This document shows, one piece after another, positions 1 to 43,716 of a stretch of 43,716 nucleotides of DNA; position 1 is the stretch's first letter; each line of letters starts with the position of its first letter. The notes beneath the pieces were generated by a model that was not told where the DNA came from, made no database searches, and saw only the letters and a list, made by a program, of their open reading frames with translations. A program made the translations under genes and the position numbers. This DNA is from Alphaproteobacteria bacterium (lineage in GTDB: Bacteria; Pseudomonadota; Alphaproteobacteria; Micropepsales; Micropepsaceae): contig JAFAVP010000164.1 in the NCBI GenBank assembly GCA_019242395.1, forward strand, positions 1 to 43,716, given 5' to 3'.

Positions 1-350
1 AGAAACATCATGGCTTGGACCAGCTGGAAAGCCTGCCGCCTAGCATGCACGTCGACACCTTGACGGCTTTCGATGAAGGCGCAGACGCGTTTCTGGATAC
101 AGCAGCGGTCATGGAAAGCCTTGATCTCGTGGTCACATCGGACACGGCTATTGCCCATCTGGCGGGTGCGTTGGGGCGGCCCACCTGGATCGCGCTCCGC
201 ATGGTTCCCGAGTGGCGGTGGTTGCTCAATCGCAGCGATAGCCCGTGGTATCCATCGGTGCGCCTCTTTCGGCAATCGCGGCCTGGCCAATGGGCTCCCG
301 TGTTCCGCGAAATGGCCGTGGCACTGCGAGAGATCGTGCCTAGCGCCTGA
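1..350 (+). CDS. Glycosyltransferase family 9-like protein, C-terminal fragment
   Basis: The reading frame is open from the window edge, so the gene starts upstream; about 115 C-terminal residues are visible. The stretch VVTSDTAIAHLAGALGRPTW, followed by a Trp-Arg-Trp and a WYPSVRLFRQ segment, is typical of the GT9 (heptosyltransferase-like) domain at the end of TPR-containing glycosyltransferases. In that fold the SDTAIAHLAGALG part forms the nucleotide-sugar binding region. The acceptor cannot be inferred and the TPR part, if present, lies outside the window. It converges on the DUF3108 gene, with 14 bp between the two stops and no clear terminator. Confidence 0.75.
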   Translation, partial: KHHGLDQLESLPPSMHVDTLTAFDEGADAFLDTAAVMESLDLVVTSDTAIAHLAGALGRPTWIALRMVPEWRWLLNRSDSPWYPSVRLFRQSRPGQWAPVFREMAVALREIVPSA

Positions 351-364
351 CCATCCTGGTCGAC

Positions 365-1186
365 TCACCCGTTCTTTTGCACAAGCGTCGCGGTGACGGT
401 TCCAAAACCCGTGGCTGCCCACAACTTTAGAGGCAAGAGATAACGCCCAATCGGCATAGCTGTGTCGGGAAAGTCGGCCACCCAGGCATAGGCCGGCGGC
501 AGGGCACGCCCTTCCTTGAGAATCTTGGGTTTGAAGCCTGCGATCTGGTTGTAGTGAAGCTGGCACAGATGCGCGGAGCCGCTGTAGAGCCCTTCGAGCT
601 TCACCGGCTCATCCCGAAGGTAAGTGAACTCGATATTGTAGCGCCGCCGTCCATCGAACACTGCCGCCACGGTACCGCACGGATTGGCAGGGCTGCTGCT
701 CAAGCCGGCGAGCACAGCTGTCGCGGCGCCGAGCGGGTCGAGGCCCTCCTTTTTTTGCGCATCGCTCACCGGATATTTGTTCAAGGTGTACAGTGGGTCG
801 GCGTACGTGATGGGCATGCCATCCCGGCCGTAAGTAAGCCGGACGCGCTGGTGCTTCGAGCCGCGGCGGTAATATGAGTCGTAAAGTGTGGGCGAAATTC
901 CTTGCGCCGAAATGGTCCCCGTCGAAGTCGCATCGATGATCGACTGCCAGAAAGCGCTGACGATGCCGCTGGTTTCGAAGTGCGAGCTGGTCGCGTAGCC
1001 CCCCGGACTCAGGCGGACCTCGAAACTCGTCCGGCCAAACGGAATCGTCCAAAACGCGATAGAATATTGTAAGCTGAGCCGGCTGGAATGGGCCGCCGCC
1101 AATGACGGCGGCTTCTCCGCGCCGGCCTGAGCGGGCGTCAACAAAAGCAAAAGTGGGAGCAATATTTGCGGGGGGAGCCTAGACAT
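365..1186 (-). CDS. DUF3108 domain-containing secreted protein
   Basis: A 273-residue protein with an N-terminal signal peptide (poly-Leu core, then TPAQAGA) and a body that fits DUF3108, a periplasmic or outer-membrane-associated family of unknown function. Recognisable stretches are an early SLQYSIAFWTIPFGRTSFEV beta segment and the Tyr-rich YDSYYRRGSKHQRVRLTYG. I chose the ATG at 1186, which has a GGAATCGGG ribosome-binding site; a TTG at 1198 would add four residues. In many alphaproteobacteria this family lies beside rpmB and cobT, which is nearly the case here. It diverges from meaB across 67 bp. Confidence 0.8.
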   Translation of the reverse strand: MSRLPPQILLPLLLLLTPAQAGAEKPPSLAAAHSSRLSLQYSIAFWTIPFGRTSFEVRLSPGGYATSSHFETSGIVSAFWQSIIDATSTGTISAQGISPTLYDSYYRRGSKHQRVRLTYGRDGMPITYADPLYTLNKYPVSDAQKKEGLDPLGAATAVLAGLSSSPANPCGTVAAVFDGRRRYNIEFTYLRDEPVKLEGLYSGSAHLCQLHYNQIAGFKPKILKEGRALPPAYAWVADFPDTAMPIGRYLLPLKLWAATGFGTVTATLVQKNG

Positions 1187-1253
1187 GCCCGATTCCAATG
1201 CATTCGCCCAGCCCCGATGAGGTGCTTATATCTCCGTTGAAGAAGGTTCAACG

Positions 1254-2273
1254 ATGGCAAGCGCGCGCCTGGAAAATAGTGTCAGTGCACAGGCGATCCG
1301 CAACGGCGATCGGCGTGCGCTGGCGCGCGCCATTACCCTTACCGAATCCACTTCCGCCAAGGCTCGGGCGGCATCGGAGGAATTGCTGACATCGTTGCTG
1401 CCTTACACGGGCAGCTCCATTCGGATCGGGATTTCCGGCGCACCCGGAGTGGGCAAATCCACTCTCATCGAAGCGTTGGGGGCGCATGTTACCGGGATGG
1501 GACGCAAACTTGCCGTGCTGGCGATCGACCCGTCCTCGCGCCGGTCCGGAGGCTCGATCCTGGGTGACAAGACCCGGATGGAGCAGCTGGCGCGCAATCC
1601 CAATGCATTCATCCGCCCTTCGCCGGCCGGTGTTGCCCTAGGGGGGGTCGCACGGCGCACCCGCGACGCCCTGCTCCTAGTCGAAGCAGCCGGCTTCGAT
1701 GTTGTGGTTGTGGAGACGGTGGGAGTGGGGCAATCGGAAACCGCGGTCGCCAGTATGACGGATGTGTTCGTCCTATTGATCGGCCCAGGTGCCGGCGACG
1801 AATTGCAGGGCCTGAAACGGGGTGTAATGGAACTTGCGGATATCGTGCTCGTCACCAAGGCTGATGGGAACTTCCAACAAGCTGCTGCGCGCGCAGCTGC
1901 TGATTACGCGCACGCGCTTCACGTCATGCGGCCAAAGTATCCCAGCTTGGCTGCGCAAGTGCTTCAAGTTTCTGTACTTGAAGGAAGGGGGCTCAAAGAG
2001 GTCTGGAGCGCCGTGCACGAGTTCCATAGCGCACTCCGCAACTCCGGCGAATTGTCCAGCCTGCGTGCGCAGCAACTTGACATCTGGTTCGGACAGGAGC
2101 TGGAGCAAATTCTGTCCGAATACCTTTTCGAAGATCCGGAGATTGCGCAGGAAGCAGCACAGATGAGGGATCGCGTCCTGATGGGCGATCTGCTTCCCAG
2201 TGCCGCCGCTCGCAATTTGCTTCACAGCTTCCGTGTGCGCACGCCGCTGCACCGAGCGGCGCCACCTAAATGA
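1254..2273 (+). CDS. meaB: Methylmalonyl-CoA mutase-associated GTPase MeaB
   Basis: A 339-residue G3E-type P-loop GTPase. Visible motifs are the P-loop GAPGVGKST (residues 62-70), DPSSRRSGGSILGDKTRM (92-109), ETVGVGQSE (154-162) and the guanine-specificity motif TKAD (201-204), all diagnostic of MeaB/ArgK. MeaB loads and protects adenosylcobalamin-dependent methylmalonyl-CoA mutase. The mutase genes are not in the window, but cobT and cobS for B12 synthesis lie 2-6 kb away, giving a shared cobalamin theme. The ATG at 1254 follows a GAAGAAGG ribosome-binding site. The 3' end overlaps the convergent CPBP-like gene by 8 bp. Confidence 0.95.
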   Translation: MASARLENSVSAQAIRNGDRRALARAITLTESTSAKARAASEELLTSLLPYTGSSIRIGISGAPGVGKSTLIEALGAHVTGMGRKLAVLAIDPSSRRSGGSILGDKTRMEQLARNPNAFIRPSPAGVALGGVARRTRDALLLVEAAGFDVVVVETVGVGQSETAVASMTDVFVLLIGPGAGDELQGLKRGVMELADIVLVTKADGNFQQAAARAAADYAHALHVMRPKYPSLAAQVLQVSVLEGRGLKEVWSAVHEFHSALRNSGELSSLRAQQLDIWFGQELEQILSEYLFEDPEIAQEAAQMRDRVLMGDLLPSAAARNLLHSFRVRTPLHRAAPPK

Positions 2274-2976
2274 GAATTCCCAACGCGGGCTGCAAGAAAG
2301 CATGGCAGGCGACATGGCCCAACTCCGTGGTCACGAAGCCATGCCGCCAATACAGCCAGCCCCAGAACATCCCCGGCACGACGAAGCGAACGGAATCATA
2401 GGTGAGCGAAAAGGACGCTGCGGGCTCCAGTGCAACGACGTTGATCGCGATGTTCAGGATCTGGGCTGTGAGAGCAATGGACAAAATGCCTGCCGTTGAA
2501 ATCTCGGAAGCGCTCCGTCCGCTCAACTTTGAGACGGCGAGGGTAAGGGCCGAAAATACGAACATCCGGTAGATCACGTTCTCCTGGAAGGCCCGCAGGA
2601 AGTAGTAGGCCAGGCGGTCGCGCAGCGGATGCATCTGCACGGCATGCACGTATTCTGCCGGCACCGACGCCCGAAACAGCCAGCCGTCCACCAGGCAAAC
2701 GTAAGCAGCGACGCCGAGTGCAGACCCAATGGCGATTAAAGGCCAGGTCTTGCTGGTACCCTGCATACTCAAGCCGGACAGGCTCGCGCATGTCGCGCCT
2801 GCAATCACCAGCATGGCGATCAGCAGTATCCTGCGTACCGGTACCCCGCCGCTGGCCAGATGAACTGCCAGATCGAATGGCCCGGCCGCTGCGACCAGCA
2901 TCGCAAGGATAAGGAGAACCGGGAGGAGCACATCTGCCCTGCCCAGTCGCCAGGCAGAAGTGTGCACGGCCAGCAT
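2266..2976 (-). CDS. CPBP-like multi-spanning membrane protein, degenerate motif
   Basis: A polytopic membrane protein of about 236 residues with several hydrophobic segments. The C-terminal half resembles CPBP (Abi, Rce1-like) intramembrane proteases: ENVIYR at about residues 132-137 matches the EExxxR motif except that the second Glu is Asn, and a late TTELGHVACH segment supplies the expected His pair. With a catalytic Glu replaced it may be a non-proteolytic member or act on another substrate. I prefer the ATG at 2976, preceded by GACGAG; a TTG at 2994 would add six residues. It lies between meaB and rpmB and overlaps the 3' end of meaB. Confidence 0.65.
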   Translation of the reverse strand: MLAVHTSAWRLGRADVLLPVLLILAMLVAAAGPFDLAVHLASGGVPVRRILLIAMLVIAGATCASLSGLSMQGTSKTWPLIAIGSALGVAAYVCLVDGWLFRASVPAEYVHAVQMHPLRDRLAYYFLRAFQENVIYRMFVFSALTLAVSKLSGRSASEISTAGILSIALTAQILNIAINVVALEPAASFSLTYDSVRFVVPGMFWGWLYWRHGFVTTELGHVACHAFLQPALGILI

Positions 2977-3063
2977 CAGGAACTCGTCTAGCAAAGCGGG
3001 ATTAATGACACGTTCGCATCGATCGGGTGCTAGATGAGGGTACCGGCGTACAATTCATGAACC

Positions 3064-3092
3064 TTGACGCTCCTCCCCAGCCTCTTTATGAG
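3064..3092 (+). promoter_or_regulatory. Predicted sigma70-type promoter of rpmB
   Basis: TTGACG at 3064-3069 and TATGAG at 3087-3092 are separated by 17 bp, a good housekeeping -35/-10 pair. They sit 32 bp upstream of the rpmB ATG. The deduced transcript start near 3099 leaves a short leader containing GGAAGG before the start codon. This is a prediction from sequence only. Confidence 0.55.
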
Positions 3093-3123
3093 AGCCGCTC
3101 TTTTGCGTTTTGGAAGGTTTTCG

Positions 3124-3420
3124 ATGTCACGCCGCTGCGAACTGACCGGCAAGGGCCCGATGGTCGGCCACCATGTCAGCCATGCCAATAACAAGAAGAA
3201 GCGGGTGTTCCGGCCCAATCTTCAGACGGTTTCCCTCGCAAGCGAGGCGCTGGGCCAACCCGTCAAGCTGCGCATCAGCATGAACGCTCTGCGTTCGGTC
3301 GACCGTTCCGGCGGGCTTGACCCGTTCTTGCTGGAGGCAAAGGAGGAGAATCTCTCCGGCCGCGCTGTCAAACTGAAGCGTCAGATTGCAAAGAAGCAGT
3401 CGTCCGCGAAGGCGGCCTAG
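3124..3420 (+). CDS. rpmB: 50S ribosomal protein L28
   Basis: A 98-residue L28 protein, part of the large ribosomal subunit. The start [23 protein letters not shown] and the Lys/Arg-rich [11 protein letters not shown] are family hallmarks, and the C-terminal extension of about 20 residues is usual in alphaproteobacteria. The frame could be read from 3064, but homology and the GGAAGG ribosome-binding site place the start at the ATG at 3124. Its TAG stop shares the palindromic CTAG with the stop of the convergent phytase-like gene, so there is no intergenic space. A sigma70-like promoter lies directly upstream. Confidence 0.97.
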
Positions 3421-4466
3421 GCGGCGACCTCGAACATCAGCAGGACGGTGCGCTGGAGCATCAAATTATAATTGTCGTCCGAGATCATGTAGAGCAGCGT
3501 CTTGCCGCCTGGCTCGCGCCGCAGCGCTAGCCCTTCCATGTTGTCGATGTTCTCGTGCATGGTGAATTTGGCGATTTCTATCCCGTCGAGCCGGGCACCG
3601 GGCTTAATTGCTGAAGCTTCTACCCGCCGCACCGCCACCACCACGCCCCGCAGCGGCCCGAAATAGTGGCGCTCCAGCAGGTATAGCCAACGTCCGTCCG
3701 GGCTCATGGCGCAATCGGAGATCTCATAGGGATCGTGGTGCTTGATGCTTAATTCCTGAAAGGTTGCGCGCGATTTCACGCCCGGAATGGGAATAAGCCA
3801 CGCCGGGTGATCGTTACCTCGTATCTGCGGCGTCTCAGCGACAGTGAGCAACAGGTCGAGGGAGAATTTCGTCAGCCCCTCGAGCCCGGAATTGAAATCG
3901 AGCGTCTTGATATCGTCGGGCGCCGGAATTGCTGTCGGCGGTACCTCAAGGGATGCGCCGAGATCGTATCTCCAGATGCGCGCATCCCGCTCGAAACTGA
4001 CAGCGACCGGACCGTCCGGGCCCTTTTCCGACAAAGCTGCAAGTCCCTCGGCGTCGGCCTCGAGTTTCGCGCCCAACTTGGCACCATCCATGCTTTCCAT
4101 GTCTGCCAGTTGCGCATTGCCGATGCCGGCGAGGTTGGCCCGCCTGTCGTAGATCAGCCTGGCGCGGAGCCAGTGGCCTTCATCCGACTGCGACAGCATG
4201 TGCGTGCCGTCGGCGCTCACCAACAGACCGGACCAACCGCCAAAGCGTCCATCCGGCGACGTGATCTCCAAGCCCCCTCGGTAGATCAGGCTGCCAATTT
4301 GCGCTTCTTTCAAGTCGGCCGAGGAAAGCGGCAAGGCTTTGTACTTGAGGACGATCGAATTGCCAGCGCTCAATGCCGTTCCGATCGGCCAAATCGCCGC
4401 TTGCACGGCGATGCCGAGGGCAAGCAACACCGCTGACGCAAGCGCTAACGGAAAGAAGGTTCTCAT
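3417..4466 (-). CDS. Phytase-like esterase-family protein (PF13449-like), secreted
   Basis: A 349-residue exported protein with an N-terminal signal peptide ([20 protein letters not shown]). It matches the 'esterase-like activity of phytase' family, predicted beta-propellers: [13 protein letters not shown] near the start, [16 protein letters not shown] in the middle, and [19 protein letters not shown] near the end (the NMEGLA motif is characteristic). The substrate is unknown despite the family name. It is translationally coupled to cobT by an ATGA overlap. This gene, cobT and rpmB form a recurrent alphaproteobacterial neighbourhood, although no role in cobalamin synthesis is established. Confidence 0.85.
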
Positions 4467-6331
4467 GCGGCAATGCGCATGCGGCTGCGGGCGCGGGCGC
4501 GGTGTAGGCCGGGGTGAGCGGCGCGGGCCCCTTGTTCCGCAAAGAGGGAAATCAGCTGCTCGGTCATCGCGCCGCCGAGTTGTTCGGCATCGACGATGGT
4601 TACAGCGCGGCGATAATAGCGGGTCACATCGTGCCCTATCCCGATGGCAACCAGTTCAACTGGCGATTTCTCCTCGATCTCGGCAATCACCCGCCGCAGG
4701 TGCTGTTCAAGATAGTTACCGGAATTCACCGACAGGGTGGAATCGTCCACCGGTGCCCCGTCCGAGATGACCATCAGAATCTGGCGCTGCTCCGGGCGGC
4801 CCATCAGGCGGCTGTGGGCCCACATCAGGGCTTCGCCGTCGATGTTTTCCTTCAGCAGCCCCTCGCGCATCATCAGGCCCAGGTTTCTGCGTGCGCGACG
4901 CCACGGCTCATCTGCCGCTTTGTAGACGATGTGCCGCAAGTCGTTTAGCCGTCCCGGGTGCGCTTGCTTTCCTTCGGCGATCCAGCGCTCGCGGCTTTGG
5001 CCTCCTTTCCATGCCCGTGTGGTGAAACCGAGTATTTCCACCTTGACACCGCAGCGCTCCAGGGTGCGCGCAAGAATGTCGGCGCACATGGCCGCAACCA
5101 TAATCGGGCGGCCGCGCATGGAACCGGAGTTGTCCAGCAGAAGCGTGACCACGGTATCGCGGAAGTTCATGTCTTTCTCCCGCTTGAACGAGAGTGGATT
5201 CATGGGGTCGATAATGATGCGCGGCAGGCGCGACGTGTCCAGCAGTCCCTCTTCCAGGTCGAATTGCCAGCTGCGGTTTTGTTGCGCCATCAGCAATCGC
5301 TGCAGCCGGTTGGCGAGCCGCGCCACCAAGCTATGCATGACCTGCAACTGCTGGTCGAGAAAGTTCCGCAGCCGGGATAGTTCCTCCGAGTCGCAGAGAT
5401 CAGCCGCGCTGACGATTTCATCGAATTTCGTCGTGTAAACCCTGTATCCCCAGGCATCCTGATGGGCGAATGGCTGCTCTGGCCGCCAGGGCCGCGTGCC
5501 TTCGTCGCTATTCTGAGCGTCCGCAGGCTCCGCCATCTGCATTTCTACTTCTTCTGCCGCATCTTCGCTCTCGTCACTTTGGGACTCGCTGATATCGGAC
5601 TGTGTTACATCCGATTCCGGTGTAGCCTCCGCGCCCTCGCTGCCCTCCTGGCCTTCCGGTTCTCCGTCGGCCTGATCCTCACCTTCGGCTTCGGATTGTT
5701 CGGCCGTCTCTTCACCCAGGTTGAGGTCGCGCAAGATGGTGCGCGTAAGTTTGGCGAAGGCCTTCTGATCGCGCATTGCGGGTTCCAGCCGTGCCAGATC
5801 GCCGGCTGCGCGTTCTTCGATCCATGGCCTCCACAGCTCGAGCACCTTCCTGGCATTCTCCGGCGGTGCTTCGCCGGTCAGCCGTTCGCGAACGATCAAG
5901 CCGACAGCGTCGGCCAGCGGCGCATCGGAACGATCTCTCATTTTGGCGAATTCCCGAGTGCTGTACCGTGCTTCCAGATTGGCGGCGAGATTGTCCGCGA
6001 CACCCTTCATCGCCAACGCGCCGATGGCCTCTACCCGCGCCTGTTCCGCGGCTTCGAAGACAGCCGATGCTTCCGCCTTTTGGGGACGGAATTGTTGGTG
6101 AACCTTGTCTTCGTGATAGGCGAGCTTAAGGGCATAGGCGTCTCCCGCGCCGCGGACGATAGCAATCTCGGCGGGGGGAAGATTGCGCGAGGGCAGGGGC
6201 AACCGCGCCTTTTTCCCTTTGAGGGTTGGTGGCTCGGCTGAGAAATTCACCTCGAGCTCGGGCTCTCCGGCAATGGCCCGCACCGCGGCGCCAACGGCCC
6301 GCTTGAATGACTCTGTGCTCTCGTTGGTCAT
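4463..6331 (-). CDS. cobT: Cobaltochelatase subunit CobT
   Basis: A 622-residue CobT, a subunit of the aerobic ATP-dependent cobaltochelatase CobNST, which inserts Co2+ into hydrogenobyrinate a,c-diamide. An N-terminal CobT domain (to about 200) is followed by a strongly acidic Glu/Asp/Ser linker (about 206-270) and a C-terminal von Willebrand A domain with a MIDAS motif DNSGSM at 400-405. CobT forms a ring chaperone complex with the AAA+ subunit CobS. CobS lies upstream on the same strand, but a secreted-protein gene separates the two; CobN is not in the window. The stop overlaps the start of the phytase-like gene (ATGA). Confidence 0.95.
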
Positions 6332-6350
6332 TTACCCCGCTTATAGGGCC

Positions 6351-7007
6351 CTAAGGAGCGGTGCAAACGCCGCTGACGCCATTGCCATCGAACTGCATGC
6401 CGACAGGGGCCGCGGGATTTTCGCAAGCGAAGTAGAAAACGTGCTGGAAGGTACCGAGTTCTCCCGTCGCCCCGGCCGCAAGCGACAACAGGTTTCCGAA
6501 TTTCTGAACGGCACAAGTCTTGTCGTAGCTGCTACCTGCTCCGGACAACGGTTCCTGGAAGCAATAGGCTACGGAAACCGGATAACCGCACTTGTTTAGT
6601 AAACCGCCGTTGGTGACTTGCAGGCATTCTGTGCCGCTCCGGTAACTCCGCTTGCCGGACGCCATCCCCTTGTTTCCCGCGAACAGGGCGTCATGGCTCG
6701 GGACCCATCCGCTCCTGATGATTTTCGCATCGTGCGGCAGCGCTGCGCTTTCATCGGCGAGGTGCTGGGAATCGCAACCGACGGACTCGAAGCCCTTCGT
6801 CTGCGCGAACTGCTCCCATTCTCTCGCGGCCAGATCCCTTGCCTGCGGATCGACGACTTCGAACTCCGCAGAGAACAGGTATCCAGCGTCGAGGCGAGCT
6901 TCGTTGATGGCGATGCAGGTCTGCGGCTCGGCGGCAGCGGCTGCAGGCGTGACGGCATTCAGGCCAACGGCCAAAGCCAGCAGAGCAAGAACCAGATATT
7001 TGGACAT
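6351..7007 (-). CDS. Hypothetical secreted Cys-rich protein between cobS and cobT
   Basis: A 218-residue protein with a clear signal peptide (MSKYLVLALLALAVGLNAV, Ala-rich cleavage region). The mature part has eight cysteines, which suggests periplasmic disulfides; a CGYPVSVAYC segment resembles small secreted domains of unknown function in alphaproteobacteria. I do not recognise a function. The frame extends upstream into cobS, but the ATG at 7007 has a GGAG ribosome-binding site and begins the signal peptide, so I start there. It sits between two genes whose products form one cytoplasmic complex, an odd position for an exported protein. Confidence 0.75.
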   Translation of the reverse strand: MSKYLVLALLALAVGLNAVTPAAAAAEPQTCIAINEARLDAGYLFSAEFEVVDPQARDLAAREWEQFAQTKGFESVGCDSQHLADESAALPHDAKIIRSGWVPSHDALFAGNKGMASGKRSYRSGTECLQVTNGGLLNKCGYPVSVAYCFQEPLSGAGSSYDKTCAVQKFGNLLSLAAGATGELGTFQHVFYFACENPAAPVGMQFDGNGVSGVCTAP

Positions 7008-7041
7008 CGCACCACTCCACAACGAGTCCAACGGTACTCTC

Positions 7042-8037
7042 TTACGCCACCAGCACCTTGGCCGCGCTTTCCGGCAGTTCCTCCCCGAAGGCGCGCTGGT
7101 AAAATTCCGCCACGCTCGCACGTTCGAGTTCATCACATTTGTTGAGGAATGTCAGCCGGAAGGCGAACCCGATATCGCCAAAAATTTCGGCGTTTTCGGC
7201 CCAGGTCATCACCGTCCGCGGGCTCATGACGGTTGAAAGGTCGCCGTTGATGAAGGCATTGCGCGTCATGTCGGCCACCCGCACCATGGCAGCGATCTGC
7301 TTCTTTTTTTCCGGAGATGTGGCGTAGGACGGGACCTTGGCGAGAACGATGTTTACCTCATTGTCATGCGGCAGGTAGTTCAGCGTGGTCACAATATTCC
7401 AGCGGTCCATTTGGCCCTGATTGATCTGCTGGGTGCCATGGTAGAGCCCAGTTGTGTCGCCAAGCCCGATTGTGTTCGTGGTGGAGAATAGGCGAAACGC
7501 GGGATGGGCGCGTAGAACCCGGTTCTGATCCAGCAAGGTGAGCTTTCCTTGCGCCTCAAGCACGCGCTGGATGACGAACATCACATCCGGACGGCCTGCG
7601 TCGTACTCGTCGAACACCAACGCAACCGGGTGCTGCAAGGCCCACGGCAAAAGGCCTTCGCGGAATTCGGTCACCTGCTGGCCATCGCGCAGGACGATTG
7701 CATCCTTGCCGATCAGGTCGATGCGGCTGATGTGGCTATCCAGGTTGATGCGGATGCATGGCCAGTTCAGCCGGGATGCGACTTGCTCGATGTGCGTCGA
7801 CTTCCCGGTACCATGATAACCTTGAATCATCACCCGGCGGTTGAAGGCGAACCCGGCCAGAATGGCGAGCGTTGTGTCGCGGTCGAAGCGGTAGGCTGGA
7901 TCGCGATCCGGCACGTATTCATTACCCCGCGAAAAGGCCGGCACCTTCATCTTGGCATCGATACCAAAGGCGTCGCGCACATCGATCTTGGTGTCGGGCG
8001 CGCCGATACTGTCGAGGCCTTGAGGCTCCATATTCAT
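7042..8037 (-). CDS. cobS: Cobaltochelatase subunit CobS (AAA+ ATPase)
   Basis: A 331-residue MoxR/CobS-type AAA+ ATPase that powers cobalt insertion together with CobT and CobN. Walker [10 protein letters not shown] is at residues 73-81 and Walker [11 protein letters not shown] at 139-148; sensor-like [19 protein letters not shown] follows. The N-terminal [18 protein letters not shown] segment is typical of CobS. Length matches the family. It is upstream of cobT on the same strand, with a secreted-protein gene between them. The DnaJ-domain gene lies 59 bp upstream on the same strand and is probably co-transcribed, a common arrangement in alphaproteobacteria. Confidence 0.95.
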
Positions 8038-8096
8038 GCTTGTACCCGGCTCGTTGCTCGGGCGGAAACCGCCGCAAAAAGGGAAGGGGCCGGCGT

Positions 8097-8681
8097 CTAG
8101 GTCAGCCCTGAGGCGCGAAGCACGCCATAGGCCTTGATGACCTGCTTCAGACGCTCTTCAGCGCCCCGATCGCCGCCATTCGCGTCGGGATGAAACCGCT
8201 TCACGAGTTCCTTATACCGCGCCTTTATCTGCTGCAACGTTGCGGAGGCGTCAAGATTGAGGACGTCCAGGGCACGTTCCTGCACGCCCGTTATGCGCCG
8301 TTGGGGCGGCCGCGGAGGTTCCGATGTCGCGCCGAAAACTCCGAAGCGGTCCTCATAGTTTCCGTTGCCCTGGCGGGACCGCGCCGTCCGCTTGCCGAGC
8401 GGCCAAGTGGGCCGGTGGCCGATGACTGCCTCATCCTGGAACGCGCGGATTTCGTCCTCACTCATCCCGCGGAAGTAATCCCACGATTCATTGTGGGCAC
8501 GCGCATGCTCGAGGCAAAACCAGAGATGATCGTGCAGATCGTCGCGCGATCGTGGAACCCGATGCGTACCTTCTTTGCCGCAGTCAGGACGGGCGCAAGC
8601 GCGCGCAGAGGGTCGCGGTTCTGGGCGTTCCGGCTTGATCCGGATGTCCTTCCTGTATCGCGAATGCGTCGCCCGCTGCAT
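8097..8681 (-). CDS. DnaJ (J-domain) molecular chaperone-like protein
   Basis: A protein of about 194 residues with a C-terminal J domain containing FHPDANGG (the HPD motif that stimulates Hsp70 ATPase). The N-terminal half has [15 protein letters not shown] and [20 protein letters not shown], a conserved Cys/His-containing module of the alphaproteobacterial J-protein found next to cobS and bolA. The inverted layout (J domain at the C terminus) is normal for this group. I use the ATG at 8681; an in-frame ATG at 8735 would add 18 residues, and neither has a strong ribosome-binding site. It is divergent from bolA, the two starts lying about 80 bp apart. Confidence 0.85.
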
Positions 8682-8763
8682 CGTCAAATTATGGGCGCGA
8701 AGTCTGAAAAAACAAGAAAATGAAAGGCTTGACATTGAGCGCGAAGCGCGGGACGCGAGGGCA

Positions 8764-9045
8764 ATGGCTGCCGCCGATCTAATTGCGCAGAAGTTAACCG
8801 CCGCGTTTTCGCCCGCAGACCTTTCGGTCGAAGACGACAGCGCGCGTCACGCCGGGCATGCTGGCAGCAGGCCGGGCGGTGAAACGCATTTCATCGTCCG
8901 CATCGTGGCGGAGACGTTCGATGGGCTGTCCCGGGTGGAACGCCAGCGGCGGATTTACGCCGTGCTTGCCAACGAGCTGAAGGGGCAGATCCATGCACTG
9001 TCCCTGACGGTGCTCACTCCGGCTGAAGCCTGGAACGAACATTAG
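8764..9045 (+). CDS. bolA: BolA family protein
   Basis: A 93-residue BolA-like protein with the class II KH-like fold expected from VRIVAETFDGLSRVERQRRIYAVLANEL, where FDGLSRVERQRR is the family signature helix. BolA proteins pair with monothiol glutaredoxins in iron-sulfur handling and can act in transcription. The frame is open further upstream, but the ATG at 8764, preceded by GCGAGGGC, gives the usual BolA N terminus (an initial helix ending in LTAAF). It is divergent from the J-protein gene, the typical alphaproteobacterial layout. Confidence 0.88.
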   Translation: MAAADLIAQKLTAAFSPADLSVEDDSARHAGHAGSRPGGETHFIVRIVAETFDGLSRVERQRRIYAVLANELKGQIHALSLTVLTPAEAWNEH

Positions 9046-9083
9046 ACTTTGCGCTTCAGTTCGGGGCATGCAGGCGAGACTGC

Positions 9084-10364
9084 TTAATTCGCCAGCACCG
9101 GTTCCTTCGGAGGAAAAATCCGCAAAGCGGTGATCTGGTTGCGCTGGCGGCGGAGAACCTCGAACTTGAAGCCATAGAACGCGAAGCGCTGGCGCGCCTC
9201 CGGAATTGTCCGTGCTTCGTGGATCACCAGGCCGGCGATGGTCGTGGCCTCTTCGTCAGGCAAATTCCAGTCGAGTTCGCGATTGAGTTCGCGAATGGGG
9301 GTGGCGCCGTCCACGATGTACGAACCGTCCGCCTGCGGACGAATGCCCTTGCGCGACCGCTCCTGGTGCTCGTCGGGAATCGCGCCGAAAATTTCGTCGA
9401 AAATGTCTTCGCGGGTGATCAGCCCCTGCAGGGCGCCATATTCGTCAACAACCAGCGCGAAGTGCGAGCGCCGCTCGCGGAAGGCGGAGAGCTGCTCTTC
9501 GAGGGTCGTGGTATCGGGGACGAACCAAGGCGGTGCCATGAGCGAAAGCAGGTCGAAACCGTCCAGCGAGCCTTTGCGCCGCACATACTCGCGCACGACA
9601 TCCTTGGTGTGAAGGATGCCGATGATGTTGTCCGGCTGCTCGCGCCATACCGGCACGCGGGCGTGCTGCGCCTCCAACAGCTGATCGAAGATCTGCTGCT
9701 CAGGCTGGCCGGCTTGGATGGTCACCATGCTCTTGCGGTGAACCATCGCGTCTGCAACCTGCAGCTCCGGGAGGTCGAGGAGCCCGCTCAGCATGTCCCG
9801 GTGTTCCCGCTCAACGCCGCCATCCCGGTGATGGACTTCCACCGTGCCGCGGATCTCTTCGTGCGGCTCGACAATGGGTTCAGCTTCAGTGCGCCGGATG
9901 CCGGCCGCTCCCAAGATGGACCAGACCAGCGTTTGAACGAAGCCGACGATGGGCGCGAGCAAGCCCACGGTCAGCTTTAACAGCCAGGCAACATTCAAGG
10001 CCCAGCGATCGGTACGTGCAATGGCAAGAGTCTTCGGCAAAACTTCGGCAAAGATCAGCACGACTAAGGTCACCAGCACGGTCGCGATTGCCACCGCCCG
10101 ATCGCCATAGCGCGCAGTCAAGACTTCTGTCGTGAGGGATGAGATCAGGATATTGAGAAAGGTGTTCCCAAAAAGGATCGCCCCGATCATCCGCTCCTTG
10201 TCGGCAACCAGATGGTTAACCTGGCGGGCGGCGCCGGAGCCTTCCCGCTCCAGCTGGTGCATGCGGGCGCGCGAGACAGCGGTCAACGCCGTTTCCGATC
10301 CAGAGAAGAAACCGGAAATGACGATCAGAAGGACAATGGCGAAAGCGAACAGAATAAGTGACAT
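9084..10364 (-). CDS. CNNM/CorC (HlyC) family transporter with CBS domains
   Basis: A 426-residue membrane protein. An N-terminal CNNM (DUF21) domain carries the GFFSGSETALTAVSRAR motif and further spans including VVLIFAEVLPKTLA. Tandem CBS domains (about 200-320) contain HARVPVWREQPDNIIGILH and VVDEYGALQGLITREDI. A C-terminal CorC/HlyC domain (about 335-420) ends the protein. Family members are linked to magnesium or cobalt efflux. The name 'hemolysin' is historical and does not indicate a toxin. A good ribosome-binding site (AGAGGACTCCG) precedes the ATG. It lies downstream of aroB on the same strand, a frequent alphaproteobacterial arrangement with aroK-aroB. Confidence 0.9.
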   Translation of the reverse strand: MSLILFAFAIVLLIVISGFFSGSETALTAVSRARMHQLEREGSGAARQVNHLVADKERMIGAILFGNTFLNILISSLTTEVLTARYGDRAVAIATVLVTLVVLIFAEVLPKTLAIARTDRWALNVAWLLKLTVGLLAPIVGFVQTLVWSILGAAGIRRTEAEPIVEPHEEIRGTVEVHHRDGGVEREHRDMLSGLLDLPELQVADAMVHRKSMVTIQAGQPEQQIFDQLLEAQHARVPVWREQPDNIIGILHTKDVVREYVRRKGSLDGFDLLSLMAPPWFVPDTTTLEEQLSAFRERRSHFALVVDEYGALQGLITREDIFDEIFGAIPDEHQERSRKGIRPQADGSYIVDGATPIRELNRELDWNLPDEEATTIAGLVIHEARTIPEARQRFAFYGFKFEVLRRQRNQITALRIFPPKEPVLAN

Positions 10365-10425
10365 CGGAGTCCTCTAAAGCCGCGGGGCGGCGGCCACATT
10401 ATAACGCGAATCTGCACGGCCGGTC

Positions 10426-11520
10426 CTATTCGGCGAGCACCGCTCTCACGGCATCCAGGCTGACATCGCCGGAGACGAAGGCGTTCCCCAATCCCCGCAC
10501 AAGGACGAATTTGAGCTTGCCCCTTTCGGCTTTTTTGTCGTGCTGCATGAACTCGAGAAGGGTTTCCGGTGATGGCCTCTCGCTCCGGATATCCCCGATA
10601 CGGACCGGCAGTCCCGCCCCTTGAAGGTGTGCGATCAGACGTTGCCGATCGGCTGGCGGCGCGTAGCCGAGCTGCTCGGAAAGCCGGAATGCCAGCACCA
10701 TGCCAATTGCCACGGCTTCGCCGTGCAGCAGTGTACCGGAAAATCCTGTGACCGCTTCCAGAGCGTGACCGAACGTATGGCCCAGGTTGAGGAGAGCGCG
10801 TTCGCCGGATTCTCGCTCGTCACGGGCGACGATGTCTGCTTTCATGCGGCAGCAATGCGCGATCATGTGCGTGAGCGCCGCCGGATCCCCAGCGAGAGCT
10901 TTCGTACCATTCATTTCCAGCCAGGAGAAGAAATCTGCGTCACCCAGCGCGGCGTACTTCACGACCTCGGCGTAGCCGGCGAGCAATTCGCGGCCGGGCA
11001 GGGTGGAAAGGACGGAAGTGTCCACCAGAACGGATTTCGGTTGATGGAACAGGCCTATCAGGTTCTTGCCTTCGGGCACGTCGATCGCTGTCTTTCCGCC
11101 GACGGAAGAATCCACCTGCGCCAAGAGCGTTGTGGGCACCTGCGCAAAGGCAACGCCACGCTTGAGAATGCCCGCCGCGAAGCCGGCAAGGTCGCCGATC
11201 ACGCCGCCGCCTAGTGCCAGGACCAGCCCGCTGCGTTCCACACCAAGGCCCAGCAATTCGCGGCATAGTTTCTCCAGCCAGGCGAAGCTCTTCGTCTCTT
11301 CACCCGATGGCAGCACGAGGGGCCGGGCATCGATGCCGCGCCCGCGCAGCGATTGCAGGAGAGCTTCTAGGTGAAGTCGCGCGACATTCTCGTCGGTGAC
11401 CACCGCCACCGCGCCGCGGGCCAGCGGGGCCAGCAACTCGCCTGCGCGCGCAAGCAGCCCTCCGCCAATATGGATGTCATAGCCGCGGTCCCCAAGCGCC
11501 ACGCGAACCAAGCTGGTCAC
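10426..11520 (-). CDS. aroB: 3-dehydroquinate synthase
   Basis: A 364-residue AroB, which converts DAHP to 3-dehydroquinate in the shikimate pathway. NAD-binding GGGVIGDLAGFAAGILKRG and the QVPTTLLAQVDSSVGGKT substrate loop are intact. Metal-binding residues are seen in GYAEVVKYA and NLGHTFGHALE. It starts with GTG at 11520, whose GTGA overlaps the aroK stop, so translation of the two genes is probably coupled. Length and motifs are normal, and it should be a working cytoplasmic enzyme. Confidence 0.96.
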   Translation of the reverse strand: MTSLVRVALGDRGYDIHIGGGLLARAGELLAPLARGAVAVVTDENVARLHLEALLQSLRGRGIDARPLVLPSGEETKSFAWLEKLCRELLGLGVERSGLVLALGGGVIGDLAGFAAGILKRGVAFAQVPTTLLAQVDSSVGGKTAIDVPEGKNLIGLFHQPKSVLVDTSVLSTLPGRELLAGYAEVVKYAALGDADFFSWLEMNGTKALAGDPAALTHMIAHCCRMKADIVARDERESGERALLNLGHTFGHALEAVTGFSGTLLHGEAVAIGMVLAFRLSEQLGYAPPADRQRLIAHLQGAGLPVRIGDIRSERPSPETLLEFMQHDKKAERGKLKFVLVRGLGNAFVSGDVSLDAVRAVLAE

Positions 11521-12047
11521 TGTAGCATGCCTCGTTCCTGCAGCGCGGCCAGGATCCGGGCAACTCCGGCCACATGAGGACCGTCTTCGCCGGGGACGAT
11601 GAGATCGGCCTCGGCATAAATGGGCTCACGGCTGCCCAGCAGCGTCGAAACGATGTCACGCGGATCGCCGTTGCGCAGCATGGGCCGCGTATCGCGGCGT
11701 TTGACGCGCTCCACCAACACCTCAAGCGGCACCTTGATCCAAACGGAGAGCGCGCACCCCCTTATCTTCGCCCGAATCTCATCGTCGATAAAGGCACCTC
11801 CGCCGGTGGCCAGCACGTGCGGGGGGCCGTTGAGGAGGCGCGCGATAACTTTGCGCTCGCAATCCCGGAACGCCGGTTCGCCATACCGCACGAAGATTTC
11901 ATTGATGGAGCAGCCCGCGGCGGCCTCGATTTCCGCATCCGCATCATAGAAGGGAGCATCGAGCTTCGCGGCCAACCTGCGGCCCAGCGAACTCTTTCCC
12001 GCGCCCATCATCCCTACCAGCGCGACGGTGCGATTAAGCTGGCCCAT
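11517..12047 (-). CDS. aroK: Shikimate kinase
   Basis: A 176-residue shikimate kinase with Walker A GMMGAGKSS (residues 12-20), the substrate-binding DADAEIEAAAG region, FRDCERKVI with the shikimate-binding Arg, and the GGGAF motif. It phosphorylates shikimate at O3. It is first in the aroK-aroB pair, overlapping aroB by 4 bp. The plus-strand small membrane protein and xerD genes diverge from it across 75 bp; divergence of aroK from xerD is common in alphaproteobacteria. Confidence 0.95.
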   Translation of the reverse strand: MGQLNRTVALVGMMGAGKSSLGRRLAAKLDAPFYDADAEIEAAAGCSINEIFVRYGEPAFRDCERKVIARLLNGPPHVLATGGGAFIDDEIRAKIRGCALSVWIKVPLEVLVERVKRRDTRPMLRNGDPRDIVSTLLGSREPIYAEADLIVPGEDGPHVAGVARILAALQERGMLQ

Positions 12048-12122
12048 GCCGCCCGATTACAGGGCAAATCGCCGCCTGCCAACCGCCTTGCGGCCCGTCT
12101 GAACTTGCCCCACAAAGGCGCC

Positions 12123-12299
12123 ATGAACCGGTACAGCATGCGTGAAACCAGTGGCATGGGTTGGACGCCGCGTATTTTTTTGGCGATCCTCGTGCTCGTG
12201 ATTCTCGGAGCCGTGGGCCTTGCGATCTATGGAGGCACGCTCAAGCCGCCGCACCAAACCTACACCATCGACATCCCAAGTTCGCGCTTCCCGAGCTGA
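12123..12299 (+). CDS. Small single-pass membrane protein upstream of xerD
   Basis: A 58-residue protein with one transmembrane helix ([20 protein letters not shown], about residues 19-38) and a short hydrophilic tail on each side; [20 protein letters not shown] is the C-terminal tail. The ATG at 12123 is preceded by a weak AAAGGCG. Function is unknown. The xerD frame begins inside this gene and the two overlap by 71 bp, so they may be translationally coupled. The divergent context with aroK and the signal-anchor-like topology support a real gene, though no motif assigns a role. Confidence 0.65.
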   Translation: MNRYSMRETSGMGWTPRIFLAILVLVILGAVGLAIYGGTLKPPHQTYTIDIPSSRFPS

Positions 12300-13233
12300 G
12301 GGAGCGGTAAGGCTGCCGCCCGACGGTGCGCGGCTGATCGAGAACTTCCTCGACATGATGAGCGCGGAACGCGGCGCTAGTGGTAACACATTGGCCGCCT
12401 ACCGCCGCGACCTTCTGGACTTCGGCGGAAGCATCGCGGGATTCGGTTGCGAGTTCAGCTCGGTCACCTCCACGGAAGTCAAACGCTATATCGCCTCGCT
12501 CGCGGCGATGGCCAGCTCAACGCAATCCCGGCGGCTTTCCGCGCTGCGTCAGTTTTTTGCGTTTCTCTACGCCGAAGGGCTCCGGAAGGACGATCCGACC
12601 GGTACCATCGAAGCGCCGAGGCGGGAGCGTTCGCTGCCGAAAGTTCTCTCGCGCGGCGATATCGAGGCGCTGATCGCGAAGGGCGGCGAGGGTTCCGATG
12701 CCGAAGCGTTGCGCCTCGTCTGCATTCTGGAAGTGCTTTACGCCTCCGGTCTGCGCGTCTCCGAATTGGTGAGCCTGCCATTGGCGGCGGCGCGGAGCCG
12801 GGATGGGTTTCTGCTGGTGATGGGCAAGGGCCGCAAAGAACGTCTGGCACCGCTGAACGCCGCAGCGCGCAGGGCCATCGCGGCGTATCTGAAAATCCGT
12901 GACGAGTTCCTGCCGAAGGGTGCAAAGGAGAGCCGGTACCTATTTCCTTCGCGCAGCAGCGAAGGCCATCTCACGCGCCGCCGGCTGCATCAGATGCTGA
13001 AGGAACTGGCAGTGAAGGCGAACATCGATCCCAGCAAGCTTTCGCCGCACGTCCTGCGCCATGCCTTCGCCACGCATCTGGTCGAAGGCGGGGCCGACTT
13101 GCGCAGCGTGCAGACCCTGCTTGGTCACGCGGACATCGCCACCACCCAGATCTACACCCACGTCGCCAGCGATCGCCTGCGCGATGTGATGCTCTCGGCT
13201 CATCCGCTGGCGAGAACCAAACGCCGCACCTGA
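12229..13233 (+). CDS. xerD: Tyrosine recombinase XerD
   Basis: A tyrosine recombinase of about 334 residues. The N-terminal SAM-like domain ([27 protein letters not shown]) and the catalytic domain carry the full set: Arg in [10 protein letters not shown], Lys in GKGRKER, His-x-x-Arg in [12 protein letters not shown], His in [11 protein letters not shown] and the nucleophile Tyr in QIYTHV. With XerC it resolves chromosome dimers at dif under FtsK control. Position next to accA and aroK supports XerD rather than XerC. The start is unsure: the ATG at 12229 gives an unusually long N terminus and lies inside the preceding gene; a TTG lies at 12220. Confidence 0.9.
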
Positions 13234-13306
13234 GGCCTGCCGCGGCATTCATTGACAGGCCGCAGGGGGATCGCCACGTTCCCGCCACCGCAAGAGCTGC
13301 AGGCCC

Positions 13307-14263
13307 ATGCACACCTATCTGGATTTCGAGCGCCCGATCGCCGATCTCGAAGGCAAGATCGTCGAGCTGCGCCAACTGGCCGCGCAGGACGCCTCCATGA
13401 ATATCGGCGACGAGGTAAAGCGGCTGCAGACCCGCGCCGATCAACTGCTGCGCGAATCCTATGCGCGGCTCACGCCGTGGCAGAAGGCACTGGTGGCACG
13501 GCATCCGGCGCGGCCGCATTTCTCGGATTACGTGAAGGGCCTCATTGACGAATTCACGCCGCTCGCGGGTGACCGGCTCTACGGCGATGACAAAGCCACG
13601 GTGGCGGGCCTCGGCCGCTTCCGCGGCGAAGCGGTTGCGGTGGTCGGCCAGGAGAAGGGCAACGACACCCAAAGCCGCCTCACGCACAATTTCGGCATGG
13701 CCATGCCGGAGGGTTACCGCAAGGCGCAGCGGCTGTTCGATCTCGCCGATCGCTTCGATCTGCCCGTGATCTCGTTTGTCGATACACCAGGCGCCTATCC
13801 CGGCGTGGGCGCGGAAGAGCGCGGGCAGGCGGAGGCGATCGCGCGTTCGACGCAAGCGTGCCTTTCGCTGCACGTGCCGTTCGTCTGCGTGATCACGGGG
13901 GAAGGGATGTCTGGCGGCGCGCTCGGCATCGCGGTGGCGAACCGCGTCTACATGCTGGAGCATTCGATCTATTCGGTGATCTCGCCGGAAGGCTGCGCCT
14001 CCATTCTGTGGCGCGATGCGGGCAAGGCGCAGGACGCGGCAGCCGCGCTGAAGATCACGGCGCAGGATTTGCTGAGCCTCAAGGTGATCGATGGCATCGT
14101 GCCGGAGCCGATGGGCGGCGCGCACCGCGCCCCGGACGCGGCAATCCAGGCGGTGGGCGACACCATTGCGCGCGCCTTCGAAGATATGCGCGGAACATCG
14201 CGCGATGAGCTGCGCCAGCAGCGCCGCGACAAATACCTCGCCATCGGCCGCAACCTCAGCTAA
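13307..14263 (+). CDS. accA: Acetyl-CoA carboxylase carboxyltransferase subunit alpha
   Basis: A 318-residue AccA. With AccD it transfers the carboxyl group from biotin to acetyl-CoA, the first committed step of fatty-acid synthesis. The N-terminal YLDFERPIADLEGKI helix, the FVDTPGAYPGVGAEERGQAE motif and the oxyanion-hole region GEGMSGGALGIAVANRVYML are all intact. It sits 73 bp after xerD, as in many alphaproteobacteria, and converges on a GST gene 15 bp beyond its stop. No strong hairpin separates them. Confidence 0.97.
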   Translation: MHTYLDFERPIADLEGKIVELRQLAAQDASMNIGDEVKRLQTRADQLLRESYARLTPWQKALVARHPARPHFSDYVKGLIDEFTPLAGDRLYGDDKATVAGLGRFRGEAVAVVGQEKGNDTQSRLTHNFGMAMPEGYRKAQRLFDLADRFDLPVISFVDTPGAYPGVGAEERGQAEAIARSTQACLSLHVPFVCVITGEGMSGGALGIAVANRVYMLEHSIYSVISPEGCASILWRDAGKAQDAAAALKITAQDLLSLKVIDGIVPEPMGGAHRAPDAAIQAVGDTIARAFEDMRGTSRDELRQQRRDKYLAIGRNLS

Positions 14264-14278
14264 CGGGGCAAGGCCGGG

Positions 14279-14926
14279 TTAGCGGGGAAACAGGTGCAGG
14301 TAAGGCTCGGCCTCGCGCAACGCACGCGAGAAAGACGGCCGGGCCTTAAGGCGTTCGAGATAGTCAAAGGTGTTGGGATGAGTGTCCGCAAACGGCTGCG
14401 CTTCATTTGCATACCAAAGCGCCGGCGCCGCCGCGCAATCGGCCATGGTGAAATCTTCGCCCATCGCCCATTCCTTGCCGGCCATACTCTCATCGATGAG
14501 TTCCAGCGCCGTGGAGAGTAGCCGCCGCGCCTCCGCCACGCCGAACAGATCGCGCTTGTCCTCCGGTCGCAGCCGGTCACCCACGATCTTCTGCATTTGC
14601 ATATGGACATACAGATCGAAGAAGCGGTCACGCAGGCGGGTTTGCCGGGCAAGGTCGGGATCGGCCGCAATGAGGCGGCACCGGCCTGGATAGTGCTGGT
14701 CCAGGTATTCGATGATGATGCTGGTTTCGGGTACCACCTGATCGCGCTTGCCGTCCACCAAAACGGGGATCTTCGCCATCGGCCAAACGCTTACGAATTC
14801 GCTACGCGAGGCTTCATCCCCGAAGTTGACCATCTTCGCCTCGAATGGCGTGCCGTTCTCGTAGAGCGCGATCAGCACCTTCTGGCAGAAGGAGGAGAGT
14901 GGGTGGGAGTAGAGCTTGAGAGTCAT
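14279..14926 (-). CDS. Glutathione S-transferase family protein
   Basis: A 215-residue GST. The thioredoxin-like N-terminal domain has YSHPLSSFCQKVLIALYENG with a Ser near residue 11 as the likely catalytic residue, and the cis-Pro segment AKIPVLVDG followed by ETSIIIEYLDQHYPG. The all-helical C-terminal domain contains EWAMGEDFTMADCAAAPAL. The substrate is unknown. A GGAAGG ribosome-binding site precedes the ATG. It is last in the minus-strand run that starts with arsR, but an inverted-repeat element lies between it and the VOC gene, so it may be transcribed separately. Confidence 0.88.
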   Translation of the reverse strand: MTLKLYSHPLSSFCQKVLIALYENGTPFEAKMVNFGDEASRSEFVSVWPMAKIPVLVDGKRDQVVPETSIIIEYLDQHYPGRCRLIAADPDLARQTRLRDRFFDLYVHMQMQKIVGDRLRPEDKRDLFGVAEARRLLSTALELIDESMAGKEWAMGEDFTMADCAAAPALWYANEAQPFADTHPNTFDYLERLKARPSFSRALREAEPYLHLFPR

Positions 14927-14946
14927 CTCTGCCTTCCTGTCTTGAT

Positions 14947-15036
14947 ACCGTCATCGCCGGGCTCGTCCCGGCGACCCATCAACATGATCTGGAAAAGCTG
15001 CTTATGGACGGCCGGCACAAGGCCGGCCACGACGGC
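14947..15036. repeat. Paired palindromic repeat (REP/BIME-like element)
   Basis: Two units of 33 bp in inverted orientation (14947-14979 and 15004-15036) match each other at roughly 70% of positions when one is reverse-complemented. Each holds its own hairpin: CGCCGGG-CTCGT-CCCGGCG at 14955-14973 and GGCCGGC-ACAAG-GCCGGCC at 15010-15028. This layout is that of interspersed palindromic elements seen between alphaproteobacterial genes. It could act as a transcript stabiliser or weak terminator between the VOC and GST genes. No second copy was noticed in the window. Confidence 0.65.
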
Positions 15037-15054
15037 CTCCGATGGCCAATAAGC

Positions 15055-15465
15055 TCACATCGGCTTTTCGCAGTTGACCATCCAGTGCGTGCCGAAGCGG
15101 TCGGTCACCACGCCGAAACGCTTGGCCCAGAAGGTCTCCGCGATCGGCATGCCGACATTGCCGCCTTCAGCCAGCGCGGCGAAAATGCGATCCGCTTCCT
15201 CCGGCGTGTCCACACCGATGTTCACCGCATAGCCTTGCGGCTTGTTGTAGCGGCCGCCCGGACCATCCGATCCCATGATCATGGTGTCGCCCACCCTGAA
15301 GCGCGCATGCATGACCTGATTCTTCGTTTCGCGTGTAACTGGCATCCCCGGCGGGGCATCCGCGAACGTCATGATCCGCAAATCCTTGCCGCCGAGTACC
15401 TTGGCATAGAACTGAAATGCCTCGCCGCAATTGCCGTTGAAATTGAGATAGGGATTGATCTCCAT
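15055..15465 (-). CDS. VOC family (PhnB/glyoxalase-like) protein
   Basis: A 136-residue member of the vicinal-oxygen-chelate superfamily, PhnB-like type: MEINPYLNFNGNCGEAFQFY at the N terminus, then FADAPPGMPV, VMHARFRVGDTMIMGSD and a C-terminal AKRFGVVTDRFGTHWMVN. It probably forms a dimeric beta-alpha-beta fold; the substrate is unknown. The start is the ATG at 15465, directly after GGAGAGG, rather than the TTG-type extension to 15495 that runs into the upstream gene. It sits 16 bp after the second PhnB-like gene, in the arsR-led cluster. Confidence 0.85.
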   Translation of the reverse strand: MEINPYLNFNGNCGEAFQFYAKVLGGKDLRIMTFADAPPGMPVTRETKNQVMHARFRVGDTMIMGSDGPGGRYNKPQGYAVNIGVDTPEEADRIFAALAEGGNVGMPIAETFWAKRFGVVTDRFGTHWMVNCEKPM

Positions 15466-15481
15466 CGTCCTCTCCTTGTTG

Positions 15482-15976
15482 CTATTTGCCGTCATATGCC
15501 TGCTGCAGATCGGCGAGAATGGGCTTCCGCATATTCATCACGACATTCATCACGCGGTCGCGCCGCGCGGGATCGTTGCTCTCGATCATGCGCTCGAAAT
15601 CGGCGGCCACGATCTGCCACGAAAGGCCGAACTTGTCCTTCAGCCAGCCGCAGACATTCGGCTGCCCGCCTTCGGACAGCGTGTTCCAGTAGTGATCGAT
15701 CTCCGCCTGGTCCTTGCAGGTGACCATCAGCGAGACGGCTTCGCTGAACTTGAACATCGGGCCGCCGTTCAACGCGCCGAGCTTTTGCCCGTCCAGCGTG
15801 AACGAGACGAACATGACCGAGCCTTCCGGCCGGCCATGTGTTTCAATCCCCGCCTTGCCGTAGTGGGAAACCGCGTCGATGTGTGAGTTGGGGAAGATTG
15901 AGCAGTAGAATTTTGCGGCCTCTTCCGCCTGGGTGTCGAACCATAAGCAGGGTGCGATTCTGTTGAGCGTGGGCAT
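15482..15976 (-). CDS. PhnB-like VOC protein (3-demethylubiquinone methyltransferase-like fold)
   Basis: A 164-residue PF06983-type protein: APCLWFDTQAEEAAKFYCSI at the start, VMFVSFTLDGQKLGALNGGP in the middle, and WLKDKFGLSWQIVAADFERM. Databases often label this family '3-demethylubiquinone-9 3-methyltransferase', but it belongs to the VOC fold and lacks a methyltransferase domain. It is probably a small-molecule-binding enzyme of unknown substrate. It follows the DUF1428 gene by 8 bp and precedes the second VOC gene by 16 bp, so it is clearly in one transcription unit. Confidence 0.85.
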   Translation of the reverse strand: MPTLNRIAPCLWFDTQAEEAAKFYCSIFPNSHIDAVSHYGKAGIETHGRPEGSVMFVSFTLDGQKLGALNGGPMFKFSEAVSLMVTCKDQAEIDHYWNTLSEGGQPNVCGWLKDKFGLSWQIVAADFERMIESNDPARRDRVMNVVMNMRKPILADLQQAYDGK

Positions 15977-15984
15977 CGTTTCTC

Positions 15985-16347
15985 CTATTTCTTGAGATCG
16001 AGGACGGGCACAAAGCCGCCGAAGATCATGCGTTTTCCGTCGAAGGGTGGCGGTTCGTTCGTCTCCGGGTTCATGCGCGGATCGCTGCGAAATTTCTCCA
16101 TTGCCGCGTCGCGTGTGGCCTTATCCGGCCATTCCACCCAGGCGAAGGCGACGGTCTCATCCTCCTTCGCCTGCACGGCGCGCTTGAAGTCCGTCTGCTT
16201 GCCGTCGGGAACATCGTCTCCCCATGCTTCCACCACGCGCGTGGCGCCGAATTCGATGAAAATCGAATCCATGCGGCGCGCGTGTTCCAGGAACTTCTCC
16301 TTGTTCGCCGTGGGCGCGGCAATCACGAAGCCGTCTATGTAGGCCAT
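15985..16347 (-). CDS. DUF1428 domain-containing protein
   Basis: A 120-residue protein of the DUF1428 family (dimeric alpha-beta barrel fold): MAYIDGFVIAAPTANKEKFL, then RVVEAWGDDVPDGKQTDF and the terminal KRMIFGGFVPVLDL. The function is unknown. It is commonly found with SRPBCC, PhnB-like and ArsR genes, as here. The ATG follows a strong GGAAGGAG ribosome-binding site. The upstream tandem SRPBCC gene lies 29 bp away, and the PhnB-like gene follows after 8 bp. Confidence 0.88.
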   Translation of the reverse strand: MAYIDGFVIAAPTANKEKFLEHARRMDSIFIEFGATRVVEAWGDDVPDGKQTDFKRAVQAKEDETVAFAWVEWPDKATRDAAMEKFRSDPRMNPETNEPPPFDGKRMIFGGFVPVLDLKK

Positions 16348-16376
16348 CCTTTATCTCCTTCCGTTTCGAAAACCGC

Positions 16377-17342
16377 TCAGCCCTGTGCCAGGTACTGCTC
16401 GAGATGATTGTAGGTGGCGTTGAACCCGGCGCTCATCGACGGCTTCATGGCGGCGTACCGCTTCTTCTCCGCTTCCGTGGCGTTGAGCGGCGAGCCGCGC
16501 AAGGTCAGTGTGGTAGCACCGTGCAGCTCGGTCAGCGTGAGCACGTTCAGGATCTCCAGCGGAAAGTCCGCCGCAAAAGGTGCGCGCACGGTTTTCCCCT
16601 CGCGGTCTGAGAAGGAGTTTACGAACACGATGCGCTCCGGCGCGGCAATCTCGCGATACGTGAACTTGCCCCACATCTCGCGGCCGTTCGGTGCACGCAT
16701 GCCGTAATGGAAGAGGCCGCCCGGCCGAAAATTTAGCGTGCCGCCGATCCATTCAAACCCTTGCGGTCCCGACCATTTGGAGAGCCGGTCGAGCTCCGAA
16801 TGCGCCTTCCAGACCGCCTCGCGCGAGACATTGAAGGTGCGGGTGACAGTGAATTCCGGCGTGTCGGAAGCGGCGGCAATGTGCTCTTCCAGTTTTTCGA
16901 TGCTCTGCGTCCAGCCGGCCTCCATGCCTTCCAGCATGCGCGCGGCGATCTCGACAAACCCTTTGGCGTGCGCGTGCAGCACCATCTCCGTTTTGCCGTT
17001 GCGCTCGGTGAAGCGAACGGTGGTCAGCGCCTCCAGCAGCGGTTTGCTGCTGTCATCGACCGCTGTGCTTACAAAAGCGAGGCGCTCGGTCGGCACCACT
17101 TCGGTGAATTCGCCCGTCATCGGGTGATCGGCGCGCCCGATCATCTTCGCGATCTCATCCGAGGCGCGCATGACGATATGAATGCGCCCGCCCGGCCGGG
17201 CATCCCATTCGCACACGGGATTGGAGAAGCCGCGTGGTCCCCACCACTGCGCGATATGCGCGGGCTCCGTCCACGCCGCCCACACGAGCTTGAGCGGAGC
17301 GTTAAAGCTGCGGACGAGTTTCACTTCGCGTTCGAGAGCCAT
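16377..17342 (-). CDS. Tandem SRPBCC (AHSA1) domain protein
   Basis: A 321-residue protein with two complete AHSA1-type SRPBCC (START-like) domains, about 1-155 and 160-321. The first has VWAAWTEPAHIAQWWGPRGF and the second VWKAHSELDRLSKWSGPQGF, the same motif near the start of the fold; both end in the Trp/Tyr-rich C-terminal helix. These domains bind hydrophobic ligands in a deep pocket. Most relatives have one domain, so this is an internal duplication or fusion. It lies 24 bp downstream of the single-domain SRPBCC gene. The ligand and role are unknown. Confidence 0.88.
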   Translation of the reverse strand: MALEREVKLVRSFNAPLKLVWAAWTEPAHIAQWWGPRGFSNPVCEWDARPGGRIHIVMRASDEIAKMIGRADHPMTGEFTEVVPTERLAFVSTAVDDSSKPLLEALTTVRFTERNGKTEMVLHAHAKGFVEIAARMLEGMEAGWTQSIEKLEEHIAAASDTPEFTVTRTFNVSREAVWKAHSELDRLSKWSGPQGFEWIGGTLNFRPGGLFHYGMRAPNGREMWGKFTYREIAAPERIVFVNSFSDREGKTVRAPFAADFPLEILNVLTLTELHGATTLTLRGSPLNATEAEKKRYAAMKPSMSAGFNATYNHLEQYLAQG

Positions 17343-17366
17343 TACCCGGTTCCTTCTTGATCGTTG

Positions 17367-17837
17367 CTATTGCTGCTGCGCCAGAAATTGCGTGAAGGCA
17401 TCCAGCGCGCGATTCCACCCGGCGCGATGCCCGTCGCGGGTTGGCATTGCCGGGAACACACCCTGCTGTAAGTTCAGGCGCGTTTTGGTTGGGGCGATTT
17501 CCTCAAAAGTCACCGTGACCAGAGTCTCCGGGCCGCGGCTGCCGTCGCTCTCTTCCCACGCGAAGGTGAAGGAGAGGACTTCGGGCGGCTTGATCTGGCG
17601 ATAGATGCCGTTCTGCGGCAGCTCCTTACCTTCGTGACGCATCACATTGCGCCACGTGCCGCCAACGCGCAGGTCGGAGCGCATGGACTTCATCGGATGT
17701 CCCGGTGGCCCGTCGAAATGCGCGGCGTGGTTGAACTCGATCCAGGCCGCCCAAACTTGCGCGCGTGGCGCGTTGAACTCGCGCTCGATCACCAGCACCC
17801 GGTCATCGCGTGCGGCGGCAGCATTACCCATTGCCAT
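17367..17837 (-). CDS. SRPBCC (AHSA1) domain protein
   Basis: A 156-residue single AHSA1-type SRPBCC protein: VLVIEREFNAPRAQVWAAWI, then the typical PPEVLSFTFAWEE and a terminal GWNRALDAFTQFL helix. The start is the ATG at 17837 (ATGGCAATG), which follows AAGGAGAACAACG. This places the first 14 bp inside the 3' end of arsR, so the pair is probably translationally coupled. SRPBCC genes next to ArsR regulators are a common pairing, where the regulator controls the partner. The ligand is unknown. Confidence 0.88.
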   Translation of the reverse strand: MAMGNAAAARDDRVLVIEREFNAPRAQVWAAWIEFNHAAHFDGPPGHPMKSMRSDLRVGGTWRNVMRHEGKELPQNGIYRQIKPPEVLSFTFAWEESDGSRGPETLVTVTFEEIAPTKTRLNLQQGVFPAMPTRDGHRAGWNRALDAFTQFLAQQQ

Positions 17838-18165
17838 CGTTGTTCTCCTTGCTCTGCAATTCGCGCAGGTAGGCATCGAGGCGGTCGAAGCGCTCCTTCC
17901 ACAGGCGCCGGCTTTGCTCGATCCAGTCGCTGGCGGTCTTCAGGGTCTCAGGCTTGAGGCGGCACACCCGCTGCTGCGCCCGCTTCTCGCGGACGATCAG
18001 ATCCGCGGTCTCCAGAACCTTGAGGTGCTTGGAGATGGCCGGCAGCGACACGTCGAATGGCTCGGCCAGCTCCCCGACCGTGGCTTCGCCGAGCGCGAGC
18101 CGTGCCAGAATGGCCCGGCGGGTTGGATCGGCGAGGGCCGCGAACGTGTGGTCCAGCTGCTGCAT
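17824..18165 (-). CDS. ArsR-family transcriptional regulator of the SRPBCC/VOC cluster
   Basis: A 113-residue winged-helix repressor. FAALADPTRRAILARL begins the fold, and LPAISKHLKVLETADLI (about 41-57) is the helix-turn-helix with recognition helix. It has only one cysteine (in QRVCRLKP), not the ELCVCDL metal site of ArsR/SmtB, so it probably senses something other than arsenite. It is the first gene of a minus-strand cluster of SRPBCC, DUF1428 and VOC genes. Its promoter and start are covered by a 32-bp palindrome, which suggests autorepression. No ribosome-binding site is evident in front of the ATG. Confidence 0.92.
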   Translation of the reverse strand: MQQLDHTFAALADPTRRAILARLALGEATVGELAEPFDVSLPAISKHLKVLETADLIVREKRAQQRVCRLKPETLKTASDWIEQSRRLWKERFDRLDAYLRELQSKENNDGNG

Positions 18166-18166
18166 A

Positions 18167-18198
18167 TTAACCCGTAAGTTAAATAACTAAAGGGTTAA
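18167..18198. promoter_or_regulatory. 32-bp palindromic operator of the arsR cluster
   Basis: Two nested inverted repeats share one centre near 18182/18183. The outer arms are TTAACCC (18167-18173) and GGGTTAA (18192-18198), the inner arms AGTTA (18177-18181) and TAACT (18184-18188), with an AA centre. Only the 3-bp joins between arms break the symmetry. The site ends one base before the arsR ATG on the minus strand and covers its predicted promoter, a position expected for an autorepressor operator. Confidence 0.7.
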
Positions 18199-18204
18199 AT
18201 GCAA
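18176..18204 (-). promoter_or_regulatory. Predicted arsR promoter overlapping its operator
   Basis: On the minus strand TTGCAT (18204-18199) and TAACTT (18181-18176) are spaced by 17 bp. The spacer and -10 element lie inside the palindrome described at 18167-18198, so bound repressor would block RNA polymerase. The predicted transcript would begin only a few bases before the ATG, giving a very short or no leader. Confidence 0.45.
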
Positions 18205-18283
18205 GTAGGTATCCACTAATGCTCAGGGTGGAATTGCTGATGAAGCTCCGTTCAGGATATGCTTTAGCACCGGAGTGGGGCTC

Positions 18284-18745
18284 ATGTCTGACAATAGACG
18301 CGACGCGCTGAAACTGTCCGTCATGTCGGCGCTTGGCCTTGTTTCGGCTGCCGCGCTGGCCGGCTGCGATGGTGATTCCTACAAAACGCGAGGCGGGCCG
18401 CTATCTCCGGCCGCTCCGATTATCGGCTACGCCAATCACCTGTGGTACGTGTTCAAGCCGGACGGAACAGGGCGATACAAGGTCTACACGACCATCGCAC
18501 AGTATGGCTCCTCAAGCCCAGACGCGGTGCACTTCGATACCCAAGAGTACTGGGATCTGGCCATCCAGGCGAGCGGTGGGGGTGCTCTGACGCCTTTGCC
18601 AAGCGCCATATTCTCCGCTTGGGGGCAAACTTTCCGCACGGATTCGGATGCGTACTTGGACCAATCGTCCGCGACCAATCTGACAAGTGGGACCAACGGG
18701 CTGGCAAAAAGCGTCAGTTGGAACGAAATCGGCCATAAATCCTAG
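18284..18745 (+). CDS. Hypothetical lipoprotein with Tat-like signal
   Basis: A 153-residue protein. The N terminus, MSDNRRDALKLSVMSALGLV then a lipobox LAGC, combines a twin-arginine-like pair with a lipoprotein signal, so the mature protein is probably lipid-anchored outside the cytoplasm. The rest contains no motif I recognise; a YANHLWYVFKPDGTGRYKVY segment and a Ser/Thr-rich C-terminal half are visible. The ATG at 18284 follows GGAGTGGGG. The arsR cluster diverges from it. Nothing downstream indicates an operon. Confidence 0.65.
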   Translation: MSDNRRDALKLSVMSALGLVSAAALAGCDGDSYKTRGGPLSPAAPIIGYANHLWYVFKPDGTGRYKVYTTIAQYGSSSPDAVHFDTQEYWDLAIQASGGGALTPLPSAIFSAWGQTFRTDSDAYLDQSSATNLTSGTNGLAKSVSWNEIGHKS

Positions 18746-18829
18746 ATTTTCCGAAGCGATCACCTGCACGTCCGCACTGGGCACATAGCGGCCATGCACA
18801 AAAGCTATTCCTGTTTCGTTCTTCATGTA

Positions 18830-18844
18830 GAACAATAACAGAAC
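18830..18844. promoter_or_regulatory. LexA (SOS) box, alphaproteobacterial type
   Basis: GAAC-AATAACA-GAAC is an exact match to the GAAC-N7-GAAC form (GTTC-N7-GTTC on the other strand) of the alphaproteobacterial LexA operator. It lies 22 bp upstream of a 32-codon membrane-peptide gene with a perfect Shine-Dalgarno sequence, and about 200 bp upstream of dnaE. A GTTC at 18818-18821 forms an additional imperfect inverted repeat with the first GAAC. LexA binding is predicted, not shown. Confidence 0.65.
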
Positions 18845-18866
18845 ATATACCCTACAGGAGGAAGCA

Positions 18867-18965
18867 ATGGCGTTGATTCAGGATGCAGCCGCGGGCGCGA
18901 TCGTGGTGATTTTCATGGTGTGCTCCTTCGCGCTTGCGGGGATCGCGCAGGCGGCGCTCGGCTGA
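18867..18965 (+). CDS. Small SOS-associated membrane peptide, SidA-like candidate
   Basis: A 32-residue peptide, MALIQDAAAGAIVVIFMVCS then FALAGIAQAALG, with one hydrophobic helix (about residues 8-29), one Asp and no Lys or Arg. A perfect AGGAGG lies 5 bases upstream of the ATG, far better than most sites in the window. A LexA-type box lies 22 bp upstream. In Caulobacter the SOS-induced SidA is a 29-residue inner-membrane peptide that blocks division through FtsW; size, topology and predicted control match, but I cannot show sequence homology. It precedes dnaE by 85 bp on the same strand and might share its transcript. Such genes are usually missed by annotation. Confidence 0.65.
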   Translation: MALIQDAAAGAIVVIFMVCSFALAGIAQAALG

Positions 18966-19050
18966 AGATGCTGTGGACGGGCAAAACAGGCGCACCACAT
19001 TTCCTCGGTGGGTGGCCGATAATGCCGCTGACCGCGAAGAGTTCTGAGTG

Positions 19051-22000
19051 ATGGTGGGAGCGCGCAAACCGGCCGGCTTTGTCCACCTGCGGGTGAAGAG
19101 CGCGTACTCGCTGCTCGAAGGTGCCATTCGGGCGAAAGAACTCGCGAAGCTTGCGCGTGACAATGCCATGCCCGCGGTCGCAGTGACCGACGTCAATAAT
19201 CTCTTCGGTGTCTATGAGATCAGCGAAACTCTCGCGAAAAATGGCGTGCAACCGATTGTGGGGTGCTTGCTGGCGGTCGACTTCGATCCACCGCAGCCGG
19301 GCGCATCGTTTCAGCCGCGCCGCCCGCCCATGCTCCCCCTGCTGGCGCAGAACGAAACGGGCTATCGCAATCTCACCAAGCTGCTGAGCGCCGCGTATCT
19401 GTCCGTCGAACCGGGTGAATGGCCGCATGTGAAGCCCGAGCTGCTGGGCGCGCACGCAGATGGCTTGATCGCGCTAACCGGCGGACCCAGCGGGCCGCTT
19501 AATCGGCTGATTGTGGAGAACCAGGCCGAGGCCGCGGAAGCGCTGCTGGATCGCTTGTCCGTGATGTTCGGCAATCGCTTGTATGTCGAATTGCAGCGCC
19601 ACGGTTTGCCGGAAGAGCGCGCGTCGGAAGCTAAGCTTGTCGATTTCGCCTACAGCAAGTGCCTGCCGCTGGTTGCCACGAACGATGTGCACTTTGGGCC
19701 GGAGGACATGTACGTGGCGCACGATGCGCTCCTGTGCATCGCGGAGGGGACCTTCGTTTCGCAAGCGGACAGGAAGCGGCTGACGCGCGAGCACCGCTTT
19801 AAGACGGCAGAAGAAATGGCGGTGCAGTTCGCCGATCTGCCGGAAGCGATCGAGAACACGATCGAAATCGCCAAGCGCTGCGCCTTCCGCCCGAAGAAGC
19901 GCGCACCCATCCTGCCGAAATTCGTGCCGGAATCAGGCCGCACACCGGCGGATGAATTGCACGTACAGGCGGAGGAGGGGCTTTCGCGGCGCCTTGCGGC
20001 GCATGGCCTGCACGCGCCGGAACAGGTCTATCGCGACCGGCTGAAGTTCGAGCTGGACGTCATCATTCGCATGGATTTCCCCGGCTACTTCCTCATCGTC
20101 TCCGACTTTATGAAATGGACGCGCGCACACGGCATTCCGGTGGGGGTGCGCGGCTCCGGCGCGACCTCTCTGGTGGCGTGGTCGCTCGACATCACCAACC
20201 TCGATCCTATCCGCTTCGGTCTGCTGTTCGAACGCTTCCTCAATCCCGAGCGTATTTCGATGCCGGACTTCGACATCGATTTCTGCCAGGAGCGGCGGGA
20301 CGAAGTCGTGCGCTACGTGCAGCAGAAATACGGCAAGGATCGCGTCGCGCACATCATTGCGCTCGGTTCGTTGCAGGCGCGCGCTGCAGTACGGGACACC
20401 GGCCGCGTGCTGCAGATGCCGCTGGGTCTGGTCGACAAGATTGCCAAGCTCATCCCGAATCCGCCGGGAAAATCCATTTCGCTGCGGGATGCCTTGGAAA
20501 GCGAGCCGCGGCTGCAGCAGATCGGCGAGAACGAGCCCGCAGCGGAGCAGCTATTCTCGATCGTCTCGAAAATCGAGGGTCTCTATCGGCACGCCTCCAC
20601 GCACCCGGCCGGGGTGGTGATCGGCGACCGGCCTCTCGACGAGATCGTGCCGCTCTATCGCGATCCCCGCTCGGAAATGCCGGTGACGCAGTTCGATTAT
20701 GAGGATGCGGAGAAGGCAGGCCTGGTGAAATTCGACTTCCTCGGTCTGAAGACGCTCACCGTGATCGCGAAGGCAGAGGAACTTCTGAAGAAGCGAGGCA
20801 TCGCGCTCGATACGCAGAACATCGATTTCACCGACCGTGCCACCTTCGACATGCTGGCGCGCGGCGAAAGCGTCGGCGTGTTCCAGCTCGAGGGCGCGGG
20901 CATGCGCGACCTGATGCGCAAGATGAAGCCTGACCATATCAATGACCTGGTTGCACTGGTCGCGCTGTACCGTCCCGGCCCGATGGACTCGATTCCGAAA
21001 TACATCGCAGTGAAAAACGGGAAGGAGCCGCCGGAGTACCTGCATCCCGCGCTGGAGCCGATCCTGAAGGAAACCTACGGGGTCATGACGTATCAGGAAG
21101 ACGTCATGAACATTGCGCGCGAACTCGCCGGCTATTCGTTGGGTGAAGCCGATCTCCTGCGCCGTGCCATGGGTAAGAAGATCGCCTCCGAAATGGCCGT
21201 GCATGAGGAGCGCTTCATCAGAGGCGCCGGCGAACAGGGGATTTTGAAAGGCGTTGCGCAGCAGATATTCGAGCAAGCCGCAAAATTCGCGGGCTACGGC
21301 TTCAACAAGGGACACGCGGCCGCCTACGCGCAAGTAGCGTATCAAACGGCGTACCTGAAGGCCAATCACCCGGTTGAATTCCTTGCCGCCTCGATGACGC
21401 TCGACATTGGCAATACCGACCGGCTCAACGTTTTCGGGCAGGAGGCGCAGCGGCTTGGCATCGGCGCGGCACCACCGGACATCAATCGCTCGGAAGCGGA
21501 TTTCGCCTGCGATTCGGATGCTGGCGTGATCTATTACGCCCTTGCCGCGGTGAAGGGCGTGGGCAAGCAGGCAATGGAGCACGTGGTTGAGGTTCGCCGT
21601 AGCCGGGGCCCATTCGAAAGCATCGGTGATTTCGCCGCCCGCATCGACCCTAGGCTTGTCAACCGGCGGGCCTTCGAGAGCCTGGTACGGGCAGGGGCCT
21701 TCGACGCGCTGAATGCGAACCGTAGGCGCCTCGTGGAATCCGCCGACGCCGTTCTCAATCATGCCGCGCGCAGCACCCAGGATCGAGAAGCTGGGCAGGC
21801 AACCCTCTTCGGGGAAGTATCGTCCAAAGAACAGGAACTGCGGCTCGCAGACGTGAACGACTGGCCACCGCACGAGCGCTTGAGCGAGGAGTTCGCGGCG
21901 ATCGGCTTCTATCTTTCCGGGCACCCGCTCGATGGCTACCAGGCCGCACTGAAGCGCTTGGCCGCGGTCACTTACGCCACCATTCAGGAAGACCGCCGCC

Positions 22001-22485
22001 GCTCCGGTTTTCGCGTGCAGATTGCCGGCACGATCATCCGCAAGCAGGAGCGCCGCGGCCGCAGCGAGCAGCCCTACGCGTTCATCTCGCTATCCGACAC
22101 CACGGGCATGTTCGAGGTGATGGTGTTTTCCGAAGTGCTGACGGCGGCGCGGCCCTTCCTGGAACCCGGAAAGTCGGTTCTCTTTACGGTGGCAGCGGAT
22201 TGGATCGATGATGAACTCAGGCTGCGGGCCATTGCCGCGCAAGACTTGGACAAAGCCGCCGCTGAAGCGGGCGAGGGGATGCGCGTCTACCTGGAAAACG
22301 AGCGGGCGCTGGGGCCGATCTCGATGCAGTTGAAGAACGGCGGCAAGGGCATCGTGACTCTGGTGGTGCCGGCGAGCGATGGCCGCGAGGTGGAGATCAA
22401 GATCCCGCAACGTCAGCAGGTGAACGCCGCGTTGCGGGCGGCCATCAAATCTTTGCCGGGGGTTGCCGCGGTGGAGGCGGTGTGA
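19051..22485 (+). CDS. dnaE: DNA polymerase III subunit alpha (replicative, DnaE1)
   Basis: A C-family polymerase of about 1144 residues. An N-terminal PHP domain (FVHLRVKSAYSLLEGAI) is followed by the palm with catalytic Asps in MPDFDIDF (406, 408, 410) and KFDFLGLKTL (562), the finger motif YRHASTHPAGVVIGDRP, a helix-hairpin-helix region (ALAAVKGVGKQAMEHV) and an OB-fold near residues 980-1060. Length and motifs fit replicative DnaE1, not error-prone DnaE2/ImuC, and no imuA/imuB genes are adjacent. GTG-ATG-GTG codons at 19048-19056 leave the exact start open; I use the ATG. The LexA-type box upstream raises possible SOS influence. Confidence 0.95.
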   Translation: MVGARKPAGFVHLRVKSAYSLLEGAIRAKELAKLARDNAMPAVAVTDVNNLFGVYEISETLAKNGVQPIVGCLLAVDFDPPQPGASFQPRRPPMLPLLAQNETGYRNLTKLLSAAYLSVEPGEWPHVKPELLGAHADGLIALTGGPSGPLNRLIVENQAEAAEALLDRLSVMFGNRLYVELQRHGLPEERASEAKLVDFAYSKCLPLVATNDVHFGPEDMYVAHDALLCIAEGTFVSQADRKRLTREHRFKTAEEMAVQFADLPEAIENTIEIAKRCAFRPKKRAPILPKFVPESGRTPADELHVQAEEGLSRRLAAHGLHAPEQVYRDRLKFELDVIIRMDFPGYFLIVSDFMKWTRAHGIPVGVRGSGATSLVAWSLDITNLDPIRFGLLFERFLNPERISMPDFDIDFCQERRDEVVRYVQQKYGKDRVAHIIALGSLQARAAVRDTGRVLQMPLGLVDKIAKLIPNPPGKSISLRDALESEPRLQQIGENEPAAEQLFSIVSKIEGLYRHASTHPAGVVIGDRPLDEIVPLYRDPRSEMPVTQFDYEDAEKAGLVKFDFLGLKTLTVIAKAEELLKKRGIALDTQNIDFTDRATFDMLARGESVGVFQLEGAGMRDLMRKMKPDHINDLVALVALYRPGPMDSIPKYIAVKNGKEPPEYLHPALEPILKETYGVMTYQEDVMNIARELAGYSLGEADLLRRAMGKKIASEMAVHEERFIRGAGEQGILKGVAQQIFEQAAKFAGYGFNKGHAAAYAQVAYQTAYLKANHPVEFLAASMTLDIGNTDRLNVFGQEAQRLGIGAAPPDINRSEADFACDSDAGVIYYALAAVKGVGKQAMEHVVEVRRSRGPFESIGDFAARIDPRLVNRRAFESLVRAGAFDALNANRRRLVESADAVLNHAARSTQDREAGQATLFGEVSSKEQELRLADVNDWPPHERLSEEFAAIGFYLSGHPLDGYQAALKRLAAVTYATIQEDRRRSGFRVQIAGTIIRKQERRGRSEQPYAFISLSDTTGMFEVMVFSEVLTAARPFLEPGKSVLFTVAADWIDDELRLRAIAAQDLDKAAAEAGEGMRVYLENERALGPISMQLKNGGKGIVTLVVPASDGREVEIKIPQRQQVNAALRAAIKSLPGVAAVEAV

Positions 22486-22707
22486 TGCAAGGGGAGATAG
22501 TGCAAATTGGTCCGGATTCCTGAGTACGAATGGTGCCGCTGAAAACGGACCACAACATCTAGCGGAGGAGCATCGCCCAGAGGCGCGGCCAAGCCAAAGA
22601 TTCCAAAAAGCGCGGTTCAATTCCGTAGCAATGTTGCGGTCTGTCTTCCAGCCAGCCGGCACTTGCAGCAAGAGTTTGGGCTCACGATATGGAAGAGCCA
22701 TGGACAG

Positions 22708-23061
22708 GTGCGATTACCCGGCCCGGATCATCCCATCGCGATCACGCCCTTTGGCGGGCGCGTGGTGGTTAAGGCCCATGGTCAAGTTATCGCCGACACG
22801 CGCAACGCGTTGATCTTGAGAGAAGCGAGCTATCCGCCGGTGTATTATATCCCCCGCGGTGATGCCGATATGGCGCAGCTTGCCCGCACAACCCACCAAA
22901 CCTACTGCTCCTACAAGGGCGAAGCTTCCTACTTCAGTTTGCCTGGCGCAGAGAACGCTGCATGGAGCTATGAGGCACCGCATCCCGCGATGGCAGCCAT
23001 CAAGGACCATCTCGCGTTCTATGCAAACCGTGTGGACGGCATCGAAGCGAGCGGCGCGTGA
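22708..23061 (+). CDS. DUF427 domain-containing protein
   Basis: A 117-residue DUF427 protein: LPGPDHPIAITPFGGRVVVK at the start, then the signature YPPVYYIPRGDADMAQL and TYCSYKGEASYFSL, ending in AAWSYEAPHPAMAAIKDHLAFY. The family is a small beta-rich fold of unknown function. The frame is open back to a TTG at 22663, but relatives begin at the LPGPDHPI segment, and the GTG at 22708 follows GGAAGAG, so I start there. It overlaps the downstream GST by GTGA, indicating coupling. The 222 bp between dnaE and this gene hold nothing I can identify. Confidence 0.85.
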   Translation: MRLPGPDHPIAITPFGGRVVVKAHGQVIADTRNALILREASYPPVYYIPRGDADMAQLARTTHQTYCSYKGEASYFSLPGAENAAWSYEAPHPAMAAIKDHLAFYANRVDGIEASGA

Positions 23062-23762
23062 GCGATCTATCGGGTTTTCCGATCACCGAAAGATGGCCGG
23101 CAAAGGAGCCGGACAAGTTGCAGCTCTATTCCGCGCCGACACCGAACGGTGTGAAGGTTTCCATCATGCTGGAAGAAACCGGCCTGCCATATGAGCCGCC
23201 TTACGTGAACATCGGGGATAACGAAAGCTGGACGCCGGAATTCCTCTCGCTCAATCCGAACGGTAAGATCCCTGTCATCCTCGACCCGAACGGACCAGGC
23301 GGTAAGCCCTTGGCCCTCTTCGAATCCGGCGCCATCCTGATCTATCTGGCCGACAAGTCTGGGCAGCTGCTGCCTCAAGATCCCGCTCGACGGTACGAGA
23401 CGATCCAGTGGGTGTTTTTCCAGATGGCGTTTCTGGGGCCCATGTTCGGGCAGGTGGGCTACTTCTTCAAGTTCGCGGGCCGGGAGATCGAGGACAAGCG
23501 GCCGCTCGCTCGCTACGTCGACGAATCCAAGCGGCTCCTGGGTGTGCTCGAGCGGCGGCTCGACGGCCGCGACTGGATGATGGGCAGTGAGTATACGATT
23601 GCGGACATCTCCATGCTGGGATGGGTGCGCAATCTGATCGGCTTCTATGGCGCCCGCAGCTTGGTGGAGTTCGATAGCCTTAAGCTTGTCCCTGCATGGC
23701 TGGACCGGGGGCTGGCGCGGCCTGCAGTTGAGCGTGGGCTGGCAATTCCCAGGCGGCAGTAA
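23058..23762 (+). CDS. Glutathione S-transferase family protein (YghU/Nu-like)
   Basis: A 234-residue GST of the YfcG/YghU (Nu-class-like) type: QLYSAPTPNGVKVSIMLEET at the N terminus, where the T-P-N replaces the usual catalytic Tyr/Ser environment, then NPNGKIPVILDPNGPGGKP and FESGAILIYLADKSG. The C-terminal helical domain has WVFFQMAFLGPMFGQVGYFF and YTIADISMLGWV. Such enzymes often show disulfide-bond reductase activity, and the substrate is unknown. Its GTG start overlaps the DUF427 stop. The following 150 bp contain GC-rich inverted repeats but no T-tract terminator. Confidence 0.88.
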   Translation: MSDLSGFPITERWPAKEPDKLQLYSAPTPNGVKVSIMLEETGLPYEPPYVNIGDNESWTPEFLSLNPNGKIPVILDPNGPGGKPLALFESGAILIYLADKSGQLLPQDPARRYETIQWVFFQMAFLGPMFGQVGYFFKFAGREIEDKRPLARYVDESKRLLGVLERRLDGRDWMMGSEYTIADISMLGWVRNLIGFYGARSLVEFDSLKLVPAWLDRGLARPAVERGLAIPRRQ

Positions 23763-23912
23763 AGGATCTGACCACGGGCGGAGAGCCGTGACCGGCGGGG
23801 GCCGGCTACCAGCGGCGGAGCGTTGGGAGCTGGGAATGTGCTTCCAATCCGCTGTTTTCCTTTGATAGCCTAGTGCCTCCTGAAGGGGCTCGGGTTCGCA
23901 AGGGAGAGCGCG

Positions 23913-25154
23913 GTGCTCGGCCATTTGTTCGATTCGCTGCTGAAGAAGGGGACACTTACGGCCATCCTGCCGGGTGGCCGCCGCGTTTGCTACGGGCGGG
24001 GAGAGCCACGGGTGACGATACGCCTGCATGACAGCCGCGCGGTGCTGGCTCTCGTGATGAATCCCGATCTGAAACTCGGCGAACTCTACATGGACGGAAG
24101 GCTTACCGTGGAAGAGGGGGGCGACGTTTCCCATCTCCTTGCGCTTCTGATGCACAACCTGTCTCTTTCGCAGCCTACAGGCTGGCATCGGCTCACGCGC
24201 ATTTTCCGGAATACTACGCGCTTGTTCGCTCAGTTTAACCCAGCGGTACGGGCGAAGAGAAATGTCGCGCATCATTACGATTTGTCGGGCGAACTCTATG
24301 CGCGCTTCCTGGACCGGGACCGCCAATACTCCTGCGCCTATTTTCAAACCGGCGATGAAACGATCGATGAAGCTCAGATCGCCAAGAAGCGGCACATCGC
24401 GGCCAAGCTGCTCCTCAACAAGCCAGGCTTGCGCGTGCTCGATATCGGGTGCGGCTGGGGCGGCCTCGCCCTGGACATTGCCCGCGATGCCAACGCCACA
24501 GTTCTCGGTATCACTCTGTCGGAGGAGCAGATCGCGGTCGCGCGAGAGCGCAGCGAAAAGGCGCATCTGTCGGAGTGCTGCCGCTTCGAATTGGCAGACT
24601 ACCGCACCCTCCGCGGCAGCTATGATCGCATTGTGTCAGTCGGGATGTTCGAACACGTCGGCGTCCCGCATTACGCCGCCTTTTTCTCCAAAGTCCGGCA
24701 GCTGCTCGCAGATGATGGCGTGATGCTCTTACACACCATCGGACGGTTGGATGGACCCGGCTCCACCAACCCATGGGTAGCGAAATACATCTTCCCAGGC
24801 GGCTATGTGCCGTCTCTGAGCGAGTTGACGGCGGCGGTGGAAGAGAACGGGTTGCTGATCACCGATATCGAGGTCTTGCGCCTGCACTATGCCAAGACGC
24901 TGGCCGAGTGGCGCCGGCGTTTCGATGGGCAGCGTGCCGAGATCGCGAAGCTGTACGACGAGCGCTTCTGCCGCATGTGGGAGTTCTATCTTGCGGGCGC
25001 GGAAATGGCGTTCCGCTATGACAACGAGGCCGTGTTCCAGGTCCAGATCGTAAAGCATCAGGAAGCGCTGCCCCTTACGCGCGATTATATGTTCGAGGGC
25101 GAGCGCAGCAGGAACTTTACGGGTGCCGGCGCACGGCCCGTCCGTGCAGCGTGA
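23913..25154 (+). CDS. cfa: Cyclopropane-fatty-acyl-phospholipid synthase family protein
   Basis: A 413-residue SAM-dependent methyltransferase that adds a methylene bridge to unsaturated acyl chains of membrane phospholipids. The N-terminal lipid-binding domain contains a DPxLKLGELYMDG-like segment; the catalytic domain has NVAHHYDLSGELYARFLD, the SAM motif VLDIGCGWGGLA, SVGMFEHVG and HTIGRLDGP, and YIFPGGYVPSL. The GTG start follows AAGGGAGAG. It is a stand-alone gene between a GST and dnaB. Homology cannot distinguish a true Cfa from the related tuberculostearate-type enzymes, though motif content favours Cfa. Confidence 0.92.
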   Translation: MLGHLFDSLLKKGTLTAILPGGRRVCYGRGEPRVTIRLHDSRAVLALVMNPDLKLGELYMDGRLTVEEGGDVSHLLALLMHNLSLSQPTGWHRLTRIFRNTTRLFAQFNPAVRAKRNVAHHYDLSGELYARFLDRDRQYSCAYFQTGDETIDEAQIAKKRHIAAKLLLNKPGLRVLDIGCGWGGLALDIARDANATVLGITLSEEQIAVARERSEKAHLSECCRFELADYRTLRGSYDRIVSVGMFEHVGVPHYAAFFSKVRQLLADDGVMLLHTIGRLDGPGSTNPWVAKYIFPGGYVPSLSELTAAVEENGLLITDIEVLRLHYAKTLAEWRRRFDGQRAEIAKLYDERFCRMWEFYLAGAEMAFRYDNEAVFQVQIVKHQEALPLTRDYMFEGERSRNFTGAGARPVRAA

Positions 25155-25196
25155 TAGGCTCCGTTCCGCCTCGCGCTGCTGCCGAAATTTTCTTGT

Positions 25197-25274
25197 GAGT
25201 CAGAAGCTGTGATCAACTTGCGAATCACGGGCTGTCAAGCTTGCGGCCGATGATTCGCCGCGATTGATTGAGTC
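25197..25274. promoter_or_regulatory. Cluster of four GANTC (CcrM) methylation sites upstream of dnaB
   Basis: GAGTC at 25197, GAATC at 25222, GATTC at 25252 and GAGTC at 25270 lie within 78 bp of the 147-bp cfa-dnaB gap. At this base composition about one site per 290 bp would be expected. GANTC is the target of the alphaproteobacterial cell-cycle methyltransferase CcrM, and such sites in promoters can link expression to replication through GcrA or similar factors. Confidence 0.5.
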
Positions 25275-25301
25275 CCCCGCTAGAAGCCGCCCGCAGGACC
25301 G

Positions 25302-26735
25302 ATGGAACAGGAAATCTACCGCCACGTCCCTTACGACATCGAGGTGGAGCAGGCGCTTCTCGGCGCCATTCTCGTCGACAATTCAGCACTGGAGCGGGTT
25401 TCATCGGTTTTAAAATCTGAGCACTTCTACGATCCGCTGCATCAGCGCATCTACGAAGTGATGCAAGGGCAGCTGGATCGCTGTGGCATGGTCATCACGC
25501 CGCTGACCTTGAACGCGGCTATGAAGGCAGATCCCGGCCTCGTCGAAGTTGGAGGCCATGCCTATCTGGCAGGCTTGGCGGCGGCCGCTCCAGCCATGCC
25601 GAACGTTCGGGACTATGCGCGTATCCTGCAGGAACTCGCCATCCGCCGTGGGCTCATTCATGTCGGGGAAGACATCGTCAATGCGGCTTACGAGGCGCCG
25701 CACGACAAATCGCCCCAAACGCAGATCGAAGACGCCGAAAAAGCGCTGTACCGTCTTTCCGACACCGCGCGTTACGGCGAAGGCCCGCTCGACTTCGCGG
25801 AGTCCCTGCGCCGCACTCTGGAATCCGCGGAGCGTGCGCAGGCCCGTGGTGGGCGCATATCTGGGGTGGCCTCTGGGTTTAGCGATTTGGATTCGCTGCT
25901 CGGCGGCCTGCAGCCATCCGACCTTATCATTGTCGCCGGCCGTCCTGGCATGGGGAAGACTTCGCTGGCCACGAACATGGCGTTCCACGCCGCGCGGGCC
26001 TACGTGCAGGACATGGAAGCCGGCGCAGAGCAGTCGCGCGGCGCGCCTGTCCTGCTGTTCTCCCTCGAAATGGCCGCCCAGCAGCTCTCTGCGCGCATTC
26101 TGTCCGAGCAAACCGAAATCGAGATGTGGAAAATCCGCAACGGCAAGTTCGCGGAGAGCGAGTGGGAAAAGTTCGTCCTCACGATGCAGGAGCTGTCCAC
26201 CTTGCCGCTCTACATCGACGACACCGGCGGAATCTCGATTGCGCAGATTGCGGCGCGCGCCCGCCGGATGCGGCGGGAAAAGAAAATCGGGCTTGTCGTG
26301 ATCGATCACATTCAACTGGTCGCGCCGTCCCGCCGGACCGAGAACCGCGTGCAGGAGATCACTGAGATCTCCAAAGGGCTGAAGGTGCTGGCCAAGGATC
26401 TGGATGTGCCGGTGATTGCGCTTTCGCAGCTGTCGCGCAGCGTGGATTCGCGTGACGATAAGCGGCCGGTGCTTTCGGACCTTCGCGAGTCCGGCTCCAT
26501 CGAGCAGGATGCAGACGTGGTGATGTTCGTGTATCGCGAAGAATACTATCTGAAATCGCGCGAGCCGGAGCCCGGGACCCCCGATCATGGCAAGTGGCTT
26601 GAGAAAATGGAGCGAGCCCACCGCCGGGCCGAACTCCTCGTCGAGAAGCACCGCCACGGCGCGACGAACAAGGTCGAGCTATTTTTCGACGACCGTTACA
26701 CCCGCTTCAGCAATCTTGCGAACGAAAGCGTGTAG
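25302..26735 (+). CDS. dnaB: Replicative DNA helicase DnaB
   Basis: A 477-residue hexameric helicase that unwinds DNA ahead of the replication fork. The N-terminal domain begins YDIEVEQALLGAILVDNSAL; the RecA-like C-terminal domain has Walker A GRPGMGKTS (213-221), SLEMAAQQLSARIL, LVVIDHIQLV (Walker B), QLSRSVDSRDDKRPVLSDLR and the final LIVEKHR-type LLVEKHRHGATNKVEL. No intein or insertion is present. In related genomes alr and radA follow; here two secreted-protein genes and a small gene intervene before alr. The ATG at 25302 is preceded by CAGGA. Confidence 0.97.
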   Translation: MEQEIYRHVPYDIEVEQALLGAILVDNSALERVSSVLKSEHFYDPLHQRIYEVMQGQLDRCGMVITPLTLNAAMKADPGLVEVGGHAYLAGLAAAAPAMPNVRDYARILQELAIRRGLIHVGEDIVNAAYEAPHDKSPQTQIEDAEKALYRLSDTARYGEGPLDFAESLRRTLESAERAQARGGRISGVASGFSDLDSLLGGLQPSDLIIVAGRPGMGKTSLATNMAFHAARAYVQDMEAGAEQSRGAPVLLFSLEMAAQQLSARILSEQTEIEMWKIRNGKFAESEWEKFVLTMQELSTLPLYIDDTGGISIAQIAARARRMRREKKIGLVVIDHIQLVAPSRRTENRVQEITEISKGLKVLAKDLDVPVIALSQLSRSVDSRDDKRPVLSDLRESGSIEQDADVVMFVYREEYYLKSREPEPGTPDHGKWLEKMERAHRRAELLVEKHRHGATNKVELFFDDRYTRFSNLANESV

Positions 26736-26745
26736 TGCCGGAGAA

Positions 26746-26771
26746 TTGGCCCGGCTTATCGGCCGGGCCAA
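26746..26771. terminator. Hairpin between convergent dnaB and secreted-protein gene
   Basis: A perfect 10-bp stem, TTGGCCCGGC (26746-26755) and GCCGGGCCAA (26762-26771), with a TTATCG loop. It lies in the 46-bp gap between the dnaB stop and the stop of the convergent minus-strand gene. No T-tract follows on either strand, so it may be a bidirectional terminator of weak type or an mRNA 3'-end stabiliser. Confidence 0.55.
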
Positions 26772-26781
26772 TCGCGTGGCT

Positions 26782-27288
26782 TCAATAGCCGGAGGCGCCG
26801 CCCGAGTAAGGCTGCGGCCTTTCCATGCGATGGCCGTAGGTGGCTCCGCCTGAGGCTGGCTCTGCCGTTTCGCTACGATGGCCGTACGATGCCCCGCCCG
26901 ATGCTTGTTCCTCATCGGCATCGTCCGAGCCGCGGCTGCGCCCGGTAGTCTCAGCAAGGCGGGAGTCGTATTCTCGACGCTCCCGGTACTCCTGCCGTTC
27001 GGCCCAGCGGTCATAGACGCGGAAGCCATCCCGTTTGCGGAATTCGCCAAACGCCTCGCGATCCTGGAACACCATCCCACCGCGAACAATCACCTGCGGC
27101 CCGTAGACATCATAGAAGGCGCGGTAGCAGTGCTTTGGCGCCGGAAGGTCATGATGGATATAGAACCGGCACGGCTTCTGGTCGCCGCCGCCATAGCTGA
27201 CGTTCGTGCCAATTCCTGCAATCGCCGGGACGGCACTTGCCACAGCGCCGGCCGCCAGTGCGCCCAGCAGAAGTGTCATTTTCCTCAC
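26782..27288 (-). CDS. Secreted protein with SGGAxYGHR repeats
   Basis: A 168-residue exported protein: signal peptide MRKMTLLLGALAAGAVASAV then AIAGIG, a middle region with KPCRFYIHHDLPAPKHCYRA (two Cys, His-rich) and a FQDREAFGEFRKRDGFRVYD segment, then a low-complexity Arg/Glu stretch. The C terminus carries three related units: SGGASYGHRSE, SGGATYGHRME and SGGASGY. It starts with GTG at 27288, with AAGGAG at proper spacing. Function is unknown. The neighbouring minus-strand gene, starting about 1 kb upstream, has a related motif, SGGAEFGHG, so the two may act together. Confidence 0.75.
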   Translation of the reverse strand: MRKMTLLLGALAAGAVASAVPAIAGIGTNVSYGGGDQKPCRFYIHHDLPAPKHCYRAFYDVYGPQVIVRGGMVFQDREAFGEFRKRDGFRVYDRWAERQEYRERREYDSRLAETTGRSRGSDDADEEQASGGASYGHRSETAEPASGGATYGHRMERPQPYSGGASGY

Positions 27289-27349
27289 GTTTCTCTCCTT
27301 GGGTACGCACCCAACCCGTCTTAACCATTTCCACGAGACGGCTGAACCA

Positions 27350-27372
27350 CGGCTGAACAGACCCTTCAGCCG
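27350..27372 (-). terminator. Possible terminator or processing hairpin after the upstream secreted-protein gene
   Basis: CGGCTGAA (27350-27357) pairs perfectly with TTCAGCCG (27365-27372) across a CAGACCC loop. It lies 25 bp beyond the stop of the minus-strand gene ending at 27397 and before the gene starting at 27288. Further copies of GGCTGAAC nearby (27340-27347, and in inverse at 27386-27393) allow alternative pairings. No T-tract, so the function is uncertain. Confidence 0.35.
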
Positions 27373-27396
27373 CAGCCGGAAAGAAAGGTTCAGCAG

Positions 27397-28350
27397 CTAA
27401 TTGCGGCGTCTCTCCGGGCAGTCCGCATCGTAGCCGTGCCAAGGTGACAGGGCGGATGGCGCGTTGATGGACATAGCCCGCCGGACGGCCCCAATTGGAC
27501 GAGGCATGCGCACTTCCGGTGCTTCTATCTCTTCCTGCTCCTCAGTGAAGGCATGATCATGCCGGCGCCCGACATGCTCTCGCCAGCGATACCTGTGAGC
27601 CTCCTGCGCGCTACCCTCCTCAATACCGTGACCGAACTCAGCGCCGCCGGAAACTGCTTCCTCACTGCGGGAGCCTTGCAAGGCGTAGTTCTCACGGAAG
27701 CGTTGTGTCCGGTGGTGTGGCAGGTCAGCCAGATGACGGCGATGCCACCAGCTGTGCCTTTGATGGACCTGTGCCTCGGTTAGATTCGCTTCGTAGCTCG
27801 ACCGATCCTTGGACGCTTCGCGTATGCGCTGTGCGATGGAGCGCACGTGACGCACCGGCCGCCCTGCCAGCTGGCGGTGGTGAGAGGTGGGCTCGCCTCT
27901 CCATGCCACACGCGCTGACCGGCTGGCGCGCGGTTCGATCCTGGCCGCGTGATGTTCTGGTGATTTCTTCGGTGCAGCGTTCGCGAGGTGCTGATGAGTA
28001 TCCGTTTTGTGGGTATGCGCACGTACTTGATGCTCCGGAATCGGGGCTCTGCTCGTGGCGCGATTCTCAGTTTTTAGGCGCGGCCTGGCTCGCGCGAGTT
28101 CATGTTTTCGAAGGTGCACGCGATAATGATGACGATAGCCAGTTGTATGAGACCGGTGCACGCGGAAACCGGAGGGGGTGTCCTGCTCCGCCGGCCAGGT
28201 CCCTTCCTCGCCCGGTGTGAGCGGCGGCAGCGGGCAGTGGCAGCCGTCCATCTGAACACATGGACAGGGGATACGCTCGGCGGCGTTGGCCAAACCGCCG
28301 GCGGTCACCAGAGCTGCACCCAAGACAAAGATTGCCATCGCCCTGCGCAT
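27397..28350 (-). CDS. Secreted His/Arg-rich protein with Cys cluster and SGGAEFGHG motif
   Basis: A 317-residue exported protein. The start is the ATG at 28350, six bases after GGAGG, giving signal peptide MRRAMAIFVLGAALVTAGGL ending in NAAE; the frame is open further upstream but without homology or ribosome-binding site. Right after the cleavage site comes IPCPCVQMDGCHCPLPPL with four cysteines. The rest is extremely rich in His and Arg (RHHYRVHLRKHELARARPRL and similar), a possible metal or nucleic-acid binder. Near the C terminus is AVSGGAEFGHGIEEG, like the repeats of the next gene. The function is unknown, and the coding call rests on start, signal and composition. Confidence 0.6.
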   Translation of the reverse strand: MRRAMAIFVLGAALVTAGGLANAAERIPCPCVQMDGCHCPLPPLTPGEEGTWPAEQDTPSGFRVHRSHTTGYRHHYRVHLRKHELARARPRLKTENRATSRAPIPEHQVRAHTHKTDTHQHLANAAPKKSPEHHAARIEPRASRSARVAWRGEPTSHHRQLAGRPVRHVRSIAQRIREASKDRSSYEANLTEAQVHQRHSWWHRRHLADLPHHRTQRFRENYALQGSRSEEAVSGGAEFGHGIEEGSAQEAHRYRWREHVGRRHDHAFTEEQEEIEAPEVRMPRPIGAVRRAMSINAPSALSPWHGYDADCPERRRN

Positions 28351-28480
28351 GCATGCCTCCGCTTCGCTGATGAACCATTTTGGGACCGAGAACGTGCAGT
28401 TTCGCTCAAATTTAAGGAAGCTGGTTAACGCGGCAGGGGCCCGTTGTCCGGGTTTGCGGTTTCGCACAGGCGTGCCGGAC

Positions 28481-28505
28481 CGAAAAATCCCCCGCGGGGG
28501 TCCTA
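28481..28505 (-). promoter_or_regulatory. Terminator-like GC palindrome in the divergent gap
   Basis: A 12-bp palindrome, CCCCCGCGGGGG at 28489-28500, is flanked on the plus strand by GAAAAAT, so on the minus strand a GC stem is followed by ATTTTTC, as in an intrinsic terminator. No minus-strand gene ends here; it lies 139 bp or more upstream of the gene starting at 28350. It might attenuate that transcript or stop stray antisense transcription. The rest of the roughly 300-bp divergent gap (28351-28650) holds no gene I can support. Confidence 0.4.
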
Positions 28506-28650
28506 TTAGGCGCCCGTTATCTGCCTGCCCAAGAAGTACGGGAAAGGCTTCGTGAGACTCGCGGCTGTGGATGGATCGTTGGATCGATGGAACCCACCGC
28601 CATGCTGTGAGACTGTGGACGGAACGCCAAGAGGAAAACAGGGGCATCAA

Positions 28651-28839
28651 ATGACATACCACCTGCAGTTTTTAAGGGACGATGGCTCGCCCGCCTGCTT
28701 CTTCATGACGCAATGCTTCAGCGACGAACAGGCAAAGGGGATTGCCAGGTCCGTTCTTGATGTCCAGTTCTCAGGCGTTGAGATCCTGCGAGGCGATCAG
28801 CTCATTCATCAGGAACTGAAGTCGGGCAAGCTGAACTAG
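28651..28839 (+). CDS. Small hypothetical protein (62 aa)
   Basis: A 62-residue hydrophilic protein beginning MTYHLQFLRDDGSPACFFMT and ending in HQELKSGKLN; it looks like a compact soluble alpha/beta domain. An AGGGG ribosome-binding site precedes the ATG at 28651. The frame runs upstream to 28552 but the earlier part has neither a proper start signal nor protein-like composition. No function is recognised. It lies 82 bp upstream of alr on the same strand. Small proteins with a similar DDGSP-type opening are found in alphaproteobacteria, from memory, without known role. Confidence 0.6.
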   Translation: MTYHLQFLRDDGSPACFFMTQCFSDEQAKGIARSVLDVQFSGVEILRGDQLIHQELKSGKLN

Positions 28840-28921
28840 CTGCCATGCTTTAGCAGGCCCGAAACGCCACGGCACTCGGCACGGCTTTGAGGTTCTTCTG
28901 CTGCCCTGTCATTCTAGGCAA

Positions 28922-30028
28922 ATGGGAGACTGCCACTTTGCAACTGCCCGGCTGACAGTCCGGCTTGGCGCGATCGCGGCAAATTACCGTCACTTCGTTG
29001 CCCTCTGCCCAGGAGTCGAGGTAGCGGCAGCGGTGAAGGCCGACGCTTACGGGCTTGGTGCGGCGGGCGTAACGCCAACGCTTGCCGCCGCGGGTTGCAG
29101 CACGTTCTTTGTGGCGCGGCTTGAAGAGGGAATTGCGCTGCGGCCGCTCCGGCCCGATGCGCGTATTTTTCTGTTGGATGGTGTTCGGCAAGGCACTGAA
29201 ACCGCGGTCATCGCGCACCGGCTGATCCCCGCTCTAAACTCGCTTGCTGAAGTGAGCCTCTGGAGCGCGGCTGCCGCGAGCCGTGGCGAAACGCTCGACT
29301 GCGCGGTACACTTTGATACGGGCATGAACCGTCTCGGGCTGCCTGCATACGAACAGCCGGTATTAGCGGCACAAGGCAAACACCGGCTCCGGCATCTGAA
29401 TGTCGTATTGTGGATGAGCCATCTGGCTTGCGCCGAAGATTCGGAGTCGCCGATGAATGCGCTCCAGCGGGATCGGTTTCGAGAATTGCTAGCGCAGTTG
29501 CCTCCTGCGTGTGCAAGCCTGTGTGCCTCGGCCGGCGCGCTGCTCGGGCGCGAGTATCACTTCGACCTGGTCCGGCCGGGGATTGGGCTGTATGGGGGCA
29601 ATCCCTCCATCTGCCTGCCAAATCCGTTTTCTGTTGTGGCGGTTCTCACCGGCAAAATCCTGCAGGTGCGGCGCGTTGACAGTGGCGAGAGCGTTGGCTA
29701 CGGAGCCACCTTTCGCGCCACTCGGCCCACCGTTCTGGCTACTGTCGGGCTTGGATACGCGGACGGTCTCATGCGCGTCATCGGCAACAAAGGGAGAGGC
29801 GCGATAACGGGCGTGAGTGCGCCCATTGTGGGCCGAGTTTCGATGGATTTGGCCACTCTGGATGTTACGAACGTGCCGGCAAGCGCTTTGCAAGTGGGCG
29901 CAGACGTGGAATTCCTCGGCGATACGATCTCGCTGGAGGAGTTTGCTAGCCTCGCCGGTACGGCCAGTTATGAAGTCCTGACGTCACTCGGGCACCGGTT
30001 GCCGCGGCACTACGAGCCAGCCGCATGA
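28922..30028 (+). CDS. alr: Alanine racemase
   Basis: A 368-residue PLP enzyme that interconverts L- and D-alanine for peptidoglycan. The PLP-binding Lys39 is in AAAVKADAYGLG and the second catalytic base, Tyr260, in SVGYGATFRA; FDTGMNRLGL, DLVRPGIGLYGGNP and VGRVSMDL are also typical. Both catalytic residues are present, so it should be active. The start is the ATG at 28922; no strong ribosome-binding site is visible. It overlaps mlaE by ATGA and thus heads an alr-mlaE-mlaF unit, an arrangement that joins two envelope functions. Confidence 0.95.
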   Translation: MGDCHFATARLTVRLGAIAANYRHFVALCPGVEVAAAVKADAYGLGAAGVTPTLAAAGCSTFFVARLEEGIALRPLRPDARIFLLDGVRQGTETAVIAHRLIPALNSLAEVSLWSAAAASRGETLDCAVHFDTGMNRLGLPAYEQPVLAAQGKHRLRHLNVVLWMSHLACAEDSESPMNALQRDRFRELLAQLPPACASLCASAGALLGREYHFDLVRPGIGLYGGNPSICLPNPFSVVAVLTGKILQVRRVDSGESVGYGATFRATRPTVLATVGLGYADGLMRVIGNKGRGAITGVSAPIVGRVSMDLATLDVTNVPASALQVGADVEFLGDTISLEEFASLAGTASYEVLTSLGHRLPRHYEPAA

Positions 30029-30798
30029 ATGCTTTCGCTGCCATTGGCCGTGTTACCCTGAGCTTCTTCCGCGAGACCGGCCGGCTCACCCTGTTTGCAA
30101 GCAACTCCGTTTCGGGAGTGGTGCGGCCGCCTGTTTACTGGTGGCTCATCGCGCAGCAAATGATGCGGATCGGATACTACTCGCTGCCGGTTGTCGGCCT
30201 GACGGCTTTCTTCACCGGCGGCGTGCTGGCACTCCAGATCTACAATGGCGCGAGCCGCTATGGCGCAGAGTCCTTCGTGCCAGTTGTGGTGCTCGTGGGC
30301 ATCACGCGCGAGCTTGGGCCAGTGATTGCCGGCCTGATGGTGGCGGGCCGCGTGGCCGCCGCCATTGCGGCGGAGATCGGGACCATGCGCGTGACCGAGC
30401 AAATCGACGCGCTTACCACTCTTTCTACCAACCCTATCAAATACCTCGTGGTGCCGCGGCTCGTTGCGGCCGTCATTTCGATGCCAATTCTCGTGGCAAT
30501 TGCAGACTCTATCGGAGTGTTCGGCGGTTACGTCGCGTCCACACAGAGCCTCGGATTCAACGGCTCGGTTTATATGAACAACACCATGAACGGGCTGACC
30601 TGGGACGATGTCTCTTCGGGGCTCATCAAGGCGGCGGTATTCGGGTTTCTCATTGCGCTGATGGGTTGTTACAACGGCTTTCATTCAAGAGGCGGGGCAC
30701 AGGGCGTGGGCAGCGCCACGACGAACGCGGTCGTCACCGCCTCCATTCTTATTCTGGCAGCCAATTACCTGCTGACCAATCTGCTCTTCACGAAATGA
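30025..30798 (+). CDS. mlaE: MlaE family ABC transporter permease
   Basis: A 257-residue inner-membrane permease of the phospholipid/retrograde-lipid (Mla) ABC family. The key region VIAGLMVAGRVAAAIAAEIG, followed by TMRVTEQIDAL and STNPIKYLVVPRLVA, is the PF02405 signature; five or so membrane spans are present. It would partner the next ATPase. No MlaD (MCE) or MlaC gene is seen directly after it, so the substrate-binding partner must be elsewhere. It is coupled to alr upstream and to the ATPase downstream through 4-bp overlaps. Confidence 0.92.
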   Translation: MNAFAAIGRVTLSFFRETGRLTLFASNSVSGVVRPPVYWWLIAQQMMRIGYYSLPVVGLTAFFTGGVLALQIYNGASRYGAESFVPVVVLVGITRELGPVIAGLMVAGRVAAAIAAEIGTMRVTEQIDALTTLSTNPIKYLVVPRLVAAVISMPILVAIADSIGVFGGYVASTQSLGFNGSVYMNNTMNGLTWDDVSSGLIKAAVFGFLIALMGCYNGFHSRGGAQGVGSATTNAVVTASILILAANYLLTNLLFTK

Positions 30799-31574
30799 TG
30801 GTCAGCCGCACACCGAAAGTCGAATTGCGGGGCGTGAAGAAACGCTTCGGAGACAAGGTCGTGCTGGACGGCGTCGACCTCGCCATCCAGCCCAGCCAAT
30901 CTCTCGTGGTGATTGGCGGCTCAGGAACCGGAAAGTCGGTGATGATCAAATGCGTGCTCGGAATCCTCACGCCAGACGAAGGTGAAATCTTGGTGGACGG
31001 CCAGGACATCACCCACCTGCGCGGCCGCAGCCGCGAGGAGGTGCTGAAGAAATTTGCCATGCTGTTCCAGGGTGCGGCACTCTTCGATTCATTGCCGGTT
31101 TGGGAGAACGTAGCCTTCGGCTTGATTCAGGGGCATGGAGTTCCGCGCAACAAGGCGCGCGATATCGCCGTCGAGAAACTCGCCAAAGTGGGCCTGGGCA
31201 GCGACGTGGCGATGCTCTCGCCCGCGGAACTCTCCGGCGGCATGCAAAAGCGGGTAGGCCTCGCCCGTGCCATCGCAGCCGATCCGGAAATCATTTTTTT
31301 CGATGAGCCGACCACCGGGCTCGATCCCATCATGGCCGATGTCATCAACGATCTGATCATCTCAACGGTGAAGGACCTCGGCGTCACCACTTTGTCGATC
31401 ACGCATGACATGGTGAGCGCGCGGAAGATCTCCGACCACATTGCGATGCTCTACAAAGGTAAGATCGTGTGGGCGGGCGCCACGCGGGACATCGATCAGA
31501 CGGACAACGCCTTCGTGGACCAGTTCATCCACGGCCGCGCCGAAGGACCGATCAAAATGGAAGTGCGCGCCTAG
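30795..31574 (+). CDS. mlaF: MlaF-type ABC transporter ATP-binding protein
   Basis: A 259-residue ABC ATPase that energises the MlaE permease. Walker A GGSGTGKSV, the Q-loop FQGAALFDSL, the signature LSGGMQKRVGLARAI, Walker B IIFFDEPTTGLD and the H-loop SITHDM are complete. FDSLPVWENVAFGL is typical of the MlaF subgroup. The ATG at 30795 overlaps the mlaE stop; a second ATG follows at 30798. It ends the alr operon, with 58 bp before the next gene, where a promoter-like TATACT occurs. The frame is open far upstream inside mlaE, but that part is a shadow. Confidence 0.93.
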   Translation: MMVSRTPKVELRGVKKRFGDKVVLDGVDLAIQPSQSLVVIGGSGTGKSVMIKCVLGILTPDEGEILVDGQDITHLRGRSREEVLKKFAMLFQGAALFDSLPVWENVAFGLIQGHGVPRNKARDIAVEKLAKVGLGSDVAMLSPAELSGGMQKRVGLARAIAADPEIIFFDEPTTGLDPIMADVINDLIISTVKDLGVTTLSITHDMVSARKISDHIAMLYKGKIVWAGATRDIDQTDNAFVDQFIHGRAEGPIKMEVRA

Positions 31575-31618
31575 AGGCTCTTGCCCGGCGCTTTGGCGCG
31601 GGTGAAACAGAATCGTTC

Positions 31619-31624
31619 TATACT
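31619..31624 (+). promoter_or_regulatory. Possible -10 element immediately before the hydrolase gene
   Basis: TATACT lies only 8 bases before the ATG at 31633, and no ribosome-binding site is seen between them. If used, transcription would start at or next to the start codon, giving a leaderless message. No convincing -35 is seen at 16-18 bp spacing (TTGGCG is 20 bp upstream), so the call is weak. Confidence 0.3.
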
Positions 31625-31632
31625 CGCGGCGA

Positions 31633-32637
31633 ATGAACCATCAGCAGATTCAATACTGCACGACCACGGATGGAGTTCGGCTCGCCTATTCCGTCATGGG
31701 CAAGGGGAGCCCGATTGTGCGCGCGGCGCACTGGCTCACGCATCTGGAGTATGACCTAAAGAGTCCGGTGTGGCGGCACTTTGTCCTGGGCCTCGCGCAT
31801 CGTCACACACTCATCCGTTACGACGCGCGCGGAGAAGGCCTGTCCCAGCGGGATGTGGACGAAATCAGCTTCGACAAATGGCTGACCGATTTGGAAACGG
31901 TGGTCGATGCCGCCAAGCTTGATCGCTTCATTCTGTTGGGAGTTTCGCAAGGCGCGTCCGTTTCGATCGCCTATGCCGTGCGGCATCCTGAGCGCGTTTC
32001 GCATCTTATCCTGCACGGCGGTTTTGCCCGCGGTTTCTTGCATGCGGGCGATCCGGATGAACAGGCCAAGAATTTGGAGCTGACGCGCGCTATCGTTCGG
32101 GAAGGGTGGGGCCGCGAGGAAGACGCCTACCGCCAGTGGTTCACGTCCCAATTCATTCCGGAGGCGACCGCCGAGCAGGCACGCTGGTTCAACGAGCTGG
32201 AGCGGGTAAGCGCCACGGCAGAGGTGGCGGAGCGCCACCTGGTCGCGAGTGCGCAGCTCGATGTGGCCCACCTCCTGCCGGAGGTGCGCACGCCCACGTT
32301 GGTGACACATGCCCGGGGCGACTTGCGCATTCGCTTCTGGCGGGGACAGGAACTGGCGGTGGGCATTCCGGGCGCCAAATTCGTGCCATTGGAGGGTAAG
32401 AACCACTTGTTTCTCGCGAACGAACCCGCGCATCGCGCCTTCTTCGATGCGCTCGCGTCGTTCCTCGGCGATCCGCCGCTGCGCGGTGCGCTGCCGGGGA
32501 GCCGCAACATTATCGGGCAAGTGGAGGATGTTGTCCGGACCCTAGAACAAAACTGGCTGATGAAGATCGTTGCGATCCTTGCAGCCGTTACGGGCCTGGC
32601 GATCTTCTTCGTGGAAGTCTGGAAGATGTGGCGTTGA
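31633..32637 (+). CDS. Alpha/beta hydrolase with C-terminal membrane anchor
   Basis: A 334-residue alpha/beta hydrolase. The opening IQYCTTTDGVRLAYSVMGKG and WLTHLEYDLKSPVWRHFV resemble hydrolase domains also found fused to adenylate cyclases and LuxR regulators. The nucleophile elbow is GVSQGAS, the acid probably in HARGDLRIRF, and His in LEGKNHLFLANEP. A C-terminal hydrophobic helix (MKIVAILAAVTGLAIFFVEV) suggests tail anchoring. The substrate is unknown. The TGA stop overlaps the radA start (TGATG), so it is translated together with radA. There is no ribosome-binding site before the ATG, and a TATACT lies close upstream. Confidence 0.85.
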   Translation: MNHQQIQYCTTTDGVRLAYSVMGKGSPIVRAAHWLTHLEYDLKSPVWRHFVLGLAHRHTLIRYDARGEGLSQRDVDEISFDKWLTDLETVVDAAKLDRFILLGVSQGASVSIAYAVRHPERVSHLILHGGFARGFLHAGDPDEQAKNLELTRAIVREGWGREEDAYRQWFTSQFIPEATAEQARWFNELERVSATAEVAERHLVASAQLDVAHLLPEVRTPTLVTHARGDLRIRFWRGQELAVGIPGAKFVPLEGKNHLFLANEPAHRAFFDALASFLGDPPLRGALPGSRNIIGQVEDVVRTLEQNWLMKIVAILAAVTGLAIFFVEVWKMWR

Positions 32638-34022
32638 TGGCGCGGGCGCTCACATTCGTTTGCCAGTCGTGCGGAGCGGCGCATTCCAAGTGGTCGGGAA
32701 AGTGCGATGCCTGCGGCGGCTGGAACACCATCGTCGAAGAAGCCAGTACAGTGCCAGCGGGAGCGGGGGCGCGGCGCGCAAAAGGGCGGGCTTTCGCGCT
32801 CGAAGATCTGAAAACTGCGGATGAATTGCCGCTGCGACGGGAAACCGGCCTTGCGGAGTTCGATCGCGTTTGCGGAGGAGGTCTTGTGCCTGGGTCGGCA
32901 CTGCTGATCGGCGGCGATCCGGGTGTGGGCAAATCCACGTTGATCCTACAGGTGCTCGCCGCACAAGCGCTTCAAGGCGGGCATGCTGTCTACATATCCG
33001 GGGAAGAAGCGATGGCTCAGGTGCGCATGCGCGCTGTGCGGATGGGCCTGAGCCAATCGCCGGTTGCGCTGGGTTCGGCCACCTGTGTCGAGGACATACT
33101 CTCCACCGTGGAGCATGGCCCTACTCCTTCCGTCATAGCCATCGATTCCATTCAGACCATCTGGACCTCGGCCTTGGAGGCGGCGCCGGGCACCATCGCG
33201 CAGGTGCGCACGGCATCCTTCGATCTGGTCCGCTACGCCAAAGCGTCCGGCGCCGCCCTGCTGCTGATCGGCCATGTTACCAAAGAGGGGCAGATTGCCG
33301 GCCCCAAAGCGGTCGAGCATCTGGTCGATGCGGTGCTCTACTTCGAAGGGGAGAGGGGCCATCACTTCCGCATCCTGCGCGCGGTCAAAAATCGCTTCGG
33401 GCCCACGGATGAAATCGGTGTCTTCGAAATGACAGGGCGGGGGCTCATGGAGGTGAGTAATCCGTCTGCGCTGTTCCTGGGTGACCGTAGCGGCAGAGCT
33501 CCCGGCATGGCCGTTTTCGCAGGGCTGGAAGGCACGCGGCCGCTCCTCGTTGAGGTTCAGGCACTGGTGGCGCCTACCGGCTACGGCACCCCGCGCCGGG
33601 CGGTCGTCGGCTGGGATTCCGGCCGCCTCTCCATGTTGCTTGCCGTTCTGGAGGCGCGCGCCGGCCTCGCAATCGGGGGGCAGGATGTCTATCTCAACAT
33701 TGCCGGCGGCCTAAAGGTGAGCGAGCCCGCGGCCGATCTGGCGACCGCCGCTGCACTCATCTCCGCGTCGTCCGGCAAGCCGCTTCCCGCCGACTGGGTG
33801 TTCTTCGGCGAGATGAGCCTGTCGGGTGGTGTGCGAGCGGCCCCGCAGGCTGAGCTTCGCCTGAGAGAAGCAGCCAAGCTGGGCTTCCGGACCGCCGTGG
33901 TGCCCGAAGGCACGAAAGGGGAGAGCGCCGGGATGGAGCTAAAGCCTGTACGCGATGTGGCCGGTCTTGTTTTGCTCACAGGCGGCGTAGCGGGCGATGG
34001 CTCTGGCCGTGGTAGAATCTGA
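32637..34022 (+). CDS. radA: DNA repair protein RadA
   Basis: A 461-residue RadA (Sms), a RecA-like helicase that processes recombination intermediates. A C4 zinc finger (Cys 9, 12, 23, 26), Walker A GDPGVGKST (93-101), the RadA-specific KNRFG motif (251-255) and the C-terminal Lon-like domain with LNIAGGLKVSEPAADLATAA are intact. The ATG at 32637 starts the zinc finger domain; a GTG at 32628 would add three residues. It overlaps the hydrolase stop by one base and is followed by cvpA after 5 bp, so radA-cvpA-purF form one unit. Confidence 0.96.
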   Translation: MARALTFVCQSCGAAHSKWSGKCDACGGWNTIVEEASTVPAGAGARRAKGRAFALEDLKTADELPLRRETGLAEFDRVCGGGLVPGSALLIGGDPGVGKSTLILQVLAAQALQGGHAVYISGEEAMAQVRMRAVRMGLSQSPVALGSATCVEDILSTVEHGPTPSVIAIDSIQTIWTSALEAAPGTIAQVRTASFDLVRYAKASGAALLLIGHVTKEGQIAGPKAVEHLVDAVLYFEGERGHHFRILRAVKNRFGPTDEIGVFEMTGRGLMEVSNPSALFLGDRSGRAPGMAVFAGLEGTRPLLVEVQALVAPTGYGTPRRAVVGWDSGRLSMLLAVLEARAGLAIGGQDVYLNIAGGLKVSEPAADLATAAALISASSGKPLPADWVFFGEMSLSGGVRAAPQAELRLREAAKLGFRTAVVPEGTKGESAGMELKPVRDVAGLVLLTGGVAGDGSGRGRI

Positions 34023-34027
34023 GTCGC

Positions 34028-34702
34028 ATGACGGAACTGCACATCACCTGGCTCGATATCGCGGTCAGCACGATTCTGATCCTTTCCATCGGGTTCGCCA
34101 TCTATCGCGGCTTCGTCCGGGAGACACTCTCGATCTTCGCATGGGCCGCAGCCGCTTTCGCGACCCTGTATTTCGGCCATTACGTTGTCCCGCTGCTCGC
34201 ACCGCACATGTCGCCGGCCCTAGCCGGGATCGCTGCCTACTCTGCGGTATTCTTGCTGGTCCTCATGCCGCTTCTGTTCCTGGGCGGGAGGTTCTCCCGG
34301 CGGGTACAGGAATCGCCTGTTGGCATGCTGGACCGGGTTCTGGGCGCGGTGTTTGGGATTTTGCGCGGTCTTGCCGCCGTTGCCGTCCTTTACATCCTCT
34401 ATTCGCTGGTGGTTCCGGTGCCCAGCCAGGCGAGGTGGATAAAGGAGGCGCGCACGCTTGCACTGATCCAGAGGTCGGCCAGCGCACTGTTGAATCTTCT
34501 GCCCGACAGTGATGCGCAATATCTGAAGGACCGTACGCTTAATATGCGCTCCGCCCAGGGCAGCGGCCCGGTGCCTCCTGCGGGGCCGATGTCCGTTGCC
34601 TCCCGCCACACGCATCGCAAGACCGTTCACAAAGGCTATGGCGCGGATGACCGGCGCGCGCTAAACCGCCTTATCGAAGCTACCGGAAACGGCGGCCGGT
34701 GA
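34028..34702 (+). CDS. cvpA: CvpA family membrane protein
   Basis: A 224-residue inner-membrane protein of the CvpA/colicin V production family, with four hydrophobic helices in the first 140 residues; WLDIAVSTILILSIGFAIYR and GFVRETLSIFAWAAAAFATL form the conserved start. The C-terminal part is hydrophilic and specific to alphaproteobacterial members. CvpA is needed in other bacteria for envelope stress resistance, and it commonly precedes purF, as here. Its stop overlaps the purF GTG (GTGA), implying coupling. Confidence 0.9.
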   Translation: MTELHITWLDIAVSTILILSIGFAIYRGFVRETLSIFAWAAAAFATLYFGHYVVPLLAPHMSPALAGIAAYSAVFLLVLMPLLFLGGRFSRRVQESPVGMLDRVLGAVFGILRGLAAVAVLYILYSLVVPVPSQARWIKEARTLALIQRSASALLNLLPDSDAQYLKDRTLNMRSAQGSGPVPPAGPMSVASRHTHRKTVHKGYGADDRRALNRLIEATGNGGR

Positions 34703-36168
34703 GTCACCCTACGGAGCGCGATTTGGCTTTCGACGAGGATACGCTGCATGAAGAATGCGGTGTGTTCGGAATCTTCGGACATGACGATGCGGGTGCGCTC
34801 GCGGTGCTAGGGCTGCATGCCTTGCAGCATCGCGGGCAAGAGTCCGTCGGCATTGTGACCTATGACGGTGCGCAGTTTGTCGCTGAGCGGCACCTTGGCC
34901 TGGTAGGCGACGTGTTCGGCAAGAACAGCACCCATGCCCAGAAGCTGCGAGGACATCAGGCGCTCGGCCATGTGCGCTACTCCACCACGGGCGGCACCAC
35001 CGTAAGAAACGTCCAACCGATGTTTGCCGATCTAGCGGGCGGCGGAATTGCCATTGCGCACAACGGGAATCTGACAAATGCCGTGGCACTGCGGGACGAG
35101 TTGGTTCATCAAGGCGCAATTTTCCAGTCTACGTCGGACACCGAAACGATCATTCATCTGGTTGCGCGCAGCCGCTACGAACCCCTTCTTGACAAGCTGG
35201 TGGACGCGCTGAAGCAGGTTCAGGGCGCCTATTCATTGGTCGCGATGACGGCCCGGACGCTAATCGGTGTGCGGGATCCCTTCGGAGTGCGTCCGCTTGT
35301 GCTGGGGCAACTTGACGGCGCGCCTATCCTTGTTTCGGAGACCTGCGCCCTCGACATTATCGGTGCTTCCTTCATTCGCGATGTGGAGCCCGGAGAGGTG
35401 ATTGTTGCGAGCCGCGAAGGCGTCGAGAGCTATTTCCCGTTTGTGAAACAGCAGGAGCGCTTCTGCATTTTCGAATACATCTACTTCGCGCGGCCTGACT
35501 CGATGGTGCAAGGCCATAACGTCTACGCCGTACGCAAACGTATCGGCGAAGAATTGGCGGCGGAGGCGCCGGTCGAAGCGGACATGGTCATTCCGGTTCC
35601 AGATTCCGGCGTGCCGGCGGCGCTCGGGTTCGCCAATGCAGCAAAGCTGCCGTTCGAGATCGGAATCATTCGCAATCACTATGTAGGCCGCACCTTCATC
35701 GAACCTTCGGATCGTATCCGCCATTTGGGTGTCCGGCTGAAGCACAATCCGAACCGCGCCCACCTTCAGGGCAAGCGCGTGGTGCTGGTCGATGATTCGA
35801 TCGTGCGGGGCACGACGTCGAAGAAGATCGTGCAAATGGTGCGCGATGCGGGCGCAACCGAGGTACATTTCCGCATCGCGAGCCCGCCGACAACCCACTC
35901 CTGTTTTTACGGTGTCGATACACCGAACCGGCAGGACTTGCTGGCGCATCGCATGGGCGTGGAGGAGATGCGCCAGTTCATCAATGCGGACAGCCTCGCC
36001 TTCATCTCAATCCAGGGGCTGTACCGCGCAATGGGAGAGGCGGAGCGCAACGCCAAGCGGCCGCAGTTCTGCGATGCCTGCTTCTCGGGCGACTATCCGA
36101 TCGAACTCACGGATGTCGATGGTGGGCGCAAGAACAGGCAGCTTTCGCTGCTTGCTGAGGTCGCCTGA
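34699..36168 (+). CDS. purF: Amidophosphoribosyltransferase
   Basis: A 489-residue PurF, the first enzyme of purine synthesis, making phosphoribosylamine from PRPP and glutamine. The N-terminal Ntn-type glutaminase has Cys20 in HEECGVFGIFG, exposed after propeptide removal, plus HNGNLTNA and TSDTETI. The phosphoribosyltransferase domain has VVLVDDSIVRGTTS, the PRPP-binding motif. The end contains FCDACFSGDYPIEL, where Cys residues may contribute to an Fe-S or zinc-like site in this subclass. The GTG start overlaps the cvpA stop. The TGA is directly abutted by the stop of the convergent hydrolase. Confidence 0.97.
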   Translation: MSHPTERDLAFDEDTLHEECGVFGIFGHDDAGALAVLGLHALQHRGQESVGIVTYDGAQFVAERHLGLVGDVFGKNSTHAQKLRGHQALGHVRYSTTGGTTVRNVQPMFADLAGGGIAIAHNGNLTNAVALRDELVHQGAIFQSTSDTETIIHLVARSRYEPLLDKLVDALKQVQGAYSLVAMTARTLIGVRDPFGVRPLVLGQLDGAPILVSETCALDIIGASFIRDVEPGEVIVASREGVESYFPFVKQQERFCIFEYIYFARPDSMVQGHNVYAVRKRIGEELAAEAPVEADMVIPVPDSGVPAALGFANAAKLPFEIGIIRNHYVGRTFIEPSDRIRHLGVRLKHNPNRAHLQGKRVVLVDDSIVRGTTSKKIVQMVRDAGATEVHFRIASPPTTHSCFYGVDTPNRQDLLAHRMGVEEMRQFINADSLAFISIQGLYRAMGEAERNAKRPQFCDACFSGDYPIELTDVDGGRKNRQLSLLAEVA

Positions 36169-37206
36169 TCAGCGGCGGTTCGCTCGGTCTGCCTGGACTT
36201 CGGTGACGACCTTTTCTATTGCTTCGATTACCGCTTGCGGTTGATCCAGTTGGATCGTATGCGAGGCATTGCCAACGGCAATGGACTCGCCGTGCGTTGA
36301 TCGGGCTGCGAGCTTGTCATGGCCGGCCTTCCAGTGCGCCATGTTCTTTTGATGCTCCTCCTCGCTTTGGTCCGGTTGCTTGGGTGCCAGACCGGCAGTC
36401 AGCACGATCACCGGCTTGTTCCCCCAGGAGGTTGCGGCCCGCTGCTCTTCTTGCTCGTCTTCGCTCAACGCACCAGCCTGATGCAGATTGCGCGATTCAG
36501 ACAGCATCGCGTCCCAACGGAACGGGTTCAGAAATTGCCGAATCAAATAGTCGCGCTCGTTGGGCGGCAATCCGGCCGGAAAGGAGAAGCAACCGTTCGG
36601 ATTGACCGCGGAGAGCAGATGCGCATGCGCCAGAGCTGCGCAGCGCGCGAGCGCTGCCTGTGAGTTGCCATAAATCCTTTGCGCGCGCGTCTGCTCCTCG
36701 GCCGTCTCATCCAAATCCTGCCTGGCAAAAGAGGGGTCGATCAGCACCAATCCGGCCACCTGTGAGGGGAAACGGTCCGTGTAGAAGGTTGCGTAAAGCC
36801 CGCCGAGGGAGTGGGCGGCCAGAACGAATGGCTTGCCGATACCGGCTTTCTCGATGAGCCAGTACAGGTCGTTCGTTACGTTTTCAGCAGTCATAGGTCG
36901 CGATGACGGTTCGCTGGACCCGTAACCGGCCCGGTCGTAGAAGCAGGCTCTTGTGATAGCAGAAATGGCGGGCTGCACCTTTGCCCAATTCAGCATATGC
37001 CCGCCCAGGCCATATTCGAATACAACGGTGGGCGAGCCATGGCCGGTGCAAACCATGTTCATCTGCCGCCCGCTTCCAATAGGAATCAGATGATCGGCGG
37101 TGAGTGGATTCCCCGCCTCGGTTTGCGCGTGCGCCATGCTGCTAACCCGCAGACCGAGCAGTAATGGCGACAGGAAAGAAAGAAGCCGCCGTATCTTGCG
37201 TGTCAT
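36169..37206 (-). CDS. Secreted alpha/beta hydrolase
   Basis: A 345-residue alpha/beta hydrolase with a signal peptide (MTRKIRRLLSFLSPLLLGLR then SSMAHAQ). The oxyanion region VVFEYGLGGHMLNWAKVQPA, ACFYDRAGYGSSEPSSRPMT, the nucleophile AAHSLGGLYATF and a late His in NASHTIQLDQP form a full catalytic set. Related proteins are esterases or epoxide-hydrolase-like; the substrate is unknown. The start is the ATG at 37206, which begins the signal peptide, rather than the longer frame to 37245. Divergence from the SDR gene leaves only 23 bp between start codons. Its TGA is back-to-back with the purF TGA. Confidence 0.85.
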   Translation of the reverse strand: MTRKIRRLLSFLSPLLLGLRVSSMAHAQTEAGNPLTADHLIPIGSGRQMNMVCTGHGSPTVVFEYGLGGHMLNWAKVQPAISAITRACFYDRAGYGSSEPSSRPMTAENVTNDLYWLIEKAGIGKPFVLAAHSLGGLYATFYTDRFPSQVAGLVLIDPSFARQDLDETAEEQTRAQRIYGNSQAALARCAALAHAHLLSAVNPNGCFSFPAGLPPNERDYLIRQFLNPFRWDAMLSESRNLHQAGALSEDEQEEQRAATSWGNKPVIVLTAGLAPKQPDQSEEEHQKNMAHWKAGHDKLAARSTHGESIAVGNASHTIQLDQPQAVIEAIEKVVTEVQADRANRR

Positions 37207-37229
37207 GCCCGGCACAATATGGTGCCTGC

Positions 37230-37940
37230 ATGAACGGTTCCACATCTGAGCGTATCGTGCTCGTCACCGGCGCTTCGCGCGGCATAGGGCGCGCGGCAGC
37301 CATCGCGCTCGCTAACGATGGTGCTCACGTCATTCTTGTCGCGCGCACTGTTGGGGGTCTGGAAGAGGCGGATGATGAAATTCGCAAGTGCGGCGGCAGC
37401 GCCAGCCTGGTGCCTCTCGACCTGACGAACTTCGCGGGTATCGATCAGCTCGGCGCGACCATATTTGAGCGCTGGGGGAGGCTGGACGGACTGTTGGCCA
37501 ACGCCGGCGAACTTGGCGTTCTTGCACCGCTTGCGCACCTGGATCCGAAGGTTTGGCAAAAATCTTTGGACGTCAATGTCACGGCCAACTGGCGGCTCGT
37601 CCGCTCCCTCGACCCGCTGCTGCGAAGATCGGAAGCCGCACGGGTTCTTTTCGTGTCGTCCGGCGCTGCGCGCAATTTCCGGCCCTATTGGGGTTCCTAC
37701 TCCGTGGCCAAAGCTGCCTTGGAAGCGCTCGCGCTGACCTACGCTGCCGAATGCGAGACGACGAGCATTTGCGTGAACTTGTTCAATCCGGGTCCGTTGC
37801 GCACCCGCATGCGGGCAAAGGCCATGCCTGGCGAAGACCCCCTTAGGCTCGATCCGCCCGAAGCTGTAGCACCAGCGATCGTTCACCTGCTGTCGCCGGC
37901 GTGCACTAAACACGCAGAGTTGGTGTCATTTCGGAAGTGA
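37230..37940 (+). CDS. Short-chain dehydrogenase/reductase
   Basis: A 236-residue classical SDR. The cofactor site VTGASRGIGRAAAIAL, the NAG motif LLANAGELG and the catalytic Ser (VSSGAARNF) and YSVAK are present, so it should be an active NAD(P)-dependent oxidoreductase. An Arg in LVARTVGGLEE after the second strand suggests NADP preference. SDR genes following purF are common in alphaproteobacteria; here a hydrolase gene has intervened. The ATG at 37230 is chosen by homology; no strong ribosome-binding site is seen. It ends 3 bp before the stop of the convergent hydrolase. Confidence 0.9.
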   Translation: MNGSTSERIVLVTGASRGIGRAAAIALANDGAHVILVARTVGGLEEADDEIRKCGGSASLVPLDLTNFAGIDQLGATIFERWGRLDGLLANAGELGVLAPLAHLDPKVWQKSLDVNVTANWRLVRSLDPLLRRSEAARVLFVSSGAARNFRPYWGSYSVAKAALEALALTYAAECETTSICVNLFNPGPLRTRMRAKAMPGEDPLRLDPPEAVAPAIVHLLSPACTKHAELVSFRK

Positions 37941-37943
37941 GAG

Positions 37944-38801
37944 CTATTGTCCGGCCAGTTTGCCGATCTGGGCGACAATACCTTTCCAGGCGGTAGACAG
38001 AGGATCGACGAGTTCGAAGTGTCCGGCGTCCGGGAATGTTATGGTATGCGCCATTTCGTGATGTTCATGCGCTTTCTGCGCGAAACGTGCATCGAATGCG
38101 GGCGGGACAATTTCATCGAGCGCACCGGATATCAGCGTATAGGGCACGCCCAGCGGCAGCAGCCGTGCCGGAGAGGTGTCGGCATAGACGTCTGTGTGCG
38201 CTCGCGTTGCGGACCGGACCAGACGGTCGATTGTCTTCGGGCCACCGCACGGTGCGGCACCCTCCGCGCGGTAGTCTTCCAGGTCCAGGATGCCCGCAAG
38301 ACTAACGACGGCTCGGACCGGCATCGCTTCAGGGCGATAGAGTGGACTGCCCTTGGGCAGGTGCCATCGCGCAGCTGCCCACATCGCCAGCTGCCCGCCA
38401 GCAGAGTGACCCACCAGGAGAACACGCGACAGGTCCAGACCGTTTTCTGGGGCCATTTGAGGCAGCAGATCGATGGCATCGGCGACGTCCAGAAATGTGC
38501 CTGGGTAGCCCCCGCCATCGTGGCCGAGACGGCGGTATCCGATGTTCCAAACCGCGTAACCGCGGCACTGAAGGTCGGCGGCTGCATACTCCATCAACTC
38601 TGCGCCGGGCAGCTTCGCCAGCCAGCATCCGCCGTGAATGAGCGCTACGACGGGATAGGGCGGGTTGCCATACGGCAGGAAGAGTTCTCCCCGCTGCCGT
38701 TCCGTCGCTCCATAGCTGAGAATACGTGTTGGCCGAGGCCGCGGCCGCGCCAGCAGGTCTGTGTAGAAGATGGGCTTTGCAGTCACGCTGCCGGCGAGCA
38801 T
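37944..38801 (-). CDS. Alpha/beta hydrolase (esterase/lipase, HGG type)
   Basis: A 285-residue alpha/beta hydrolase of the hormone-sensitive-lipase-like or kynurenine-formamidase-like type: oxyanion motif ALIHGGCWLAKLPG, nucleophile VGHSAGGQLAMW, Asp in SGALDEIVPP and His in PDAGHFELVDP. The substrate is unknown. The frame stays open upstream of the ATG at 38801 and encodes a hydrophobic HALPLAIVSTGGMLAGSVTA stretch that looks like a signal sequence, but no ATG, GTG or TTG was found there, so either a rare start is used or the protein is cytoplasmic. It lies downstream of a terminator on the same strand. Confidence 0.85.
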   Translation of the reverse strand: MLAGSVTAKPIFYTDLLARPRPRPTRILSYGATERQRGELFLPYGNPPYPVVALIHGGCWLAKLPGAELMEYAAADLQCRGYAVWNIGYRRLGHDGGGYPGTFLDVADAIDLLPQMAPENGLDLSRVLLVGHSAGGQLAMWAAARWHLPKGSPLYRPEAMPVRAVVSLAGILDLEDYRAEGAAPCGGPKTIDRLVRSATRAHTDVYADTSPARLLPLGVPYTLISGALDEIVPPAFDARFAQKAHEHHEMAHTITFPDAGHFELVDPLSTAWKGIVAQIGKLAGQ

Positions 38802-38896
38802 CCCGCCCGTTGAAACGATTGCAAGGGGAAGGGCATGAGAGCGGGCGAGCGACCATGCCCCCCGTTTACGTCTACCGTGGGCCTGGGCATGCTGCG

Positions 38897-38926
38897 CAAA
38901 ACAAAAGGGCGGCTTGCGCCGCCCTT
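38897..38926 (-). terminator. Rho-independent terminator of the Gly/Ser/Gln-rich gene
   Basis: On the minus strand an 8-bp stem, AAGGGCGG pairing with CCGCCCTT (38926-38919 and 38912-38905) with a 6-base loop, is followed directly by a TTTTGTTTTG tract. This is the clearest intrinsic terminator in the window. It begins 24 bp after the stop of the gene at 38950-39174 and separates it from the hydrolase gene downstream. Confidence 0.85.
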
Positions 38927-38949
38927 AAGGTCGATCACTTGCAAGCGTG

Positions 38950-39174
38950 TTAGCGCTGCGTGGTGCTGCCGCCAGAGCCGCCGCTGCTCCCACCAGTGGA
39001 ACCACCGGTGCTGCCGCCGCCACTCGAACCGCCCGTGCTGCCGCCGCCGAGACCCTGCCCGGACTGGCCGCTCTGCGTCCCGCCTTTGCCGGTCTGCGTG
39101 CCGCTCTGGCCGCTTTGTGATCCGCCTTGACCTGATTGCGAGCCACCTTGCCCGCCCTGATTCTGCTGAGTCAC
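38950..39174 (-). CDS. Low-complexity Gly/Ser/Gln/Thr-rich protein
   Basis: A 74-residue protein made almost only of Gly, Ser, Gln and Thr. The first half has GGSQSGQ-type repeats and the second GGSTGGSSGG-type repeats; there is no signal peptide or hydrophobic segment. It should be intrinsically disordered. The start is GTG at 39174, six bases after an AAAAGGAG ribosome-binding site; an ATG two bases upstream is in another frame and meets TGA at once (ATGTGA). The strong ribosome-binding site and the terminator just downstream argue for a real gene. The function is unknown; it might be a linker-like or stress-related disordered protein. Confidence 0.7.
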   Translation of the reverse strand: MTQQNQGGQGGSQSGQGGSQSGQSGTQTGKGGTQSGQSGQGLGGGSTGGSSGGGSTGGSTGGSSGGSGGSTTQR

Positions 39175-39332
39175 ATGTTTCTCCTTTTGGGGGTGACCCG
39201 TCTGAAACGGCCGAACTGCGGTGGTGTTCCGGCTCGCGGCGACCGCAACAAATTTTTTCCATCATTTGGCGCCTCGAAGCATCTCCTGCGCTTCTGCGGC
39301 GTTGTCGGCTTATGACTGTGACTGGACCGCGT

Positions 39333-39887
39333 TCAGATCTGAATGATTTGATGGCCCCGTGGGAGCGCAAATTCCCGCACCCCATGCACGATCCCATAGT
39401 CCGCGGCTTGTTTGGGGTTGATATGAATATCGCGGGTACGCCGCTCGGTAAGCAATCGCTCCGGGATACTGGCCCGCTCGCGCAGGATGTTTTCCGTTCG
39501 CGTGTCGTCCGCCAGGGCGGCATCTAACGCGCTCTGCAACCGGTCCGCTCCCATGCCTTCCTGCGACGGGATTACGGTAGGATGAATCATGAACATGGCA
39601 TGGGAGGAGCAGTAGCGTTCCTCCGCTGCAAGGAAGACCGCGACCGCGATAGAGGAGACGCTCCCCACATTGTAAGCTGCAATCCTCAAGGGCAAGCTCC
39701 GCATGTGATTGTAAAGATATATCCCGTCGGCGACATACCCGCCTAAAGAACTGAAGCAGAGCTGCACTTCGTCGAACCCGGTGTTCACGGCGGTGTTCAG
39801 CGCTGCAGCAATGCGGGTCACGCCGGCCGAATCGATCCCTCCGGTGAACCCGAGATACGAAATTTTCGTGCCTGCAAGATCGGGCAT
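39333..39887 (-). CDS. ClpP-like serine protease (S14 family)
   Basis: A 184-residue ClpP-fold protein distinct from housekeeping ClpP. LCFSSLGGYVADGIYLYNHM corresponds to the ClpP handle region. The nucleophile Ser is expected in NVGSVSSIAVAVFLAA (ClpP: GQAAS), His in FMIHPT (ClpP: MIHQP) and Asp in RRTRDIHINPKQAADYGIVH, so the catalytic triad seems present. Identity to true ClpP is low and no ClpX or other ATPase is adjacent. There is no signal peptide. I use the ATG at 39887; a TTG at 39908 is possible. It is divergent from a secreted protein gene. Partners and substrates are unknown. Confidence 0.8.
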   Translation of the reverse strand: MPDLAGTKISYLGFTGGIDSAGVTRIAAALNTAVNTGFDEVQLCFSSLGGYVADGIYLYNHMRSLPLRIAAYNVGSVSSIAVAVFLAAEERYCSSHAMFMIHPTVIPSQEGMGADRLQSALDAALADDTRTENILRERASIPERLLTERRTRDIHINPKQAADYGIVHGVREFALPRGHQIIQI

Positions 39888-40049
39888 GCGCTCAGTCTGC
39901 CGCTGCAATCGCGGGCACTATGCCTGCTTGCCCATGTTTCCCGCCAGCACATCTTCAGAGGCGGTGGGGGAACTTTGTGCTTCGACGTGCATTTAAGGCG
40001 CCGCGTGGGACTTTCCCATCGGAGGGGGACCTTCAGGAGAACTCCGTCA

Positions 40050-41162
40050 ATGACCGTTCGCTTTCTGCCCATTGCGGCAGCGGCAGCACTCGCCTTTGCG
40101 GGTGCCCCAGCCTCGGCAGCCACCGCGCCGCACTTCAAAATCGTCAGGCCGATGTTTGTGACCATACCGCACAGCGCTCGCTGGCATCACCCGCCAGTTC
40201 TCAATGCGCCGCAACTCGCGCAGTGGAACGGCAGTTTCACTGACCATCTGGGGCAGACTGTCAACTATACGATGGTTGGCACCGATCCGAACACCACCAA
40301 CGTCAAAACCACGATCAAGGTGTTTGTGATCCCGCTCAAGATGGTCTTCGGCCCTCTGAACGGCAACATGACGTTCGATCCGATGGCTACGAAGGTCGGG
40401 CACAAGACCGTTGTACAACGGTTGCTGATGTCGCCACTGTTCCGGTCCTCAATCGACTACGTGCAAGGCGGAGTAGACCTCGGCAAAACCCAGTACATTG
40501 ATGCCTACCAGCGCGGAAATTTTTGGTCGGCCGTGCAGAACCACCCCAACTATCATGTAAAGCTCGGCAAACCGGCGGTTCTGCCGGAGTACGAGATCGA
40601 TGTGTCACCCGCGGCGGGGACTGTCATGACCAATCCGTTTGGCACCCAACCCGCGGGTCAGATGGAAGTCGATCTGTTCGACCAGCAGATTACGAATTAC
40701 TTGACTGCCAATGCCGCCACGATCACGCCAGATAGCTTTCCGCTGTTCGTCAGCGTAAACACTTATCTTACGGACGCTTTCGCGGTCTGCTGCATCGGCG
40801 GCTATCACAGCGCGACGGCGGGGCATCCCAGCGGTCAGACATATGCCTATGCGACGTACGAGACAGAGGCCGGCAGCTTCTCGCAGGATGTGTCGGCCTT
40901 TTCCCATGAGATCGGGGAATGGATGGACGATCCTTTCACCGACAATAGCGTGAATTGTACCGATAACACCCTCATGGAAAACGGGGACCCGCTGGAGAAC
41001 AATGCCAACTACGGCGATTTTCCGTACACGGTGAAGGGATTCACCTATAACCTGCAGTCGCTTGTGTTCATTGGCTATTTCGGGGCACCGCCGAGCACGT
41101 CGGTGAACAACTGGCTCAGCTTCCAAAACGACGAATCGAGCACCTGCCCCGGCCAGCCTTAG
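40050..41162 (+). CDS. Secreted protein with HEIGE motif, putative zinc protease-like
   Basis: A 370-residue exported protein (signal peptide MTVRFLPIAAAAALAFAGAP, then ASAA). The body is rich in Asn, Thr, Tyr and Pro. The most notable motif is SHEIGEWMDDPFTDN (His286, Glu287, Glu290), which resembles the HExxE...DP sequence of uncharacterised secreted proteins related to zincins; the classical HExxH is absent. Several Cys (CCIGG, VNCTDN, STCPGQP) may form disulfides. The ATG at 40050 has AGGAG 11 bases upstream; the frame extends upstream without other support. A strong hairpin follows the stop. The catalytic role is unproven. Confidence 0.75.
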   Translation: MTVRFLPIAAAAALAFAGAPASAATAPHFKIVRPMFVTIPHSARWHHPPVLNAPQLAQWNGSFTDHLGQTVNYTMVGTDPNTTNVKTTIKVFVIPLKMVFGPLNGNMTFDPMATKVGHKTVVQRLLMSPLFRSSIDYVQGGVDLGKTQYIDAYQRGNFWSAVQNHPNYHVKLGKPAVLPEYEIDVSPAAGTVMTNPFGTQPAGQMEVDLFDQQITNYLTANAATITPDSFPLFVSVNTYLTDAFAVCCIGGYHSATAGHPSGQTYAYATYETEAGSFSQDVSAFSHEIGEWMDDPFTDNSVNCTDNTLMENGDPLENNANYGDFPYTVKGFTYNLQSLVFIGYFGAPPSTSVNNWLSFQNDESSTCPGQP

Positions 41163-41177
41163 GCGCGCTGGGTGTTA

Positions 41178-41214
41178 GGGAGGGGGACACACTTGTCTCC
41201 CTCCTATTTCTTCA
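41178..41214 (+). terminator. Rho-independent terminator after the HEIGE-protein gene
   Basis: A 12-bp stem, GGGAGGGGGACA (41178-41189) pairing with TGTCTCCCTCCT (41194-41205) with two G-T pairs and a CACT loop, followed by a T-rich ATTTCTTCA. It sits 16 bp downstream of the stop at 41162. The remaining 133 bp up to the next gene show no other feature. Confidence 0.75.
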
Positions 41215-41347
41215 ATTCTTCTGCCCTCTTGCGTCGCAGTTGCGGCGAGTTGCGCTCGCTTGCCTGACCCGCTAATCCTGCTGCCCCGTCAAGGCGTTGG
41301 GCGCCGCCAGACCGGTCTGACCAACCCGATGCAAAGGATCTTCCACA

Positions 41348-42241
41348 GTGAGCGACATCTTCCGCGAAGTCGAGGAGGAAGTCCGCCGCGAGCGCCTCGA
41401 GCGAATCTGGAAGGAGTACGGCGACTACATCGTGGCCGCAGCAGCCCTGGTGATTCTCGCTGCCGCTGCTTTCCGTCTCTGGACGTATTACGAGGCCAGG
41501 GAGCGGGCCCGGGCCTCCAACAGCTATCTTGCTGCACAGCAATTGCTCCAAACTGGGCAGCCGAAGGCTGCTGCCCAGACATTTGCACGCCTGTCTCAGA
41601 CTGCTCCGGGCGGCTATGCCAAACTCTCGCAGCTCCAGGAAGCAGGCGCGCTTGCCGCTTCGGGCAACAAGGCCGCCGCGCTTGCGAACTATCGCCGCCT
41701 GGCAGCGGATAGCGACGAAATGATTTCCGCTGTCGCGCGGATTCGCGCCGCGTGGATTCTGGTGGAAGCGGCACCCAAGGCCGAGGTTGAAAATATGATC
41801 GGCCCGCTTTCGGCGGATAGCAGCCCATGGCAGCCCCTGGCGCGCGAGATCCTCGCCTACGCCGACTATCGTGCTGGGGCCCTTTCCCAGGCGTTGGCCG
41901 AGTTCCGTGCTCTTGCCAAAGATGCAAAGGCGCCGGACGGCGTGCGCGGACGCAGCAACGCCGTCGCCACCTACCTTGCCGCCGGTGGCGACAAGGACGT
42001 CGGCAAGGTGTCGTTCCCGGAAATTGCGGGCCAGCCCAAGGGGGGGGCATCGCAAGCCACTTCCCAAGCAGCCCAGCTTAGGCCGCAAACTCCTGCTCAG
42101 GGAGCATTTGCAGCAGCCGCTCCCAAGGCTGCCGGGGCGGCTGGCAACACGTCCGCGTCCCAGCTGCCACAGAGCAGTCCGTCGTCCCCCACGAGCACAT
42201 CTAAAGGTCAAGCTATTTCTAAGGGTCACGCTCCGAAATGA
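41348..42241 (+). CDS. YfgM-like TPR membrane protein
   Basis: A 297-residue protein with a short cytoplasmic start (MSDIFREVEEEVRRERLERI), one transmembrane helix (about 27-46, YIVAAAALVILAAAAFRLW) and a periplasmic TPR-like region with Ala-rich repeats (QPKAAAQTFARLSQTAPGGY, NKAAALANYRRLAADSDEMI). The C terminus is a long Ser/Ala/Pro/Gln-rich, probably disordered tail. YfgM interacts with SecYEG and periplasmic chaperones, and the gene lies upstream of bamB in many Proteobacteria, as here. It starts with GTG at 41348 after AAAGGATC, and its stop overlaps the bamB ATG (ATGA), so the two are coupled. Confidence 0.88.
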   Translation: MSDIFREVEEEVRRERLERIWKEYGDYIVAAAALVILAAAAFRLWTYYEARERARASNSYLAAQQLLQTGQPKAAAQTFARLSQTAPGGYAKLSQLQEAGALAASGNKAAALANYRRLAADSDEMISAVARIRAAWILVEAAPKAEVENMIGPLSADSSPWQPLAREILAYADYRAGALSQALAEFRALAKDAKAPDGVRGRSNAVATYLAAGGDKDVGKVSFPEIAGQPKGGASQATSQAAQLRPQTPAQGAFAAAAPKAAGAAGNTSASQLPQSSPSSPTSTSKGQAISKGHAPK

Positions 42242-43641
42242 AGTTGGTCCACGTCGTTTGCGGCCTTTCCGCGCTGCTCCTGGCCGGCTGCGCCGAAGTC
42301 GACGCGCTTACCAGTTTCACGAACGGCTGGTTCAGCGGAGGCAAGAAATCCAACATCAAGGGCCAACGCATCTCCATTCTGGCGAGCGACGAATCGCTGA
42401 AACCCGATCCGGAACTTGCGGCCACAAGAGTCGTTCTGCCGCGGCCCTACAAGAACCCGGCGTGGCCCGAACCCGGCGGCTATGCTGCCAATGTGATGTA
42501 TCATTTGGAGGCCAGCGGGCCGCTTCAGGTGGCTTGGCAGCAGCAGGCGGGCAAAGGGTCTGACTCATCGTCGCGGCTGACCGCGGCGCCTATCGTGGCG
42601 GAAAACCGCATCTATGTCCTCGATGCCGAAGAACATCTTTTTGTCTACGACTCGCGCAATGGCACGCCGCTGTGGGACAAGCCCCTTGCGCCGTATGCGG
42701 AGAACAGCATCTGGAATTCGGCATCGTTCGGGCTGATCGGCAAGAACACGTCCATCGACCCTTCCAAGGGATTCGGCGGCGGCGTTGCCTACGATGCCGG
42801 CAAGCTGTTTGTCAGCACCGGGTTCGGCGATGTCTTCGCGCTTGACGCACGGAGCGGCAAGCAACTCTGGACAACCAATCTTCAGGTACCCATTGTCAAT
42901 GCGCCGGTAGCCAATGGCGGCCGCATTTTCGTCTCTTCTGAAGATAATCACTTCTACGCCCTGGCGGAAAACGACGGCCGCAAGCTCTGGGACCATCAAG
43001 GCATCACCGAGAACGCGGGTATCCTGGAGAGCACCAGCGCCGCCGTTGCCGGCGACTACGTCATCGCCCCATACACATCAGGGGAGTTGTATGCCCTGAA
43101 TGTCGCCGATGGGCGGGCTGCCTGGAGTGAAATCCTCACACGGTCGGGTACGCAAACCGCATTGTCCGAGTTGGACGACATCGCCGGCCGGCCTGCCGTC
43201 GATCGCGAGATGGTTTTTGCCATCAGCCATTCCGGCGTGATGGCCGCCATCAACATCAACACGGGGGAGCGGGTCTGGTCGCGCGATCTCGGCGGCATCC
43301 AGACCCCCTGGGCGGCGGGCGACTTCGTTTACGTGCTGACCATCGACTCGCGCCTTCTTTGCCTGCAGCGCAAGGACGGAAAGGTGAAATGGGTTCACCA
43401 GCTGCCGCGCTATGAGGATGAAGAGGATAAGAGCGGGCCGATGGTTTGGACCGGACCCGTGCTGGTTTCCGACCGGCTGATCGTGGTGTCCTCGAACGGG
43501 CGCGCGTACTCCATCTCGCCCTACACGGGGCAGCTCACCGGCAAAACGGACATCCCGGACGGTGCTTACATTTCTCCGGTTGTTGCCAACGGCACCCTTT
43601 ATCTTCTGACCAACGGCGCGCAACTGGTGGCGCTGCGGTAG
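42238..43641 (+). CDS. bamB: BamB-like outer-membrane assembly lipoprotein (PQQ-type beta-propeller)
   Basis: A 467-residue lipoprotein with lipobox LLAGC (Cys18) and an eight-bladed propeller region of Trp-containing repeats such as GTPLWDKPL, GKQLWTTNL, GRKLWDHQG, GERVWSRDL and GKVKWVHQL. BamB supports folding of outer-membrane proteins by the BamA complex. The N-terminal 90 residues before the first blade are longer than in E. coli BamB, as is usual in alphaproteobacteria. It overlaps the YfgM-like gene by ATGA. In related genomes der follows; the 75 bp left here end the window without another gene. Confidence 0.9.
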   Translation: MKLVHVVCGLSALLLAGCAEVDALTSFTNGWFSGGKKSNIKGQRISILASDESLKPDPELAATRVVLPRPYKNPAWPEPGGYAANVMYHLEASGPLQVAWQQQAGKGSDSSSRLTAAPIVAENRIYVLDAEEHLFVYDSRNGTPLWDKPLAPYAENSIWNSASFGLIGKNTSIDPSKGFGGGVAYDAGKLFVSTGFGDVFALDARSGKQLWTTNLQVPIVNAPVANGGRIFVSSEDNHFYALAENDGRKLWDHQGITENAGILESTSAAVAGDYVIAPYTSGELYALNVADGRAAWSEILTRSGTQTALSELDDIAGRPAVDREMVFAISHSGVMAAININTGERVWSRDLGGIQTPWAAGDFVYVLTIDSRLLCLQRKDGKVKWVHQLPRYEDEEDKSGPMVWTGPVLVSDRLIVVSSNGRAYSISPYTGQLTGKTDIPDGAYISPVVANGTLYLLTNGAQLVALR

Positions 43642-43716
43642 CGGGCGATAACGAGCAGGATTCGTATTTCCATCCGTCATTCGCTATTCGCTGTTCGCGA
43701 TGGCTCTCACTGTCGC

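Follow-up and report, generated by a model that had tools for sequence, protein, structure and literature searches.

A LexA-box, short membrane peptide and dnaE cassette in Alphaproteobacteria: a candidate diverged counterpart of the Caulobacter division inhibitor SidA

Operator, peptide frame and dnaE at the locus

The window, that is, the whole stretch of 43,716 nucleotides analyzed here, carries on its forward strand a compact arrangement of four elements. An exact LexA-type operator, GAAC-N7-GAAC (GAACAATAACAGAAC, positions 18830-18844), is followed by the ribosome-binding site AGGAGG (18856-18861), by an unannotated 32-codon open reading frame, P0001 (18867-18965, stop codon included), and by dnaE (19048-22485), the gene of the replicative DNA polymerase III alpha subunit, which may start at GTG 19048 or at ATG 19051. 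The distance from the box to the ATG at 18867 is 22 bp. The identity of dnaE is given by its match to NF004226 (1386.6 bits, cut-off 1002). A putative second, degenerate operator lies in the opposite orientation at 18807-18821 on the minus strand, where the plus strand reads ATTCCTGTTTCGTTC, with one mismatch to GTTC-N7-GTTC. Directly 5′ of the cassette there is also a 156-codon ORF (18275-18745, plus strand) without any Pfam match.

The peptide encoded by P0001, MALIQDAAAGAIVVIFMVCSFALAGIAQAALG, contains neither Lys nor Arg. The AlphaFold2 model consists of one helix spanning residues 2-31, with a mean pLDDT of 94.5, and the membrane location is predicted from the hydrophobic sequence. The preliminary description of this DNA had set out the same layout (exact box, AGGAGG, 22 bp spacing, 32-codon single-helix ORF) and the same lack of Lys and Arg, and direct reading of the sequence confirmed both. 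It had also taken P0001 for a candidate SOS division inhibitor like SidA, described as a 29-residue, inner-membrane, SOS-induced and LexA-controlled peptide that interacts with FtsW (PMC4211646). Neither NCBIfam (E ≤ 1) nor Pfam (E ≤ 10) contained a family matching P0001. Nor was there a phage match that could point to a phage origin, the best PHROG matches reaching just E 0.56 and 0.36.

The LexA-type box as evidence

Motifs of the GAAC-N7-GAAC type are the alphaproteobacterial LexA operator. Two exact boxes were observed in the window, versus 1.03 expected, and at least two were found in 28 of 100 shuffles. The box alone was therefore rejected as evidence, since a count so near to chance proves nothing by itself and it is conservation that decides. 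The second exact box (27344-27358, plus strand) lies between two minus-strand ORFs.

Considering the whole genome, 33 exact sites of GAAC-N7-GAACA were counted, versus 14 for the reversed pattern, so that many of the 33 are probably of chance origin. The genome encodes LexA (170.8 bits, cut-off 110.95), and one box (C46:2771-2786, minus strand) stands 55 bp 5′ of the lexA profile match at C46:1978-2715, which ties the motif to lexA in this genome. Another box overlaps the 5′ end of an ImuA-like ORF (E 3e-14; 53.3 bits, below the cut-off of 150). A further one (G000:C197:2061-2076, minus strand, locus L306) starts 36 bp 5′ of an ORF, taken in its longest form, for an NrdJ-type adenosylcobalamin-dependent ribonucleotide reductase, which scored 388.6 bits on the cut protein against a cut-off of 399.95; its position suggests SOS control of dNTP supply. 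Apart from the imuA-like and nrdJ-like ORFs, no clear SOS gene was found at the nine boxed loci that were read.

Conservation and selection within the genus and the order

Of the 96 genomes searched from the order, 58 gave a tblastn match to the peptide at E ≤ 1. A profile search at E ≤ 0.1 gave 68, of which 62 belong to the window's genus, represented by 69 genomes. The seven genus genomes with no peptide match at E ≤ 0.1 were G028, G036, G040, G046, G053, G058 and G077, of which G053 is listed as 100% complete. Weak profile matches located within long frames were disregarded as probably accidental. All 62 genus loci were fetched and read. An exact box stood 5′ of the peptide in 61 of them, the exception being L022 (G020), and dnaE lay downstream in 60, while at L281 and L290 no dnaE was present within the downstream stretch of about 650 bp that was read. 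The cassette was also present in three genomes of a second genus (L298, L299 and L309). An extra, boxless peptide-like frame occurs about 1.3 kb upstream in G048 (L277 at 621) and G045 (L285 at 168; oriented coordinates in both cases), and was excluded from the counts.

The second operator seen in the window is also frequent in the genus: in the 45 bp preceding the main box, 57 of 61 loci carry GTTC-N7-GTTC with at most one mismatch (eight of them exact), against 2.7% in mononucleotide shuffles. Double operators of this kind could provide tight repression.

Concerning selection on the peptide, 56 sequences were compared over a core of 23 codons. The ratio pN/pS in the frame was 0.43, with no stops, and the other frames gave 1.24 and 1.62 (forward) and 1.17, 0.63 and 1.50 (reverse). 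One reverse frame is thus also below 1, at a value still above that of the true frame. The frequency of the major base at codon positions 1, 2 and 3 was 0.80, 0.84 and 0.60. From these sequence comparisons, the peptide ORF is a real gene under purifying selection on the protein. The lack of Lys and Arg in P0001 is, on the same alignment, a local change, because 52 of 57 aligned genus relatives carry Lys at the position of a Gln in the window peptide; in the other five loci this residue is Ser or Thr.

These data bear on two other explanations of the locus. That a chance ORF had come to lie behind a chance box would agree with the roughly one box expected by chance in the window, but it is refuted by the retention of the box at nearly every genus locus, the selection on the frame and the recurrence of the cassette across the class described below, and we give it practically no weight. 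Another explanation is that P0001 is a leader peptide, with its translation regulating the downstream dnaE and the peptide itself being functionless. A short ORF close before dnaE is what such a leader would look like, and small leader coding sequences are among those reported in Caulobacter from ribosome profiling (PMC4117421). The selection on the amino-acid sequence argues against it, as does the retention of the peptide in four related genomes (L325-L328) despite the insertion of one or two small genes between it and dnaE, the two inserted proteins that were scanned matching DUF3788. Moreover, SidA, which occupies the same slot, acts in trans, deletion of sidA being reported to suppress the filamentation of a lexA mutant (PMC12700426). 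A mere leader is thus very improbable.

The conservation check contemplated in the preliminary description came out in favor of its proposal: the association of peptide, box and dnaE is preserved in the genus and is found again in 12 other family labels.

The cassette across Alphaproteobacteria

In the class sample, dnaE was detected in 371 of 385 genomes, and 90 stretches upstream of dnaE, none longer than 810 bp, from 63 family labels were surveyed. These 90 are not a random sample, as they combine the 30 top-scoring dnaE matches with 60 hand-picked from about 150 listed places so as to spread the families, with f121 deliberately included. An exact box was found in 17 of the 90 stretches, and right behind it a short membrane ORF in 15 of the 17; in the other two (L134 and L148) the box was present and the ORF absent. 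By the longest start, these ORFs encode 26-47 residues, and they belong to f9, f18, f41, f82, f121, f123, f126 and f171. As controls on the same 90 stretches, each of six scrambled words occurred in none or one of the stretches and never with an ORF, and the reverse orientation GTTC-N7-GTTC gave nine boxes, three with ORFs, matches that may be partly real operators and partly chance.

Five further loci with the box/peptide/dnaE layout were found in f4, f70 and f91, so that, counting f1 and f63, the family labels with the cassette amount to 13. Mapped on a tree built from 49 DnaE sequences, carriage of the cassette required three changes, versus a mean of 14.4 in shuffles, with 0 of 500 shuffles as low; the rows of this tree were chosen, near-copies cluster in it, and its 17 non-carriers all come from the 30 best-scoring dnaE matches. 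Read with this composition in mind, the distribution of carriers on the tree agrees with inheritance in which gains and losses were few. At the level of genome sequence, the occurrence of a LexA-box/peptide/dnaE cassette under 13 family labels adds to the preliminary description; whether such a cassette had been described before was judged from open-licence literature only.

The slot before dnaE in Caulobacteraceae

The sidA gene is given as CCNA_02004 (PMC10769358) and the Caulobacter dnaE as CC1926 (PMC1839093). The location of SidA was approached through family f63. When DnaN proteins were compared with PDB entry 5wce, which we take to be Caulobacter DnaN, the identity was 76.6% for G370, with none of the 29 further genomes in that comparison above 59.8%, and it was 100% for G550 and G569; on these identities f63 was assigned to Caulobacteraceae. 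The same assignment was rejected for f121, with a DnaN 57.7% identical to 5wce.

Thirty f63 loci were read, being only the read part of a larger set of weak profile matches. There was dnaE in 26 of the 30, with an exact box upstream in 19 of these and none in seven. Behind the box, all 19 boxed loci had a membrane ORF that can be read as 29 residues. Two of these 19 peptides were scored with the curated SidA model NF033228 (cut-off 35 bits), and gave 72.4 bits (G550) and 50.8 bits (G520). In G550 (L330) the 29-residue SidA-model peptide ends 35 bp before dnaE, which means that SidA shares its slot with the window's peptide and bears out the statement of the preliminary description that sidA lies near dnaE. 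At seven f63 loci (L268, L269, L255, L258, L242, L316 and L320) the SidA-like ORF follows a pair of direct GAAC-N7-GAAC boxes separated by 16-25 bp.

The reach of NF033228 is narrow. It exceeded its cut-off in one of the 385 class genomes, and G370 and G157, which are f63 genomes with the full cassette, were below it. Among the named controls (Caulobacter vibrioides, E. coli, B. subtilis and Bacteroides) one was over the cut-off, presumably Caulobacter.

The nature of the peptide in this slot also bears on the explanation that P0001 is an SOS-induced membrane peptide similar to TisB or DinQ, one that perturbs the membrane and retards growth with no binding to the divisome. A LexA-type box before a short hydrophobic helix would suit such a peptide, and DinQ is presented as an SOS-regulated, toxic, single-transmembrane peptide (PMC3567139). 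On the other side, the slot is occupied in f63 by a peptide of the SidA model, and an antisense antitoxin is not evident at the locus: in crude scans of positions 18600-19200, Rfam gave no match at the gathering score and two matches far below it, and no promoter-like sites were found on either strand. A toxin of this kind appears improbable.

Homology of the window peptide to SidA

P0001 lies outside the SidA equivalog NF033228 both on score and on length (32 versus 29 residues): P0001 matched no NCBIfam family at E ≤ 1, NF033228 included, and the model gave no match at E ≤ 0.1 in the window's genome (G000). Direct comparison of the profile of the window family with that of SidA gave no match either (2.4%). 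The two were linked through intermediates, namely 14 peptides taken from the same dnaE slot in other families. The profile of the intermediates matched the SidA family with 96.6% (E 5e-10, 27 columns) and the window family with 89.9% (E 1.7e-6, 31 columns). When the columns of the intermediates were shuffled, either all of them or only columns 9-39, none of 150 shuffles in each scheme reached either score, and the reversed intermediates gave 0.1% and 4.7%. The pattern in common is roughly W-x-(K/R/Q/E)-(D/E)-x-x-A-(L/G). The window peptide is thus probably homologous to SidA, transitively via the intermediates, it being kept in mind that these sequences are short and hydrophobic. Together with the slot, the data make it well supported that the window peptide is a strongly diverged positional orthologue that would work like SidA.

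The extent of this divergence lends some force to the proposal that P0001 is an SOS-induced division inhibitor with another divisome partner, either FtsN, as for DidA, or FtsI, the drift being too large for the contact with FtsW to persist. The lack of direct profile similarity between the window family and SidA goes in this direction, and so do the reports that DidA binds FtsN and that SidA interacts in two-hybrid assays with FtsN besides FtsW (PMC4211646). Slot and operator, however, match those of SidA, and we consider a change of partner unlikely, though worth keeping in view.

Proposed function and significance

We consider it likely that P0001 acts in the inner membrane as an SOS-induced inhibitor of cell division and that it is a strongly diverged positional orthologue of Caulobacter SidA. 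The comparative sequence data support the view of the preliminary description that P0001 is a candidate of the SidA type. In the undamaged cell, LexA would occupy the exact box, possibly together with the second, degenerate one, and keep the promoter off. On DNA damage, LexA would be cleaved, the ORF led by AGGAGG would be translated, and the one-helix peptide would insert into the inner membrane. If it is analogous to SidA, the peptide would then arrest division by keeping the septal wall synthase complex FtsW/FtsI/FtsN inactive until LexA returns, with FtsW as the putative target. The window's genome encodes an FtsW-like protein (304.9 bits, below the curated cut-off of 337.5). The positive residue present near the N-end of most relatives is absent in P0001.

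The same transcript may also boost the supply of DnaE. The single forward terminator-like site in 18700-19150 falls within the peptide ORF, and none was seen between the peptide stop and dnaE, so that read-through is possible. More tentatively, and with about as much doubt as conviction or somewhat more, the cassette may be an old alphaproteobacterial SOS unit in which one promoter halts septation and raises the amount of the replicative polymerase; SidA would then represent, in Caulobacter, a checkpoint common to the class, in which the peptide has diverged too far to be recognised by sequence but has kept its slot.

Annotation misses peptides of some 30 residues, and the curated SidA model reaches close relatives only. 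The cassette in 13 family labels lies nearly wholly outside current models. If our reading is true, most carriers of the checkpoint are unrecognised, and they would be findable by operator and neighbour gene, not by sequence. The diverged peptides of these labels would offer a natural series of variants for studying recognition of the divisome by a bare transmembrane helix, and the constant linkage to dnaE makes SOS control of the replicative polymerase a testable question.

Comparison with known systems

The closest known system is SidA itself (NF033228; CCNA_02004), which, like the window peptide, is a short single helix encoded directly 5′ of dnaE behind GAAC-N7-GAAC, with profile similarity via the intermediates. 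The two differ in length (29 versus 32 residues), and the window peptide has no Lys or Arg and neither an NF033228 nor a direct profile match; a SidA-like activity would be attributed to it by analogy. DidA is likewise described as a small, single-transmembrane, DNA-damage-induced Caulobacter inhibitor that acts on FtsW/I/N; the same source gives it as 71 residues long, SOS-independent (under DriD) and binding FtsN (PMC4211646), whereas the window peptide has a LexA-type box.

Outside the class, YneA of Bacillus is presented as an SOS-induced division inhibitor with one transmembrane domain that works through FtsW (PMC13396833), as proposed for the candidate. It differs in having an extracellular LysM domain, and nothing suggests common descent with the window peptide. 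DinQ of E. coli resembles the candidate in being a very short single-transmembrane peptide under SOS control, according to PMC3567139. DinQ, however, has antisense small RNAs, of which there is no sign at the window locus, and it is not linked to dnaE, the neighbour that the window peptide shares with SidA.
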